Below are positions 1 through 64,000 of a stretch of DNA of 64,000 nucleotides, in pieces. A program made the translations under genes and the position numbers. The notes below the pieces were generated by a model. The model made no database searches. It was not told the origin of the DNA and was given only the letters and a program-made list of their open reading frames with translations. The stretch covers positions 1,550,001-1,614,000 of the forward strand of contig JAIXUN010000002.1 of NCBI GenBank assembly GCA_027483535.1, in the 5' to 3' direction. This DNA comes from a bacterium. Lineage in GTDB: Bacteria; Armatimonadota; Fimbriimonadia; Fimbriimonadales; Fimbriimonadaceae. Position 1 is the stretch's first letter. Each line of letters starts with the position of its first letter.

Positions 1-61
1 CTGTCGACGTTACGTTCTAACTGTCGTCCTACCGACAAAAACACGAGAGACCGAGTAGAAT

Positions 62-448
62 ATGCCTGTGAAGGGAAGCACCGCAATCCTTGGCACGGCT
101 ATGCTCGGTCTGCTTTTGTCAGGCTGTCGATGGAAGGGCTATGAGAGCTTTTCATCTGCAACGACGCCTCACCCCCCAGTTGGAACTTGGAAGGGTGACC
201 CCTATGCAAGCGGCGGATCTGCCGATGCAACGGGTGGTGTAAACGCGAAAACCACCTACGGTAAGGGCGCACGCTCTGGTCCGGGTGTTGTAGCCAATCC
301 AAACTACGACCAGCCCGCAAAGGGAACCGGTCTTCAGCCAGGCGAAAACAACGGAAAAGCCAAAGAGGGCCACGCGAACAGTAACGCACCTGCCCTCCAA
401 GATCAACCGGGCGAATATAGCCCGAACGCGGCTCGCGTTAAGCAGTAA
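62..448 (+). CDS. small predicted lipoprotein
   Basis: A 128-residue protein that I do not recognise. It begins with a basic N-terminus and a hydrophobic stretch ending in a lipobox (LLSGC, Cys at about residue 22), so it is probably exported, lipidated and membrane-anchored. The rest is a low-complexity, hydrophilic chain rich in Gly, Asn, Ala and Pro with no visible domain. It stands alone: a rho-independent terminator follows directly and the next gene has its own ribosome binding site. The CDS starts 61 bases into the window, so its upstream context is unknown. Export is supported by the lipobox; function is not known. Confidence 0.75.
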   Translation: MPVKGSTAILGTAMLGLLLSGCRWKGYESFSSATTPHPPVGTWKGDPYASGGSADATGGVNAKTTYGKGARSGPGVVANPNYDQPAKGTGLQPGENNGKAKEGHANSNAPALQDQPGEYSPNAARVKQ

Positions 449-470
449 GGTTAGCGAATTGGGTCAACGA

Positions 471-506
471 CGCCCCTGAGTGGAAGCTCTGGGGCGTTTT
501 TGTTTG
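471..506 (+). terminator. rho-independent terminator after the lipoprotein gene
   Basis: The arms CGCCCC and GGGGCG, extended by TGAG/CTCT with one mismatch, enclose a short loop and run straight into TTTTTGTTTG. It lies 23 bases after the lipoprotein stop codon. Confidence 0.85.
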
Positions 507-550
507 TGAACATATGACTCAAGCAATGGAAAGAAGGACAAGGGAAAGGC

Positions 551-1606
551 ATGGAAGAGAAGTCATCGATTAGGTTGGGGGTTTTGGGATGTGGTTCGGT
601 TACCGACTTCGGACACGTTCCCGCTATCGAGCGTGTAAGGGCAACTTGGAATCTTGCTCCGGTAGCCTTTTTTGATCCCTTCGTGGAGAAAGCGCAGAAG
701 TACGCCTCGCGATTCGAGGGTGCAATCGCCACCGCCTCCTACGACGAGTTCTTTGCACAGCAATTGGATGCGGTGGTCATCTGTTCTCCGATGCCGAAAC
801 ACCACGAGAACGTTCTGCTGTGCGCCAAGCATGGAGTGCACGTTCTCTGCGAGAAGCCTATTGCTGAGAACGAGACGCAGGCGGAGGAAATGATCAAGGC
901 GATGGAAGCAACCGGAAAGGGCTTCTTTGTTGCTTTTGTCTATCGGTTCTCGCCCATCGCGCAGACTCTGAAACATTGGTTCCACACGGGTGTGATCGGG
1001 AATGTCCGGTCCATTCGGATGGTCTACAACTGGAATCTGCATGGGCAGTGGGTGCAGGACGCAGCCGGGAAATGGATCGAGTCGCCGATGTGGCGTGGAC
1101 GAATGCTCGAAGGCGGTCCGATGATCGACTGTGGGGTTCACATGATCGACCTCATCCGATGGATTTCGGGCGAAGAGATCGTCGACGCGACCGGTCATGG
1201 CGCTTGGGTGAGCAATTTTGAAGCTCCCGACCATGTTTACGCGCATCTGGAAAGCGAAACCGGCATACACGGGATGGTCGAGATGAGCTTCACGTACGGG
1301 CACACGGCAAAGTTTCCCGCACCACAGTTCACCTACGAGCTGATTGGTACTGGTGGAGTGGCGAAATACGATCGCAACGGCTACTTGCTGGAAGCCAGAA
1401 ACGGGGAAGGGATTTTGAAGGGTCCCAGCGAGGGCGAAAAGAACTTTGATGGGATGTGGAACGCGTTCTGCCACTACATCCGAACGGGCGTGGTAGGCGA
1501 TCTTGCATCGCCGAGAGATGCTTTAGAAGCAACCCGAATCGCTCTCGAAACAACTCCGAGACGGATTCAGGTCGCTTCGACTCCAAAAAAGAAAGCGGCT
1601 CTCTAA
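551..1606 (+). CDS. Gfo/Idh/MocA family NAD(P)-dependent oxidoreductase
   Basis: A 351-residue cytoplasmic oxidoreductase of the glucose-fructose oxidoreductase / inositol dehydrogenase family. The N-terminal Rossmann fold has the glycine motif GVLGCGSV (about residues 10-17). The family's EKP signature appears as CEKPIAEN near residue 102. The C-terminal half is the usual alpha/beta substrate domain with a GxxxDxGxHxID-like segment (GGPMIDCGVHMIDL). Members oxidise or reduce sugars, inositols or related polyols, and the substrate cannot be told from sequence. AAGGGAAAGGC just upstream of the ATG supports this start. Its stop codon lies inside the hairpin that terminates the convergent glnA gene. 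Confidence 0.9.
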   Translation: MEEKSSIRLGVLGCGSVTDFGHVPAIERVRATWNLAPVAFFDPFVEKAQKYASRFEGAIATASYDEFFAQQLDAVVICSPMPKHHENVLLCAKHGVHVLCEKPIAENETQAEEMIKAMEATGKGFFVAFVYRFSPIAQTLKHWFHTGVIGNVRSIRMVYNWNLHGQWVQDAAGKWIESPMWRGRMLEGGPMIDCGVHMIDLIRWISGEEIVDATGHGAWVSNFEAPDHVYAHLESETGIHGMVEMSFTYGHTAKFPAPQFTYELIGTGGVAKYDRNGYLLEARNGEGILKGPSEGEKNFDGMWNAFCHYIRTGVVGDLASPRDALEATRIALETTPRRIQVASTPKKKAAL

Positions 1607-1618
1607 GAGAGCCGCTTT
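1585..1618 (-). terminator. terminator of glnA overlapping the stop of the oxidoreductase gene
   Basis: A perfect 13-bp inverted repeat (AAAGCGGCTCTCT / AGAGAGCCGCTTT) is separated by a single base. Read on the minus strand it is followed by CTTTTTT, so it best serves glnA. The plus-strand oxidoreductase stop codon (1604-1606) is inside the stem, so the hairpin is shared by two convergent genes. Confidence 0.9.
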
Positions 1619-1644
1619 GAGTGTCTGACCCAAAGGGTCGCCGA

Positions 1645-3054
1645 TTAGTTGTCTGCGTAGAGGTAGAACTCGTACGGGTGCGGTCGAAGATCGACGGCGT
1701 CGCACTCGTGCTCGAGCTTGTACTCAATGTAGCTCTCGATCAGTTCCTTGGTGAACACGTCTCCCTTCAAGAGGAACTCGTGGTCGCTTGCAAGGGCGGC
1801 GAGGGTGGCTCGGAGCGAACCAGGGGTTTGCTCGATTTGAGCCTTCTCAAGCGGCGGCAGTTCGTACAGGTCCTTGTCGATCGGCTTCGGCGGCTCGATT
1901 CGGTTTTGGATACCGTCTAGGCCGGCCATCATCATCGCGGCGAACGCCAGGTACGGGTTTGCCATGGGGTCTGGAGCACGGAACTCGATTCGCTTCGCCT
2001 TAGGGGACTTGCTGACCATCGGGATGCGGACGCAAGCCGATCGGTTGCGTGCCGAGTACATCAGGTTGATCGGAGCTTCGTAGCCAGGAACGAGTCGGCG
2101 ATAGGAGTTGGTGGTCGGGGCGCAGAATGCAAGAAGCGCTGGGGCGTGCTTCAGGATTCCACCGATGTACCAACGAGCGCTCTCGCTCAGTCCTGCGTAG
2201 CCTGCCTCATCGTAGAAAGTCGGTTGACCGTTCTTCCAGATGGACTGGTGGCAGTGCATGCCCGATCCGTTATCGCCGTAGAGAGGCTTCGGCATAAACG
2301 TGGCGATCATTCCGTTCAAGAAAGCGGTTTGCTTGACGCAGTACTTGTACTTCATCAGCTCGTCGGCCATCTTGGTGAGGGTGTTGAACTTGATGTCGAT
2401 CTCGCACTGACCTGCGGTTGCAACCTCGTGGTGGTGCATTTCCACGTCGATGCCGCACTCCATCATCTTCAGAACCATTTGCGATCGAAGATCTTGAAGC
2501 TTGTCGACCGGAGCGCAGGGGTAGTAGCCACCCTTTGGCTTGATGGTGAAGCCGGGGTTGTCGTCCTCGGCGCTCTCCCAGTGAGCCTCCTGCGATCGGA
2601 TCTTTACGAGGGTGTGCTCGGGCTTGATCGAGAACGCGAGGTGGTCGAATACGAAGAACTCCGCTTCCGGACCGAAGAAACAAGTGTCGCCGATTCCGGT
2701 CGACTTCAGGTACTGCTCGGCCTTAACGGCGGTGTATCGAGGGTCCTTAGCGTACGGCTGGCGAGTGATCGGGTCCTCGATGTTGCAGACGATGACTGCG
2801 GTCGGAACCTCGGTAAACGGATCCATGAAAAGGGTGCTCGGATCCGGGATGAGCAACATGTCCGATTCATTGATCGACTGGAAGCCTCGAATGGAACTGC
2901 CGTCGAATGCGAGTCCCTCTTCAAATGCGTCCTCGGTGAAGTGACCTGCAGGCAACGTGAAGTGTTGCCAGGTTCCCATCAAGTCCGTAAAGCGAATGTC
3001 GACGAATAGAGCGTCGTTCTCTTCGATGTATGCAAGTGCTGACTTTGGATCCAT
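1645..3054 (-). CDS. glnA: glutamine synthetase, type I (beta-type)
   Basis: GlnA makes glutamine from glutamate, ammonia and ATP in the cytoplasm as a dodecamer. From the ATG at 3054 the protein is 469 residues, the usual length for type I. GGGAG lies about 5 bases upstream; an in-frame start further upstream would add 38 unrelated residues. Visible signatures are the N-terminal VDIRFTDLMGTWQH segment, the metal-binding FFGPEAEFF segment, the NGSGMHCHQS substrate loop and the RIPMVS region. DLYELPP places a tyrosine exactly at residue 397, the position adenylylated in the E. coli enzyme, so this is a GSI-beta type that GlnE could modify. GlnE and PII are not in the window. Confidence 0.97.
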   Translation of the reverse strand: MDPKSALAYIEENDALFVDIRFTDLMGTWQHFTLPAGHFTEDAFEEGLAFDGSSIRGFQSINESDMLLIPDPSTLFMDPFTEVPTAVIVCNIEDPITRQPYAKDPRYTAVKAEQYLKSTGIGDTCFFGPEAEFFVFDHLAFSIKPEHTLVKIRSQEAHWESAEDDNPGFTIKPKGGYYPCAPVDKLQDLRSQMVLKMMECGIDVEMHHHEVATAGQCEIDIKFNTLTKMADELMKYKYCVKQTAFLNGMIATFMPKPLYGDNGSGMHCHQSIWKNGQPTFYDEAGYAGLSESARWYIGGILKHAPALLAFCAPTTNSYRRLVPGYEAPINLMYSARNRSACVRIPMVSKSPKAKRIEFRAPDPMANPYLAFAAMMMAGLDGIQNRIEPPKPIDKDLYELPPLEKAQIEQTPGSLRATLAALASDHEFLLKGDVFTKELIESYIEYKLEHECDAVDLRPHPYEFYLYADN

Positions 3055-3226
3055 ATTGCTCCCAGAAAGGAAATTTCCTAGCCGGGGACTGGGTCCGAAT
3101 TGAGGGCGCAGAACAGGGCGCTCTCCCCGTCGGGGGTTCCCGGTGAGGAACCGCTCGCGCCGTTGCAAACGATTGACCTATTATCGCCAATGAAACAAAA
3201 GAATAAAAGCCTACGACGCAAAGAAT

Positions 3227-3271
3227 CCTCGGAATTCTTTGGACATTTCGGCTGTCCGCCCCATTCCGAGG
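3227..3271 (-). terminator. nested hairpin between acyl-CoA dehydrogenase and glnA genes
   Basis: The outer arms CCTCGGAAT / ATTCCGAGG (9 bp) enclose an inner GGACA / TGTCC stem. The structure starts about 20 bases after the minus-strand acyl-CoA dehydrogenase stop and probably ends that transcript. The following sequence (ATTCTTTGCG) has only a short T run, so this is a weaker call than the others here. Confidence 0.5.
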
Positions 3272-3292
3272 TTCTGCTGAACTGTGAGTGGA

Positions 3293-4894
3293 CTAGAAGC
3301 GCAGCGCGCCTTTCGATTGCAATACGGCATCTGCCACCGACTTGAAGTCGACCTTTCCAATCGACGGGACGGTTACAGAGTCACCGGTAAGCGTTTGCCA
3401 AGCCTCGGCAGCCTTGGATTGAAGATGAGGAAGGACGCTTCTGTAGGCCTCAATGGCGATCCCTCCAATGGCCTCTGCGCGCAATCGTGCACTCTGTTCG
3501 GCGTAAGCCAGCAAGAGAAGATCGCTTGCGGCTCCAACTTCTATCTGGCCGGGTAACTCTTGTTGAAGTGCTTTTTGAGCGAGTTCCGAGAACCAAGAGT
3601 CGGGCGTTCCCAGAGAAAGAGAACCATCTTTCAGCTTGCGCTTGAGACGGTCTGCCAAGAAGACTCGGTTGATCTCGTTGGTCCCTTCGTAGATTCGTGA
3701 AACGCGTGAGTCCCGGTAGTGGCGAGCGATAGGAAACTCTTCTGTAAAGCCGTAGCCACCGTAGATTTGAAGGGCCTCGTCGATGATCCAGGATTCAGCT
3801 TCAGTTGCAAAAACCTTTGTTGCCGAACACTCAATTGCGTATTCCTCGGCCGCCTTTCGATTGCCTGGAATCGTGCCCGCGTAGGCATCAAATGCGGAGT
3901 CGATGAGGGCACCCGTCCTGTAAGTTGCCGATTCGGCGACGAAGAACCATCCCGCCATTTGGGCGAGCTTCTTTTGGATCAGCCCAAACTCGGTAAGGGA
4001 CTTCCCAAACTGCTTCCGATCCACGGCGTACGCCGATGAGATTTCAATAGCGTTGCGAGCGGGACCGATCGACATAGAGGCCAACTTAAATCGACCGATG
4101 TTGAGTGCGTTGAACGCGACGTGATGCCCCAGACCCGCTTCGTACAACAGGTTTTCCTCGGGAATCTCGGCATTTTCGAGCACGAGTCGAGCCGTGGATG
4201 ATCCCTTAAGACCCATCTTGTGCTCTTCCCGGGAAATCGAAACGCCGGGATGGTCGCGCTCAACCAAGAATGCGCTGAACTTCTCTCCGTCGATCTTCGC
4301 CATCACGAGGAAGAGGTTTGCCCACTTCGCATTGCTGATCCACATCTTGGTGCCGTTCAGCACCCACTTGCCGTTCTTGAGATCGGCCCGTGTGGTTGCC
4401 GAGAGGGCGTCGCTGCCACTATTCGGCTCACTCAGGGCGTAGGCTCCCATCCATTCGCCTGAAGCCAACCGGGGAAGATACTGCTCTTTTTGGCTCTCGC
4501 TCCCGAAAAGGCTGAGTCCGACTTGGCTGATCCCGCTGGTAATCCCGTAAGTGACGGAGAAGGAGCCGTTCAGACTCATGAACTCCAGGATTCGGGCGGC
4601 GAGATTCTTCTGGAGACCAAGTCCACCGTAGGCATCCGGAGTATCGATGCCACACAGTCCAAGCTCGCCCGCCTCGGCAATGAGCTTCGGCATGAGCCCC
4701 TCTGCCTGCTTGTCGATCTCCTCAACCACGGGCAAGACTTTGTCGCGGCTGAATCGCTCCGCCGTCTCAATCATCAACCTATCGTCGGAAGTGAAATCTT
4801 CGGGTTTAAAGGGTGCGGCGTCTGGAGCGGAGAGGAAACTCCCGCCTTGAACAATGGAATGGCGACCGGTGGAATCGTGGGCAGTCGTGGACAT
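3293..4894 (-). CDS. acyl-CoA dehydrogenase with C-terminal extension
   Basis: This FAD-dependent flavoenzyme oxidises acyl-CoA to trans-2-enoyl-CoA in fatty acid beta-oxidation. The 533 residues are longer than the roughly 380-residue short/medium-chain enzymes and resemble the very-long-chain group, which carries an extra C-terminal helical domain (from about residue 430). Visible motifs are YALSEPNSGSDA near the flavin, WISNAKWA in the middle domain, and RIYEGTNEINR, whose Glu403 is the expected catalytic base. Electron-transfer flavoprotein genes and other beta-oxidation genes are absent here. No strong ribosome binding site precedes the ATG at 4894. Confidence 0.92.
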   Translation of the reverse strand: MSTTAHDSTGRHSIVQGGSFLSAPDAAPFKPEDFTSDDRLMIETAERFSRDKVLPVVEEIDKQAEGLMPKLIAEAGELGLCGIDTPDAYGGLGLQKNLAARILEFMSLNGSFSVTYGITSGISQVGLSLFGSESQKEQYLPRLASGEWMGAYALSEPNSGSDALSATTRADLKNGKWVLNGTKMWISNAKWANLFLVMAKIDGEKFSAFLVERDHPGVSISREEHKMGLKGSSTARLVLENAEIPEENLLYEAGLGHHVAFNALNIGRFKLASMSIGPARNAIEISSAYAVDRKQFGKSLTEFGLIQKKLAQMAGWFFVAESATYRTGALIDSAFDAYAGTIPGNRKAAEEYAIECSATKVFATEAESWIIDEALQIYGGYGFTEEFPIARHYRDSRVSRIYEGTNEINRVFLADRLKRKLKDGSLSLGTPDSWFSELAQKALQQELPGQIEVGAASDLLLLAYAEQSARLRAEAIGGIAIEAYRSVLPHLQSKAAEAWQTLTGDSVTVPSIGKVDFKSVADAVLQSKGALRF

Positions 4895-5054
4895 CGTCGT
4901 TCACAGATAGAGAAGCATGGATTGCTTCCGTAGGCTTTATTATGGGTTCTACACCCGGATGATCGCACGGATCGGCAACCTCACGGCGGTTAGATAAAAG
5001 GAATTCTGGTAGAGTCTTTACACGCGCTGATTCTTCGCGCGATGCTCCTTGATC

Positions 5055-5130
5055 GGGCCTGTAGCTCAGTGGTCAGAGCAGGCGGCTCATAACCGCTTGG
5101 TCGAGGGTTCAAACCCCTCCGGGCCCACCA
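5055..5130 (+). tRNA. tRNA with CAU anticodon (probably tRNA-Ile2 or elongator tRNA-Met)
   Basis: A complete cloverleaf can be folded by hand. The acceptor arms are GGGCCTG / CGGGCCC, the anticodon loop is CTCATAA with anticodon CAT, the T arm is GAGGGTTCAAACCCCTC, and CCA is encoded. It is not initiator tRNA, because position 1 pairs with 72 (G-C) and the three consecutive G-C pairs of the initiator anticodon stem are missing. C4-G69 and C5-G68 and the AGAGCAGGCGGCTCATAACC core resemble tRNA-Ile2, whose CAU is changed to lysidine-AU by TilS. Elongator Met remains possible. Confidence 0.95.
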
Positions 5131-5136
5131 AAATCT

Positions 5137-6048
5137 TTACTTAATTCGGCCCCAGCGGCTAGCGGGCCACCAGATAAACTCGGCCTTGCCAACCACCGAT
5201 TCCCGTGGTACCAGACCCCAGAATCGACCGTCGTTCGAGTTGTTTCGGTTGTCGCCAATCATTAGGTAGAAACCAGCCGGGATTTTCTCGGCAGGCGCTT
5301 CTTTCAATGCGTTCATTTCTGCCGGATCAGAGAGAGCGTATTCGTCAGCGATGACGTAAGGAGCAGGTCCAATAACGTCGGATCGCGGAATGCGTGCGTT
5401 CGCATCGAATTCCGTGAAGCAAAGCGGAATTACCTTGCCGTCACGCTTGACGAGCTTCCAGTTGAACTGCGGCCACGACGCCTTTTCCGAATCACTCAGC
5501 TCGAAGAACTGAACTTGGTTTTCGGTTTTGGATAGGTGTGTGTACGCCTCTTCGACGCGCTGCCCGTTGCGATAGAGCAATCCGTTTTTGAATTCAACCA
5601 AATCGCCCGGAACGCCGATACACCGCTTGATGAAGTCGATCTTCACCTGGCCGTCGTTGTCTATCTGCTGCGGGGTGACTGCCCGAGTGGGAGGTCGAAA
5701 GACCACAACGTCTCCAGCTTTGGGATCGCTCGATCGGTAGACGTACTTGTTGAGTCCGATGTAGTCGTTCACCAAGAGGGTCGACCACATGGATCCACTC
5801 GGAATGACGAACGTTTGAAAGGCGAACGGGCGGATGATCATGAAGATGAACACCGCGGCGTAAATGATGGAATCGAAGAACTCGTTGATGAATCGCGCCG
5901 TTTTGTACCCACCGTGTCGCAGGTGCGGTTTGGTTTTCACCAAATAGGGGTGAAGGACCAGGCGAACGACAGAAAGGACGACCGCCAAGACCAGAATCTG
6001 GCTAAGCGGCGTCCTCGCAAGTTGATCAATAAGTTCTCGAGTTTGCAT
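5137..6048 (-). CDS. lepB: signal peptidase I
   Basis: A membrane serine protease that removes signal peptides from exported proteins. The 303 residues contain two N-terminal hydrophobic segments (about 18-33 and 60-80) and then the S26 boxes. IPSGSM carries nucleophile Ser86, KRCIGVPGD carries general base Lys141, and GDNRNNSNDGRFWG is box E. It lies 9 bases after rplS and is the last gene of trmD-rplS-lepB. A periplasmic insertion between the Lys box and box E (about residues 165-250) is longer than in compact Gram-positive enzymes. Confidence 0.96.
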   Translation of the reverse strand: MQTRELIDQLARTPLSQILVLAVVLSVVRLVLHPYLVKTKPHLRHGGYKTARFINEFFDSIIYAAVFIFMIIRPFAFQTFVIPSGSMWSTLLVNDYIGLNKYVYRSSDPKAGDVVVFRPPTRAVTPQQIDNDGQVKIDFIKRCIGVPGDLVEFKNGLLYRNGQRVEEAYTHLSKTENQVQFFELSDSEKASWPQFNWKLVKRDGKVIPLCFTEFDANARIPRSDVIGPAPYVIADEYALSDPAEMNALKEAPAEKIPAGFYLMIGDNRNNSNDGRFWGLVPRESVVGKAEFIWWPASRWGRIK

Positions 6049-6057
6049 CGAGAGCTA

Positions 6058-6408
6058 TCAGCGCTTTTCTTTAATGCGAGCGTCCTTACCAACCTTGTGT
6101 CGCAGGTAGTAAAGCTTGGCTCGGCGGACCTTACCGCGGCGCGTGACTTCAAACTTAGCAATGTTCGGCGAGTGAAGCGGGAATGTTCGCTCAACACCGA
6201 CGCCGGACGTGATCTTTCGAAGGGTGATGGTCTCTGCAATTCCACCGTTCTTCACGGCAATGCAGGTGCCTTCAAACATCTGGATTCGCTCTTTACCGCC
6301 TTCGCGAACTTTAACGGAGACCTTGACGGAGTCGCCAGGCCAGATGGCGGGGAGGTCGGTCTTCTTGTAAGACTCGACGACGCTATTGAGAATTGCGCTC
6401 TTTGACAT
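6058..6408 (-). CDS. rplS: 50S ribosomal protein L19
   Basis: L19 sits at the interface of the ribosomal subunits. From the ATG at 6408 it is 116 residues, the normal length, with the family's [21 protein letters not shown]-type start and the FEGTCIA and ERTFPLHSP segments. AGGGAGAAAGA upstream supports this start; an upstream in-frame start would add 19 residues not found in the family. Its leader contains a short hairpin, GATCC-TTCG-GGATC (6450-6463), about 40 bases before the start. It lies between trmD (161-base gap) and lepB (9-base gap). Confidence 0.96.
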
Positions 6409-6569
6409 TCTTTCTCCCTTCCGATTCAGTTGCAGGACTTGCCCGCAGAGATCCCGAAGGATCAAAACTTTTGAGCACAGAGGCGACTCGGAAGAACGTC
6501 GCTTACGCCAAGACGAAATTATGGCACACGATTGCCCTGTTCTGCACCGTCTCTAACATCGGTGACCGG

Positions 6570-7250
6570 TTACTTCGGCGGAAGGAGGTCTGGGCGGCGA
6601 TTGCGGGTGACTCTTTCGGACTCGTTCCGTCGCCACTCTTCGATACGAGCATGATTGCCCGATTTCAAAATCGGTGGAATGGACCGACCACGCCAGACTT
6701 CGGGTCTTGTGTAGTTCGGAGCGCTGAGGCCGTCACCAGAAAAAGAGTCCGACTCGAGGCTTTCCGGAGAACCAAGGACGCCAGGGAGGGTGCGAATGAC
6801 CGCATCGGCCATCACCATCGCAGGGATTTCCCCGTTGCTCAAAACGTAATCGCCAATGCTGTAAACGTGCGTGGCGAAGCTCTCCTCAAAGCGATGGTCG
6901 ATCCCTTCGTAGTGTCCGCAAACGAAGATCAACTCATCGAAAGCGGCCAGTTCGTGCGCCGAAGCTTGCGTGAAGGGAAGCCCGTTTGGTTCGGTCACGA
7001 TAATTGCCGCCGAGCTGGTGAGGTCCAGCGATTCAACAGCCAGTGCCACGGGTTCGGCCTTGATCAGCAGGCCTGGGTGTCCTCCGTACGGCGTGTCGTC
7101 TACTTTCTTGTGCGGGTCGTAGCAGAAGTCCCTTGGATTCCGAAATTCGTAGTCCACAACGCCGGAAGCCTTCGCTCGGGCCGGAATGCTCGCCTCCACG
7201 AAGCTGCGAATAACCTCTGGAAACAGACTGACGAAGGCGATTCGCTTCAT
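6570..7250 (-). CDS. trmD: tRNA (guanine37-N1)-methyltransferase
   Basis: TrmD methylates G37 next to the anticodon of tRNAs reading CUN, CCN and CGG and so prevents frameshifting. The 226 residues hold the SPOUT-fold motifs: SLFPE near the N-terminus, DDTPYGGHPG (family DDxPYGGGxGM, here with His in place of one Gly), CGHYEGIDHR, and the AdoMet-knot segment IGDYVLSNGE. The C-terminus ends with the helical region after the PEVWRG motif. It opens the minus-strand trmD-rplS-lepB block. In many bacteria rimM, rpsP and ffh precede it, but here they are 44 kb away. Confidence 0.95.
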   Translation of the reverse strand: MKRIAFVSLFPEVIRSFVEASIPARAKASGVVDYEFRNPRDFCYDPHKKVDDTPYGGHPGLLIKAEPVALAVESLDLTSSAAIIVTEPNGLPFTQASAHELAAFDELIFVCGHYEGIDHRFEESFATHVYSIGDYVLSNGEIPAMVMADAVIRTLPGVLGSPESLESDSFSGDGLSAPNYTRPEVWRGRSIPPILKSGNHARIEEWRRNESERVTRNRRPDLLPPK

Positions 7251-7355
7251 GGCGATGGTGTACCTAGTTTGAGAAGGTGATTGGCGGAAAATTGCTAGAC
7301 GGAAAGCCCTTTTTGAGATCGTTCAAAGAGGGGTTACCGCTGGTATTCTGCGATC

Positions 7356-7733
7356 ATGGCAAACGTTCCAGCGGAACTGAAATACACGAAGTCGCATGAG
7401 TGGGTCCGAGTCGAAGGAGACACGGTTACCATCGGAATCACGGAATTCGCCCAGTCCGAGCTTGGCGATGTCGTTTACGTGGATCTCCCTGCCGTTGGAC
7501 GCACCCTTGCCGTGGAAGAGGTCTTCGGCAGCGTAGAAAGCGTCAAGACGGTTTCTGATCTTTACGCGCCTGTGGCAGGCGAGGTCGTTGAGGCGAATAC
7601 GCTTCTTACCTCTCAGAGCGAACTTGTGAACTCCGACCCGTACGGTCAAGGATTCATGATCAAGGTCAAAGTCTCTGGCGAATTGCCAAGCGACTTGCTA
7701 GACGCATCTGGATACGAAGCCCTCATCGGTTAA
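7356..7733 (+). CDS. gcvH: glycine cleavage system H protein
   Basis: GcvH is the lipoyl carrier that shuttles the aminomethyl group between P, T and L proteins in glycine breakdown. The 125 residues are the usual length. GSVESVKTVSDL contains Lys64, the lipoylation site, followed by the APVAGEVVE beta-hairpin. It is the first gene of a four-gene run, with gcvPA starting 2 bases after its stop codon. No glycine riboswitch is visible in the 105 bases upstream. Confidence 0.97.
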   Translation: MANVPAELKYTKSHEWVRVEGDTVTIGITEFAQSELGDVVYVDLPAVGRTLAVEEVFGSVESVKTVSDLYAPVAGEVVEANTLLTSQSELVNSDPYGQGFMIKVKVSGELPSDLLDASGYEALIG

Positions 7734-7735
7734 GA

Positions 7736-9100
7736 ATGCCCTACGTTCCACACACCCCAGAAGACGTCGAGGCGATGCTTGCCACCATTGGCGCAAGCTC
7801 CATCGACGAACTCTTTCGAGAGATTCCCGAGAACCTTCGCGTTGCGCCCGGCGCACTCAACCTTCCAAGTGCGCTTGATGAACACAAGCTCTTTGGCGAG
7901 TTGAAACGACTTGCCGCCAAGAATACGGCCCTGGATGAGGTGACCTGTTTCTTGGGAGCGGGAATCTATGATCGATTCATACCCGCCAGCGTGAGTGCGA
8001 TCATCTCGCGCGGAGAGTTCTTGACCTCTTACACGCCCTACCAACCGGAGGCGTCACAGGGTTATCTCCAGACGATCTACGAATTCCAGTCGATGATCGC
8101 CGAGATTTTCGGAACCGACATCGCCAACGCCTCGATGTACGACGGCAGCACCTCTATGGCGGAGGCAGCGATCATGTCGACCGGTCTTAAGAACCGAGAC
8201 AAGGTCGCCGTCAGTGAAGCGGTTCACCCTCATTATCGCCAAGTGCTCGATACGTACTGCTGGTCGATGGGGATTGAGGTGGTCGTTCTCAAAACGGAGG
8301 ATGGCGTCACAAAGAACCTGTCCGCTGCTGAGGGTTGCGCTTCGATCATTCTTCAGTCGCCCAACTTCTTCGGACAGATCGAAGATCTCTCCGCTCATCG
8401 CGCTGCTTGCGATACGGATGGGTCGATGATGATCGTTGTCGCCGATCCATTCGCCTGCGCTTTGATGAAAGCCCCAGGCGCCTACGGCGCGGACATCGTT
8501 GTTGGAGAAGGTCAGCCGATGGGTGTCGCTATGGGTCTTGGCGGACCAATGGTCGGGCTCTTCGGATGCAAGAAAGAATTGGTCCGACACATTCCGGGCC
8601 GGATCGTAGGCCGAACGAAGGAGATGGATGGCGGTCGAGAGGGCTTCGTCATGACCCTTCGAACGCGTGAGCAAGACATTCGGCGAGAGAAGGCAACCTC
8701 CAACATCTGCACGAACGAAGCGCTGATGGCTCTTGCCAACACGGTCTACATGACCGCGATGGGTAAGAACGGCCTACAGTCGGTTGCGGAATCTTCCATC
8801 CGCAATGCACGATACGCGCTTTCGAAGCTTGAAGAAGCCGGAGCAAAGCGAGTGTACGGAGGGAAGTTCTTTGCCGAGTTCGTGATTGAGCTTCCGGTTT
8901 CAGCGAAAGCTGTGCGGGATGCTCTTCTTGAGCGCGGAATTCTCGCAGGTCTGCCGCTTGGCGACTACTACGGTGGTCGCGAGAACCAGCTTCTCGTCGC
9001 AGTTACCGAGATTCGCACGAAAGACGAGATCGACCGCTTTGCATCCGAACTTGCAAGCGTTCTTTCAAGTGCAACCAGCCAGGTAGAGGTGAAGGCATGA
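7736..9100 (+). CDS. gcvPA: glycine dehydrogenase (decarboxylating) subunit 1
   Basis: The N-terminal half of the split P protein, 454 residues. It forms a heterotetramer with GcvPB that decarboxylates glycine. It starts with the family's YVPHTPEDVEAML segment and has FLGAGIYDRFIPASV and the SMYDGSTSMAEA region. As expected it has no PLP lysine of its own. It overlaps gcvPB by four bases (ATGA), indicating translational coupling. The last dozen residues before the stop are Ser/Thr-rich and look like a flexible tail. Confidence 0.97.
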   Translation: MPYVPHTPEDVEAMLATIGASSIDELFREIPENLRVAPGALNLPSALDEHKLFGELKRLAAKNTALDEVTCFLGAGIYDRFIPASVSAIISRGEFLTSYTPYQPEASQGYLQTIYEFQSMIAEIFGTDIANASMYDGSTSMAEAAIMSTGLKNRDKVAVSEAVHPHYRQVLDTYCWSMGIEVVVLKTEDGVTKNLSAAEGCASIILQSPNFFGQIEDLSAHRAACDTDGSMMIVVADPFACALMKAPGAYGADIVVGEGQPMGVAMGLGGPMVGLFGCKKELVRHIPGRIVGRTKEMDGGREGFVMTLRTREQDIRREKATSNICTNEALMALANTVYMTAMGKNGLQSVAESSIRNARYALSKLEEAGAKRVYGGKFFAEFVIELPVSAKAVRDALLERGILAGLPLGDYYGGRENQLLVAVTEIRTKDEIDRFASELASVLSSATSQVEVKA

Positions 9101-10605
9101 ATCATTTAAGCAACGGTCGAATGAAGCGTGTTCCGGAGCCGGAACTCATTTTCACGAAGTCGAAGAAGGGAAGAGTGGGAGCGAACATCCCCACTTGCTC
9201 CACCCCAGCGGTAGACCTTTCGGAGGCGATCGGTGATCTTCGTGAAGATCTGCACCTCCCAGAGGTCAGCGAACTCGACACGATTCGCCACTTCACCAAT
9301 CTCAGCCAGATCAACTACGGTATCGAAACGGGCTTCTATCCCTTGGGTTCGTGCACGATGAAGTACAACCCCAAGATCAACGAGGCTACGGCTCGACTGG
9401 CCGGGTTTGCAAATCTGCACCCCATGCAGCCTGTCGAGACAATTCCTGGCGCGCTGGAGCTTTTGCTCGGCGTGCAGGAGATGCTGCAGGAGATCACCGG
9501 GTTCGACAACATCACGCTTCAACCACTTGCGGGTGCGCACGGCGAAATGACCTGCTTGATGCTGATCAAGGCTTACCACGAGTCTCGTGGTGAGGGTGAG
9601 ACGCGGAAGGTGGTTCTCGTCCCCGACTCGGCGCACGGTACCAATCCGGCATCGGCCGCTAGGTGTGGCTACTCGGTGAAGTCGATCCCAACCGACGCCA
9701 ACGGAAACACCGATCTGGAAGCACTTGAGAAAGCGTTGGACTCCAACGTTGCCGCGTTGATGCTTACCAATCCGTCCACGCTTGGTCTCTTCGAGCCGAA
9801 TATCGAGAAGATCTGCCGCATGGTCCATGAGGCGGGTGGTCAAGTCTTCTGCGATGGAGCGAACATGAACGCGATGGTCGGAACAACTCGACCCGGCGAT
9901 CACGGTTTCGACTGCATGCACTTGAACTTGCACAAGACGTTCTCAACCCCTCACGGCGGAGGAGGACCCGGATGCGGTGCGATCGGTTTGCAAGCCCACT
10001 TGGAGCCATTCTTGCCTGTTCCTGTTATTCGACGCGGATCAGAAGGGGAAGTGATGGCAGACTACAGTCGGCACCACTCGATTGGGCGAGTTTCGGCTTT
10101 CTACGGTCAGTTCCTGATGGAGGTTCGAGCGTTCACTTACCTTCGAGCCTATGGAAAAGAGAAGATGGCGGATATCTCTCGATACTCCGTCCTCAACGCG
10201 AACTACGTTCGGGCTCGGTTGAAGGATGTTCTTCCTCCGGCTCATGATCGACCGTGCATGCACGAGTGCATTCTCACCGCTGAGAAGTACAAGAAAGAGC
10301 ACGGAATCCGCGCGTTGGATATCAGTAAGCGGTTGATCGATTATGGATTCCACCCGCCCACGAACTACTTCCCGCTGATCGTGCCCGAGTGCTTGATGAT
10401 TGAGCCGACGGAAACTGAGACCAAAGAAACGCTGGATATGTTCTGCGACGCGATGATCGCCATTTGCCACGAGGCGATCGAAAATCCTGATGCTCTTCAC
10501 CATGCGCCTTCAACGGCAATGGTCGGGCGACTCGATGAAACGCTTGCGGTGAAGCAACTGGATGTCCGGTGGATCCCGGCGGCTAAAGAAACCGCAGGTG
10601 TCTAA
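9097..10605 (+). CDS. gcvPB: glycine dehydrogenase (decarboxylating) subunit 2
   Basis: The catalytic C-terminal half of the split P protein, 502 residues. It carries PLP on Lys280 in LNLHKTFSTPHGGGGPG. Other family segments are FYPLGSCTMKYNPK, PLAGAHGE and DSAHGTNPASA. With GcvPA it releases CO2 from glycine and passes the methylamine to lipoylated GcvH. gcvT and the lipoamide dehydrogenase gene are not in the window, so the operon is incomplete here. The next gene begins inside its 3' end. Confidence 0.97.
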   Translation: MNHLSNGRMKRVPEPELIFTKSKKGRVGANIPTCSTPAVDLSEAIGDLREDLHLPEVSELDTIRHFTNLSQINYGIETGFYPLGSCTMKYNPKINEATARLAGFANLHPMQPVETIPGALELLLGVQEMLQEITGFDNITLQPLAGAHGEMTCLMLIKAYHESRGEGETRKVVLVPDSAHGTNPASAARCGYSVKSIPTDANGNTDLEALEKALDSNVAALMLTNPSTLGLFEPNIEKICRMVHEAGGQVFCDGANMNAMVGTTRPGDHGFDCMHLNLHKTFSTPHGGGGPGCGAIGLQAHLEPFLPVPVIRRGSEGEVMADYSRHHSIGRVSAFYGQFLMEVRAFTYLRAYGKEKMADISRYSVLNANYVRARLKDVLPPAHDRPCMHECILTAEKYKKEHGIRALDISKRLIDYGFHPPTNYFPLIVPECLMIEPTETETKETLDMFCDAMIAICHEAIENPDALHHAPSTAMVGRLDETLAVKQLDVRWIPAAKETAGV

Positions 10606-11485
10606 GCCGATCATCAAGGTATCTCTTGAAGGCCCCTCTGACGGGGCCTTCAACATGTCTGAAGATCTTAATCTCTTCCACCAGGCAGAAAAGGGCAAGG
10701 CTGCTTTTCGTGTGTATGCGTGGGAATCCGGTCCGTGGGTTTCTATGGGTCGATTCCAACCTATTGAAGATGTGGAAGCATCCTTTCCGGGATACCGATT
10801 GGTGCGCCGACCCAGCGGCGGGGCGGCGGTACGCCACGTCGATGAAGTCACGTTCTCGCTAGCGATTCCCCTTTCGTTGCTTTCGATTCACCCTGAGGCA
10901 AACCAGGGCAAACGCAGCGTCCGAGCCGTGTATCAAGCTGTGTCACAGGCGGTTGTCTATGCGGTTTCTGGGGTTCACCAAGATGCTCGGTTGGGGACAG
11001 AGCGACGCCGAACGGGAAGCCCGCAACCGTTGGACTGCTTTGATATGGTGGACGGTCCCGACGTGGTTGATGCCCAAGGTCGAAAGCTTGCGGGATCGGC
11101 GTTGAAAGTAGGAAGGGAAGCTGTCCTCTTGCAGGTGTCGATCCCTGTTGGGAGCACTCGTCTAACTCACCTTGAGGTATTCGCTCGTCTGGTCGACTTC
11201 GTCAGATTCGACTGGGGGCTTGAAACCGAGTCCGACATCTTAACCGCGCCTGATTTTGATAGACGATCTCTTTCCATTCATACAGACTGGGCTCCGTTAG
11301 CGGGCATGCGATGGGAAGAAGCTCGAGTTATGTACAACTCAGTCATCCATGGGACCGCTTTCAATTTGGAAGGTATCCGAGCGGAGTTGGTGCGAATCGC
11401 AGGGCGTGCTGTTGCACCAGTTAGTGATGATGCGATCCATCGAATTGAGAATCACTTCCTGCCCGGCCTCGGTGCCTCCTGCTAA
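10562..11485 (+). CDS. lipoate/octanoate protein ligase-family protein (LipM-like transferase)
   Basis: A member of the biotin/lipoate protein ligase superfamily. RRPSGGAAVRH (about residues 82-91) is the family's substrate loop and GRKLAGSA supplies the conserved Lys175. A cysteine in DCFD (Cys159) sits where LipM octanoyltransferases have their catalytic cysteine, and true LplA ligases lack it. This favours transfer of octanoyl groups to GcvH over ATP-dependent lipoate salvage. The gene overlaps gcvPB by 44 bases from the ATG. A GTG at 10598, overlapping by 8, is an alternative start that keeps the whole domain. Its position directly after gcvH-gcvPA-gcvPB fits lipoylation of GcvH. Confidence 0.85.
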   Translation: MSGGSRRLKKPQVSKPIIKVSLEGPSDGAFNMSEDLNLFHQAEKGKAAFRVYAWESGPWVSMGRFQPIEDVEASFPGYRLVRRPSGGAAVRHVDEVTFSLAIPLSLLSIHPEANQGKRSVRAVYQAVSQAVVYAVSGVHQDARLGTERRRTGSPQPLDCFDMVDGPDVVDAQGRKLAGSALKVGREAVLLQVSIPVGSTRLTHLEVFARLVDFVRFDWGLETESDILTAPDFDRRSLSIHTDWAPLAGMRWEEARVMYNSVIHGTAFNLEGIRAELVRIAGRAVAPVSDDAIHRIENHFLPGLGASC

Positions 11486-11521
11486 AAAAGAGCGGCCTGC
11501 ATTTCTGCAAGCCGCTCCTTT
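11484..11521. terminator. bidirectional terminator between the LipM-like and sigma factor genes
   Basis: GAGCGGC / GCCGCTC arms with an inner TGC/GCA pair are flanked by AAAAAA on one side and CTTTC on the other. It can end transcription of the minus-strand sigma factor gene (strong U tract) and of the plus-strand gcv operon. Confidence 0.8.
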
Positions 11522-11542
11522 CATGTTGTTCGATTAGAAGCG

Positions 11543-12703
11543 TTAGTTCGGACTCGGCGTGATCGTGAAGCCCTGAGACTGAAGCTCTTGGCCGATGTGG
11601 CGCAGCTTCTTCATTGCCCTTAGCTCGATCTGGCGAACTCGCTCGCGAGTGACGTTGAGTTCTGTACCGACCTCTTCCAAAGTTCTCGCCCGACCATCGT
11701 CCAGGCCGAATCGGAGTCGCACAACGTCTCGCTCTCGGCTGGTGAGTCGACCCAAGATGCCATCGATCTCTTCGCGCCGGATGAGGCTCCAAGTGACGTC
11801 TCCAGGAGTCGGCATGTTGGTGCTCTGGACAAAGTCTCCGATAGAGCTGTTGTCCTTTTCACCGACCGGAGTCTCAAGTGAAATCGGCTCGACGGCTACC
11901 CGCATCATCTCTCGGACACGGTCGACCGAGAGTCCAACCTCGCGGCTGATCTCTTCCTCGGTTGCCTCGCGTTGAAGCTCTTGTTGCAGGCGGCTTGCCG
12001 TCTTAACAACTTTATTGATGAGCTCGGCAACGTAAACCGGAATCCGAATGGTGCGCCCTTGGTTGATGATCGCCCGAGCGATGGCTCGGCGAATCCACCA
12101 AGTCGCGTAGGTCGAGAATCGGAAGCCCTTGGACCAGTCAAACTTTTCAACCGCTCGGATAAGACCGAGGTTGCCTTCCTGAATCAGGTCGGCAAGGGGA
12201 ATGCCCCGCGCGTTGTACTTCTTGGCGATCGAGACAACGAGTCGCAAGTTGGATTCGATGAGGTGTCGCTTCGCTTCGGTTCCTTCGGCAATAACGCGCT
12301 GAATCACCATCGGGGTGATCTCTTGCGGGCGTCCAAGGTGAGCGATCTCCGAACGTTGAAGCAACTTGTGAAGCTCTTTGATCTTGTCCTTTTCGGCGAG
12401 TTCTTTCGCCATGACGAGGACCGCAAGGTGAACTTCTTGCTCGGGGGTTAGAAGCTGTGCGCGCCGAGTTTGGCGCATCCACATTTCGAGCTCTTCCGAA
12501 TCATCGTTTTGGGCCTCCGCTTCTAGCTCTTCAAGTTCCTCATCTGTCGCATCAACCTCGAGCAAATCGTCTTCGGGAGCGGCAGTTGGGTCGTCCAGCG
12601 TCGTTACGTGGGGGTCCATAAATGACGACGTTCGGCCCGGCGTGCGGACTGTGATCGCTCTCCCCCTTCGCGGTTGCGTTGGTAACCCGTTTTCAAGTGC
12701 CAT
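11543..12703 (-). CDS. RNA polymerase sigma-70 factor (RpoD/SigA family)
   Basis: This sigma factor directs RNA polymerase to promoters. The 386 residues begin with an acidic segment (about 45-70) and then a short region 1.2. Region 2 follows (NLRLVVSIAKKYNARG, LADLIQEGNLGLIRAVEKFD, FRFSTYATWWIRRAI), then region 3 (RIPVYVAELINK) and region 4 with the helix-turn-helix (TLEEVGTELNVTRERVRQIE). The near-perfect region 2.3-2.4 and 4.2 consensus makes it a primary or close group 2 sigma factor; it lacks the large non-conserved region of proteobacterial RpoD. Which role it plays depends on other sigma genes outside the window. A start 28 codons downstream (12619) is possible. Confidence 0.93.
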   Translation of the reverse strand: MALENGLPTQPRRGRAITVRTPGRTSSFMDPHVTTLDDPTAAPEDDLLEVDATDEELEELEAEAQNDDSEELEMWMRQTRRAQLLTPEQEVHLAVLVMAKELAEKDKIKELHKLLQRSEIAHLGRPQEITPMVIQRVIAEGTEAKRHLIESNLRLVVSIAKKYNARGIPLADLIQEGNLGLIRAVEKFDWSKGFRFSTYATWWIRRAIARAIINQGRTIRIPVYVAELINKVVKTASRLQQELQREATEEEISREVGLSVDRVREMMRVAVEPISLETPVGEKDNSSIGDFVQSTNMPTPGDVTWSLIRREEIDGILGRLTSRERDVVRLRFGLDDGRARTLEEVGTELNVTRERVRQIELRAMKKLRHIGQELQSQGFTITPSPN

Positions 12704-12723
12704 TGTGTTCTGTGTGTTCTCCT

Positions 12724-12744
12724 AAGCCGAATCCAATTCGGCTT
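12724..12744 (-). promoter_or_regulatory. hairpin in the leader of the sigma factor gene
   Basis: A perfect 9-bp inverted repeat (AAGCCGAAT / ATTCGGCTT) with a 3-base loop lies about 20 bases upstream of the sigma factor ATG, next to AGGAG. There is no T run, so it is not a terminator. It may affect access to the Shine-Dalgarno sequence or be an operator. The remainder of the 254-base gap up to the cysteine desulfurase gene shows nothing else recognisable. Confidence 0.5.
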
Positions 12745-12957
12745 CCTACCATCCATTCGCGACCCTGGGAACGACGGCGATTTGAACCCGGCGATCAATC
12801 AGGGGTCCAAGCAAGGACCTTCAATAAATCACGAGGGCTCCTAATTGTCAAGCGGCTTTCAGGCTGGAAAGGTTCCCTTAACACGAAAACTCGCCCGCAA
12901 ACAAACTCTACGCCCAATACCGCTTCTTTGGAGCAAGTATTTGGACGGTCCGCGAAT

Positions 12958-14037
12958 TTATCTGCGAAGCGCGCGCGTGTTTTCTATCACGTGGCGTAGG
13001 GTTCTTCCTAGCGCCTGGGCCGCATCTCGAGAGTTGAACCTCCCGAAGCTGATCCTTAGGGTACCCCTTATCCAATCGGGTTCGAGACCCATAGCCTCCA
13101 GAACAGGATTATTGCCGGTATCGCGGGACGAGCAGGCAGCCCCGGCCGAGACCGCAAAACCCGCTGCGTCGAGTTCAAGGAGTAAGGTTTCCGCTTCCAC
13201 ACCCTGTACAGAAATGCTCAAGATGTAAGGAGACACTTCGGAGCCGCCGTTGATCCTAAGATCAGAAACGGAGGCAAGTTCCTCGCACACAATCGATCTG
13301 AGCTGCTGTGCGTGATCGAGGTCGGATGCCATTTCCTCAATAGCGATGCTTGCCGCGCAGCCCATGCCCACGATGCCGGGAACGTTCAATGTGCCAGATC
13401 GCAGACCGTTTTCCTGCCCACCGCCCACACCTAAAGGCGTCAGTTCGGTGGGGTCTTGCGCGTACAGGAACCCAATTCCTTTTGGACCGTAGAACTTGTG
13501 GCCGCTTCCCGATAGGAAGTCGAAGTTCAATCCGTCTAGCTGGAACTTCCCGACGAGTTGGGTGGCGTCGAGGTGGAGCCGTCCGGGCCGTAACTCGCGA
13601 TAGGCCTCGGGTGCGAGCATCGTCCCTACTTCATTGCTGACGGCGATGAGAGAAGCCACCTGATCTGCCCCGATGGATTCGACAAGGGTTTTTGAGCCCA
13701 ACTGCCCAAAGGATTTGAGGTTGTTTCGCTGCGCCATCTCCCGAACGGAGGAATGTTCCACTAGGGAAGTCACGACCCTTTCACCGAATGAATGGAGCAC
13801 CAAATGGTTCGATTCAGTTGCTCCGGAGGTGAAGATGATTTGCGAAGGATCCTCGGCCCCAATCAGTTCGGCAATGCGCTGACGCGCTTGTTCCACAGCG
13901 GATTCTGCATACCGACCGAAAGCGTGAATGGAGTGCGGATTTCCGGGATTCAGATGCAAAAAGGGAAGCATCTCTTCGATCACGCGCGGATCGCAAGGAG
14001 TGCTCGCGGCGTTATCGAAGTAGCGGGTTAGGTCCAT
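12958..14037 (-). CDS. cysteine desulfurase (NifS/IscS family)
   Basis: This PLP enzyme takes sulfur from cysteine for Fe-S clusters and thio-modified tRNA. The 359 residues are somewhat short for the family (about 380-400). YFDNAASTPCD opens the protein, TSGATESNHL binds cofactor, GSGHKFYGPKG carries Schiff-base Lys181, and SAGAACSSRD carries the persulfide Cys302. The SSRDTGN loop around the cysteine is short, as in group II / NifS-like enzymes with direct acceptors. No iscU, sufE or mnmA is adjacent, so the sulfur acceptor is unknown. The gene precedes the sigma factor gene on the same strand but 254 bases separate them. Confidence 0.94.
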   Translation of the reverse strand: MDLTRYFDNAASTPCDPRVIEEMLPFLHLNPGNPHSIHAFGRYAESAVEQARQRIAELIGAEDPSQIIFTSGATESNHLVLHSFGERVVTSLVEHSSVREMAQRNNLKSFGQLGSKTLVESIGADQVASLIAVSNEVGTMLAPEAYRELRPGRLHLDATQLVGKFQLDGLNFDFLSGSGHKFYGPKGIGFLYAQDPTELTPLGVGGGQENGLRSGTLNVPGIVGMGCAASIAIEEMASDLDHAQQLRSIVCEELASVSDLRINGGSEVSPYILSISVQGVEAETLLLELDAAGFAVSAGAACSSRDTGNNPVLEAMGLEPDWIRGTLRISFGRFNSRDAAQALGRTLRHVIENTRALRR

Positions 14038-14072
14038 TGTTGTCCCGATCCAATCCGTCTTGTGAAAAAGAA

Positions 14073-14112
14073 CAAACCCCTTCCCGAATCAGATCATCCA
14101 GAAAGGGGTTTC
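14073..14112 (-). terminator. terminator after sucD
   Basis: The arms AAACCCCTT / AAGGGGTTT (9 bp, 20-base loop) are followed on the minus strand by GTTCTTTTTC. It lies 18 bases after the sucD stop codon. Confidence 0.8.
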
Positions 14113-14129
14113 TAATCGATATCGACTTC

Positions 14130-15008
14130 TTAGACCTTCGCGGTCCACATTTCCTTCAGAAGGGAAGGAACGTCTGAAGTCCGGTCGGCAACCTTTGCGC
14201 CTGCGCTGAGAAGCGCATCGACCTTGCTTTGCGGAGTTCCGGTCTTACCAGAAATGATCGCTCCGGCGTGGCCCATTCGCTTTCCAGGAGGTGCGGTTCG
14301 GCCAGAGATGAATCCAACGACCGGCTTCTTCATCGTTTTGATGAATTCGCAGGCTGCCTCTTCGTCGCTTCCACCGATTTCACCGATCATGACGACGGCT
14401 TCCGTCGCGGGGTCGGCCTCAAACATTTCCATGACCTCGATGAACCGTGTTCCGGGAAGTGGGTCTCCACCGATTCCGACACAGGTGGTTTGTCCCATGC
14501 CTGCTCGCGTAAGTTCATCCACGATCTCGTAGGTAAGGGTGCCACTGCGGCTAACGAGACCGATGGGTCCCTTCGAGAAGATGTGGCCCGGCATGATGCC
14601 CATCTTGCACTCGCCGGGAGTAATGATTCCGGCGCAGTTTCCACCGAGGAGTCGGGTCGTTCCGTTCGCCCGCAATCGGTTGACGACTCGAACCATGTCG
14701 CTGATCGGGATGCCTTCAGTGATGAGCGTCACGAAAGGAACTCCGGCAGCCTCGCACTCGAGGACCGAGTCGGCCGCGAAGGGGGGCGGAACAAAAATGA
14801 GGGCCGCATCGGCACCCGTCGCAGCAACGGCGTCTTCCACGGTGTCGAACACGGGTCGATCTAGGAAGGTTTGGCCGCCCTTTCCGGGGGTCACACCGCC
14901 GACCACTTGAGTTCCATATTGGATCATTTGCTCGGTGTGGAAAGCACCTTCGCGTCCGGTCATGCCGCAGACGATGACCTTGGTGTTCTTATCGACTAAA
15001 ACCGACAT
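14130..15008 (-). CDS. sucD: succinate-CoA ligase (ADP-forming) alpha subunit
   Basis: SucD with SucC converts succinyl-CoA to succinate while making ATP or GTP in the TCA cycle. The 292 residues are the standard length. The CoA-binding Rossmann domain opens with [23 protein letters not shown] lies in the middle, and GHAGAI holds the phosphorylated His247. The beta subunit sucC usually precedes sucD, but here the upstream side is the non-coding stretch with the riboswitch, so sucC lies elsewhere. Confidence 0.96.
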
Positions 15009-15169
15009 CGGCGCAAGTGTACCGGGAGAGCGACGGCATTCCGCGTTCGTTCGCTATTGACGCGAATCAGTGAGCAGGCGGGGGCAAGATATTGCGATCT
15101 CAAGCGCAAATATCTTTCTGTCTGCATTTTCCTTTGAACTTCCTTGAGTGCATAATTTGTTTGCTGCAG

Positions 15170-15300
15170 AGCCAGCGCCGAGTGTCACAAGTTTGTGGCA
15201 GCGGGGGAACCGAAACATAGGGGTGAATTCGCCGATTCCGGTCGGTGATAGGGGAACTCTTGATCCGAACCCGACAGCTAACCCCGTAGGCGTGCGAGAG
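15170..15300 (+). promoter_or_regulatory. cyclic-di-AMP riboswitch (ydaO/yuaA class)
   Basis: The conserved core is present in order. CGCC (15176-15179) can close with GGCG (15289-15292) to form P1. Between them come GGGGGAACC, AGGGGTGAATTC, a CGCCGA/TCGGTG hairpin, TAGGGGAAC, and the diagnostic block CCGAACCCGACAGCTAAC followed by CCCCGTAGGC. These match the family known to bind c-di-AMP and to switch off downstream genes, typically for potassium or osmolyte transport and cell-wall hydrolases. Downstream here are only a terminator-like hairpin and hisB. CGTAGG in the 3' arm of P1 could instead pair with CCTACG at 15354-15359, giving a possible alternative fold. Confidence 0.9.
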
Positions 15301-15476
15301 TCGAATATGTGGGCCGATTCCATGGAGTCGGACGGATCAATGGCGATCTGATACCTACGTTGCTGGCAACCCGCCTTTGTAGTGCAAAGGTCTCGCGTGT
15401 AGAAAAGGGATCACGAGGTGCAGTGTCGTACGTCGCCCAATTCTCCAAAAGACCTTGTTTCTGTGACCTCCTAACA

Positions 15477-15505
15477 ACGGCTCCGCTTGCGGGGCCGTTT
15501 GTTTT
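15477..15505 (+). terminator. terminator or riboswitch expression platform before hisB
   Basis: ACGGCTCCG and CGGGGCCGT form a 9-bp stem with one G-U pair around CTTG, followed by TTGTTTTC. It lies about 180 bases after the c-di-AMP aptamer and 52 bases before the hisB ATG, so it could be the switch's conditional terminator. Confidence 0.8.
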
Positions 15506-15556
15506 CATCTCTGAACGCCTCGCAGAACCTACACCCTTCGTCGGTAGAATGAACTG

Positions 15557-16162
15557 ATGAGCAAGTCGGCTCCAGGCGTTCGCTACGGTGAAATCGAACG
15601 GGAAACCGGAGAAACAAGAGTGCGCGTCGTTCTTGACCTAGACGGTGGAACGAAGCGAAACATCACAACCGGAATTGGTTTCTTCGACCACATGTTGGAC
15701 CTCTTCGCTCACCACGGTCAGATCGACCTTGGAATTCAGGCCGAGGGCGACCTTCGGGTCGATGACCATCACACCGTTGAGGACGTCGGAATTGTTCTGG
15801 GCAAGGCGTTTTCCGAGGCTCTGGAAACCGAAAAGTCCATCAGCCGATACGCTTCTCTGCACAGTCCGATGGATGAGAGCCTGATTTTGATCGCAGTCGA
15901 TATCAGCGGTCGCCCGGGTCTGTTTTACGAAGTGCCGTTCAAGCGTGAACGATTAGGCGACCTGGCCACGGAAAACATCCGCGAGTTCCTGAAAGCTTTC
16001 GCCACCCACGCAAAGATCACGCTCCACGTTCGCTATGTTTGCGGGGAGAACGATCACCACATCGCCGAAGCGATCTTCAAGGGACTGGGTCGAGCGTTGC
16101 ATGATGCCACTCGACAAAGCGACCGCCGAGGTTCCACGTCGACGAAGGGAATGATTGATTGA
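15557..16162 (+). CDS. hisB: imidazoleglycerol-phosphate dehydratase
   Basis: HisB removes water from imidazole glycerol phosphate, the sixth step of histidine synthesis. The 201 residues are the monofunctional form, without the phosphatase half of the E. coli protein. Family segments are GIGFFDHMLDLFAHH, DDHHTVEDVGIVLG and ENDHHIAEAIFK, whose histidines and glutamates bind the two manganese ions. Its stop codon overlaps the TTG start of hisH (TTGA), so the two are translationally coupled. The gene lies downstream of the c-di-AMP riboswitch region. Confidence 0.96.
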   Translation: MSKSAPGVRYGEIERETGETRVRVVLDLDGGTKRNITTGIGFFDHMLDLFAHHGQIDLGIQAEGDLRVDDHHTVEDVGIVLGKAFSEALETEKSISRYASLHSPMDESLILIAVDISGRPGLFYEVPFKRERLGDLATENIREFLKAFATHAKITLHVRYVCGENDHHIAEAIFKGLGRALHDATRQSDRRGSTSTKGMID

Positions 16163-16776
16163 TTTCCGGGTTGAGTGACAAATCGGTCTCGATACTCGAC
16201 TACGGAATGGGGAATCTGCGCTCCGTTTCCAAAGCGTTTGAATCGCTTGGCGCCACGGTAACGATTGTGCACGAAGTTCCAAACTCCGGAAGACTGGTGA
16301 TTCCCGGCGTGGGCGCCTTTGGCGCGGCCATGGAAAAAATCGGGCCGTTGAAAGAGGCGATCGTCTCCTTTGCTTCCTCTGGGTATCCGCTGATGGGGAT
16401 TTGCCTGGGCCAGCAACTCCTTTTTGATACGAGTGAAGAGTTTGGGCACCACGAAGGGCTTGGTCTGGTCCCAGGCCAGGTGAGGTACTTCCACGATCTG
16501 CCCGCTGAAATGAAGGTGCCGCACATGGGATGGACTCCTATCCAGCCGGTGCAGGGCAGTCGACTCCTTGCTGGAGTCGAGCCGAACGATCACGTCTACT
16601 TCGTTCACTCTCTGTTCACCGCTTGCGAGGTCGAGAACGATATCGCCGCGCGGTGTACCTACGGTCTCGAATTCGCCGCTGCCGTGGAAAGAGAAAACGT
16701 CTGGGGCACGCAGTTTCACCCCGAAAAGAGCAGCGGGGTTGGCTTGCGAATATTGAGGAACTTTCTAGAATGCTGA
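16159..16776 (+). CDS. hisH: imidazole glycerol phosphate synthase, glutaminase subunit
   Basis: HisH releases ammonia from glutamine and channels it to HisF. The 205-residue class I glutamine amidotransferase has ILDYGMGNLRSV at the N-terminus, nucleophile Cys82 in GICLGQQLL, and the His-Glu pair in QFHPEKSS. The start is a TTG overlapping the hisB stop, with AAGGGA 8-10 bases upstream. A second TTG four codons later is equally possible. The 3' end overlaps hisA by 7 bases. hisF, its partner, is not in the window. Confidence 0.95.
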   Translation: MISGLSDKSVSILDYGMGNLRSVSKAFESLGATVTIVHEVPNSGRLVIPGVGAFGAAMEKIGPLKEAIVSFASSGYPLMGICLGQQLLFDTSEEFGHHEGLGLVPGQVRYFHDLPAEMKVPHMGWTPIQPVQGSRLLAGVEPNDHVYFVHSLFTACEVENDIAARCTYGLEFAAAVERENVWGTQFHPEKSSGVGLRILRNFLEC

Positions 16777-17486
16777 TTCTGCCCGCAATCGATCTTTTAG
16801 ATGGAAAGTGCGTTCGCCTATTGAAAGGCGACTACAGCCAGGTCACGGTTTATTCGGACTCGCCCGGGGACCAATCGGCAAAATTTAAAGAAGAGGGCGC
16901 CACCTTCTTGCACATCGTCGATCTGGACGGCGCAAAGTTAGGGAAGCCAACCAACGTAGATTCGGTCCGACAAATTGTTGAGGTCGGGCTTCCGATCGAG
17001 TTGGGTGGCGGCATTCGGACTCTTCAAGACATTGAAACAGTGCTTGGCCTCGGCGTTCACCGAGCCATCCTCGGAACCGCGTTGGTGAGAAATCCTGCCC
17101 TGCGTCAAGAAGCCTTTCGCCTTTTCGGCGGCCGGGTTGTGGCGGGCATCGATGCTCGAAACGGAAAGGTTGCGGTCGAAGGTTGGGAAGAGGAATCAAC
17201 CATCGACGCCTTTGAGTTTGCTCAACGGATTTTTGACGAAGGGTGCCGAACCGTGATCGCCACCGATATCGCCACCGATGGGACTCTCACGGGTCCGAAC
17301 CTAGAATTTCTCCAGCGCTTTACCACCATTTCGGGTCTTGGAGTTGTGGCGAGCGGGGGAGTTGGAACGATGCAAGACCTGGCTGCGATCAAGGCAATCG
17401 AGCCACCCGTGGAAGGGGCGATCGTTGGGAAAGCCATTTACGAGAGTCGATTTACGGTTAGGGAAGCCGTCAGCGCCTTTCAATAA
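16770..17486 (+). CDS. hisA: phosphoribosylformimino-5-aminoimidazole carboxamide ribotide isomerase
   Basis: HisA is the TIM-barrel isomerase acting just before the HisH/HisF step. From the ATG at 16770 it is 238 residues, starting MLILPAIDLLDGKCVRL as in the family. GGGIRT and SGGVGTMQDL are the two phosphate-binding loops. An in-frame start 240 bases upstream would add a tail made only of hisH read in another frame, so it is rejected. The ATG overlaps the hisH stop by 7 bases (ATGCTGA). This ends the hisB-hisH-hisA run. Confidence 0.96.
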   Translation: MLILPAIDLLDGKCVRLLKGDYSQVTVYSDSPGDQSAKFKEEGATFLHIVDLDGAKLGKPTNVDSVRQIVEVGLPIELGGGIRTLQDIETVLGLGVHRAILGTALVRNPALRQEAFRLFGGRVVAGIDARNGKVAVEGWEEESTIDAFEFAQRIFDEGCRTVIATDIATDGTLTGPNLEFLQRFTTISGLGVVASGGVGTMQDLAAIKAIEPPVEGAIVGKAIYESRFTVREAVSAFQ

Positions 17487-17553
17487 ATTGAAGCGAAGCG
17501 TAAAAAGCTGAATCTTTCTAGCCGGCCTACTTGTAAACTCTTCGAGAAACGCC

Positions 17554-17877
17554 ATGAACTTGAATTTTCTTCTTGCGGAACTTGGCCCAGAGATGATTGC
17601 CGTTTTCATCCCTGTGATTGCTCTGTGCATTCCAATTGTTGCAGTGCTGACGAAGCACCAGCAAAGAATGGCGGAGTTACTTCATGGGTCGCAGGGCGTG
17701 AATGTAGAGGAAACTCATCGCATGCGAAATGAGTTGAATCAGCTTCGTGACCTCGTGGCGCAACAGACAATCGCTCTGGACGATCTACGAAGTTCGATGC
17801 GATCGTTCGAAATGAACGCCTCGCAAACCGTCGTAGAGTCTTCTACTCGAGACCTTCAAAACCGCCTCGGATCGTAG
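17554..17877 (+). CDS. small membrane protein with C-terminal coiled coil
   Basis: A 107-residue protein of unknown function. One hydrophobic segment (about residues 10-32) is followed by basic residues (TKHQQR) and a charged helix with heptad-like spacing (about 55-85), so one membrane anchor with a cytoplasmic coiled coil is likely. The layout resembles PspB-like envelope stress proteins, but I see no diagnostic motif and do not assign it. The start is supported by AGAAACGCC before the ATG. It is followed by two hairpins and a terminator and stands alone between hisA and rpoB. Confidence 0.7.
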   Translation: MNLNFLLAELGPEMIAVFIPVIALCIPIVAVLTKHQQRMAELLHGSQGVNVEETHRMRNELNQLRDLVAQQTIALDDLRSSMRSFEMNASQTVVESSTRDLQNRLGS

Positions 17878-17927
17878 AGAAATCTCGTCAGCCAGGTTCG
17901 GTTGACGAGAAAATGCTAAAAAAGGGC

Positions 17928-17956
17928 AAGTCTGGTTATCAAACCGGGACTTTTTT
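17928..17956 (+). terminator. terminator before rpoB
   Basis: AAGTC-GGTT pairs with AACC-GACTT across a small internal bulge and runs into TTTTTT. A second hairpin (TCTCGTCA / TGACGAGA, 17883-17910) directly after the small membrane protein gene precedes it. Together they insulate rpoB from upstream transcription. Confidence 0.75.
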
Positions 17957-17969
17957 AAAACACTTGTCC

Positions 17970-17975
17970 TATAAT
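17970..17975 (+). promoter_or_regulatory. rpoB: -10 element of the probable rpoB promoter
   Basis: A perfect TATAAT lies 14 bases after the upstream terminator and about 65 bases before the chosen rpoB start. No good -35 hexamer sits 16-18 bases upstream (GGACTT is the nearest), so the promoter may rely on the -10 region or an activator. Confidence 0.55.
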
Positions 17976-18040
17976 GTTGCCCTTTTGCGCCATGTGTGGG
18001 TATGGTGAATGTTCCGCAACGTATCCCTTCCGGAGCATTA

Positions 18041-21000
18041 ATGAGAGTTATCCAGGCGTCTGCTAAGCGAATCGGTCGATATCTCGAAGTTCCCAACCTA
18101 ATCGAACTCCAACTCAACTCCTACCGCTGGTTTCTCGAAGAGGGTCTTCCCGAGCTCTTTACCACCTTCAGTCCAATCTACGACTTCACGCAAACCAACT
18201 TCATCGAGTTGGTGAACTTCTCGCTTGGCGAGCCGAAGTATTCCCTTCAGGAGTGTCGTGACCGCGACATGACGTTCGAGGCGCCGATCAAGGCGATCGT
18301 TCGGTTTGGAGGCAAGGATCGAGAGGTTATCGAGTCTGAGGTCTATCTGGGCGACCTGCCCCTGATGACCGACAAAGGAACTTTCATCATCAACGGGCGA
18401 GAGCGAGTTATCGTCTCGCAGTTGAGCCGATCTCCGGGTCTGTACTTCGAAGAGGGTGTTGACTCTTCGATGCAAGTCATCGTTTCGGCACGAGTTATTC
18501 CGAACGAAGGACCCTGGTTGGAAGTCGAGTCCGACTCGAACTTGGTTGTCCGAACTCAAATCAGCCAAACCAAGAAGCTTCCGATCACTCAGCTTGTGAA
18601 GGCTCTCTATGCCTTCTATATGGTTGACGAGCGCGGCAACGTCAAGACCGACGGTCGTGGCGCGGTGCCCCGGAAGTTGATCGACGCCGTTGGTAAGAAG
18701 ACGGTTGAAAAGGTTATCGACCAGTCGACTGGTGAAGTGATCGTTGATGTCAATACGGTCATCACTGCCGAATTCGTCAATCGATTGGCTCCTGAGCAAA
18801 AGGAACTCTCCGTACTCTGCGCAACCCCGCTGAGCACGAACGAAGAGATCATCACGGCTCTTTCCAAGATCGTCACGCTAGAGAATCCGACCGCAGACGA
18901 TTTGGTCGGCAAGCGAGTCCTGGAAGATATCAAGGACGGCGACGAACTGGTGATTGCAGCCGGATCCAAGATCGAGCGCGAGACGGCGAAGAAGATCGAG
19001 TCGATGGCACTTGGAGTGGTCACGGTCCGAGACGTGCCGCCTCTCGTTGAGGCAACGCTTGAGGCAGACCCCACGAACAACGCTCGTGAGGCTCTTCTCG
19101 ACATCTACAAGCGGATGCGACCGGGTGAGGCGGCAAATGAAGATGCTGCCAAGCAACTCGTTTACGGCCTCTTCTTCGATACTCGCCGATATGACCTCGG
19201 AAAGGTCGGTCGACGATTCTTGAACCACAAGCTCGGCGTCGATATTCCTTTGCGTGTTCGAAACCTGACCGCGGAGGACCTTGCTCAGATGATGATCGCC
19301 ATGCGACCGTATCTCGAGCGAGAATCGGAGCGAGACGACATCGACGACCTTAAGAACAAGCGCGTTCGCTCGGTTGGAGAGTTGCTCCAGTCCCAATTGC
19401 GACTTGGTTTCGTTCGTATGGAGAAGGTCGCTCGAGAGCGAATGACGTCCAGCGATCAAGAGAACCTTTTGCCGGGCATCATCCTCTCGGTTAAGCCGAT
19501 CAGTGCGTCCATCAAGAGCTTCTTCAGCAGCAACCAGCTGTCGACGTTCATGGATCAAACGAACCCGCTTTCTGAGATCACGAACAAGCGACGTCTTTCG
19601 TCTCTTGGACCGGGTGGTCTTCAGCGAAACAGCGCCAAGCTGGAAGTCCGCGACGTTCACCGATCGCACTACGGCCGGATTTGTCCGATTGAAACGCCTG
19701 AAGGTCCGAACATTGGTCTTATCTCGCAGCTAACGACTCACGCACGAGTTGACGAGTTCGGCTTCATCATGACGCCGTATCGATTCGTGAAGGACGGTTA
19801 CGTTTCTGACGATATCGTCTACCTAACCGCCCAGGAAGAGTCGGGCATTCTTGTTGCCCCGGCAGACGTTACGACGGACGAAAACGGATTCATCACGACT
19901 GAGCGCGTCCAAGTTCGATGTGCGGGTGGTGACGTTCAAGGCGCAAGCTATCCGACGGTGCCTCGTGGCCAGATCAAGTACATGGACGTTGCTCCGGTGC
20001 AGATCATCTCGGTCGCTACCGCGTTGATTCCGTTCCTTGAAAACGACGACGCGAACCGTGCGCTGATGGGCGCCAACATGCAACGACAGGCAGTTCCGTG
20101 TCTTCGATCCGACAAGCCGCTTGTTGGAACGGGTTACGAGCGAGTCGCGGCGGTTGACTCCGGTGCGGCCGTTGTTGCACGAGCGAACGGCACGGTCGAG
20201 TACGTCACGGCTGAAGAGATTCGAGTTCGAAAGGACGACGGGACGCTCGATGTCTATCCGCTGATGCACCTGGTGCAGAGCAACAAGTCGACCTGTTTCA
20301 CCCAGCGCCCGGTTATCGACCTTGGTCAGTACGTCGTCAAGGGCGACGCACTTGCCGACGGTCCGTGCGTTGATAACGCCGAACTGGCCCTTGGTAAGAA
20401 CGTGCTTGTCGCGTTTATGCCGTGGAACGGTTACAACTACGAAGACGCTATTCTGATCAGCGAGCGCATGGTGAAGGATGACGTTTACACGTCTATCCAC
20501 ATCGAGCGATACGAGACGGAAGCAGTCGACACCAAGCTTGGACCGGAAGAAGTCACTCGAGACATTCCAAACGTCGGAGAGGACGCCCTTAAGGACCTCG
20601 ACGAGAACGGAATCATCCGAGTCGGAGCCGAAGTTCGACCTGAAGACATCCTTGTCGGAAAGGTCGCACCTAAGGGTCAGGTCGAAATGACCGCTGAAGA
20701 GCGGCTCATCATTGCCATCTTCGGTAAGAAGGCGGAAGAGACTCGCGACGTATCGCTTCGGTTGCCGCACGGTGAAAAGGGAACGGTTGTTGACGTTAAG
20801 GTCTTCAGCCGATACAAGTACCTCTCGCCTTCGATCAACTACGTCTATAAGGAATCCAAGAAGCGCGATCGTCTGATCTGCGACCGAACGGATGAGCCGT
20901 TGCTCCAAATTCCGGGAGACGAGTTGCCGGCAGGCACCAACATGACCGTCCAGGTTTACGTTGCCCAAAAGCGAAAGCTGATGGTGGGTGACAAGATGGC

Positions 21001-22087
21001 TGGACGCCACGGAAACAAGGGAGTTATCTCCAAGGTTCTTCCGGTTGAGGACATGCCGTTCCTTGCTGACGGAACTCCGGTGGACATCGTTCTGAACCCG
21101 CTAGGTGTTCCGAGCCGGATGAACATTGGCCAGATTCTTGAAACGCACCTTGGCTACGTTGGTCGACACCTGGGTGTCGAATACAAGTGTCCCGCTTTCG
21201 AGGGTGCTTCCGAGCATGAAGTTCTCGTTGAGATGGAGCGACTTGCAGAGCACCTGCGACGCCAAGTTTTGGGTGCTTACATCAAGACCGAACTCTTCTT
21301 GCCAATCAACTTTACGAAGGAAGATTCGCTTGCCGATATGATGGGCAAGGTCGAAGCTAAGCTTCGAACTCTTGGCGAAAACGGTCTGGAGCGAGTGAGC
21401 CGAATCCTGAACGCAGCACCGGTGAAGACCGTTGCCGAGCTCTCCGAAGTTGATCTTGAAGAGTGGACGCCGGAAGAAATTGAAGGCGAGTCTGAGGAAG
21501 CAGCGTTTGCCGCGCCGGATGCGCACTACGCCGATCTTCTTGAGCGAATTCGAAAGAACACGTTTGAGCGAGCAGGTATCGATCCTAACACCTGTAAGTC
21601 TTTGGTGCGAGATGGTCTGACGGGCGACAAGGTTCCGAACCCGATCACGGTTGGAGTCATCTACATGCTCAAGCTCGAGCACTTGGTCGACGAGAAGATC
21701 CACGCTCGATCGATTGGACCGTACTCGCTTGTTACTCAACAGCCGTTGGGTGGTAAAGCGCAGTTTGGTGGTCAGCGATTTGGTGAAATGGAAGTGTGGG
21801 CACTCGAAGCATACGGTGCCGCATACACCCTCCAAGAGCTCTTGACCATCAAGTCCGACGACGTCATGGGTCGTGTTCGAGCCTACGAAAGCATCGTGAA
21901 GGGCGAGAACATTGCCGAGCCAGGAATTCCGGAGTCGTTCAAGATTCTGGTGAATGAGCTCCGGTCGCTCGGTCTTAAGGTCGCTGTAGAAGACGCAAAG
22001 GGCAAGGAATTGCCTCTCCGAGATCTCGATGAGCTCGGTGGTGGCGACGATATGCGACTCGCACGATCCGTCGGATTCTTCAATTAA
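18041..22087 (+). CDS. rpoB: DNA-directed RNA polymerase beta subunit
   Basis: The beta subunit forms one pincer of RNA polymerase and the rifampicin pocket. From the ATG at 18041, chosen because GGAG sits 5 bases upstream, it has 1348 residues; in-frame ATG 18002 and GTG 17996 are alternatives. Conserved segments are [43 protein letters not shown] and the C-terminal [24 protein letters not shown]. It is longer than the B. subtilis protein mainly because of an insertion at about residues 220-340, where E. coli has its SI1/beta-i4 insertion. In the rifampicin region Thr502 and Asn515 replace the residues equivalent to E. coli Gln513 and His526. Confidence 0.98.
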
Positions 22088-22092
22088 TCCCC

Positions 22093-22126
22093 TTCTGCCT
22101 TCTTAGCTAATGCTGAGAAGGCAGAA
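22093..22126 (+). promoter_or_regulatory. strong intercistronic hairpin between rpoB and rpoC
   Basis: A 15-bp stem with a single G-U pair (TTCTGCCTTCTTAGC / GCTGAGAAGGCAGAA) is closed by a TAAT loop, 5 bases after the rpoB stop codon. No T run follows. It is more likely an RNA processing or stability element, or a partial attenuator, than a full terminator, since rpoC needs read-through. Confidence 0.65.
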
Positions 22127-22167
22127 CCAACCCAAACAGTTTCACAAGGAAAGCAACAAGGAGATAC

Positions 22168-25100
22168 ATGGCAGACGCAAGCCTGTTCGACAAAATTAAG
22201 ATTGGAATCGCAAGCTCGGAAGAGATCGGTGGTTGGTCCCACGGGGAAGTAAAGAAACCGGAGACGATTAACTATCGAACCTTCAAGCCAGAGCGCGATG
22301 GTCTGTTCTGCGAGCGCATTTTTGGTCCGGTAAAGGACTGGGAATGCTCCTGTGGACGCTACAAGAAGATCAAGTACAAGGGCATCGTTTGTGAGCGATG
22401 TGGCGTCGAGGTCACTCGAAGCAAAGTGCGCCGTGAGCGCATGGGCCACGTGGACCTTGCTGCGCCCGTTTGCCACATTTGGTACCTAAAGGGTGTTCCG
22501 TCGCCCCTCTCGCTGGTCTTGGACATTTCTCCCCGACTTCTCGAGAAGGTCATTTACTTTGCTAGCTTCATCATCATCGACATCGATCAAGAGAAGATTC
22601 AAGAGAAGCTTCCTGCCATTCGAGATGCGGTTGAAGTAGAGAAGCGATACCTCCAGGGCGCCATGCGCGAACTCGAGGAAGAATCCTTCAATCGACTTGC
22701 AGAAGACTTCAAGTCCAACCGAGATGAGTACGACGAGACTTACGTTCGAGAGCGAGCCAAGGCCGTTAACGACCGAATCAAGGCCGAGTATCGCGACATG
22801 GATGATCGGCTTAAGGACCTCGACCTTGCGGTTGAAATTCTTGGCAAACTCGAGAAAGATCAGCTGATCGACGAGGACAAGTATCGAGCCGTTTCGAAGC
22901 TGCTGGACAGCGTTGGAATGCGCATGAACGAGGACCTTCGACCGCTGGTTCGCGCCAACATTGGCGCTGAAGCGATCAAGGAACTTCTTCTCCGCGTCGA
23001 CCTCGAAGCCCTTGCTCGCCGAATGCGACAAGAGATCGTGATGACGACCTCGCAAAAGCGAGCGCGTGCGATCAAGCGACTTGAGGTTACCGAGGCTCTC
23101 ATTTCCAGCCGATCTCGCCCCGAGTGGATGATCCTGGACGTGATTCCGGTCATTTCGCCTGAGCTTCGACCGATGGTCCAGCTCGATGGTGGTCGATTTG
23201 CGACCTCCGACCTTAACGACCTTTACCGACGAATCATCAACCGAAATAACCGGTTGAAGAAGATCATCGAGATCCACGCTCCGGAATCGATCATCAACCA
23301 CGAGAAGCGACTTCTGCAAGAAGCCGTTGATGCGTTGATCGATAACGGTCGCCGTGCTCGCCCGGTTGTAGGTTCGAACAGCCGCCCGCTCAAGTCCCTT
23401 TCGGACATGTTGAAGGGTAAGGAAGGCCGATTCCGAAAGAACCTTCTTGGTAAGCGGGTCGACTACTCCGGTCGTTCGGTTATCGTTGTTGGTCCGCACC
23501 TTAAGTTGCACCAATGCGGCATCCCGAAGGAGATGGCACTCGAGCTGTTCAAGCCGTTTGTCATGAAGACGCTGGTTGAGAAGCGCATCACGCAGAACAT
23601 CAAGACTGCGAAGCGAATGATCGACCGAATGCACCCGGCGGTTTGGGACGGACTCGAAGAGGTCATTAAGGAGCACCCGGTTCTTCTGAACCGTGCGCCT
23701 ACGCTGCACCGACTTGGTATCCAGGCGTTCGAGCCGATCCTTGTGGACGGTAAGGCGCTTCAGATTCACCCGCTCGTTTGTGCGATGTATAACGCGGACT
23801 TCGACGGCGACCAGATGGCGGTTCACGTACCGCTTTCTTCGGAAGCTCAGTCGGAAGCCCGAGTTCTCATGCTCTCCACCCAGAACTTGTTCTCGCCTGC
23901 AGATGGTCGTCCGACCTGTGCGCCGGTGCAAGACATCGTTCTTGGTAACTACGCGCTCACCTTCATCTCTAAGGAAGGCCGAGCTCGACTGGAAGAGGCG
24001 GTTGCCAAGCACAAGGATGATCAAGCCAACAATCCGCACCCGCGTATTTTTGGTAACCCTTCTGAGGTGTTCTTCAACTTTGAGAGTCCGGGAATTGCCG
24101 AGCGACTTCACTTGAACGAGCTCGTTCACGTTCGCCTTCGACGCCCGATCTTCCGACCGGATACCGAAGTAGCATTCCGCGACCAAGCAACCGGTCAGGA
24201 ATACGAAAAGGTAAAGACGGTCGATGAAGATGGCAACGAGTTCGAAGAACTGAAGCCGCTGGAGATGGAATACGAAGAAGTGATCCGAACGGCAACGCCG
24301 GGTCAGTTGTACTTCCACCAGATCCTGCCGTATCCGCTTCGACATGCCGACGAGACCCTGAACCTTGAGTTGGGCAAGAAGGCGCTGTCGGAGATCATTC
24401 TCACCGTTCACCGCCGATCCGGCGTGGGCGCAACGATCAAGTTCTTGGATGACATCAAGGACCTCGGCTTCCGCTGGGCAACTCGATACGGCCTTACCGT
24501 TGCGATCACTGACATGGACCCGCCCGAGCGACGAGAGGAATTGATCAAGGAAGCGGACGACCAGTCCAACAAGATCCTTGCTCAGTACCGACGAGGAATG
24601 CTTGCGTTTAACGAAATGCAGCAGAGCCTTACCCGTCTGTGGCAGGAAACTTATAACCGCGTGGGTGAAGAAATCATGCTTGGTCTCAAGCAGTTCAACC
24701 CGCTTAGCATCACCACCGTTTCCGGTGCTCGTGGTTCCATTAAGCAGCTTGCACAGCTGTCTGGAATGCGCGGCTTGATGCTTAACCAGTTCAACGAAAC
24801 GATCTACGAACTTCCGGTTAAGAGCTCGTTCCACAAGGGTCTAACGATGTTGGAATACTTCGTGACCACCCACGGTGCTCGTAAGGGTCTGGCAGACACC
24901 GCTCTCCGTACTGCGGACGCGGGTTACTTGACTCGACGTCTTTGCGACGTCGCTCAAGACGTGATCGTGAAGTCGCAAGACTGCGGCACCACCGAAGGCG
25001 TTCTTGCGCACCGAGTGGTTAGCCAAGGCGAGCCGATCGAGCCGATCACTGATCGAGTAGTCGGTCGGGTTTCCCTCAAGGTTATCACCGATCCGGACAC

Positions 25101-26895
25101 GGGTGAATTCCTGACGACCTATCAAGAGCCAATTTCGAAGGATCGCGCGAAGCGAATCAACGAAGTTGAAAAGCGGTTCTACGCGGAGGTTGCAAACCTA
25201 TCCGACGCGGAGAAGGAAGTCATCCATGCCCGGTATAAGGAGTTCGGCTTCGACGTCAACGAGCACGGTCAACTCTGTGTCTTCGTTCGATCGCCGCTGA
25301 CCTGCGAACTCGAGCAAGGAATCTGCGCCAAGTGCTACGGATTCGACATGTCCTCTGGACGACTCGTCGAAGTAGGCGTTGCGGTTGGAATCATCGCCGC
25401 ACAGTCGATTGGTGAGCCTGGAACGCAGCTTACGATGCGTACGTTCCACACCGGAGGTGTTGCAGGTTCGGCTACGATTGCTCGTACGAACCAGTATAAG
25501 ACCGGTAAGTTCATCCGACAGTTCATGGAGGACTTCGCCGCTGCAACGGACACCGACCTTAAGGCGTTCGACCCGACGAAGTTGATTGAAACGCAAGAGA
25601 CGATCATCAAGTCGTTGTTCAACAACCGAGAAATCGCTCCGTTGACGATCAACGAAGAGATCGAGCCTGTTGTGCCGACGAAGAAGAAGTCCGACCGGAT
25701 CACGAAAGCCTCCATCAAGGCGGCAGAGAAGTTGGATAACGACTCGCGAAAGCTCTGGGAGCGTTCACGAAAGACGTTCTTCTATTCCTGGACGGGTGAA
25801 TCCAGCGGTATCGTCCGTGTTGAAGAAATCTTCGAAGCACGACGACAACCTCGTGGTAAGGCGATTATCTGTCCGGTAAGCGGAATCGTTAAGGACATCC
25901 GAGAGTCGAGCTTTGGCCGATTCGTGGTTGTCGAAGCCGAAGTTCAGGCAACGACCCCGCTTAAGGATGCGTACATCAGCGACCACCAATCGTGGGCGAA
26001 GAACGGCAACGGAGAATACGATGCCGCCCTTCAAAAGACGGTTGGTCAAAAGCTCACCGCCGCGACGATCGCAGCCCTTCGAAAGGCCGAGATCGAGACG
26101 GTTCGAGTGCTGTACCCGATCCTCGTCCCGCCGCTTGGTAACTTGCCGGTGAAGGTCGATGGAAAGGTCATCAAGGGCGACCCGCTCACGGAAGGTCCTC
26201 GAGATCCACACGAGGTTCTTGAGCTTGCCGGTGCAGCCGCTGTTAACGACTACTTCATCGAAAACCTGCAAAGCGTTTACAAATCGCAAGGCGTTGACAT
26301 CAACGACAAGCACATCGAAGTGATCATTCGCCAGATGCTGCGAAAGCGACAGGTGAAGGAGCCGGGCGACACGCCGTTCTTGCCAGGACAAATCGTCGAC
26401 CGATTCACCTTCCAACGCGCCAACGAGCAAGTTAAGGAAGCTCTGCGAGCAGGTAAGAAGATCAAGTATGTCGATCCTGTCACGGGTGAGAATGTTGAGC
26501 GTGATCCGAAGGAAGCCACTGGAACGTGGATTCTTCTTGGTATCACCGAAGCATCGCTTGCAACGGACTCGTTCCTTTCGGCAGCTTCGTTCCAAAAGAC
26601 GACCCGCGTCCTTACCGATGCGGCCGTTCGAGGAAAGAAGGACATTCTTGCCGGTCTGAAGGAGAACGTCATCCTCGGTCGACTCATCCCGGCAGGTACG
26701 GGTGTGAAGCAGTATCGAGAAATTCAGGTGGACGCTCAGCGATCCGCTTGGATGGAGCAGTCGCTCACCGCTCTTGTGGAAGCAGACGATATGGACCTGG
26801 ATGGAGATCTAGACGATCTCGACTTCCCGTCCTTGGCGGACATGGCCTCTAACGAGGTCGATCTGGACGCTGACTTCGGCGAAGAAGAAATCTAA
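22168..26895 (+). CDS. rpoC: DNA-directed RNA polymerase beta' subunit
   Basis: This catalytic subunit of 1575 residues has [15 protein letters not shown] with the three Mg-binding aspartates (about residue 540). The N-terminal zinc ribbon reads CSCGRYKK...CERCG. The second zinc site is formed by the CGTTEG cysteine and [13 protein letters not shown]. The bridge-helix/trigger-loop region includes [19 protein letters not shown] and [22 protein letters not shown]. The C-terminus is very acidic (aspartate-rich from about residue 1540). AAGGAGATAC before the ATG is a strong ribosome binding site. It is co-transcribed with rpoB across an 80-base gap containing a hairpin. Confidence 0.98.
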
Positions 26896-26915
26896 GGGAC
26901 TCGCCAGTCAAAAAG

Positions 26916-26952
26916 AGAAAGGGTCGGAAGTATTCCTTCCGACCCTTTTCTA
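26916..26952. terminator. bidirectional terminator between rpoC and hspR
   Basis: AAAGGGTCGGAAG / CTTCCGACCCTTT is a near-perfect 13-bp stem with a 5-base loop. It is preceded by AAAAAGAG and followed by TCTATTTG, so it can end both rpoC and the convergent dnaJ-hspR transcript. Confidence 0.9.
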
Positions 26953-26983
26953 TTTGTGAACCGCAGATTCACGATGGCGAGCT

Positions 26984-27388
26984 TTACAGGTCGGTTTTCG
27001 GTCGCACCTTCAGGTTTGGAATGGGGAGCAATGATTCGTCGCGGCGAATCGGCATATTGGAGTTCACGAACATCGACTGGAGTCGCCGTTCCGCTTCCGC
27101 AACGTAGTCGGTCATTTGCGTTTCGAAATCTCGGCGCATGTCTTCCATGTCGTCGAGCAACTTCAGGATGATCTCGACTCCGGCCAGATTGACCCCCAGT
27201 TCTTGCGTCAGGCGCTGAATTCGCCGCACACGCTGAATGTCCCACTCCGAGTAGAGGCGATTCTTAGCGCCAACTCGCGATGGCACCACTAAACCCAGGC
27301 GCTCGTACTGCCGGAGCGTTTGAGGATGGACGCCGCATAGCTGAGCCGCGACACCGATCATGTAGACGCCCTGCTGTTCGTTTCTCAT
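26984..27388 (-). CDS. hspR: HspR-like MerR-family heat-shock repressor
   Basis: A 134-residue transcription regulator with a MerR-type winged helix at the N-terminus ([30 protein letters not shown]) followed by [16 protein letters not shown] and a dimerisation coiled coil (about residues 65-105). [13 protein letters not shown] is the HspR signature. HspR binds HAIR inverted repeats and represses chaperone genes, often helped by DnaK. Its start overlaps the stop of the upstream J-protein gene by four bases, so the two form one operon. A HAIR-like operator sits upstream of that operon, implying autoregulation. Confidence 0.9.
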
Positions 27389-28311
27389 CCGGCGTTCTCC
27401 AGGGCGGCCAAGGCTTCTAAGTGAGCCCTTTGCTCGGCACTCAGGGTCTTGGGAACGGTGATCTTGATCTTTGCGAGCAGGTCGGAACGTTGCCCACCGA
27501 GCCGTGCGATGCCCTGACCCGATAGCCGGAAGGTCTGTCCGCTTTGGGTGCCCGCAGGAATCTTCATTGCGAGTCGACTCCTCAGTGTAGGAACCCGAAT
27601 TTCTCCGCCAAGAGCCGCCGTGACGAACGAAACAGGCACCTCGACCTCCAGTTGGTCACCGCTCTCTTGGAATTGCGGGTGTTTTGCCCACTTCACTTGA
27701 ACGTACAGATCGCCCGCTTTGCCATTGGCGCCCGCGGCACCCTTCCCAGGAACTCGAAGCTTTTTGCCGTCCTGAATGCCCGCCGGAATTTTTACTTCGA
27801 CCCGTTTGGTTGTCGGGACAGATGAGATGTTGCCTCGCGTCATCTGCGCGTCCATGGTCTGGTAGGTCAAGGTTCGGGTTGTGCCGGCATCGATCTCTTC
27901 CAGCGAGAGTTCCACCGTTTGTGTAACGTCCCTCGGTTGAGCAGCGTCCAGGTCCTGAACACGAAATCCGCCGCCACCGGTGCGACCACCAAAGAACTGC
28001 TCGAAGATTTGCTCAAAACCCCCGCCGCCTCCAACTCGAAAATCTCCAAAGTCGCCTCCTTGGAAGTGCCCGCCTTGAAAGTTCTTGGCCGCCTCCCAGT
28101 TCTCGCCGTACTGATCATAGAGCGCCCTCTTTTCGGAATCGCCCAGAATCTCGTACGCCTCGCTAACTTCCTTGAACTTGGCCTCCGCAGTTTTGTCGTT
28201 CGGATTGACGTCCGGGTGATACTTACGGGCTAGTTTCCGATAAGCCGATTTAATCTCTTTCTCATCCGCCTTTCTGGGGACGCCGAGGATGGAATAGTAG
28301 TCCTTAGCCAT
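27385..28311 (-). CDS. DnaJ/CbpA-type co-chaperone without zinc finger
   Basis: A 308-residue J-domain protein. The J domain (residues 1-70) contains YYSILGV and the HPD triad at 32-34. A Gly/Phe-rich linker (about 75-115) follows, then two C-terminal substrate-binding beta domains with [19 protein letters not shown] and [17 protein letters not shown]. The CxxCxGxG zinc repeats of DnaJ type I are absent, so it is a type II / CbpA-like protein. J-proteins deliver substrates to DnaK and stimulate its ATPase. No dnaK or grpE is adjacent. It overlaps hspR by 4 bases and has a HAIR-like operator upstream. Confidence 0.93.
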
Positions 28312-28331
28312 AACCGTAGCACGCTCAATTA

Positions 28332-28352
28332 CATGAGTATAGAACGCTCAAG
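28332..28352 (-). promoter_or_regulatory. HAIR-like HspR operator upstream of the J-protein gene
   Basis: Read on the minus strand: CTTGAGC, seven bases, ACTCATG. The HAIR consensus is CTTGAGT-N7-ACTCAAG, so each half matches 6 of 7 with the exact spacing. TATACT, a likely -10 element, overlaps the spacer and right half. A third half-site-like GCTCAAT (plus strand 28323-28329) lies between it and the gene start at 28311. Confidence 0.8.
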
Positions 28353-28437
28353 TCCCACTGAAAGTTTCGGCTGGAATTCTTCCTTTCATCTCCAAAAAAC
28401 CTGAGAAGGGAAGAGAGATCTGCCAACACTTTAACTC

Positions 28438-29298
28438 GTGGACTTGGAACAATTGGCCCTTAAGGTCGCGCGAAGCGAAAACCTGCCCGTTCTTTCGAAC
28501 GTGGTTACGCAGGTGTTGAAGCTTGCCGACGACCCGAATGCGTCGCCGCGGATGCTAGAGAAGATTATTGAGCGAGACCCTGCACTCACCGCAAAAATTC
28601 TGCGGGTGGGGAACTCTTCGTTCTATGGCATGTCTCAGGTGAACAGCATCGGTCGCGCCATCAGCGTTTTGGGGATGAACACCATTCGCTCGCTTGTGAT
28701 TGGTGTTGCCTATCAGCAGATTCTCGGTACGAAGACGTCGTCGCAGAAATTTGACAAAATGGTCTTCTGGAAGCACTCGCTTGCAGTTGCCGTTGGGTCG
28801 CGGATCCTCATGAAGATCAAGCAGCCGCTGAAGTCTGAGGAACTGTACGTCGCTGGAATGATGCACGACGTTGGACTTCTTGTGATGGACAAGTTTGCCA
28901 CGCAAGAGCTCGACAACGCGTTGAAGGTCTCTCATGCAGATCGAATTCCGCTTCACATTGCCGAACAGGCGACTCACGGATTCGACCACGCTGAAATCGG
29001 CTACCTCCTTGCAGAAAAGTGGAAGCTGAACTCACTCATCGCAAACGCGATTCGCTATCACGAGAATCCGAACGAGGACTCGACGACGACGCTCTCGACT
29101 CAAGTCGTGGCGGCTGCGAACAACCTCGCTTACCAGTGTGGATTCCCGAACGTCGGTGGCGTTCAAGTGTTGGATCTTGACGAGCACCTCTTCGAAACCC
29201 TACAAATTCCGATTGAGCAACTCGATCCGATCAAGAGCGTAGTTGTTGCGGAAGTCCAGAAGGCAGCAGAAGCGTTCGGCATCAAGATGGCTGCCTAA
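28438..29298 (+). CDS. HDOD domain protein
   Basis: A 286-residue cytoplasmic protein made almost entirely of an HDOD domain (about residues 10-210), a relative of HD phosphohydrolases usually found in signalling proteins. LPVLSNVVTQVLKL, DPALTAKILRVGNSSFYG and SIGRAISVLGMNTIRSLV are typical. HDVGLLVM retains a His-Asp pair, but most HDOD proteins are not known to be enzymes. The start is a GTG at 28438. Downstream is a perfect terminator, so it is monocistronic. It diverges from the HspR operon. Confidence 0.88.
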   Translation: MDLEQLALKVARSENLPVLSNVVTQVLKLADDPNASPRMLEKIIERDPALTAKILRVGNSSFYGMSQVNSIGRAISVLGMNTIRSLVIGVAYQQILGTKTSSQKFDKMVFWKHSLAVAVGSRILMKIKQPLKSEELYVAGMMHDVGLLVMDKFATQELDNALKVSHADRIPLHIAEQATHGFDHAEIGYLLAEKWKLNSLIANAIRYHENPNEDSTTTLSTQVVAAANNLAYQCGFPNVGGVQVLDLDEHLFETLQIPIEQLDPIKSVVVAEVQKAAEAFGIKMAA

Positions 29299-29334
29299 AT
29301 CGTTCTGGTCCACGATAGATTAGGCTAAAGGAGA

Positions 29335-29367
29335 GTCCCCCGATTGAAAAATCGGGGGACTTGTTTT
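29335..29367 (+). terminator. terminator after the HDOD gene
   Basis: GTCCCCCGATT / AATCGGGGGAC is a perfect 11-bp stem with a GAAA loop, followed by TTGTTTTG. It also lies at the 3' side of the convergent EF-G-like gene. Confidence 0.95.
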
Positions 29368-29368
29368 G

Positions 29369-31468
29369 TTAGTGGGTTGCTTCGTGCTCGGCGCGATCTT
29401 TCTCATGCAGGGCAACCAACTGTTGCTGGACTGCATGAGGAACTTCTTCGTAGTGTGAGTAGGATTGTCGGAATCTTCCTCGGCCACGAGTGATCGACCG
29501 AAGGTCCAGGGCATACGATCGCATTTCTGCCATTGGGACAAGCGCCCGAATAGTCGTTTTCCCTGGAGTACTCGGCTCCATGCCCTGCATCCGTCCGCGA
29601 CGAGTGTTGAGGTCGCCAACCACATCGCCAACGAACTCATCGGTGACCTCGACCTGAACTTCGATGATCGGCTCCAAAATCACGGGTTTCGCTAACTCGA
29701 CGGCTGCCCGAATGGCAAGCGCGCCCGCCGTTTTGAAGGCCATTTCGGAGGAGTCGACGTCGTGGTAGCTGCCGTCGTAAACGCTGACTTTCATGTCTAC
29801 CGCTTGGTACCCGGCAAGGAATCCATGATCCATCGCTTCACGCACGCCCTTCTCTATGGCGGGAATGAAGTTTTTCGGAATGGCTCCGCCGACTACCTTG
29901 TTTTCGAAGACGAACCCAGCCCCCCTTTCAAGCGGATGCAGCTCGATCCAGCAATCGCCAAACTGACCTTTGCCGCCCGTTTGCCGTTTGTGTCTGCCCT
30001 GAGCTTTGCTCGACGCCGCAATTGTTTCCCGATAGGGAATCTTTGCTTCGGTCACGTTCACGGTCACCCCAAACTTTGCTTTGAGCTTCTCGATGACCGT
30101 TTCAAGGTGAATATCGCCCATTCCTTCCAAGATTTCTTGGTGAGACGAGCCGTCTCGCACGTATCGGAACGTTGGATCTTCATCGAGTAGTCGCTCAAGA
30201 GCGGAGGGCAACTTGTCCTCGTCCGCCTTTGTGGCGGGGACAATGGCAATCCGATAGATCGGTTCGGGAAGGGGAGCCGGGTCGAGAAGGATACGATCCT
30301 TCGATCCAGTCAGGGTATCGCCGGTATGCGTGTGAGCTAACTTCGCGGCAGCAAAGATGTCTCCTGCGACAACCGAACTCACGCTCTCCTGAGTCTTTCC
30401 GTGTGGATAGAACACGTTGTGCAACCGCTCCTCAGACTCTCGGTTGAGATTCAGAAGGTGGTCATCCACGTGGATGGTTCCACTGAAGAGCCGGAAGTAG
30501 TTGATTTTGCCAACGAACGGATCGGCGGTTGTTTTGAAGCAGAGCGCGCAAACCGGACCATTTGGATTCGCGGGAATGGCTTCGCCCGATCCCTCAACAA
30601 ACACCGAGATGCCGGCTGAGTCGCGAGGCATATCCACGGGAGAAGGAAGCTCGGTGCAGATTCGGTCGAGCAAGGTAGCGACACCGATGCCGCTCATTGC
30701 CGAACCAAGCATCACCGGAACCACTCTTCCTCTTTCGATACCAAGGAGAAGGCCCCGATCCACCTCTGCCTCTGTCAGGGTCTCGCCTTCGAGATATTTC
30801 AGAGCGAGGTCGTCGTCACCTTCACAGGCGGCCTCCATCATTTTCTCGTGGCGCTCTTCGGCTTCCTCGGTGTATCCGGAGGGAATATCTTCGATCTCCG
30901 CGCCTCGGTCCTTACCCTTATAAACTTTCATGCTGAGCAGATCAAGCACTCCAGAGAAGGCGGCCTGATGGCCGATCGGAATCTGAACGCCTACGACCTT
31001 GCGACCGTAACGCTCGTGAAGAGTGTCCATGAGGCCTTCGTAATCGGCGTTATCGCGCTCCAGTTTGTTGACGAAGATGCACTTGGCGAGGCCGTACTTT
31101 TCGGCAACCTCCCAGGCAAGCTCGAATCCCACGTCCAGGTCGTGTTTGGCTTCGCAAACAAGGATGAAGGCGTCAACCACTCGGGCGATGTTGTGAAGGT
31201 CTCCAACGAAGTCGGGGAAACCAGGCACGTCGACCAAATTGATCTTGCAGTCGTGCCATTCCAGGGGAGTGACGCTTGCACTGAGCGATATTTTGCGTCG
31301 GATCTCCAGCGGGTCGAAATCGGATTGAGTGTTGCCCGCGTCAATGCTTCCTAGTCTGTCCGTAGCGGAAGCGGTGTAGAGAAGATGCTCAACGAGCATC
31401 GTTTTGCCGGAGCCTCCATGGCCCACGATAGCGACGTTTCTTATCTTTTCAGGTGTGTACTGTTTCAC
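29369..31468 (-). CDS. elongation factor G-like translation GTPase (EF-G paralogue)
   Basis: A 699-residue protein with full EF-G architecture: G domain (1-280), domain II, III, the IV loop region and the C-terminal EF-G fold. The GTPase motifs diverge from translocating EF-G. The P-loop is GHGGSGKT (16-23), switch II is DVPGFPDF with Phe84 where EF-G has the catalytic histidine, and the specificity motif is NKLERD. These features place it with the EF-G-like / FusA2 group, whose role in translation is poorly defined. The start is a GTG with GGAGG 10 bases upstream. Canonical fusA and its str operon are not in the window. Confidence 0.9.
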   Translation of the reverse strand: MKQYTPEKIRNVAIVGHGGSGKTMLVEHLLYTASATDRLGSIDAGNTQSDFDPLEIRRKISLSASVTPLEWHDCKINLVDVPGFPDFVGDLHNIARVVDAFILVCEAKHDLDVGFELAWEVAEKYGLAKCIFVNKLERDNADYEGLMDTLHERYGRKVVGVQIPIGHQAAFSGVLDLLSMKVYKGKDRGAEIEDIPSGYTEEAEERHEKMMEAACEGDDDLALKYLEGETLTEAEVDRGLLLGIERGRVVPVMLGSAMSGIGVATLLDRICTELPSPVDMPRDSAGISVFVEGSGEAIPANPNGPVCALCFKTTADPFVGKINYFRLFSGTIHVDDHLLNLNRESEERLHNVFYPHGKTQESVSSVVAGDIFAAAKLAHTHTGDTLTGSKDRILLDPAPLPEPIYRIAIVPATKADEDKLPSALERLLDEDPTFRYVRDGSSHQEILEGMGDIHLETVIEKLKAKFGVTVNVTEAKIPYRETIAASSKAQGRHKRQTGGKGQFGDCWIELHPLERGAGFVFENKVVGGAIPKNFIPAIEKGVREAMDHGFLAGYQAVDMKVSVYDGSYHDVDSSEMAFKTAGALAIRAAVELAKPVILEPIIEVQVEVTDEFVGDVVGDLNTRRGRMQGMEPSTPGKTTIRALVPMAEMRSYALDLRSITRGRGRFRQSYSHYEEVPHAVQQQLVALHEKDRAEHEATH

Positions 31469-31607
31469 CTATGCATACCCTCCTTTGGGTTGGTAGGCGG
31501 CGTCACCGAAGATCGAGATCTCAGTTGTCACAACACCGAAGAAGAGTCCTCGGTGGCGTCGTCAATTTCAGCATAGCAGTGAAAATTCCAAATCGAAAGA
31601 CAAGAAA

Positions 31608-32507
31608 GTGCGTCTAAAGAGTTCAGTGAAGTCAAAAGTTGCGATCTTGTGCTTGTTTTTCACCACCATTTCCTCGGCGGATGTGACCGTTGAAACGGTC
31701 CAGTTTCGCGGCTGGAAGGGTTGCGCGAAACTGACCAACGATTCTGTCGAGCTCATCGTCGTTCCGCAGATCGGTCGAATCATGCACTTTGGCTTCAAGG
31801 GGAAAGGAAATGTGCTTTGGATCAACGAGTCTCTCATTGGAGTCGCTGCGCATAAGGGATATCTGAACTGGGGCGGAGACAAAGTTTGGTGGGCTCCTCA
31901 GGCGGAGTGGAAGTGGCCACCCGATGCAGGCTTAGATGGGTCTGCCTACGAAATGGAACTGACCAAAACCTCAGTTCGACTCAAGAGCCCGGTCGGAAAG
32001 CTTCACCCTCTCCGGTTGATCCGAGAGATCACGCTTGCCCCATTCGGACCGGAGGCGCGCATGACCAACGCTCTTGAGAACAGAGGCGCGGCAAAGTATC
32101 TGTCCGTATGGCAAGTCACCCAAGTCAATGACCCGTCCGAGGTCGTGCTACCGATAGCCTCAACGGGAAAGATGCCCAGCGGGTTCAACGTGCAGATTGG
32201 CGAAAAATTGGATCCGCAATTCCATGTGCGCAAGCCCGATTCGCTTTTGCTGAAACGATCGCCGAACAAGGCGTTTAAGTTTGGAGCAAAGGGAAGCGGT
32301 GAGCTAACCGCCAAGATCGGTAACACTCTGTTCACTAGCCGGTCTGAAACGGTGCGTCGAGCGAGCTATCCAGACGGAGATTCCGCTCAGGAAGTCTTCA
32401 CCTCTCCCGACCCAGCCAAGTACGTGGAGCTGGAGCACCTATCGCCGCTGATCAAGATGGAGCCCCGCCAAGTGGCAATTCAAAAGGTGACTTGGCGGCT
32501 CAAATAG
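31608..32507 (+). CDS. exported DUF4380-family protein
   Basis: A 299-residue protein with an N-terminal signal peptide (basic start, hydrophobic core about residues 9-22). The body looks like DUF4380: LIVVPQIGRIMHFGFKG, NWGGDKVWWAPQAEWKWPP and a later LEHLSP segment. Such proteins have a sugar-mutarotase-like beta-sandwich look, and no activity is established. The GTG at 31608 is used; a GTG at 31626, after AAGAG, would give a cleaner signal peptide. It is divergent from the EF-G-like gene and precedes ispG by 85 bases. Confidence 0.78.
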   Translation: MRLKSSVKSKVAILCLFFTTISSADVTVETVQFRGWKGCAKLTNDSVELIVVPQIGRIMHFGFKGKGNVLWINESLIGVAAHKGYLNWGGDKVWWAPQAEWKWPPDAGLDGSAYEMELTKTSVRLKSPVGKLHPLRLIREITLAPFGPEARMTNALENRGAAKYLSVWQVTQVNDPSEVVLPIASTGKMPSGFNVQIGEKLDPQFHVRKPDSLLLKRSPNKAFKFGAKGSGELTAKIGNTLFTSRSETVRRASYPDGDSAQEVFTSPDPAKYVELEHLSPLIKMEPRQVAIQKVTWRLK

Positions 32508-32592
32508 AATAAGCGACTGAAAACACATAAGGTTCTGCCAAAATCACGGTGAACGGCTGAAGACGCCCCTTCTCGTTCGTTGGAATAGAGAG

Positions 32593-33825
32593 ATGAATTT
32601 GGACATCACTTATCCGCGTCGCAAGACCACGCCCTGCCGAGTGGGTCCTTTGACCATAGGAGCCGGGCACCCGGTGGTGGTCCAATCCATGATCACCGAG
32701 GAGACACGGAACGTGGACGCTTGTGTGGAACAGATCATCGCTCTCCACCGAGCCGGAAGTGAGATGGTTCGGGTAACCACTCCCTCGTTGGGCGAAGCGG
32801 AGTGTCTCGAGGCCATTCGGGCAAAGGTGACGGAGCAGTACCGCTACGTGCCCCTGACGGCCGACGTTCACCACCAAGGCACGGCGATTGCGATTGAAGC
32901 CGCAAAGCACGTTGATGAAGTGCGGGTGAATCCGGGTCTGTTCGTTTTCAGGAAGTTTACGAATCAAATCGAATACACCGAGGCGGAGCATGCCGCGGAG
33001 AAAGAAGCGATTGAGGAGAGCTTTGCCCCGGTAATCGAGGCTTGCAAGAAGCACGACCGGGCGATGCGTATTGGAGTGAACCACGGTTCTCTCTCTGAGA
33101 GGATGCTGGTGACCTACGGCGACACTCCCGATGGAATGGTGGAGAGCGCCATCGAGTATCTGCAGCTCTGCGAAAAGCACGGCTACACCAATCTGAACAT
33201 TTCCGCAAAGGCGAGTCGAGTGCCCGTGATGGTCGCCGCGAACCGACTGATGGTCAAGCGAATGGACGAGCTTGGCATGGCTTATCCGCTCCACCTTGGC
33301 GTTACCGAGGCGGGTGATGGCACGTACGCAAGAATCAAATCGACTTGCGGTATCGCAACCCTCTTGATGGAGGGAATCGGGGACACGATCCGAGTGTCTT
33401 TGAGTGAGGATCCGATCAACGAGATTCCGGTGTGCTACGACATTTTGCAGGCCCTGGGACTTCGTAAGACCAAGGTCGAATACATCGCCTGCCCATCGTG
33501 CGGTCGAACCAAGTTCGATCTGCCGACTGTTCTGCACAAGGTCCGAGAGGCTACGAAACACCTGGTGGGTCTGGACATTGCCGTTATGGGCTGTATTGTC
33601 AACGGACCGGGTGAGATGGCTGATGCCGACTATGGCTACGTGGGAGCCGCTGGGGGCAAGATCACGCTTTATCGGAAGCGCGAGATCGTGAAGAACGGTA
33701 TTCCGCAAGAAGATGGAGTCACCGAACTCATTGCTCTACTCAAGTCCGACGGCGTTTGGGAAGAGCCTCCTGTTTCCGATTCCGCGTCGGAAAAGAAACC
33801 TCTTCAGCCGCTTCAGGTTCGTTGA
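32593..33825 (+). CDS. ispG: 4-hydroxy-3-methylbut-2-en-1-yl diphosphate synthase
   Basis: IspG (GcpE) reduces MEcPP to HMBPP, the penultimate step of the non-mevalonate isoprenoid pathway, using a [4Fe-4S] cluster. The 410 residues start with a TIM barrel ([33 protein letters not shown]). The C-terminal cluster domain supplies cysteines in [10 protein letters not shown] and GCIVNGPGE. The last 20 residues after the domain are a variable tail. The ATG follows AGAG and agrees with the family N-terminus. Confidence 0.97.
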
Positions 33826-33886
33826 CGTCGAACGGCTCGGTTTGCTAGAGTGAACTTGCTGGCAAGATTACTTGCTGGAGATGTTC

Positions 33887-35023
33887 ATGGTGCTTGATCG
33901 AGTTCTTTCCCGCGTTGCGGCTACAGTTGCAACGACATTCGTTTTCGTTATGCCTGTAACGGCGTTTGCGCAAGCCAAGTTCAACTTGCAAAACGTTCTC
34001 AATCTCGGGGCGCTCGGTCTCGATATCACGGGCGTCGGAGCAGGGAGGATCGGTGGAAGCGCGTCGTCGATCGCGTACGACGGCACCAATTTATACATCG
34101 GGGCTTGGAACTCGACGAGTGCCACTGGAAATGTCGGTATCGCGAAGATCTCTGATGCTTTCACCAGCCCTTCGGCGAGCATCCTCTCGGGCTCGGTACG
34201 GTCGACGGTGAGCCAGCGCGGTTACACGGCTTTGAAGTTCGATTCCCAATTCAACCAACTGTATGCCGCTTGGGATAACGGAACGGCCGACGCGAAGGGA
34301 ATCTCCGCCTTTAGTCCGGTGACCGGAAATGTTGTTTGGGAAAGTGGACTGGCAACGCGAGGCTACGGAGTTGGTATCGATCTGCTATCTGGCGACGTCA
34401 ATAATCGAGTCGCGTTCGGGACCCTGTTCAGTGGAAGACGGTTGCTGAACAATGCCACCAACGGAGCCAACGTCTACAACACCTCCAATGGCCTTATTCA
34501 TCTCGTAAGCGGAAGCAGTAGCAACATTCGGGATCTTGACCTGGACGAATTCGGCAACGTGTACACCAGAGCCGCGAACAACGTGATGTTCACCGAGCGA
34601 ACGGGGGCAAACTCCGGGGCAACGCCGAAGTATCTCGTCGACAAGGCAAACAATGGTACGAACTCGGCGGGCCAAAACCTTGCGGTTCATACCGCCTGGG
34701 GCGATACGGTTGTTTTGTACAACGATCGACCTAACACTCTTGGCGACCGAAACCAGTGGGCCAATTCCATGCGAGTGGTTCGACTCGATGGCACCGAATT
34801 GACCGTCGAATGGAAGAACTCGGACGGTACCGCCCCGGTGAGTATCGACAACGGAAACGGGTGGTACGACATGCAGTTCCTTCCAAGCGGTGAACTGGTC
34901 GTGGTGGACTACTTGAACTCGTACGTTTACCAATGGCAAATGACGGCCGTTCCTGAGCCGAGTTCCGCCTTGTTAGCGATCGCCTTGATTCCTCTACTCA
35001 AGAGGAAACGAAAAAACTCGTAA
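33887..35023 (+). CDS. PEP-CTERM sorted exported protein, copy 1
   Basis: A 378-residue exported protein. A signal peptide (hydrophobic core about residues 8-22, ending in AFAQA) is followed by a beta-rich body with repeats such as DGTNLYIG and DLDLDEFGNVY suggesting a beta-propeller-like fold. It ends with a PEP-CTERM sorting signal: VPEPSS, a hydrophobic helix and KRKRK. That signal is recognised by exosortase, which is not in this window. GGAG six bases upstream picks the ATG at 33887 over earlier starts. It is homologous to the next gene along its whole length. Its function is unknown; a surface or matrix protein is likely. Confidence 0.85.
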   Translation: MVLDRVLSRVAATVATTFVFVMPVTAFAQAKFNLQNVLNLGALGLDITGVGAGRIGGSASSIAYDGTNLYIGAWNSTSATGNVGIAKISDAFTSPSASILSGSVRSTVSQRGYTALKFDSQFNQLYAAWDNGTADAKGISAFSPVTGNVVWESGLATRGYGVGIDLLSGDVNNRVAFGTLFSGRRLLNNATNGANVYNTSNGLIHLVSGSSSNIRDLDLDEFGNVYTRAANNVMFTERTGANSGATPKYLVDKANNGTNSAGQNLAVHTAWGDTVVLYNDRPNTLGDRNQWANSMRVVRLDGTELTVEWKNSDGTAPVSIDNGNGWYDMQFLPSGELVVVDYLNSYVYQWQMTAVPEPSSALLAIALIPLLKRKRKNS

Positions 35024-35118
35024 AACTACGTGGGTATGCCCAAGTAATTTTGCGGGGTTGTATAGATTGCTGATCCAACAAATACCTGACACACTGAATG
35101 AGCCTTAGGAGCAATTTC

Positions 35119-36255
35119 ATGAAACGAACAACGTTGTTTGCATTGGCGCTTGTCGTCGTAGGTTTTGGGTCTGCCCAGAATGCTTCGGCACAGGTGAACT
35201 TTTACCTGCAAAACTCGGTCAACCTCGGAACGTCTGGGCTCGACTTTTTCGGTGGCACTTCTGGAAACGATGCCGGATTCGAGCCGACGGCTGTCACCAG
35301 CGACGGGACGAACGTTTACATCGGTGGAGGCAACATCGTGTCTTCTCAGACGCGATCGGCTGTCATTCGACTCTCTGACGCCTGGACGAACGCGCCGACG
35401 GGTGCACTGATGACGCAAACGGCGTTCACAACGGCTGCGACGCGCGGCATCACCGGCCTGAAGCTTCGAAACGACCAACTACTGGTAAGTCTGGACAATG
35501 GCTCGAACAGCACGTCAGGCCTGAGAAGCTTTGTTGCATCGACGGGTGCCCTTCAGTGGACTTCAACCGTCGGAGTCCGAGGAAACGGAGCTTCCTTCGA
35601 TCCCGGTTTCAACGGTGCGGGATTCGGTGCTGCGACAGGTTCGCTTGGGTCTGGGCGGCGCGTACTGGTTGACGAGACTTCCGGCACGGGCATCTACGAT
35701 ACGACGAGTGGTCTGATCTGGTTCGGAGCACCGGTCTCGGGTGGAAACATCCGCGACATGGACTTCGATGCAAACGGCGACATCTATCTTCGAAGTAACA
35801 ACCTCGTGCTCAAGGGCACGCGAAACGGAGCAAACTCGCTGAGCAGCCGAAGTGTTGTTGTTCAGAACGGGTCTGGCAACGGTAACGGCCCGCTATCATC
35901 GGGTCAGAACCTTGCCCTGTTCACCCACGAAGGGGTCACCTCGATCCTTTGGAACGACCGAGCAGACGGCAGTGGTAACACGACTCCGTTCTCGAGTCGA
36001 ATCAAAGCCAACAAGAACAACGGAGACGCGATCTCGATCAACTGGTTCAACGCAGATGGAACAGCGGCAGCATCGTTGGCTAACAACGATGGTCGATACG
36101 ACTTCCACTTCGAGCAAGACGGTGATCTTCTGGTCCTCGACATGGCGAACCGGACTCTTCACCGATTCTCGGCCACTCCGGTTCCGGAGCCTGGTACAGT
36201 GATCGCCCTCGGTCTTGGAGCGGTTGCGTTCCTTCGACGAAAGCGAAGCAAGTAA
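35119..36255 (+). CDS. PEP-CTERM sorted exported protein, copy 2
   Basis: A paralogue of the gene just upstream, also 378 residues. The signal peptide ends near ASAQ and the mature part starts VNFYLQNSVNLGTSGLD, matching the copy-1 segment KFNLQNVLNLGALGLD. NIRDMDFDANGDIY corresponds to NIRDLDLDEFGNVY. The C-terminus is VPEPG, a hydrophobic helix and RRKRSK. AGGAG seven bases before the ATG at 35119 decides the start. A good terminator follows. A tandem duplication gave rise to the pair, and the two have diverged strongly since. Confidence 0.87.
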   Translation: MKRTTLFALALVVVGFGSAQNASAQVNFYLQNSVNLGTSGLDFFGGTSGNDAGFEPTAVTSDGTNVYIGGGNIVSSQTRSAVIRLSDAWTNAPTGALMTQTAFTTAATRGITGLKLRNDQLLVSLDNGSNSTSGLRSFVASTGALQWTSTVGVRGNGASFDPGFNGAGFGAATGSLGSGRRVLVDETSGTGIYDTTSGLIWFGAPVSGGNIRDMDFDANGDIYLRSNNLVLKGTRNGANSLSSRSVVVQNGSGNGNGPLSSGQNLALFTHEGVTSILWNDRADGSGNTTPFSSRIKANKNNGDAISINWFNADGTAAASLANNDGRYDFHFEQDGDLLVLDMANRTLHRFSATPVPEPGTVIALGLGAVAFLRRKRSK

Positions 36256-36279
36256 CGTCACCTGCCTGAGAAACACCAA

Positions 36280-36313
36280 AAAGGGGAGCGATAAGGTCGC
36301 TCCTCTTTTTTTG
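36280..36313 (+). terminator. terminator after the second PEP-CTERM gene
   Basis: GGAGCGA / TCGCTCC, with flanking A-T pairs and a TAAGG loop, runs into a C-T7 tract. Confidence 0.93.
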
Positions 36314-36335
36314 TGCTTTACTTCAGTGAGCGGAA

Positions 36336-36971
36336 ATGAGACTTCCTGATCCTGGTATTCGAGGTGCAAGTACGGTAGACCTCGTTGCGCTCCTCATCGG
36401 GGATACGATCACTGACCCAGATGAGCGCAACCAAATCGCGCGTCGGATTCTTCGACATGCTGGAAGTCTTCAAAACTTTGGGGAAACTTCTATAGGTCAG
36501 CTAGAAACCCAACTGGTAGTGAAGAGAGAGATCGCGGTGAAGATTGCCGCGGCGATCGAACTCGGTCGAAAGTCGGCAATTGCAGGCAGAGGGGAAGTTG
36601 AGATCCTCGATAACGACCAGGCCGTGGCGACCACGCTCGCCTACCTTAGGCGAGAGAAACGAGAGCACTTCGTTGCGCTTCTCCTAGATACAAAGTGCGG
36701 TTTGATCCGCGTCGCTACGATTCACATCGGGACCATCGACCGCAGCGTCGTTGGGTTTCGAGAGGTTTTTCGAGAGGCGATTCGCGACGGAGCTGCCCAG
36801 ATCATCGTGGCGCACAATCACCCATCGGGCGATCCGGAACCGAGTGTCGAAGATATCGAGATCACCCACGATCTCGTTGAAATCGGTCAAAAGCTGGATA
36901 TTCCCGTTTTGGACCACGTCATCATCGGCGATCCAAAGCACTTCAGTTTCAAATCCCGACGGCTAATTTAA
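36336..36971 (+). CDS. radC: RadC family JAB/MPN domain protein
   Basis: A 211-residue protein of the RadC family. A helix-hairpin-helix-like N-terminal part precedes an MPN+ metalloprotease-like domain with AHNHPSGDPEPSVED, which supplies the JAMM zinc ligands, and IGTIDRSVV earlier. The old link to recombination repair is doubtful, and RadC homologues are common on mobile elements and in competence regulons. It lies 31 bases before the translin-family gene on the same strand, so the two may be co-transcribed. Confidence 0.93.
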   Translation: MRLPDPGIRGASTVDLVALLIGDTITDPDERNQIARRILRHAGSLQNFGETSIGQLETQLVVKREIAVKIAAAIELGRKSAIAGRGEVEILDNDQAVATTLAYLRREKREHFVALLLDTKCGLIRVATIHIGTIDRSVVGFREVFREAIRDGAAQIIVAHNHPSGDPEPSVEDIEITHDLVEIGQKLDIPVLDHVIIGDPKHFSFKSRRLI

Positions 36972-37001
36972 ACGTCGATCCCTAGGCCGAGGTCATACTC
37001 G

Positions 37002-37613
37002 TTGAATATGTGGGATTCGCTGAGAAGTCACGTGCAAGGTCTACACGAGGCAAGAGAGCTCGCCTTGGTGAAATGCCGGAAGCTGGGGCAGTTGAGTGCA
37101 AAGTCTATTCGATGCGTTCACCGGAAGGAGTTTCAAGAAGCAGAATCACTTCTTCAGCAAGCGAAAGAACTTGCGGCCGAGGCTCGCTCGATCATCGGCG
37201 CCCACAAGGAACTGAACCCCGCTTATCTGCACGACACCGAGAAGGAAATGGTGGAGGCAGCGGCTGTTCTTGCGATTGCTCAAAAGCAGGGTCTTCCTAG
37301 TCAGGAAGACTTGGGGGCCCAAACCATGGCCTACCTTCACGGCCTCTGTGAGGCCGCCAGCGAGGTGCGCCGTTTCGCCCTTGACGAGATGCGACATGGC
37401 CGCTTAGCAGAGGCAGAGAGGATTCTGGAAGTGATGGAGAGCATCTACGAGGAACTGATTCAGTTCGACTACCCAGATTCTCTAACGAACGGTCTCCGAC
37501 GAGCGTGCGACGCCCTGCGAGCCGTGATGGAGCGGACCCGAAGCGACCTCACCCTCACCGCAAGCCAGCATGAGTTGGTGGAACAGTTACGCCGCGTAAA
37601 GTCCGAAAACTAG
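37002..37613 (+). CDS. translin-family protein
   Basis: A 203-residue all-helical protein resembling translin/TRAX. Family-like segments are the N-terminal REL-ALVKCRKLGQLSAKSIRCVHR helix, LPSQEDLGAQTMAYLHGLCEAASEVRR in the middle, EAERILEVMESIYEELIQFDYPDSLTNGLRR, and LRAVMERTRSDLTL. Eukaryotic translin-TRAX (C3PO) is an RNase that removes siRNA passenger strands and tRNA fragments; archaeal and bacterial homologues form similar octamers. The TTG at 37002 has GAGG 9 bases upstream; an ATG two codons later (37008) is the alternative. It follows radC and converges on the TPR membrane protein gene. Confidence 0.82.
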   Translation: MNMWDSLRSHVQGLHEARELALVKCRKLGQLSAKSIRCVHRKEFQEAESLLQQAKELAAEARSIIGAHKELNPAYLHDTEKEMVEAAAVLAIAQKQGLPSQEDLGAQTMAYLHGLCEAASEVRRFALDEMRHGRLAEAERILEVMESIYEELIQFDYPDSLTNGLRRACDALRAVMERTRSDLTLTASQHELVEQLRRVKSEN

Positions 37614-37627
37614 GCACCTAGCTTCCG

Positions 37628-38620
37628 TTATTCGAAAGGAAGGTCGACCGGAGGCTTCGGCCGTTCGACTTCGATCTTCTGCTTTGGTTTTTGGGAGGCC
37701 AGTTGAGCGATTTCAATGAGGGCAGCCAGGTGAACGATGATTGCCGTGAAGAGGGGCAGGAGCACAAACGCGGTTCCGGTCCGAATGCTGAACAGCACCT
37801 GCTCGGCACCAGAGGTGTCGATGGGCTTTCCACCCTCAGCGGCACCTGGTGTTCGACCCGCGCCGATCATGTTTGCAAGATCCTCGCGTAAGAGAAAGAC
37901 CATAAACACGGCTATGAGCCACGTGATCAGGAGCGCCAATCCCTTCTTGGTTCGAGCAAGGGTGATGTGCCCCATTCCGGGCAGGAAAAGCGTGTAAACA
38001 AGCGCCGGAGTCGCCCCGGCCTGGATATCTGACTCGGATAGAAAAGGCGAATCGCTGAGTTGCGCCCTCATTTGATCGTCGATCGATAATCCCGACTTCA
38101 CGCGGAGAACAACCTCTCCGAGCTTTCTTTCGAGAGCGTAGTTGGCGGGGTTCACCTCCAAGGCTTTTCGATAAAGCGAAATAGCCTTCTCAGAATCACC
38201 ATCGCCGAGAAGGACATCTCCCTCTAGTTCGTCAACTTCCGGGTGATCCGAAACATACTGTCGCAGTTCGATCAGGCGAGTCTTTGCGCTTTCTTTTTTG
38301 CCCGCCGTAAGTTCGGCCTTTGCGACTCGGTAGAGCCGCTCGTAGTGGTCCTTTTCCGCGGGAGTGAAATCTCGAAAGCTTTTCGCCTGGGTAGCCGTTT
38401 CTTGTCGCTCGGCTTCCTCTTTCTTTTGGCGCAGGTCTTCCGCCTCCGCGGCCGCCGCCCGGGATTTCTCAAGCTCGGCCTTGAGTTGGGTGATCTCGTT
38501 TTGCAGAGCACTCAGCTTTAACTTGAGGGCATCGACGATATCACTATCGGTCGAGGCCCACAGCTTCGCTTGCACTCGAGCCGCTTCGGCTTCAAGTTCT
38601 GCAACCCTTATCTCGGACAT
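37628..38620 (-). CDS. membrane protein with coiled coil and TPR-like repeats
   Basis: A 330-residue protein of unknown function. The N-terminal third (1-85) is a long charged coiled coil. A TPR-like segment (about 95-170, including GDGDSEKAISLYRKALEVNPANYAL) follows, and the C-terminal part has two transmembrane helices (about 225-245 and 285-308) and a proline-rich basic tail. It lies 13 bases after rsfS and ends the obgE-nadD-rsfS run, so it is probably co-transcribed. That suggests only shared expression, not a role. Confidence 0.75.
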   Translation of the reverse strand: MSEIRVAELEAEAARVQAKLWASTDSDIVDALKLKLSALQNEITQLKAELEKSRAAAAEAEDLRQKKEEAERQETATQAKSFRDFTPAEKDHYERLYRVAKAELTAGKKESAKTRLIELRQYVSDHPEVDELEGDVLLGDGDSEKAISLYRKALEVNPANYALERKLGEVVLRVKSGLSIDDQMRAQLSDSPFLSESDIQAGATPALVYTLFLPGMGHITLARTKKGLALLITWLIAVFMVFLLREDLANMIGAGRTPGAAEGGKPIDTSGAEQVLFSIRTGTAFVLLPLFTAIIVHLAALIEIAQLASQKPKQKIEVERPKPPVDLPFE

Positions 38621-38633
38621 AGGTTCAGTTTAA

Positions 38634-38978
38634 CTACTCGACCAAATCTGGGTTTGGTTGGGCAGAATTCCACAGCTCTTCCAGATCGTAAAACTGGCGC
38701 TGTTCTTCGCGCATGACGTGGAAGATAACGTCGCCGTAATCTTGCAGGATCCAGCCGGAGCGTTCGCCTTCACTTCGAATGGGCTTCAAAGAGTGAACGA
38801 GAAGCTTTTCCGCCACCCTTTCTGCGATGGAGTCGACGTGGCGATCGCTGTTTCCGGTGCAAACGATAAAGAAATCGGCGATGCTGGTTTTCGCGCGCAC
38901 GTCTAGGGTTTCAATCCGTTCCGCCTTCATGTCGTCGGCGGCTTCGGTGATCAGGTCGGTTTTTTCTTGTGAGGTCAT
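38634..38978 (-). CDS. rsfS: ribosome silencing factor
   Basis: RsfS (YbeB/Iojap) binds ribosomal protein L14 and blocks subunit joining when nutrients are scarce. The 114 residues are normal, with ADFFIVCTGNSDRHVDSIAERV and the GERSGWILQDYGDVIFHVM core. It overlaps nadD by four bases, the common arrangement in bacteria. Confidence 0.96.
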   Translation of the reverse strand: MTSQEKTDLITEAADDMKAERIETLDVRAKTSIADFFIVCTGNSDRHVDSIAERVAEKLLVHSLKPIRSEGERSGWILQDYGDVIFHVMREEQRQFYDLEELWNSAQPNPDLVE

Positions 38979-39565
38979 AACTTGTACAGCTTTTGCTTCT
39001 GAATATATTGAAGCACTTTGTTTGGGATCGCATTCCCAAGCGGGAGGTTCTTCAATACGCGATCCCGGATCTCCGTCGAGGAAGTTTCCATCGGCTCGAA
39101 CGGGATCAGGTCGATCCGGTCGTGGTATTCCGCATCAACAAGGGCGAGCACCTTGTCGGCTTCGATAGGCGGTCTTGCGGCGACAGCCAGCCGTGCAAGC
39201 CTGGTCAAACGATAAGGGTTCTTCCATTGCTCAAACGACTTCAACGAATCTGAGCCCATGATGACCCAGTACTCCGCGGGTTCAACGAACGAAAGCTCGG
39301 TGACGGTATCGACCATGTAGCTCGGACCTCCGCGCGTGATCTCAACATCGCTGACCGCAAACTTTTCGTCCAACGATGCGAGGATCTTGGTCATCTCGAC
39401 TCGGTCGGCCAACTTCGTGAAAATGCGCCGCTCCTTGAGAGGATTCTGGTTGGCGGGGATGAAGATGACCTCATCGAGCCCTAAATGCTCGATTGCCGCT
39501 CTCGCAAGGGTTAGGTGCCCGATGTGCGGCGGGTCGAATGTGCCTCCAAGTAGTCCTATCTTCAT
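38975..39565 (-). CDS. nadD: nicotinate-nucleotide adenylyltransferase
   Basis: NadD makes nicotinate adenine dinucleotide, the second-last step of NAD synthesis. The 196 residues show the nucleotidyltransferase signature GGTFDPPHIGHL, the FIPANQNPLK loop, IMGSDSLKSFEQW and the C-terminal SSTEIRDR (ISTxxR-type motif). It overlaps obgE upstream and rsfS downstream by four bases each, so the three are tightly coupled. Confidence 0.97.
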   Translation of the reverse strand: MKIGLLGGTFDPPHIGHLTLARAAIEHLGLDEVIFIPANQNPLKERRIFTKLADRVEMTKILASLDEKFAVSDVEITRGGPSYMVDTVTELSFVEPAEYWVIMGSDSLKSFEQWKNPYRLTRLARLAVAARPPIEADKVLALVDAEYHDRIDLIPFEPMETSSTEIRDRVLKNLPLGNAIPNKVLQYIQKQKLYKL

Positions 39566-40830
39566 TGTTCGTCCGTAAATGAGAACTCAAATTCGCCAAT
39601 CGCGATCGTGTCGCCTTCTTCCGCCCCAAGTTCCCGAAGCTTTTCCGTGATGCCGATCCGGTCGAGCTTGCGCTGAAGGTATCGCACGGCGGAATCGTTC
39701 TCGAAGTCCGTCATAGCGACCATCCGCTCGACACGACGGCCTGATATTCGGAAGAAGCCCTCTTCTTCCTCTTCAATTTCCCACGAGTCGTCAGTCTTCT
39801 TCTCGAGGGCAGGCATGAGAACTTCCAGTTGCTCTTCAGGCTTCGCAGCCTCCACCTGGTCGAGCATCGCATTCATCAGCGGCTGAACACCCTGACCTGT
39901 GGCGGCAGAGATCACAAAGAGCGGGAATCCAAACTCCTCAAACTTGGCTTGGAGGGCTTCGAGCTCTTCCTGCGAGATGAGGTCGATCTTGTTGAGTGCG
40001 ATCAACCTTGGCCGAGAGTGAATCTCGGCGCTGTAAGTCTCAAGCTCATTTTCGATGATCCGGAAGTTTTCAATCGGATCGGACTCTTCCACCGGGAAGA
40101 CATCAACCACGTGAACAAGGACACGTGTTCGTTCAACGTGCTTCAAGAACTGAAAACCGAGGCCGATTCCTTCACTCGCGCCTTCAATGAGGCCCGGCAT
40201 ATCGGCGACGACAAAGGTCGTATCTCTAAAAGAAACGACGCCCAGGTTCGGCACAATCGTCGTGAACGGATAGTTCGCGATCTTGGGTTTCGCCGCGCTG
40301 ATCTGAGAAATCAACGTGCTTTTGCCTGCGTTGGGCATACCAATCAAGCCCACATCGGCGAGCAGCTTTAGTTCCAGTTGGGCCTGAACGGTTTCGCCGG
40401 GTTCTCCCTTCTGCGCAAAGTTTGGGGCTTGTCGAACGGAGGAAACGTATCGGGCGTTGCCATAGCCACCCTTACCGCCCTTACAGAGCACAAACTTCAT
40501 GCCGTGAACGGTCATATCGACAATCAGTTCTCCCGTCTGGACATCGGTGAGGATCGTTCCAACGGGAACCTTGATTTCGATATTTCGGCCGTTTTTGCCT
40601 TTCTTATTGCCTAATCCGTGTATGCCCGACTCCGCCTCGTAGTGGTCGAGGAGCTTAAAGTCGTAGAGGGTGCGCTTTGCCCGGTCGGCGATGATAATCA
40701 CATCTCCGCCCCGTCCACCGTCTGCGCCATTCGGACCACCGCGAGGGACGTGCTTTTCACGGTGAAAAGCAACCGCACCACTTCCGCCTTTGCCCGAGCG
40801 AAAAGTCACGATCGCTTCGTCTAGAAACAT
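39562..40830 (-). CDS. obgE: GTPase Obg
   Basis: Obg is a GTPase that acts in large ribosomal subunit assembly and stress responses. From the ATG at 40830 it has 422 residues. The glycine-rich Obg domain (FRSGKGGSGAVAFHREK, GPNGADGGRGGDV) is followed by the G domain with GMPNAGKSTL, DMPGLIEGASEG and NKID, and a C-terminal OCT domain (about 340-420). The GTG at 40860 would add ten residues outside the family. AGGGA is unusually close to the ATG. It is the first gene of obgE-nadD-rsfS-TPR protein. Confidence 0.95.
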   Translation of the reverse strand: MFLDEAIVTFRSGKGGSGAVAFHREKHVPRGGPNGADGGRGGDVIIIADRAKRTLYDFKLLDHYEAESGIHGLGNKKGKNGRNIEIKVPVGTILTDVQTGELIVDMTVHGMKFVLCKGGKGGYGNARYVSSVRQAPNFAQKGEPGETVQAQLELKLLADVGLIGMPNAGKSTLISQISAAKPKIANYPFTTIVPNLGVVSFRDTTFVVADMPGLIEGASEGIGLGFQFLKHVERTRVLVHVVDVFPVEESDPIENFRIIENELETYSAEIHSRPRLIALNKIDLISQEELEALQAKFEEFGFPLFVISAATGQGVQPLMNAMLDQVEAAKPEEQLEVLMPALEKKTDDSWEIEEEEEGFFRISGRRVERMVAMTDFENDSAVRYLQRKLDRIGITEKLRELGAEEGDTIAIGEFEFSFTDEQ

Positions 40831-40932
40831 TCCCTTCAGTGTACCAACCGAGGTCAACACCCCTTTGAACCTAGACCGCCGACAGCACTGCGGATTTTGA
40901 CCCGGTCGGACTGCGTAGAATTCAGCCTAGAG

Positions 40933-43395
40933 ATGGGCGGTATCGGACTTCAAAAAGTAAACGAGTGGTTCGATTCGCTTGGTCGATCGCCTTTCCCCTT
41001 TCAGTACGAGGTTTGGGATCGATTCGCAAAAGGCGAAAGTGGTCTGATTCATTCTGCAACGGGTTCCGGAAAGACGCTCGCGGGCTTCCTCGGTCCGGTT
41101 GTTCGATGGCTGGAAGAACATCCCGACCACCAGCCAACCTCCGGCCCGGTTAAGCGAGCAGAGTCCGATCCGGTGACGATCTTATGGGTGACGCCTTTGC
41201 GGGCGCTTTCCGCCGACTCCTTGGAGTCGCTCCTGTTTCCGATCGAGGGTCTCGGGTTGCCATGGTCGGCAGAACTGCGAACGGGGGACTCGAGTTCGTC
41301 GGAAAGGACCAAGCAGCGTGATCGGTTGCCCACTGTTCTCGTAACGACTCCAGAAAGCCTCACCGGACTATTAGCAAGTGGTGATCCGAAGCGGTGGTCA
41401 ACGCTGAGACTGATCGTGGTGGATGAGTGGCATGAACTTCTCGGAAGCAAAAGAGGCGTTCAAACTGAACTTGCTTTAGCCCGGCTGCGAGCATGGGTGC
41501 CCACTGTATCCACCTGGGGAGTTTCTGCGACTCTCGGAAACTTACAGGTCGCTCTGGACACCTTGATGGGAGTCGGCCGATCCGGTGTGGTTGTCAGCGG
41601 AGTCCAAGAGAAAGAAGTGGTGATCGAATCCCTCCTTCCGGAAAACGTCGAGAAATTCCCTTGGGCGGGACACTTCGGCACACAGATGATCCCGAAGGTC
41701 ATCGAGGCGATCGATGAGTCTAACAGTTGCTTGGTGTTCACGAACACGCGAGCGATGTCCGAGATTTGGTTCCAAGAGATTCTTTCCCTACGACCGGATT
41801 GGGTGGGGAAAATTGGACTTCACCATGGATCTCTTGATCGCGCCGAACGAGACGAGGTTGAAAAGGGGCTCAAGCTCGGTGCGCTGAGGGCGGTGGTGTG
41901 TACTTCTAGCCTTGATCTTGGAGTGGACTTCTCTCCGGTAGACCGTGTGATCCAGTTGGGCTCGCCAAAGGGTGTGGCGCGGTTGCTCCAACGCGCGGGA
42001 AGGAGCGGTCACCGACCCGGTGAGTCGAGCCGAGTGACCTGTGTTCCTACACACGCTCTGGAGATGGTCGACATCGCATCCGCTCGATCGGCCGCACTGG
42101 CAGGGAAGATCGAAGGTAGGGAACCCGTCATGGGCTCGCTGGACGTTTTGGCCCAACACGTGGTCACAAGCTCTCTTTCGGGTGAGTACACCCCTGAAGA
42201 TCTGCTTGCCGAAGTTCGCACGACCGCCGCTTATCGACAGTTGCAGGACGAGGAATGGCAATGGACGCTCGACTTTTGCATGTTCGGAGGCAACTCGCTG
42301 AGGGCATACGAAGGATTCAAGCGGGTTGAGATTCAAGAAGGGAAGCTCAAGGTGACCGACGAGCACGTCGCCCGTCGTCACCGACTCTCGATCGGGACGA
42401 TCACATCCGATGCCGCCATTGCCATCGCTTGGATGAGCGGTGGAAAGCTGGGCACGGTGGAAGAGGGATTTGTCGCTCGGTTGAAGCAAGGTGATCGTTT
42501 CACCTTCGCGGGGAAGGCGTTAGAGTTCGTTCGGGTGAAAGATATGACCGCCTACGTAAAGAAGGCGTCTAAGCCCGATGGTCTGGTTCCACGGTGGGCA
42601 GGGGGACGATTACCCCTTTCGAGCGAACTTGCCTCTTCCATTCGAGTCACTCTGGACGATGCCCGAAACGGTGTTTTTGATCACCCCGAAATGGTGAGGG
42701 TCGCGCCGCTACTGGAAGTCCAAGCCAAAATCTCGGCGATACCCGCCCACGATGAGACTCTCGCAGAGGTGATTTCCGATGATGAGGGATTCCACCTGTT
42801 CATCTTTCCCATCGAGGGCCGATTGGTGCACGAGGGATTAGCGGCACTTCTCGCGTATCGACTTTCGCAAGAGTCGCCTCAAACCTTCACCGTGGCTTGT
42901 AACGACTACGGCCTTGAGCTTCTTTCGGACCGCCCAATCGACCTCGCTTCGCTCCACAATCGAACGCTCTTTTCCAACAAGAACCTTGTAGAAGACATCT
43001 TGGAAAGCCTCAACTCCACCGAGATGGCAAAGCGTCAGTTCCGGGAGATCGCTCGAATTGCCGGGCTCATCTTTCAAGGTTTCCCCGGCATGGGGAAGAG
43101 TTCAAAACAGATGCAGATGAGTAGCGGCCTGTTGTACGACGTATTCAAGCGATTCGAACCTTCGAACCGGCTCCTGTTGCAGGCCACCCAAGAAGTTCTG
43201 GACAAGCAACTGGAGCATTCTCGCCTTGGGAAGACCTTGGAAGCGCTTCGAACCTCTAAATGGGTGATCGCGGAGCCCTCACGGCCGACCCCGTTTTCGC
43301 TACCGATCATGGTGGATCGACTCCGAGAAACGGTCTCCAGCGAATCGCTTGCAGATCGGGTCGATCGAATTGTCGCGGAAATCAGAGCCCAGTAA
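40933..43395 (+). CDS. ligase-associated DEXH-box DNA helicase (Lhr-like)
   Basis: An 820-residue superfamily 2 helicase. Motif I is SATGSGKTLAGFL, motif II is DEWHELLGS, motif III SATLGN, and motifs V/VI are SSLDLGVDFSPVD and LLQRAGRSGHRPGE. After the two RecA domains comes the winged-helix and beta-barrel part typical of Lhr proteins. DEWH plus the close pairing with PdeM match the ligase-associated DNA damage response group. Lhr helicases unwind 3'-tailed DNA and RNA-DNA duplexes. The ATG at 40933 matches the usual start (LQKVNEWFDSLG). Confidence 0.92.
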   Translation: MGGIGLQKVNEWFDSLGRSPFPFQYEVWDRFAKGESGLIHSATGSGKTLAGFLGPVVRWLEEHPDHQPTSGPVKRAESDPVTILWVTPLRALSADSLESLLFPIEGLGLPWSAELRTGDSSSSERTKQRDRLPTVLVTTPESLTGLLASGDPKRWSTLRLIVVDEWHELLGSKRGVQTELALARLRAWVPTVSTWGVSATLGNLQVALDTLMGVGRSGVVVSGVQEKEVVIESLLPENVEKFPWAGHFGTQMIPKVIEAIDESNSCLVFTNTRAMSEIWFQEILSLRPDWVGKIGLHHGSLDRAERDEVEKGLKLGALRAVVCTSSLDLGVDFSPVDRVIQLGSPKGVARLLQRAGRSGHRPGESSRVTCVPTHALEMVDIASARSAALAGKIEGREPVMGSLDVLAQHVVTSSLSGEYTPEDLLAEVRTTAAYRQLQDEEWQWTLDFCMFGGNSLRAYEGFKRVEIQEGKLKVTDEHVARRHRLSIGTITSDAAIAIAWMSGGKLGTVEEGFVARLKQGDRFTFAGKALEFVRVKDMTAYVKKASKPDGLVPRWAGGRLPLSSELASSIRVTLDDARNGVFDHPEMVRVAPLLEVQAKISAIPAHDETLAEVISDDEGFHLFIFPIEGRLVHEGLAALLAYRLSQESPQTFTVACNDYGLELLSDRPIDLASLHNRTLFSNKNLVEDILESLNSTEMAKRQFREIARIAGLIFQGFPGMGKSSKQMQMSSGLLYDVFKRFEPSNRLLLQATQEVLDKQLEHSRLGKTLEALRTSKWVIAEPSRPTPFSLPIMVDRLRETVSSESLADRVDRIVAEIRAQ

Positions 43396-43435
43396 CTTCT
43401 GGATGAGTAGACACCTGTGCAGGTAAGATCGCCAG

Positions 43436-44143
43436 GTGCGGATTGAGGTTTTTGGGGCGAGTTTAGAACTCTCACCCAATGGTGCGGCCTATTGGGCGGA
43501 GTTCGATGCTCTGCTAGTGGCGGACCTCCATCTTGGAAAGGGAAGCAGCTTTCGCGTGCTGGGGCAGTCGCCCGTTCCGCCCGGCTCAACCGCAGCCTCG
43601 TTAGAAAAACTGAGCGGCGATCTTATTCGGTATCAACCGCAACGACTTTGGATTCTGGGTGATCTTTGGCATCGTGCCGAAGGTTGCACGGACGAAGTGG
43701 TCGAATCGTTTGCCGCCCTCATTCATGAATGGAATGTTCAAGAAGTCGTCCTGATCGAAGGCAACCACGATCGTCGAACGTCCAAGTTTGATGATCGGAT
43801 CGGGCTGATTCGGCGAGAAACCGACGAGATCGCCGGAGTCACGCTTTGTCACGAGCCGTCGGATGCTCACCAGCCTTTCTTCGCTGGGCACCTACATCCG
43901 GGGGTGGTTCTTTATGGAAAAGGGGGGCAGGCCGTAAAAAGACCCTGCTTCCATCAAACAACCGTCGGGATGGTTTTCCCGGCGTATGGCGACTTCACAG
44001 GCACGGTCGCCGGAGACGTTGCACCCGAAGATAGATTGTTCGTCCTGGGTGGAGAGCAGGTTTACGGACTGACGGGAGCCGACATTCTGCAGTCCTACCC
44101 CCGTCCGTTCGGGAAAAGGCGCCAAGGTTCCAAAATTTCCTAA
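43436..44143 (+). CDS. pdeM: ligase-associated DNA damage response metallophosphoesterase
   Basis: A 235-residue calcineurin-like phosphoesterase. DLHLGKG, GDLWH, GNHD and GHLHPGV are the metal-binding motifs in the order of the PdeM family. PdeM is found with an ATP-dependent ligase, an Lhr-like helicase and a beta-lactamase-fold exonuclease and is thought to trim DNA ends; its substrate is not well defined. The start is a GTG 40 bases after the helicase gene on the same strand. The ligase and exonuclease are 10 kb away at 54-56.7 kb. Confidence 0.9.
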   Translation: MRIEVFGASLELSPNGAAYWAEFDALLVADLHLGKGSSFRVLGQSPVPPGSTAASLEKLSGDLIRYQPQRLWILGDLWHRAEGCTDEVVESFAALIHEWNVQEVVLIEGNHDRRTSKFDDRIGLIRRETDEIAGVTLCHEPSDAHQPFFAGHLHPGVVLYGKGGQAVKRPCFHQTTVGMVFPAYGDFTGTVAGDVAPEDRLFVLGGEQVYGLTGADILQSYPRPFGKRRQGSKIS

Positions 44144-44288
44144 GGAGGAAGAGAGCGGCTTGATTTGATCCCAATGGGAATCTTCGTGTGGGTCAAACGG
44201 TTAAGATATCAATCGAAGCGGAGCGACCAAGCCGGCACCGCACCTTGTCAAGAGACCACCTCCGACCAAAGATAGAGAAGAAGGGAAC

Positions 44289-45353
44289 ATGAAGATACTT
44301 GTCACGGGTGGAGCAGGGTTTATCGGGTCGAACCTCCTCCAGTTACTTGTTCCCGCTCATTCCGAACACGAATTCGTCAATCTTGACAAGCTTGGTTATG
44401 CGGGCAACCTTCAATCGCTAAAGGAGATCGAGAGCGCCCCGAACTACCGGTTCAGCCAGATCGATCTGGTGGACTCGCAGGCCGTATCGGAGGTCTTTGA
44501 AAGTTTTGGGCCGGATATTGTGATCCACCTTGCCGCCGAATCCCATGTGGATCGAAGCATCCATGGCCCGCGAGCCTTTGTGGAATCCAACGTTGTTGGA
44601 ACTTTCAATCTCCTTGAGGCCTGTCGACGGCACTGGAATGGGAGTACCAGTGCTCGCTTCCATCATGTTTCCACCGACGAGGTTTATGGATCACTCGGAG
44701 ACGATGGACTCTTTACCGAAGAGACTCCTTACGACCCTTCGAGTCCGTACTCGGCGACAAAAGCGGCGAGCGATCACCTTGTCAGGGCCTACTCTCGCAC
44801 CTACGGCATGAACGTGACGGTGACGAATTGCAGCAACAACTACGGTCCCAGACAGTTTCCTGAGAAATTGATCCCGCTCATGATCCTCAACTGTCTGGAT
44901 CGGAAGCCTCTGCCGATCTACGGCGAGGGACTCAACGTTCGAGACTGGCTTTATGTGGACGATCATTGTCGGGCGATCTGGAAGGTGGCAACTGAGGCGA
45001 AGGCGGGCGAAACTTACAACATCGGCGGCAATTCTGAAAGAACGAATCGGCAGATGGTCGATGCTATTTGCGAAGTGGTTGCCGGAAAGACCGGCGTTGC
45101 ACCTACAGAATTGACCGATCTGATCACGCGAGTCGCGGATCGACCCGGTCACGATCACCGATATGCCATCGATGCTTCCAAGGTCAAAAATGATCTCGGC
45201 TGGGAGCCTGCTGAAAGCTTAGAATCGGGACTCGAAAAGACGGTGGACTGGTATCTGGCGAATCCAGAGTGGATAGCGGCCGTGCGAGATGGTTCGTATC
45301 GCTCCTGGATCGAGCAAAACTACGCCGCAAGGGAAGAACAGGAAGGGAAGTAG
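44289..45353 (+). CDS. rfbB: dTDP-glucose 4,6-dehydratase
   Basis: RfbB converts dTDP-glucose to the 4-keto-6-deoxy sugar, the precursor of dTDP-rhamnose. The 354 residues have the NAD-binding [27 protein letters not shown] and the YSATK catalytic pair. GAAGGGAAC before the ATG is a good ribosome binding site. rfbA follows 2 bases later. rfbC and rfbD are not in this window. Confidence 0.97.
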
Positions 45354-45355
45354 TC

Positions 45356-46234
45356 ATGATCAAAAAGGGAATCATCCTTGCGGGCGGCTCTGGAACAAGG
45401 CTGTATCCAATCACCATTGCCATCAGCAAACAGCTCTGTCCGATCTATGACAAGCCGATGATCTACTACCCTCTCAGCGCCCTTATGCTGGCCGGGATCA
45501 AGGAAATCCTCGTGATCACAACGCCGGAGGATCGACCGCAATTTGAGCGACTTCTCGGTACGGGCGAACAGTGGGGAGTCAAATTTGAGTACGCCGTCCA
45601 GCCTCACCCCGGGGGACTCGCTCAGGCTTTTCACATCGGCGAAGAGTTTTTGAACGGCGAGCCTTGCGCGCTTGTTCTTGGCGACAACATTTTCTATGGG
45701 ACCGGATTTGAAACCATTGTTCGAACCGCCGCCCTCAAGGACTCGGGCGCGACTGTTTTTGCATACTACGTGAGCAATCCGGAGGCGTACGGAGTCGTTG
45801 AGTTTGATGCCGATCGCCGGGCCATTGGCCTTGTCGAGAAACCTGCCGAACCCAGGTCGAACTATGCAGTCACCGGACTGTATTTTTACGATCACACCGT
45901 TGTTGAACGGGCAAAAGCCTTGAAGCCTTCCGCGAGAGGCGAGTACGAGATCACCGATCTCAATGCGACCTACCTTGCCGACGGCCAGCTTGAGGTGGAA
46001 GTTCTCGGGCGGGGCTTTGCATGGTTGGACACCGGGACTCACGAATCCATGCTCAATGCGGCCAACTTTGTGGAAGCGGTCGAGCAGCGTCAGGGATTGC
46101 TGGTTTGTTGTCCGGAAGAGATCGCCTTTAGAAAGGGTTGGATCTCGGTCGACGAACTCAAAGGCCTAGCCACGCCCCTCGCCAAAACGGCCTACGGCAA
46201 ATATCTTCTCCGCCTTGCCGATGGTCGTGGCTAA
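45356..46234 (+). CDS. rfbA: glucose-1-phosphate thymidylyltransferase
   Basis: RfbA activates glucose-1-phosphate with dTTP, the first step of dTDP-rhamnose synthesis. From the ATG at 45356 the protein is 292 residues and starts [16 protein letters not shown], as in the family. [25 protein letters not shown] and the C-terminal [16 protein letters not shown] are all present. AGGAAGGGAAG upstream supports the start; longer starts would only read rfbB out of frame. A hairpin without T run (46279-46302) follows. Confidence 0.97.
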
Positions 46235-46278
46235 AGCTTACGAGCCCTCCCGCCTTGGTCCAGAAGACCTACGGGTGA

Positions 46279-46302
46279 CAGGGAAGGGGTGCCACTTCCC
46301 TG
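46279..46302. repeat. inverted repeat between rfbA and the DUF4230 gene
   Basis: CAGGGAAG / CTTCCCTG (8 bp) encloses an 8-base loop. There is no T run on either side, so it is not a standard terminator. It may be an operator or an RNA stability element. Confidence 0.5.
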
Positions 46303-46324
46303 ACTCTGGAACTGAATAGGTGAG

Positions 46325-46981
46325 GTGGTTGTCCTACAGAGAGTGAGGCTCTTTCAAGGCACTCGAAATTTTGTGGCAGGCGTCCTGGCGATGGTTGCCA
46401 TTGGGTGCGCCTTTTATGTTGGTAGGACGGTCGGCTCGACAGGCTCTACGACCTTAACCCAGACTCAACAGACCGTCATTCTCGAACGAATCCGGGCGAT
46501 GGGTGACTTGCGAACCGCCGAAGCCTCCTATTCCGACCTGATTGATCATCGGTCTTGGCAAACTCCCGGCGCCGAATGGTCGGCCGTTCCCGGCGTAGCG
46601 TCTCTTGTCCGAGCCGGAACCGAGAATCGGCACGTCGTCAAAACCACCGGAAAGGTGGAAGCCGGTTTCGATCTCTCCCAGGCGAGAATCGCCTCCACAA
46701 GCCCAGGATCAGTTGTCGTCTTTTTGCCGCCCGTTCACTACATGGTTCGAATCGAGGACGCTCAGGCCGTGGAGTCAAAGCGGGCCCTGTTTTGGCGGAA
46801 CGAAAATGGAAACTTTGAAGCCGAGCGTGCGGCGAAAAATCTCTTCCTAGAATCCGCAAAGCAATCTCGATTGTCGGAGGATGCAGAGAGAAACGCTGAG
46901 AAACTGCTTCAGGTTTTGTTGTCTTCGTTTGGCGTGAACACCGTCGAAGTGCGTGTCCAGACAGCCTCGACTTCCATCTGA
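46325..46981 (+). CDS. DUF4230 domain membrane-anchored protein
   Basis: A 218-residue protein with one N-terminal transmembrane helix (about residues 14-33) and an extracytoplasmic DUF4230 domain (about 50-205). The domain shows the LERIRAMGDLRTAEASYSD start, a VEAGFDLSQARI strand and the C-terminal helical NAEKLLQVLLSSFGV segment. The function of DUF4230 is unknown. The start is a GTG after AGGTGAG. The CDS is about 80 bases from its neighbours and probably has its own promoter. Confidence 0.8.
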   Translation: MVVLQRVRLFQGTRNFVAGVLAMVAIGCAFYVGRTVGSTGSTTLTQTQQTVILERIRAMGDLRTAEASYSDLIDHRSWQTPGAEWSAVPGVASLVRAGTENRHVVKTTGKVEAGFDLSQARIASTSPGSVVVFLPPVHYMVRIEDAQAVESKRALFWRNENGNFEAERAAKNLFLESAKQSRLSEDAERNAEKLLQVLLSSFGVNTVEVRVQTASTSI

Positions 46982-47061
46982 CACAAAAACGACATAATAA
47001 AGATTATCAGAAAGATACGGATCGAGCCGGGTTAGGCTGAGATTCGGGTAAACCCAGCGGC

Positions 47062-49278
47062 ATGGCTCGATGGCTGATAGCGACGGTTGGCGTTTTTGTC
47101 GCCTCCCTTCTTCTCGCTGCTCCTCTGAGGCAAGAGGGCGCAAAGAAGATGCAACTCAAAACCCCTTGGGCGGACAAGGTGGACCGCAAGCTTCCGCACA
47201 ATTACTATCCGCGACCTCAGATGGTCCGTGCCAATTGGACCAACTTGAACGGCGAATGGGATTTGGCCATCACGGCTCAAAACTCTGAAACGATTAAGTC
47301 GGCGGGCAAAATTCTTGTGCCCTTTCCCATCGAGTCGGCTCTGAGCGGTTTCAAGGGGGAAATCGGTCCGGGGGACCGGGCAATTTACCGAACCGAACTG
47401 GATGTTCAGCCAAAGGCGGGTGCTCGACAGTTGATTCACTTTGGGGCGGTGGATCACTCGGCCGAAATCCGTGTCAACGATAAGGTCGTCGGAACGCACA
47501 AAGGTGGGTTCGCCCCGTTTACGATCGACATCACCGACGCTCTTTACACGACGGGTAAGCAGCAATTGGAGATTCGAGTCACCGATCCATCGGACACCGC
47601 CTTTATCCCTCGTGGAAAGCAGGTGCAGAAGCCCGAAGGGATTTGGTACACGCCCGTAACTGGAATTTGGCAGACCGTTTGGCTTGAAACCGTCCCGACG
47701 GACTACGTCGCGAATGTTCGATTCGAGACCAAGCTGAATGGTCAGGTCACGGCAACCATCGAGGGTTCCAAGACCCCGGCAACCGTCGAGATCCTGCTGA
47801 CGGGTGGTCGCCGAGTAAGGTTCAAGACGGCCCCGGATGGAGATCAGAATCGGACCGTAGGCAGAGCGTCCGTACCCAGTCCGGTCAAATGGTCGCCCGC
47901 TCTTCCCTGGCTCTACAACGTCAAAGTGATGCTGGATTCGGGTGATGCGGTGGAATCCTATCTCGCTTTTCGAGAAATCAAGATTGCGAAGGACAAGAAG
48001 GGCGTTCCCCGGATCATGCTCAACGGGGAGCCGATCTTTAACTTTGGACCGCTCGATCAGGGTTGGTGGCCAGACGGCCTCTACACCGCTCCCACTGAGG
48101 AAGCGCTTCTGTTCGACATCGAAGCAACCAAGAAATACGGATTCAACACGATTCGCAAGCACGTAAAGGTCGAACCTGCCCGGTGGTATCACGCCTGCGA
48201 CAAGATGGGGATGCTGGTTTGGCAAGATATGCCGTCCGCCTTCATCACGGGCAAGGACGCGGAGCCAACACCCGAAGAAAAGCAAGCCTGGGAAGCGGAG
48301 TGGAAGGAGATCATGGACTCGACGCGCCACTTCCCTTCGATCGTAATGTGGGTTCCCTTCAACGAGGGGTGGGGTCAATTTGATACCGAACGTGTGACCG
48401 ATTGGACGAAAAAGTACGACCCTTCTAGGTTGGTGAACAACGCTTCGGGTTGGACCGATAAAGGAGCCGGAGACGTTCTGGACATCCACGTCTACCCGGG
48501 TCCCGCCAAGCCTGCCAATCAGCCTGAGCGGGCGGCAGTTCTCGGCGAATTTGGTGGGTTAGGACTTCCCCTCGCGGGTCACACCTGGCTGGATCAGGGC
48601 AACTGGGGATATCGCTCCTATCAATCGAAGGAGGAGTTGAAAACCGCTTTCGATAACTTGCTTGTTTCGCTCGAGCCGCTCATTGGAGAGGGTCTATGCG
48701 CCGCGATTTACACTCAGACAACCGATGTGGAGATTGAGGTCAACGGACTTTTGACGTATGACCGGAAGGAAGAAAAGCTTCCCTATTCGATCAGTGCCGA
48801 GGTCAAGCGACTCATCGAGAGTCCGAGCGAGTTTGGCGAAGTGTTGCCCGCGGCAAATACTCGGCCCGCGCTTTGGCGATACACCGTGACCGCTCCTACG
48901 CCCGGCTGGGCCGATTCGGGGTTTGATGACAAGGCTTGGACAGAATCGACCGGAGGGTTTGGCTCCAAAGGGACTCCTGGCGCCGTCATCGGAACCGAGT
49001 GGAAGTCAGAGGAGATCTGGCTCCGTCGAGAGTTCGCCCTCGCAGAGCTACCGAAGGGGAGGGTGTTCCTAAAGGTTCACCACGATGAAGATGCCGAGGT
49101 CTACTTGAACGGGCAGTTGATCGCTTCTCTGAAAGGACACACGACGAGTTACGTACTGGTCCCTCTGCAGAAGAGTGAGACGAGGCACTTTAAGAAGGGC
49201 GCCAATCTGCTTGCTATTCACTGCAAGCAGACCAAGGGCGGGCAATACATCGACGCCGGCTTCATGATCTCGAAATAG
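47062..49278 (+). CDS. exported glycoside hydrolase family 2 protein
   Basis: A 738-residue protein with a signal peptide (about residues 1-20) and GH2 architecture: an N-terminal sugar-binding jelly roll (50-200), an immunoglobulin-like domain, then the TIM barrel. The barrel shows NTIRKHVKVEP, MLVWQDMPS, and PFNEGWGQF, whose Glu is the acid/base; AVLGEFGG probably supplies the nucleophile. A C-terminal domain (about 610-738, with FLKVHHDEDAEVYLNGQLI) looks like a second galactose-binding-like module. Family activities are beta-galactosidase, glucuronidase and mannosidase; I cannot choose between them. Confidence 0.9.
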   Translation: MARWLIATVGVFVASLLLAAPLRQEGAKKMQLKTPWADKVDRKLPHNYYPRPQMVRANWTNLNGEWDLAITAQNSETIKSAGKILVPFPIESALSGFKGEIGPGDRAIYRTELDVQPKAGARQLIHFGAVDHSAEIRVNDKVVGTHKGGFAPFTIDITDALYTTGKQQLEIRVTDPSDTAFIPRGKQVQKPEGIWYTPVTGIWQTVWLETVPTDYVANVRFETKLNGQVTATIEGSKTPATVEILLTGGRRVRFKTAPDGDQNRTVGRASVPSPVKWSPALPWLYNVKVMLDSGDAVESYLAFREIKIAKDKKGVPRIMLNGEPIFNFGPLDQGWWPDGLYTAPTEEALLFDIEATKKYGFNTIRKHVKVEPARWYHACDKMGMLVWQDMPSAFITGKDAEPTPEEKQAWEAEWKEIMDSTRHFPSIVMWVPFNEGWGQFDTERVTDWTKKYDPSRLVNNASGWTDKGAGDVLDIHVYPGPAKPANQPERAAVLGEFGGLGLPLAGHTWLDQGNWGYRSYQSKEELKTAFDNLLVSLEPLIGEGLCAAIYTQTTDVEIEVNGLLTYDRKEEKLPYSISAEVKRLIESPSEFGEVLPAANTRPALWRYTVTAPTPGWADSGFDDKAWTESTGGFGSKGTPGAVIGTEWKSEEIWLRREFALAELPKGRVFLKVHHDEDAEVYLNGQLIASLKGHTTSYVLVPLQKSETRHFKKGANLLAIHCKQTKGGQYIDAGFMISK

Positions 49279-49352
49279 GTTCAATTACAGCCTGGCAGCT
49301 CTCCGGACGATGCTTCCAGGCTGTGCCTACGCCCGCTTCTCGAATGATCTAG
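49279..49352 (-). pseudogene. decayed fragment of a peptidase E gene 3' end
   Basis: Read on the minus strand the segment encodes IIREAGVGTAWKHRPESCQAVIEP. This matches the C-terminus of the intact peptidase E-like gene 1 kb away (IIREAGAGTAWMHRLEDSQAVIEP). A stop codon (TAG) lies just before the matching part. Over positions 49291-49350, 51 of 60 bases match 50335-50394. It starts right after the GH2 stop codon and is a remnant of a former duplication. Confidence 0.8.
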
Positions 49353-49401
49353 ATTAGGCTTTCATTCACGAGAGGCCCATCAAACTGCAGCTTGTAGTCG
49401 G

Positions 49402-50157
49402 TTACTGCGCAACCGGGCATGCCCAACCGTCCAAATCGCCGCCGTGCGACCGGGCTAGAGCGCGAAAGTCGGCACAGATGTCACCGATCGTTGGGGGATC
49501 GATGGGTGTCGTAAACACCAACGCGCACCAATAAGGCCACCCGTTGCCGTCGAAGTTCTCCCAAGCCCCTTCTTCGTTCAGGAAGACTTGGCGCTCAGCC
49601 ATTTGGGAAAGGAACGCGGACCTTCCCTCTTCTGTGGGAAAGAGAAACGCGAAATCGACGGGCCGGGGTGCCTCGTTTCGGTCGCCATGTTGTTTGAGCG
49701 CTTTGTGCAGAGGACGAGAACGGGCGATCTCGTATTCGACGGGTGTCGGCTTCAGTTCCTCTTCGTAAAACAACCACATTGGGTCGGGGCGCGACTCTAC
49801 TTGATGAACTGCGGATTTCTTAGAAAACCAGGATTGCTTAGAGACTGCGATCTCTTTGGGAAAAATCTCTGCCGTTCCATAAAAGTACAAAGACGAGACT
49901 CCCTCCGCCTTTATCCGACCCACGAACCGAGCACCCGCTTTCTCCAGAACCGGAACCACTTGGTTTTCATCCTCCTCTGCTCGGTTAAACCCAGCGGTGG
50001 TCGGGAGGCCGTCGGGCCTCGCTTCGTAAGGAGTCCGGACGACGGCGAGCGTATCGAGACCTTCGCGCTCCTCTGGATCGAGGATCACGACCGACTGAAC
50101 CGTCAAGGCACCGCGTCGTACCCGGTCTAGGGCGATCCATTCTTCATTTTTTAGCAT
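49402..50157 (-). CDS. DUF695 and RraB-like domain protein
   Basis: A 251-residue cytoplasmic protein. The N-terminal two thirds resemble DUF695 (RPDGLPTTAGFNRAEEDENQV, then FVGRIKAEGVSSLYFYG). The C-terminal part (about 165-245) resembles the RraB fold: VDFAFLFPTEEGRSAFLSQM, then PPTIGDICADFRALARSHGGDLDGW. RraB itself inhibits RNase E in Enterobacteria, but most proteins with this fold have no known role. GGAGAG four bases upstream selects the ATG at 50157. The gene is bracketed by direct repeats of peptidase E 3'-end sequence, so it may be a later insertion. Confidence 0.75.
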   Translation of the reverse strand: MLKNEEWIALDRVRRGALTVQSVVILDPEEREGLDTLAVVRTPYEARPDGLPTTAGFNRAEEDENQVVPVLEKAGARFVGRIKAEGVSSLYFYGTAEIFPKEIAVSKQSWFSKKSAVHQVESRPDPMWLFYEEELKPTPVEYEIARSRPLHKALKQHGDRNEAPRPVDFAFLFPTEEGRSAFLSQMAERQVFLNEEGAWENFDGNGWPYWCALVFTTPIDPPTIGDICADFRALARSHGGDLDGWACPVAQ

Positions 50158-50305
50158 CAATCTCTCCGGCAAGACCTTTCATCTTGATACGTACTTTCGG
50201 GCAGTAAGGGTGTCACCTTTGACAGCTAGCTGAATGATATCGCATCCTTTCTTCTCGTCACTCACTGGAAGTAGACATTGGATGTTTGTGAGCCCAATTG
50301 CGGAT

Positions 50306-51001
50306 TCAAGGGAGAGGAATCGGCTCTATCACGGCCTGGCTATCCTCTAAACGATGCATCCAGGCTGTGCCTGCGCCCGCTTCTCGAATGATCTGCACGA
50401 GTTTCTCGTCCTGGAAAACGCCCGTGACGCCTTCATCGAGGGCGATTCCCTCCTGATGGAGGAGTCCTGACTCAATGAAATGGCTGAGCATCGGGCGACG
50501 GTCATGTTCCGAGTCGAAGTGAGGGGTCGCCGCTCCCGGAATCCACCCAAGGCAATCCATGATTCCAAGCTTCCGGCCCACCGAATCGGTGCAACCAAGT
50601 TCAAACCAGCAGATCGCTCCCGCGCTGACGCCCCCAATTGGAACCCCCGCATCGTAATACTTGCGGATCAAGGGTGTGACTCCCCAAAGGTCCCATAGAG
50701 TGAGCATGTTTCTTGTGTTGCCTCCGCCTACCCAAATGAAATCAACACCGTCGAAGTACTCGACCAATTCTCGGTCCCAGAGCGAAGGCCTGAACAGAGG
50801 GAGGACTCTAGGAATGGCACCGTATTCGAGAACCTGTTGTTCGAATCGAGCGATGTATTCAATCGCGTCGCCGCTCGCCGTTGGCAAAAACAGAATCGTG
50901 GGTTTTGGCGGAGTACGGTCCAAAATCTCTTGAACAAGGTTAGGATTCGGGCTCATCGAGCCCAAGCCACCGCCACCGCACGCAAAAACAAAACGGGCCA
51001 T
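50306..51001 (-). CDS. peptidase E-like protein (serine peptidase family S51)
   Basis: A 231-residue alpha/beta hydrolase-like peptidase related to Salmonella PepE (Asp-X dipeptidase) and cyanophycinase. GGVSAGAICWF holds the nucleophilic serine (about residue 126). FIWVGGGNTRNML and ATPHFDSEHDRR, with the probable catalytic histidine, are other family segments. The start codon lies inside a hairpin and no Shine-Dalgarno sequence is obvious. A decayed copy of the gene's 3' end lies at 49279-49352. Confidence 0.87.
   Translation of the reverse strand: MARFVFACGGGGLGSMSPNPNLVQEILDRTPPKPTILFLPTASGDAIEYIARFEQQVLEYGAIPRVLPLFRPSLWDRELVEYFDGVDFIWVGGGNTRNMLTLWDLWGVTPLIRKYYDAGVPIGGVSAGAICWFELGCTDSVGRKLGIMDCLGWIPGAATPHFDSEHDRRPMLSHFIESGLLHQEGIALDEGVTGVFQDEKLVQIIREAGAGTAWMHRLEDSQAVIEPIPLP
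50335..50394. repeat. direct repeat, intact copy within the peptidase E 3' end
   Basis: This 60-base segment matches 49291-49350 at 51 of 60 positions; the distal 30 bases differ at a single position. Both copies run in the same direction and flank the DUF695-RraB gene. Confidence 0.9.
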
Positions 51002-51021
51002 CGTCTATAAGACGATAGCCC
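50995..51021 (-). promoter_or_regulatory. hairpin enclosing the peptidase E start codon
   Basis: GGGCTATCGTC and GACGATGGCCC (minus strand) form an 11-bp stem with one G-T pair and a 5-base loop. The ATG of the peptidase E gene is inside the 3' arm. It may block initiation, or it may be the 3' hairpin of the upstream small gene, whose stop is 30 bases before it. Confidence 0.55.
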
Positions 51022-51051
51022 ATCGTTCTCAAACCTTGAAGATCGAGCGCC

Positions 51052-51276
51052 TTACCCGGCGAGCTTTTGGTTGATCTTTTCCTGAAGCATTGCGGACGTG
51101 CGATCGCACAGTTCCAGCCAGCTTTCGGTGGAATTTTGTCGCTTCGAGCGCTCCTTTACAAAGTAGGTAGCGGTTGCGGCAACAGCTCCGGCTACCAGGG
51201 CCGCTGTCAGCCATTGCGCTCCTCCGATGTTCGGGCCGCCTTTCGAAGACTCCATTGTCGATTCGATATGGTTCAT
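51052..51276 (-). CDS. small single-pass membrane protein
   Basis: A 74-residue protein of unknown function. A short polar N-terminus (with GGPNIGG) is followed by a hydrophobic segment (about residues 23-38, LTAALVAGAVAATATYF) and a charged helix. It resembles YtxH-type small membrane proteins in layout only. AGGAGAGTC before the ATG at 51276 is an excellent ribosome binding site and rules out the longer start ten codons upstream. It is 50 bases upstream of the peptidase E gene on the same strand. Confidence 0.7.
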   Translation of the reverse strand: MNHIESTMESSKGGPNIGGAQWLTAALVAGAVAATATYFVKERSKRQNSTESWLELCDRTSAMLQEKINQKLAG

Positions 51277-51516
51277 GACTCTCCTTCTGTTCAATTCGCA
51301 TGCCAAAGGCGGTGCTTTCGTTCTTTCAGTTCAAATTCGGGTTGTTTCCGAGCTTCTATTTAGTTGTTCGGTTGTCCTTTGATCGCTTCACAGGGATTCG
51401 AGTTCCTCGTTCACTCAATTCGCTGGAAACCTGGTGAAGCTTTCTCCATTCAACGGATTTTCCGCTCGGAAGGTTTCGAGAACGGAATCCGGGGTAGCTC
51501 GGTATTCTAAGGAAAG

Positions 51517-52845
51517 ATGCTTGAGAACTTGACGCGCCGTTTATCCGGAATCTTTGCCGGAATACGCTCGAAGGGCAAGATTTCCGAAGCCGACGTTGCG
51601 GAAGCAATGCGAGAAGTCCGAGTGGCTCTCCTTGAAGCGGACGTTAATTTTCAGGTCGCGAAAGAATTTGTCGGCCGGGTGAAAGAGAAGGCGGTCGGCG
51701 AAGAGATCTTCGCGACGCTTACGCCCGACCAAACCATTATCCGAATCGTTCGCGATGAGCTCATCGAGTTGCTCGGAACCGAGTCGGTCAAGTTCAATTA
51801 CGGCAGCGCGCCTCCCACCGTGGTGCTCATGTGCGGCTTGCAGGGGTCGGGAAAAACGACAACCACGGCCAAGCTTGCCAAGTGGCTGAAGGATCAGGGC
51901 AAGAAGCCGATGCTCGCCGCTTGCGACATTCAGCGTCCGGCTGCGATCAAGCAGTTGGAAGTCCTAGGTGAATCCATCGATGTTCCGGTGTTTGCCAAGA
52001 CGGACGGCACCAAGCCTGAGGTTATCGCCAAGGAAGCTCTTGAGCGCGCGAAGTACTTGATGCGCGACGTGCTCATTGTAGACACCGCGGGACGTTTAAC
52101 CATTGACGAAGAGTTGATGGACGAACTGGTTCGCGTTCGAGACGCCGTTCAACCGAACGAGACGTTCCTGGTTCTTGACTCCACGACAGGTCAAGAGGCG
52201 GTCAATGTCGCCAAATCTTTTGGTGATAGGGTCGATGTCTCCGGTGCGATCTTCACCAAAATGGATGGCGACACTCGCGGCGGCGCGATTCTTTCGGTTC
52301 GAGCCGCAACGGGTGTTCCGGTCAGATTCACAGGAATTGGCGAGCAGGTCGAGGCACTTGACCTCTTCCATCCAGATCGTGTCGCTCAGCGCATTCTTGG
52401 CATGGGCGACGTTCTCGGCTTGATCGAAAAGGTCGAAAAGGCATTCTCGGAAGAGGATGCACTCACCCTTGAAAAGAGCTTCGGTAAGGGCCAAATCGAC
52501 TTCAACATGATGCTTCAGAGCTTCAAGATGATGCGAAAAATGGGCTCCTTCAAGAACATTCTAAAGTTCATGCCTGGAGCGGCAACAATGATTCCGGAAG
52601 GCGCGCTAGACCAGATCGATGACAAGCAGGTGAACCGCACCGAGGCGATCATCCTAAGCATGACGGAAAAAGAGCGCGCAAATCCGGATATAATAAACGG
52701 TTCGCGACGCAAGCGCATTGCCAAAGGCTCTGGAACATCGGTAGAAGAGGTCAATCACCTCATCAAGCAGATGTATGAAATGAGACGCGGTATGAAACAA
52801 ATGACGCAAATGCAATCGCGGATGGCGAAACTCAAAAGACGATAA
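51517..52845 (+). CDS. ffh: signal recognition particle protein
   Basis: Ffh binds signal peptides on ribosomes together with 4.5S RNA and docks with FtsY. The 442 residues hold the N domain, the G domain (GLQGSGKTTTTAKLA, DTAGRL, TKMDGDTRGGA) and the methionine-rich M domain (about 320-440, with GSRRKRIAKGSGTSVEEVNHLIKQ). AAGGAAAG before the ATG supports the start. It opens a tight ffh-rpsP-khpA run; rimM follows after a hairpin. ftsY and the SRP RNA are not seen here. Confidence 0.98.
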   Translation: MLENLTRRLSGIFAGIRSKGKISEADVAEAMREVRVALLEADVNFQVAKEFVGRVKEKAVGEEIFATLTPDQTIIRIVRDELIELLGTESVKFNYGSAPPTVVLMCGLQGSGKTTTTAKLAKWLKDQGKKPMLAACDIQRPAAIKQLEVLGESIDVPVFAKTDGTKPEVIAKEALERAKYLMRDVLIVDTAGRLTIDEELMDELVRVRDAVQPNETFLVLDSTTGQEAVNVAKSFGDRVDVSGAIFTKMDGDTRGGAILSVRAATGVPVRFTGIGEQVEALDLFHPDRVAQRILGMGDVLGLIEKVEKAFSEEDALTLEKSFGKGQIDFNMMLQSFKMMRKMGSFKNILKFMPGAATMIPEGALDQIDDKQVNRTEAIILSMTEKERANPDIINGSRRKRIAKGSGTSVEEVNHLIKQMYEMRRGMKQMTQMQSRMAKLKRR

Positions 52846-52849
52846 TCCC

Positions 52850-53203
52850 ATGGTAAAGATTCGACTTCAAAGACTTGGCAATAAGGGACGCCCCTTCTAC
52901 CGCATCGTCGTAAGCGAGAGCACGACCGGACGAAACGGTAAGTCCATCGACACCCTTGGTCACTACAACCCGATCAGCCAACCCAAGGAAATCAAGATCG
53001 ACGAGGCAAAGGCTCTCGAATGGCTGAAGAACGGCGCAGAACCGAGCGAAACCGCAGCCTGGTTGCTCAAGCGAGAGGGCATTCTTCCGAAGCACCTCGA
53101 AGCTTTCCCCGGTCAAGCCAAGAAGTACAAGTTCCTCGACCGAACGACGGCTGCTATTTCGAAGCCGACCGCTGTTGAGGCCACCCAGGCATCTGAAGCA
53201 TGA
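52850..53203 (+). CDS. rpsP: 30S ribosomal protein S16
   Basis: S16 is a small-subunit assembly protein. The 117 residues start with VKIRLQRLGNKGRPFYRIVV, the family signature; the length exceeds the usual 80-90 because of a C-terminal extension (from about residue 85). It lies 4 bases after ffh and overlaps the KH-domain gene by four bases (ATGA). Confidence 0.97.
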   Translation: MVKIRLQRLGNKGRPFYRIVVSESTTGRNGKSIDTLGHYNPISQPKEIKIDEAKALEWLKNGAEPSETAAWLLKREGILPKHLEAFPGQAKKYKFLDRTTAAISKPTAVEATQASEA

Positions 53204-53439
53204 GCTACACCCCGTTTGTAGAGTCGTTGGTTAAGTCTCTGGTTGCACAACCGGAGAGCGTTTCAATCGACGAAGTGCTTGATCAAGGCACGCGGACGAT
53301 CAACGTTCGAGTACACCAAGAAGATGTAGGCAAGGTCATCGGTAAGAATGGTCGAGTTATCTCCGCCATTCGTTGTGTGGTCAGCGCCATTGCTTCTAAG
53401 TCTCGCGAGCGAGCCTACGTAAAGATCGTTACGGAGTAG
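53200..53439 (+). CDS. khpA: KH-domain RNA-binding protein (KhpA/YlqC family)
   Basis: A 79-residue single KH domain protein. VGKVIGKNGRVISAIR contains the GxxG RNA-binding loop. KhpA with KhpB binds many RNAs and affects cell division in some Firmicutes. Its place between rpsP and rimM is conserved across many bacteria. The ATG overlaps the rpsP stop codon. Confidence 0.95.
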   Translation: MSYTPFVESLVKSLVAQPESVSIDEVLDQGTRTINVRVHQEDVGKVIGKNGRVISAIRCVVSAIASKSRERAYVKIVTE

Positions 53440-53471
53440 GGCTTTCCAAGAAAATCACTCAGAGTTTCGCA

Positions 53472-53507
53472 GGGGGATTGAGACATACGTCTCGATCCCC
53501 CGTTTCT
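53472..53507 (+). terminator. hairpin between khpA and rimM
   Basis: GGGGGAT-GAGAC pairs with GTCTC-ATCCCCC, with one T-G pair and an ATAC loop, followed by GTTTC. The U run is short, so it may act as an attenuator that lowers rimM expression instead of a full stop. Confidence 0.65.
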
Positions 53508-53536
53508 GCGTCTAAGAGGTCCGAATCAATCACCCC

Positions 53537-54028
53537 ATGAGTACGGAGAGATACGAAATTGGCCAGATCGTTGGAGCATTTGGCATTCGCGGTCAGGTGA
53601 AGGTCAATCCGACCACGGCGTTTGAATCGAGATTTGCAAAGGGCAACAAAGTTTTCATTGATGGCAAGGAAGTTGTCATTCAAGCCGTTACGTGGCACAA
53701 GGGACGCCCGCTCCTGACTCTGCCTGGAGTGACTTCTATCAACGATGCGGAAGCTCTTCAATGGAAGTACCTAGAAGCCGAGGGTGCACCGGAGTTGGAC
53801 GAAGACGAGTTCTTGATCGACGACCTTATTGGATTGAAGGTTGTTACGGATGCTGGAGTAGAGCTTGGCGAGGTAGACGATGTCGAGTCTTACCCAGCGC
53901 ATGAGGTTCTGGTCGTCGGAGAGGTGCGGATTCCCCTGATCAAAGAGTTCGTCAAAGACATCGACTTCGATAATGAAGTGATGACCGTTTCTCTGATTTA
54001 CGGCATGCTTCCCGGCGAGAACGATTAG
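53537..54028 (+). CDS. rimM: ribosome maturation factor RimM
   Basis: RimM helps 30S head assembly by binding S19. The 163 residues contain the N-terminal beta barrel (YEIGQIVGAFGIRGQVKV) and the C-terminal PRC-barrel domain (about 90-160, with IPLIKEFVKDIDFDN). trmD normally comes next but here the 3' end overlaps the convergent DNA ligase gene by four bases. Confidence 0.96.
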   Translation: MSTERYEIGQIVGAFGIRGQVKVNPTTAFESRFAKGNKVFIDGKEVVIQAVTWHKGRPLLTLPGVTSINDAEALQWKYLEAEGAPELDEDEFLIDDLIGLKVVTDAGVELGEVDDVESYPAHEVLVVGEVRIPLIKEFVKDIDFDNEVMTVSLIYGMLPGEND

Positions 54029-55674
54029 GCCGGCTCGGTCTCTGCGACTGTCGGTTCAGCGCCAAGATACCGCTGTAAATCCTCAAACCGATTCGCTTGA
54101 TCCGGGCGAAGGTCGCGCCGCCATCTTGTCATTCTTGGAAACCGTACCGCTAATCCAGATTTATGCCGAGTCGATAGCGAGACCCCTTCGAAAGCAAGTT
54201 CGAAGACGAGTTCCGGCTTAACCGTTCTCACCGGACCAAATCGTTCGAGAGTATTCCGCTTCACGAAAGCGTCGACCTCGGCAATTTCCTTGTCGGTTAG
54301 GCCGCTATAGGCTTTGGCAAACGGCACCAGTGCGCCATCTTTCCAGATCGCGAAGGTGTAGTCCGTGTACAGGGAGGCTCGCTTGCCAGACCCTCGTTGC
54401 GCATAGACCAAAACGGCATCGATGGTCATGGGGTCGATCTTCCACTTCCACCAGTCGCCCCGCTTTCTGCCCACTCCATAAGTGGAAGACCATCGTTTGA
54501 TCATCAGACCCTCGACGTTTTGCGACTTGGCAGCAGAACGGATCAGACGAGCTTCATCCCAATCTTGGGGGCGAAACACTTCGGAAAGAAACTCGGCAGG
54601 GACCAACCTGGTTAGAAGTTCCTTGCGTTCCGCCAAAGATCGGCCTCGCACATCTTCCGACTCCCATTCGAGCAGATCAAAGGCGCGAAAGCGCACAGGC
54701 ACTTCCGCGAGCAACTTCTTCCCTACCGTCTTTCTTCCGATCCGCTTTTGCAGATCATTAAAGGGGAGGGGCTGATTGCTTTCAGTGTTCCAGGCAAGAA
54801 TCTCGCCATCCAAAACCGTGCCGTCGGGCAGAGAATCGGCCCAGCCCGCAATCTCCGGGTAGCGGTCCGTAACCAGTTCTTCGCCTCGAGTCCACAAGTA
54901 GGTCGTCCCGGCTCGACGGATGAGTTGGCCCCTAATCCCGTCAAATTTCCATTCAATGCACCACTCGGAAATCGGACCGAGAGCATCTTCGATCGTGGCG
55001 TCTTCCAGGGGGTGTGCCAGACAGAAAGGATACGGTTGGCCACCAATCGCCTCGTGGGACGCTCCATTCCCTTCCTCAGACTCTACAAGGGCCTCGAACC
55101 ACTCGGGAGAAGGCGCGTGTTGCCCCATCATTCGGTGGCTGAGAAGGTGCTTGGGGACTTTGAAGGTCTCGGAGAGGGATCGAATTACCAGCTCTTGAGA
55201 CACTCCCACACGGAAGGTTCCGCTCATGAGTTTGTTGAAGAGAAACCTTTCGTTTGCAGACAAGGAAAGCCAAGTTTCCTTCAGGTGAACCTTTCGTTCG
55301 GCTAAATCGAGGGTGGATAGGGGGAGAAGTCGTTCCTGGATCCACCTGTCTAAACCCGCATCATCCGGGAGCAAAGTTCCGCGAGAAGCTTCGACAACCT
55401 CGGGCACTAGCCGAGCGAGGGTTTCGGAAAGGTCTCCGACCGCGTCGTAGCATTCTTCCAGGAGCCAGAGCGGAATGGCTGCCATTTCGGCCGCCAACTC
55501 TCGCATTTCGGTGGTTGATATCGGGCGCTTGGGTCTCTGACCGGTCAAAAGTTGCACCGCCCATGCCCCCTCGGCAGGCTCGACTTGCTTGAAGTAAGCG
55601 TTGAGAGCAGCGACCTTGGCAGTCGTTTTGGTGGAGCTATCGAGCGCTTCGAAAAGGTTGAGGAATGCCTTCAA
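54025..55674 (-). CDS. ATP-dependent DNA ligase (ligase-associated repair type)
   Basis: A 549-residue ATP-dependent DNA ligase with an N-terminal DNA-binding helical domain (1-210), the nucleotidyltransferase domain with EWKFDGIR (AMP-binding Lys243), and a C-terminal OB fold. Later motifs include DGEILAW and EGLMIKR. The start is a TTG at 55674 that overlaps the exonuclease stop (TTGA), with AGGAGGAG four bases upstream. The CDS could be extended upstream but only by reading the exonuclease gene out of frame. This ligase type pairs with the exonuclease, Lhr-like helicase and PdeM; replication ligation is presumably done by an NAD-dependent LigA elsewhere. Confidence 0.94.
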   Translation of the reverse strand: MKAFLNLFEALDSSTKTTAKVAALNAYFKQVEPAEGAWAVQLLTGQRPKRPISTTEMRELAAEMAAIPLWLLEECYDAVGDLSETLARLVPEVVEASRGTLLPDDAGLDRWIQERLLPLSTLDLAERKVHLKETWLSLSANERFLFNKLMSGTFRVGVSQELVIRSLSETFKVPKHLLSHRMMGQHAPSPEWFEALVESEEGNGASHEAIGGQPYPFCLAHPLEDATIEDALGPISEWCIEWKFDGIRGQLIRRAGTTYLWTRGEELVTDRYPEIAGWADSLPDGTVLDGEILAWNTESNQPLPFNDLQKRIGRKTVGKKLLAEVPVRFRAFDLLEWESEDVRGRSLAERKELLTRLVPAEFLSEVFRPQDWDEARLIRSAAKSQNVEGLMIKRWSSTYGVGRKRGDWWKWKIDPMTIDAVLVYAQRGSGKRASLYTDYTFAIWKDGALVPFAKAYSGLTDKEIAEVDAFVKRNTLERFGPVRTVKPELVFELAFEGVSLSTRHKSGLAVRFPRMTRWRRDLRPDQANRFEDLQRYLGAEPTVAETEPA

Positions 55675-56729
55675 GCCTCTCCTCCTTCGCTTTCTTGTTC
55701 TGCTCCCTCTGCAGGAGCCTCTTCTTTCATGGACTCGCCTTCCCACTCAGTGCTCAGAACGCGAGCATCGAGACCTCTTGTTTCCTGGAGGTATCGGGCA
55801 ACAACCGACGAGTAACCATGCGTGACCCAAACGCGTTCCGCCTTGGATTCATCGACGCTTTGGAGAAGGCTGGGCCAGTCCACATGGTCGGAGACGACAA
55901 ACCCCCGATCCACTGATCGCCTTCGCCGAGCGCCGCGAACTGTCATCCATCCGCTTGCGAAGGCATCCGAATACTCCCCGAACCGTTTCATCCAAGGAGT
56001 TCCGAGCGCGCTGGGAGGAGCAATGACCAACGCTCTGCGAAGGTCCGCTTTGTCAACATTTAAGACGTTCTTAGTTAACGGGAGCGGGATGCCCTCGTTT
56101 CGGTAGATCGCATTGAGCGGAGCAACGGAGCCGTGAGTCACGATTGGGCCGATGGAAGGATCGACCATTGCCAGCAACCGTTGAGACTTCCCCAACGCGT
56201 ATCCAAGCAGGACCGATGCCACGCCGCGATCGGCATTTTCACTCCACCATCTGTTGATTGCCGCCGCAACTAGCTCCTGGGGTTCCCAGCGATAGATGGG
56301 CAGTCCAAAGGTCGATTCGGAGATAAAGCAATGCGCCTCTACGGGCTCAAAAACTTCGCAGGTGGCGTCCGGTTCTCGCTTGTAGTCGCCCGTGACAACG
56401 GCGACTTCCCCGTTTCGCTCGACTCTCACCTGTGCTGAGCCCAAGATGTGCCCGGCCGGGTGGAGAGACAACGTGACTCCGTTCACGACGGACTTTTCGC
56501 CGAACTCGACCGCCTGAACTCGAATGTCTTCCCCAAGTCGGTGACGCAAGATCTCTTTTGAGGTTGTGGCGCAGACGTAAGAATTGCACCCCCATCGAGC
56601 GTGGTCTGAGTGACCGTGCGTCACCACGGCTCGACTCACGGGCCGCCAAGGGTCGATGTAAAAATCCCCTTCCGGACAGTAAACGCCTTCCGGACGAAGG
56701 GTTAGAAGGCCGGAGTCAGTGAGATTCAT
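55671..56729 (-). CDS. ligase-associated DNA exonuclease (metallo-beta-lactamase fold)
   Basis: A 352-residue protein of the beta-lactamase/beta-CASP nuclease superfamily. THGHSDHARWG supplies the HxHxDH metal ligands, HPAGHILGSAQV and GDYKREPDATCE continue the active site, and VWVTHGYSSVVARYL is the distal motif. In the family it is a DNA 3' exonuclease partnered with the ATP-dependent ligase. The ligase start overlaps its stop by four bases. The last 20 residues are a Glu-rich tail. It diverges from the GT4 gene. Confidence 0.92.
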   Translation of the reverse strand: MNLTDSGLLTLRPEGVYCPEGDFYIDPWRPVSRAVVTHGHSDHARWGCNSYVCATTSKEILRHRLGEDIRVQAVEFGEKSVVNGVTLSLHPAGHILGSAQVRVERNGEVAVVTGDYKREPDATCEVFEPVEAHCFISESTFGLPIYRWEPQELVAAAINRWWSENADRGVASVLLGYALGKSQRLLAMVDPSIGPIVTHGSVAPLNAIYRNEGIPLPLTKNVLNVDKADLRRALVIAPPSALGTPWMKRFGEYSDAFASGWMTVRGARRRRSVDRGFVVSDHVDWPSLLQSVDESKAERVWVTHGYSSVVARYLQETRGLDARVLSTEWEGESMKEEAPAEGAEQESEGGEA

Positions 56730-56808
56730 CGTCGATTTCCTCTACGGAATGACATTGCCCATCATTCTGCTCCTTCCTAGAGATAACCAACGTCGTAAAC
56801 TTGGAACG

Positions 56809-58194
56809 ATGCGCGTAATGATGCTGTCTTGGGAGTACCCGCCACGGATTGTTGGTGGAATCAGCCCCCACGTGTACGAGTTGTCGCAGGAACTCGTGAA
56901 GAAGGGCATAGAGGTACACGTCATTACCAAGGCAACTCCTCTTGCGCCAGACGAAGAAGTCGAAGCCTCGGGTGTTCACGTCCACCGAGTGCACCTCGAC
57001 GAGGATCCGAACGACTTCATCCACGAAATCCAACTTCTCAACCAAGCCACCGATCGGCGGGTTCGCAAGATGTTGGAGGATTGGCGGCATGGGGGTCAAC
57101 CCACGGTTTTCCACGCGCACGACTGGCTTTCGCTAGATGCGGCGCGCGAGCTGAAGTACGAATACAAGCTGCCGATCGTGGCGACCCTTCACGCAACCGA
57201 GTGGGGGCGACACGGAGGGATCTTCTCCGATGCCTCTCGATACATTGCGGAGCAAGAGTATTGGCTCACCTATGAGGCTTGGCGGCTGATCGTCTGTAGC
57301 GACTTTATGAAGGGCGAGGCCATTCGACTCTTCAGCACTCCTGCTGACAAGATCGACATCATCTACAACGGAGTCAACGCTTCGAAATTTGATTTCGATT
57401 GGGAGGAAGACGAGCGCGCCAAGAAACGGGCGAAGTTTGCCGAACCGCACGAAAAGTTGGTGATGTACTGCGGCCGCTTTGTTCGAGAAAAGGGCATCCA
57501 CGTTCTCCTGAACTCGATCAACTCGGTGCTGGCTCAGGTTCCGGAAGCCAAGTTCGTTATCGTCGGCGGAGGTCAAAGAGACCGCTTCGAAGACTTTGTT
57601 CGTTGGGCGGGATTGGAGCACAAAGTGGTCTTCACCGGATTCATGGCCAACCGCAATTTGCACGAGATGTACCGCTGCGCGGACGTTGCCGTTTTCCCTT
57701 CGCTTTACGAGCCTTTCGGAATTGTTGCGCTTGAAGGGATGGCGGCGGGAGTTCCGGTGGTCGCTTCCGACGCGGGTGGTTTAAGAGAGGTTGTCCTGCA
57801 CGATCAAACGGGTACGTCGTGTTTTGCAAACGACCCTTCGAGCTTGGCATGGGCCATCATTCGCACTCTGAAGGAGCAAGAGCATGCCAGAAAGCTTGCT
57901 GAGAACGCTAAAAAGCGGCTGAAAGACGAGTTCGACTGGTCCCTTCTCGCCGACAAGACTATTGCCGTTTACGAGCGAGTCTGGGCGGAGTTTCTGAACA
58001 GCTACTGGGCAGAGAACACGGTGTGGCCTGTTTCGCCTGGAGCGGACGAGCGTTACGAGCAGATGCAGCTTCGTGAAAAGGCCGAAGCAGCGCAGGCGGT
58101 GCAACGACCTCGATTGCGGACGGCGATGCCGAACGTTCCGGTCGTAGAGACCGAGGACGAGATCGATACGATCGCCGCGATGATCGAACCATAA
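56809..58194 (+). CDS. GT4-family glycosyltransferase (glycogen synthase-like)
   Basis: A 461-residue GT-B glycosyltransferase. It starts VMMLSWEYPPRIVGGISPHV, typical for bacterial GT4 glycogen/trehalose-related enzymes, and has CGRFVREKGIHVLLN, GGGQRDRFED and the ExxxxE-like motif EPFGIVALEGMAAGVPVVASDAGGLREVV. The donor is a nucleotide sugar and the product is not predictable. The ATG at 56809 (preceded by GGA) is preferred; an upstream ATG would add 30 hydrophobic residues encoded partly over the divergent exonuclease start. The last 40 residues are a variable tail. Confidence 0.9.
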   Translation: MRVMMLSWEYPPRIVGGISPHVYELSQELVKKGIEVHVITKATPLAPDEEVEASGVHVHRVHLDEDPNDFIHEIQLLNQATDRRVRKMLEDWRHGGQPTVFHAHDWLSLDAARELKYEYKLPIVATLHATEWGRHGGIFSDASRYIAEQEYWLTYEAWRLIVCSDFMKGEAIRLFSTPADKIDIIYNGVNASKFDFDWEEDERAKKRAKFAEPHEKLVMYCGRFVREKGIHVLLNSINSVLAQVPEAKFVIVGGGQRDRFEDFVRWAGLEHKVVFTGFMANRNLHEMYRCADVAVFPSLYEPFGIVALEGMAAGVPVVASDAGGLREVVLHDQTGTSCFANDPSSLAWAIIRTLKEQEHARKLAENAKKRLKDEFDWSLLADKTIAVYERVWAEFLNSYWAENTVWPVSPGADERYEQMQLREKAEAAQAVQRPRLRTAMPNVPVVETEDEIDTIAAMIEP

Positions 58195-58278
58195 CCTTAG
58201 AGTTAGAGGACCGTATAGTTGCCGGGGTGTGATCTTGACATTGGCAGGGTTGCACCCCGCTCGCTTATACTTAGCTTC

Positions 58279-58824
58279 ATGCGCAACCTTCTCTCCAGTA
58301 AGTCCCTTTTCAAGGTGGCTGCACCGATTGGCTTTGCAATGGTCCTTGGTGCAAACGCCTCCGCTCAAGAGGACTTTCCCATTCGTTTTCGCTTGGGTTA
58401 TGCGGTCACGGGCGATTTCGAACTTTTGAATGGGCGCACTTCGAGCATGGCTGGTCCGGAGCTTCAATTCGAACTTCCGATGACGACGATTGCAGGGACC
58501 GAGCTTTCGCTGACTGCCTCGATCTTCGGTGGCGGACGCCTTGTTTCTTCTGGAGATACCGATGGCGACGTCTTTCGATTCTATGTCACGGGTCGACGTT
58601 CGCTGAATGCGAAGGGCGTTTACGCCTCGATCGGGCTAGGTTATGGCCACACCGCCGCGCGTGCAGGGTCTTACGAAGGTGTAGACGGGACGGTCGTTCG
58701 CCTTGCCGTTGGATTCCCTACGAAGATCGGCAAATGGAAAAACACAGATCTCGAGATCGCCTATACGGGCGCTCGGGCTGGACAGCTCAAAGGGTTCTTT
58801 GTCGGCGTAGCGTCTAAATTCTGA
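58279..58824 (+). CDS. exported outer-membrane beta-barrel-like protein
   Basis: A 181-residue protein with a signal peptide (hydrophobic core about residues 11-24, ending NASAQ). The mature part is made of alternating strands (FRLGYAVTGDFELL, GVYASIGLGYGHTAA, LEIAYTGARAGQLKGFFVGVASKF) and ends in a C-terminal phenylalanine, as do many outer-membrane barrels. I do not recognise a specific family. TATACT lies 8 bases upstream of the ATG, too close for a leader, and a CGGGGTG/CACCCCG inverted repeat lies just before it. Confidence 0.72.
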   Translation: MRNLLSSKSLFKVAAPIGFAMVLGANASAQEDFPIRFRLGYAVTGDFELLNGRTSSMAGPELQFELPMTTIAGTELSLTASIFGGGRLVSSGDTDGDVFRFYVTGRRSLNAKGVYASIGLGYGHTAARAGSYEGVDGTVVRLAVGFPTKIGKWKNTDLEIAYTGARAGQLKGFFVGVASKF

Positions 58825-58839
58825 GGCGGGAGTTTGAGT

Positions 58840-60987
58840 TCAGGCGGCTCCGAGGAGTCGCCCGCCTTGATAGACAAGGACTGCGCAAACATAGGCAAGT
58901 ACGGTCATGTATACAAACATGAACACCGCCCATTTGGTGCTGTTCGTCTCCCTCTTTACCGTCGCCAGCGTTGAGAGGCACTGCGCACATAGCGCAAAAA
59001 ACACCATGAGGGAGATGGAGGTCGTTAGCGTGAATAGCGGTCGCCCGTCCGGCCATTTCGCTTGTTTAAGCGTATCCGCGAGCTTTTCTTCCTCATCGCC
59101 ACCGAGAGAGAAAATGATTCCCAGTGACGGGACAACCGTTTCCCTAGCCGGGAAAGCGGAGAGGATGGCGGTCGATATGCGCCAGTCGAACCCCGCGGGT
59201 GCGAAAACGGGCTCAACCGCTTTGCCAAATCGACCTAGCACCGATTGTTCAAGCTGCTTCTGAGCCAATCGGTTTTCAACTTCCTTATCTTCGATTCCTG
59301 GCTGTGCTTGTTTCAGTGCGGCGGTCGTCCGCTCGCGATCCGCGGCACCCATTTGTGGGAAGTACCCCGCTGCCCATATGATCACCGACATCACCAAGAT
59401 CGTCGTACCGGCGGTGGTGACGAAGACTTTCCCGCGAAGATACATAGCCAACGCAACGTCTTTCCACCGTGGCCACTGGTAGGGCGGAAGCTCCAGCATG
59501 AAAGGCAGCCGGGATCCCTTGAGCATGCGACGGTTAAGAATGAAAACGATCGGAATCGCCACCACCAATCCAAGAAGGTGCATGGCAAAGAGGGCAAAGC
59601 CGCTCCAGAACGCGCCGTAGGTTGGCTGAATGAAGGCTCCAATGAGCAGCAGATAAACGGGCAGCCGGGCACTGCAAGACATCAATGGTGCCACCAAAAT
59701 GGTTGCGAGCCTGCTCTTCGGGTCCGGCATCACGCGTGCGGCCATAATGCCCGGGATGGCGCAGGCGAAGCTGGAAAGAAGCGGAATGAAAGCTCGTCCG
59801 TTGAGACCGCACCAACCGAGGAGGCGATCCATGAGGAATGCGGCCCGTGCAAGATAACCCGTTCCTTCAAGCACGCTAATGAAGAAGAACAGAATTACGA
59901 TTTGGGGAAGGAAAACGAGAATCCCGCCAATGCCCGCAATGACTCCATCCACAACGAGCGATTGCATCACCGGGTTCCCTTCCAGCATAGGGCTCACCCA
60001 GTTTTGAACTTTTGAGAACCCGCTTTCGATAAGGTCCATGAGGGGACCCGCGAAGGTGTAGATGGACTGAAAGGTGAGATACATCACCGCGACAAAAAAG
60101 ACGAGCCCAAAGAATCGGTGAGTAAGAAACCGGTCAATTTTGTCGGCGGGCGAGAGCTTTCTTTGTTGGTCGCCGGTCGAACTGATTACGGTCCTCTCGA
60201 CGAGGGACGTCCAGGCATATCGTGTTGGGATGTCGACCTCGGTTCGACCGAAGTCCTTCGCCGCTTGAACCGCCCGATCGTAGTCTTCGGCAAGTTCCGG
60301 AAAATCCTGGGTGATCTGTCGAAACTCCTCGGACGGATTCTGAACGAGGTTCCGGACGGTCGATGCTTCGTAGTCGAAACCCAGCCGCGCCAAACGTTCT
60401 CGAAGTGCGAGAGAGTGTCCTTCTACAACGGGCGACACTCCCAGTTCGATGCTTGGAACGCGACCGCTTTCGAGGTTTCTTACAATGGCATCTTGAAGTT
60501 CCGGGAGTCCGAGATCTTTGTGAGCCACCACGACCACCGATTCGCACCCCACCATGTCTCGAAACTTGGCTAGGTCCAGCGATTTCCCCGATTCCCGGAG
60601 ACGGTCCACCATTGTCAGCACGAGGAGCGTCGGAATTCCTAGCTCGGCAATTTGGGTGAAAAGGAAAAGGTTTCTCTCCAGATTCGATGCGTCTACAACA
60701 CAGACCAGAAGATCCGGTACACGTCCATCCAGCTTCCCTTCGATCTCGTTGAGCGCGACCCGTTCGTCTTCAGAAACCGGAGTGAGGGAATACAAACCCG
60801 GAACATCCACAAAATCAATCTGGAAGGCACCAAGGGTCTTGCGGGCAACGACCTGCTCAACGGTCACACCCGGGTAATTGCCAACCTTTTGACTTGATCC
60901 GGTAAGGCTGTTGAAAAGCGTTGTCTTCCCCGCATTGGGGTTCCCAACAACGGCTACTCGCTTCACGGCGAGTGCGATTGCGCTCAC
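58840..60987 (-). CDS. feoB: ferrous iron transport protein B
   Basis: FeoB is the inner-membrane Fe(II) transporter. From the GTG at 60987, which overlaps the feoA stop (GTGA), it has 715 residues. The cytosolic G domain has GNPNAGKTTLFN, DVPGLYSL and VDASNLERN; the GDI domain follows, then the membrane part with two Gate regions (GFALFAMHLLG and SFACAIPGIMAARV segments) and about eight helices. An in-frame ATG 16 codons upstream is rejected because it only reads feoA out of frame. It converges on the outer-membrane-like gene. Confidence 0.96.
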   Translation of the reverse strand: MSAIALAVKRVAVVGNPNAGKTTLFNSLTGSSQKVGNYPGVTVEQVVARKTLGAFQIDFVDVPGLYSLTPVSEDERVALNEIEGKLDGRVPDLLVCVVDASNLERNLFLFTQIAELGIPTLLVLTMVDRLRESGKSLDLAKFRDMVGCESVVVVAHKDLGLPELQDAIVRNLESGRVPSIELGVSPVVEGHSLALRERLARLGFDYEASTVRNLVQNPSEEFRQITQDFPELAEDYDRAVQAAKDFGRTEVDIPTRYAWTSLVERTVISSTGDQQRKLSPADKIDRFLTHRFFGLVFFVAVMYLTFQSIYTFAGPLMDLIESGFSKVQNWVSPMLEGNPVMQSLVVDGVIAGIGGILVFLPQIVILFFFISVLEGTGYLARAAFLMDRLLGWCGLNGRAFIPLLSSFACAIPGIMAARVMPDPKSRLATILVAPLMSCSARLPVYLLLIGAFIQPTYGAFWSGFALFAMHLLGLVVAIPIVFILNRRMLKGSRLPFMLELPPYQWPRWKDVALAMYLRGKVFVTTAGTTILVMSVIIWAAGYFPQMGAADRERTTAALKQAQPGIEDKEVENRLAQKQLEQSVLGRFGKAVEPVFAPAGFDWRISTAILSAFPARETVVPSLGIIFSLGGDEEEKLADTLKQAKWPDGRPLFTLTTSISLMVFFALCAQCLSTLATVKRETNSTKWAVFMFVYMTVLAYVCAVLVYQGGRLLGAA

Positions 60988-61232
60988 GGGTTGACTTCTA
61001 CAAGGAAGCCTTCGGTTTCCTTGCGTCGAAGGCAAAGGCGATATCCCCGAAGCTCCAACTCAATGGGATCTCCGAGCGGCGCCACCTTTACAACTTTAAA
61101 CCCTGTGCCAGGCAAAAGCCCCATTTCTTGAAGGCGCTTCGCTTCAGCCGATTCGTTCTCGATTTTCACGATTGTGGCCGTTGCACCTTTCTCTAGGGTT
61201 CCAAGTTCAACCATGTGTGCAGATCCTGTCAA
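60984..61232 (-). CDS. feoA: ferrous iron transport protein A
   Basis: A small SH3-like cytosolic partner of FeoB, 82 residues. AKRLQEMGLLPGTGFKVVKVAPLGDPIELELRG-type features of the family are visible (LLPGTGF, LGDPIELEL). The stop codon overlaps the feoB GTG, so the two are translationally coupled. No Fur-box-like palindrome is obvious in the short upstream gap. Confidence 0.94.
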   Translation of the reverse strand: MTGSAHMVELGTLEKGATATIVKIENESAEAKRLQEMGLLPGTGFKVVKVAPLGDPIELELRGYRLCLRRKETEGFLVEVNP

Positions 61233-61258
61233 ATCAATCTACCCAAAAAAGTGTGGAT

Positions 61259-62044
61259 TCATTTCACGACCGTGAAAAGTTTCTCTTGGACCGGACCGTT
61301 GATCGTCAAATTGGCATCCCAAGCAAGGGTGTACGAAATCTCCATCTGACGCTTCGTTTCGGGGTCAAGAGCTCCAAATTTTTCGGTTATCTCATATCGA
61401 ACGACTTCGAAGTTTGAGTTGATAAAGATCTTATAGGTTCCAGTAGGGAGAAGGGCAGGGTTAGTGGCGTGCTGTCCCTCAATTACTCGACATTTTTGAC
61501 CTTTGAAGAGTTGCTCGGGGCCCTCGGTCATGCTCTTCCAGGTGCCTCGAAGATACTTGAGGGCGTCCGGATGAGAGAAGGCGATATCTAGAATTGGGCA
61601 CTGACGATCTCCGAGGCCACTTCGGGCAGCTAGCAAAATCTCTCCGACTTGAAGAATCTCGCCGCGGACAATCACCTTTTCCACGATACGCAACAAGGGG
61701 TTATCCGGCTCGGAGGGGTTGTACGGCCGCGAGTAAGAAAACTCATCGCCGTCGGAAGTCACTACCCACTTGCCCGGGGGCATTCTGCGCGAATCACTTG
61801 ATGATTGCTGAATGAAGAGGTGTGCCGGGCGTCGCAGTTGGAAAGAGGTGGAGATAGTCAAAGGTCGAACACCATCGGCGCTTTGGGTGTTCACAATCGT
61901 TCCGCTGATTGTTCGAGCGTTGTAGTACCGCTCCAATACGAGCGTCAGGAGTTCGCTCGCGGAGTTAGCTCCACCGGATGTCTGCGATTGTTGCCCGCCA
62001 GAAAGGGAGGCAACCGAGATAGCTAGAAGAGCAAATGCGTTCAT
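61259..62044 (-). CDS. exported LolA-like / outer-membrane lipoprotein-sorting-like protein
   Basis: A 261-residue protein with a signal peptide (about residues 1-16). The mature part has the alternating pattern of LolA/LppX/DUF2092-like proteins: an N-terminal helix (ASELLTLVLERYYNARTISG), strands such as STSFQLRRPAHLFIQ, DGDEFSYSRP, and IFINSNFEVVRYEIT near the end. Such proteins have an open beta barrel that binds lipids or lipoproteins. The match is structural in feel rather than motif-based, so the function is a guess. It lies 26 bases upstream of feoA on the same strand but probably is not functionally linked. Confidence 0.65.
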   Translation of the reverse strand: MNAFALLAISVASLSGGQQSQTSGGANSASELLTLVLERYYNARTISGTIVNTQSADGVRPLTISTSFQLRRPAHLFIQQSSSDSRRMPPGKWVVTSDGDEFSYSRPYNPSEPDNPLLRIVEKVIVRGEILQVGEILLAARSGLGDRQCPILDIAFSHPDALKYLRGTWKSMTEGPEQLFKGQKCRVIEGQHATNPALLPTGTYKIFINSNFEVVRYEITEKFGALDPETKRQMEISYTLAWDANLTINGPVQEKLFTVVK

Positions 62045-62124
62045 GTTTTCCCATTCCTAAGACGATGCGGTGAGTCCCGCGTTCCGTCGACTACCGTCTA
62101 AAGTATGCCATTCAAGGCGCATAC

Positions 62125-62670
62125 CTAATCTTTCTTTTGTTCCCAGACGACATCGCTCACGCCGGATTTTGCGTTCTGATATCGGCAAGCGGTGAAGAAC
62201 CAATCCGATAGGCGATTGACGTACACGAGCAACTCTTTCCGGAGCAGTTCCCTCTCGTTAAGAGCCAGGAGGGTTCTCTCTACCCGACGCGAAACCGATC
62301 GGCACACATGTAATCGAGCGGCTGCCTCTGACCCGCCTGGAAGAATGAATTTCTCAAGCGGAGGGAGCTCGGACGTCATCTGGTCGATCGACGCTTCTAG
62401 GGCGCGAATCTCGGCGTCGGTCACGCTCGTTAACATGAAATCCCCACCGGGCTCACAGGCAAGTTCGGCTCCAAGATCGAAGAGTCGGTGCTGAATGGTG
62501 GAGAGTTCAGCGGCGATGAAAGAATCTGCAACCACCGCTGCAACTCCAATAAAGGAGTTCAGTTCGTCAACTTCGCCAATGGCATGGATTCGAATGCTGT
62601 GCTTTGAAACTCGCGATCCGCCCAGTAGCCCGGTTTTCCCCTCATCGCCCGTTTTTGTATAAATCTTCAT
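62125..62670 (-). CDS. cob(I)alamin adenosyltransferase, PduO type
   Basis: This enzyme transfers adenosyl from ATP to cob(I)alamin to make coenzyme B12. The 181 residues start with KIYTKTGDEGKTGLLGGSRVSKH, the family's ATP-binding signature, then GEVDELNSFIGVA, and later FILPGGSEAAARLHVCRSVSRRVERTL. The host therefore uses adenosylcobalamin enzymes, which are not in this window. It overlaps the GT26 gene by four bases. Confidence 0.95.
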   Translation of the reverse strand: MKIYTKTGDEGKTGLLGGSRVSKHSIRIHAIGEVDELNSFIGVAAVVADSFIAAELSTIQHRLFDLGAELACEPGGDFMLTSVTDAEIRALEASIDQMTSELPPLEKFILPGGSEAAARLHVCRSVSRRVERTLLALNERELLRKELLVYVNRLSDWFFTACRYQNAKSGVSDVVWEQKKD

Positions 62671-63410
62671 CTCTTGCTCGAAAGAACCCTACGTGCAAAG
62701 ACGGGCAGGAGTCTTACTTTGGCGATCTTTTTCGGATTGAGTAGCAATCGCCATGCCCACTCAAGTTTCAGGGCCTGCATCACCTTTGGCGCTCGTTTCA
62801 CCTGTCCGGAGTGAACGTCAAAGCTCCCGCCCACTCCAATTCCGATTTTCGCCTTCGTGAGCTCCTTTGTAGCCCAAAGAAACTTTTCCTGCCGAGGGAT
62901 TCCCATGGCAACGAGCAGAATGTCTGGGGCAACTGCTCCAATTTCTTTCGCTACATCTTCATCCGAGCGGCCGTTGAAGTACCCGTCCCGGACCCCCACG
63001 ATGCGGCAACCCGGATACTTCTGTTCCAGGCGAGTCTTTGCCGTTTCGGCAACGCCAGGGGCTGCGCCTAGAAAGTAGATGGAGAGACCTTCGCTTACCG
63101 AAATCGCGCAAAGGCGCTCGACGAGGTCGACGCCGCTAACGCGGTGCGTGATCGGCGTTCGAAAGCGGTTCGCCGCCCACAGAATTCCTGCCCCATCCGG
63201 GGTGACAACGGAGGCCTTTCGGTAGAGATCGGCAAGGGCCGGGTCCTCTTGCGCTTGGACAATACCGCTCGCATCGGCGGTGATCAACAGGTGAAACTGG
63301 TTCTCTTTCGCTTTCTGGCGGATCCAAAGAAGGGTCTCCTCCATCGAAATCGGATCGACATGAAATCCGAGAATGTCAACCCTCTCTTTTCCAGTTTCGC
63401 TGTTAATCAT
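62667..63410 (-). CDS. WecG/TagA/CpsF family glycosyltransferase (GT26)
   Basis: A 247-residue glycosyltransferase that typically adds N-acetylmannosaminuronic acid or N-acetylmannosamine to a lipid-linked sugar. Signatures are VVTPDGAGILWAANRF with the catalytic Asp, RVSGVDLVERL, IYFLGAAPGVAE, and LLVAMGIPRQEKFLW. Its product is probably part of a surface polysaccharide, consistent with rfbA/rfbB in the window. The start ATG lies at 63410 and the stop overlaps the adenosyltransferase gene. Confidence 0.93.
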   Translation of the reverse strand: MINSETGKERVDILGFHVDPISMEETLLWIRQKAKENQFHLLITADASGIVQAQEDPALADLYRKASVVTPDGAGILWAANRFRTPITHRVSGVDLVERLCAISVSEGLSIYFLGAAPGVAETAKTRLEQKYPGCRIVGVRDGYFNGRSDEDVAKEIGAVAPDILLVAMGIPRQEKFLWATKELTKAKIGIGVGGSFDVHSGQVKRAPKVMQALKLEWAWRLLLNPKKIAKVRLLPVFARRVLSSKR

Positions 63411-63505
63411 GAATCTGTTTGATAGAATCGGAACCGCAAGAGTACCCAGCGGTTGCCAGGTTCAAAACCCGTCATTTTTGTCGCAATATCCTAACTCTTT
63501 TAACC

Positions 63506-63522
63506 TTGGCATAACATTTGCG
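63506..63522 (+). promoter_or_regulatory. sigma-54-like promoter for the pseudopilin gene
   Basis: TTGGCATAACATTTGCG has the invariant GG (63508-63509) and GC (63520-63521) exactly ten bases apart, and matches the -24/-12 consensus TTGGCACG-N4-TTGC at all but two positions. Transcription would start near 63533, giving a leader of about 65 bases. Confidence 0.6.
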
Positions 63523-63598
63523 CGCGGTCTACAGTTAGAACATACGTCTGCTGACAACATTGTCAAAAGACGCCTAGAGCCTTCTAGGAGATTCATTT

Positions 63599-64000
63599 AT
63601 GAAGAAAGCCTTCACTCTCATTGAGTTGCTCGTTGTGATCGCAATCATTGCGATCCTTGCCGCGATCCTCTTCCCGGTGTTCGCTCAGGCAAAGGCAGCC
63701 GCTAAGAAAGCCGCCGCCCTTTCGAACCTGAAGCAAAACGCGACCGCCGTCCAGATTTATCTCGCGGACTCGGACGATGTCTACCCACAGAGCGCTTACT
63801 GCGCAGTTGGCTGTGCACCCGGACCCGGTGGATTAGCTCTTCCCGCTCCTGGCGCGCAGATCTACTCCATTTACGACGCGCTGATGCCGTACACAAAGAA
63901 CCGCGACATCTTTACGGACCCAGCAGAACCGCAAGCGATCAACTGGATCACGGCTCTGCAAAACACGGGTCTAAACCTACTTCCGTTCTTGAACGGCGGC
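63599..64000 (+). CDS. type II secretion/type IV pseudopilin-like protein (truncated by window end)
   Basis: The first 134 residues are visible; no stop codon occurs before the window ends. After MKKA the sequence FTLIELLVVIAII is a prepilin cleavage/methylation signal followed by the hydrophobic helix. Glu is at mature position +5. Position -1 is Ala where Gly is usual. The following AQAKAAAKKAA and NLKQNATAVQIYLADSDDVYP segments belong to the large pseudopilin-like group abundant in Armatimonadota and Planctomycetes. Two cysteines (CAVGC) could pair. TAGGAG lies 8 bases before the ATG, and a sigma-54-like promoter lies about 80 bases upstream. Confidence 0.88.
   Translation, partial: MKKAFTLIELLVVIAIIAILAAILFPVFAQAKAAAKKAAALSNLKQNATAVQIYLADSDDVYPQSAYCAVGCAPGPGGLALPAPGAQIYSIYDALMPYTKNRDIFTDPAEPQAINWITALQNTGLNLLPFLNGG

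Follow-up and report, generated by a model that had tools for sequence, protein, structure and literature searches.

Features of the locus

The window examined here is the whole 64 000-nt stretch of DNA, and in it an aptamer of the c-di-AMP (ydaO/yuaA) class lies between sucD, which encodes the alpha subunit of succinyl-CoA ligase and is divergent from the aptamer, and hisB. The features are as follows:

14130–15008, reverse strand: sucD, the divergent upstream neighbour, synteny conserved (Pfam CoA_binding and Ligase_CoA)
15151–15156, forward strand: CATAAT, predicted to be the −10 box of a promoter belonging to the small RNA (from sequence)
15166–15307, forward strand: c-di-AMP aptamer (RF00379, 87 bits, full length)
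15307–15360, forward strand: linker, a helix ATGTGGG/CCTACGT closing two hairpins (single-sequence fold)
15466–15472, forward strand: anti-Shine-Dalgarno motif ACCUCCU (33 of 45 genomes; identity with the 16S tail; position before a hairpin)
15476–15509, forward strand: intrinsic terminator, a 10-pair hairpin with a T-rich tail, at which the small RNA is predicted to end (sequence and 39 loci)
15545–15550, forward strand: predicted −10 box TAGAAT of hisB (from sequence; a comparable box is present in several relatives, not all)
15557–16162, forward strand: hisB, a neighbour judged to be outside aptamer control (IGPD, Pfam)

The aptamer was matched by RF00379 with a score of 87.0 bits (E 6e-19, model positions 1–134), well above the gathering score of 38 bits, and no other Rfam family was found in the aptamer region, even at E<=5. 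Hence, the complete plus-strand aptamer reported in a first-pass annotation of this DNA is confirmed, as are the terminator-like hairpin downstream of it, found at 15476–15499 with the tail TGTTTTCATC, and the identities of the genes that follow, namely hisB (IGPD, 1e-63), hisH (GATase, 7e-22) and hisA (His_biosynth, 2e-72). The mean RF00379 score is 86.0 bits for copies of the small-RNA type described below and 80.1 bits for ordinary copies and, as scores of the former are no lower than those of the latter, the ligand core has been kept. The genome also encodes one diadenylate cyclase and, given the retained core, it is likely that the window RNA senses c-di-AMP.

A conserved motif identical to the 16S rRNA tail

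The sequence ACCUCCU has the same letters as the 3′ tail of the 16S rRNA of this genome (GGATCACCTCCTTA), which was located through Rfam. RF00379 matches were found in 45 of 61 related genomes, and in 33 of these 45 exactly one aptamer copy is followed by ACCTCCT within 250 nt, whereas dinucleotide shuffling gave a mean of 0.9 and a maximum of 6 genomes. Altered heptamers used as controls gave 0–2, the exception being the Shine-Dalgarno complement, AGGAGGT. Downstream of the aptamers in the relatives the sequence reads (C)ACCTCCT(G), and a GC-rich hairpin follows directly. When the 33 loci from related genomes were combined with six more from a GTDB pattern scan, every one of the 39 had the motif directly before the terminator hairpin, this GC-rich hairpin starting 0–8 nt 3′ of the motif. 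This is in keeping with the earlier proposal that the transcript ends at the hairpin, which would place the motif close to the predicted 3′ end. The aptamer–linker–ACCTCCT–terminator unit is thus conserved in the relatives.

The seven letters of the motif are invariant across the 39 loci by the way the loci were selected; the flanking C is present in 33 and the flanking G in 35 of the 39, and the flanks were unselected in the 33 loci from related genomes. The window motif is a variant (GACCTCCTAA). Because the ACCTCCT heptamer is not rare in the whole window (5 occurrences against 6.8 expected), its weight there comes from its position and conservation. Single-sequence folds differ in whether the motif is unpaired, and in many loci it is predicted to be partly paired; it lies outside the covarying pairs of the linker, and no uniform gating of the motif was seen in these folds.

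The motif bears on two other accounts of the RNA. A c-di-AMP sponge, abundant enough to store or buffer the messenger and without mRNA targets, would likewise be an aptamer RNA that stands alone, with no gene downstream of it, and the proposed role of the c-di-GMP merRNA of Bdellovibrio provides a precedent (PMC3627812). However, such a sponge would not need an invariant anti-Shine-Dalgarno motif, yet the motif is kept while the length and sequence of the linker vary, and we consider this account improbable. Similarly small is the probability that the motif acts within the RNA, either as a partner of GGGGUG in the aptamer or as the remnant of an expression platform left after gene loss. Though CACCUC can pair with GGGGUG, and does so strongly in approximately 6 of 33 folds, this pairing is absent or minor in most folds and has a value of 0.00 in the window copy. 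In addition, the pairing takes up six letters whereas the motif is longer, and invariance across two families would not be expected of a remnant.

Distribution and ancestry

The RNA is not universal, as 12 of the genomes that carry the aptamer have no copy with the motif. The GTDB-wide scan for the layout returned 14 matches, all with Armatimonadota names. The stand-alone label, which includes four motif-less loci grouped by synteny or linker, changes 4 times across a tree of 88 aptamers, compared to 29.7 times for shuffled labels (minimum 23). Therefore, the stand-alone copies are essentially one old lineage, found in at least two families, and the small RNA is ancient and conserved across the Fimbriimonadales (Armatimonadota).

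Two loci (L017 and L018) retain the synteny seen in the window and have lost ACCTCCT. It is also lost from L030, in which the linker resembles that of the group, repeated CGACATGA...TCATGT inverted repeats are found downstream in place of the motif, and a gene for a Fic-type protein lies in the flank.

Relationship to hisB and other neighbours

In the window the aptamer, the terminator and hisB follow one another on one strand, and hisB is next to the sucD-adjoining aptamer copy in many relatives (at least ten). This order would suit an ordinary cis-acting riboswitch in which ligand-dependent termination at 15476–15499 controls hisBHA, and the first-pass annotation had proposed that c-di-AMP controls histidine synthesis. 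However, in the relatives the unit was found to stay where hisB is replaced, either by upp on the opposite strand, and thus convergent (L021/L072, L026/L081 and L006), or by unrelated genes, including those for a flagellin, a response regulator, a BadF-type ATPase and others. The conserved downstream gene that marks a cis-acting riboswitch was not found among the relatives, as the next gene is replaced or convergent. Since the unit persists with upp or unrelated genes adjoining it, the RNA is kept independently of hisB. In addition, hisB has its own predicted −10 box, which in the window ends 6 nt before the hisB ATG, and the hisB mRNA is predicted to have almost no leader or none at all.

An antiterminator had also been suggested, formed by pairing of CGTAGG in P1 with CCTACG at 15354–15359. 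Both sequences are present, but the pairing is available in just 1 of the 39 orthologues, and in the window fold CCTACG has a local partner, ATGTGGG, just 3′ of the aptamer. Control in cis would moreover leave the invariant ACCUCCU unexplained. Judged from gene order and promoter-like sequences, the aptamer almost certainly does not control hisB, and a cis-acting switch at this locus has, in our estimation, little probability. The other suggestion in the first-pass annotation, that the switch had lost its gene, is borne out only in part; a decayed orphan it is not, since the stand-alone RNA is conserved with its anti-Shine-Dalgarno motif.

Promoter and linker

For the putative small-RNA promoter in the window, a −10 box was found alone, without a −35 box. 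A −10-like hexamer lies shortly 5′ of the aptamer in the 39 orthologues, with the extended TGnTA form in about half of them, and the mean best score is 4.54 compared to 3.30 in shuffled sequences.

In the window fold the two linker hairpins are at 15314–15331 and 15333–15350, the second having the hexaloop AATGGC. Hairpins of the same layout in the relatives are backed by compensatory changes: in 11 relatives 10 pairs have changed on both sides, against 6.2 ± 1.3 when shuffled (0 of 500 shuffles), and sliding controls gave far lower values. Because these 11 sequences were also those used to draw the linker structure by hand, the percentage paired is biased towards it. A covariance model (R1) built from the 11 relatives finds a further seven loci (L080, L084, L074, L054, L082, L058 and L065) with E below 0.001. 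Searched against the genome that includes the window, it gave no match, the window copy included, because the window linker is too divergent; homology of this linker to that of the relatives is plausible. Folded over its whole length, the window copy is of no unusual stability (z −0.77).

That the linker encodes a short peptide under aptamer control is very improbable, as the short ORFs, for example one of 14 codons starting just after the window aptamer, are of the kind expected by chance, start codons are not shared in the alignments, and the single-base insertions and deletions, together with the pair-compensating changes in the linker, led us to reject it.

A putative trans-acting small RNA

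The features computed here, namely the aptamer, the independence of hisB, the motif, the terminator, the linker fold of the relatives and the descent in nearly a single lineage, are in our view best, and with reasonable probability, explained by a c-di-AMP-sensing small RNA that acts in trans through its anti-Shine-Dalgarno motif. That the RNA is stand-alone is strongly supported by its own promoter-like and terminator-like elements and by a position independent of its neighbours, and the motif, which is conserved, of the CCUCC type and a match to the 16S tail, is as expected of an anti-Shine-Dalgarno small RNA. We infer a free-standing non-coding RNA gene of approximately 340 nt, made up of a promoter, the aptamer, a structured linker, ACCUCCU and a Rho-independent terminator, which would be transcribed as a separate RNA. 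The RNA, including the copy in the window, would most likely bind c-di-AMP. Where an RNA ends in an anti-Shine-Dalgarno tail, base-pairing with Shine-Dalgarno sequences would be expected, as for NfeR1, and ACCUCCU most likely pairs in trans with other mRNAs at their strong Shine-Dalgarno sequences and blocks their translation. Ligand binding probably alters the exposure of the motif or the stability of the RNA, such that translation of other mRNAs would probably be repressed in response to c-di-AMP.

Candidate targets

Extended complementarity to mRNAs in the window's own genome and in nine relatives was at chance level and no target stands out; hence, only the 7–9 nt core would pair. In this genome, AGGAGGT-type Shine-Dalgarno sequences are found before ATG at 32 sites compared to 22 in the reversed control, and as strong Shine-Dalgarno sequences are few the targets could be a small set. 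For one chosen pair, the motif and the strong Shine-Dalgarno sequence of the genome's other riboswitch mRNA, the predicted duplex has an energy of −12.3 kcal/mol.

Most aptamers without the motif precede genes for small proteins of two families that have no convincing Pfam match, and GGAGG is present within 115 nt of 33 of 45 such aptamers, compared to 8.7 in shuffled sequences. The AGGAGGUG-type Shine-Dalgarno sequences of these families are complementary to the motif, and the small-protein mRNAs downstream of ordinary aptamers are candidate targets, no more. A wider proposal, that within a cell the RNA controls the remaining mRNAs with a c-di-AMP riboswitch, often those of small-protein genes with unusually strong Shine-Dalgarno sequences of this type, is tentative and on balance unlikely. 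Were it true, one messenger would act on the same mRNAs both through a cis riboswitch and through a small RNA derived from a riboswitch. Several genomes that have the small RNA do not have a second aptamer copy, so if the model is right other targets must exist in them.

The first small-protein family (approximately 95 aa, beginning MLTEFEVRRR, no Pfam match) follows ordinary c-di-AMP riboswitches at L002 (G000:C4:583573-583702), L020, L032, L037, L041, L059, L061 and others, and a divergent member, whose TTG start codon lies 43 nt 3′ of the aptamer, is present in the genome from which the window comes. Members of the second family (approximately 110–140 aa, several ending PFMEFSS) follow c-di-AMP aptamers at L035, L038, L052, L055, L056, L067, L070 and probably L063. 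By eye, the Shine-Dalgarno sequence appears to be in a hairpin loop and the start codon in the stem at L035, L070, L055 and L002, though this hairpin was not seen in the minimum-energy fold of L002. Two further c-di-AMP aptamers (L159 and L071) are upstream of genes that, judged by eye from the N-terminal sequence, are asparagine-synthetase-like.

Comparison with known systems

The adjacent genes controlled by known c-di-AMP riboswitches include those for cell-wall proteins and for transporters of K+ and amino acids (PMC7266159). The window RNA resembles these RF00379 riboswitches in its complete aptamer and strong score but, unlike them, it has no conserved adjacent gene and ends at its own predicted terminator. 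Few aptamer RNAs work in trans, and most of those that do are restricted to a single genus. The merRNA of Bdellovibrio bacteriovorus, proposed to be a c-di-GMP sponge, is also a stand-alone cyclic-dinucleotide aptamer RNA with no conserved downstream ORF (PMC3627812); however, it was found only in Bdellovibrio, whereas the Fimbriimonadales RNA has a c-di-AMP aptamer, is order-wide and includes an anti-Shine-Dalgarno motif. In Listeria, the riboswitch RNAs SreA/SreB (SAM) and Rli55 (B12) act in trans (PMC8079631), as is proposed for the Fimbriimonadales RNA. SreA derives from a real operon, as its terminated leader, and Rli55 sequesters a protein, whereas the Fimbriimonadales RNA has no cis target and its acting part looks like an anti-Shine-Dalgarno seed. 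Such CCUCC-type seeds are known from NfeR1 and alpha-r14 ('cuckoo') RNAs, in which they are unpaired and block translation initiation (PMC10746234), but these RNAs are alphaproteobacterial, carry CCUCCUCCC in three hairpins and have no aptamer.

A literature search, with most subscription journals outside its scope, gave no report of a c-di-AMP aptamer RNA with an anti-Shine-Dalgarno seed. The combination of a c-di-AMP aptamer, the absence of a cis gene and an anti-Shine-Dalgarno tail is found in none of the systems compared here and, if the trans-acting reading is true, second-messenger sensing and small-RNA silencing are fused in one ancient gene and c-di-AMP gains direct control over unlinked mRNAs.
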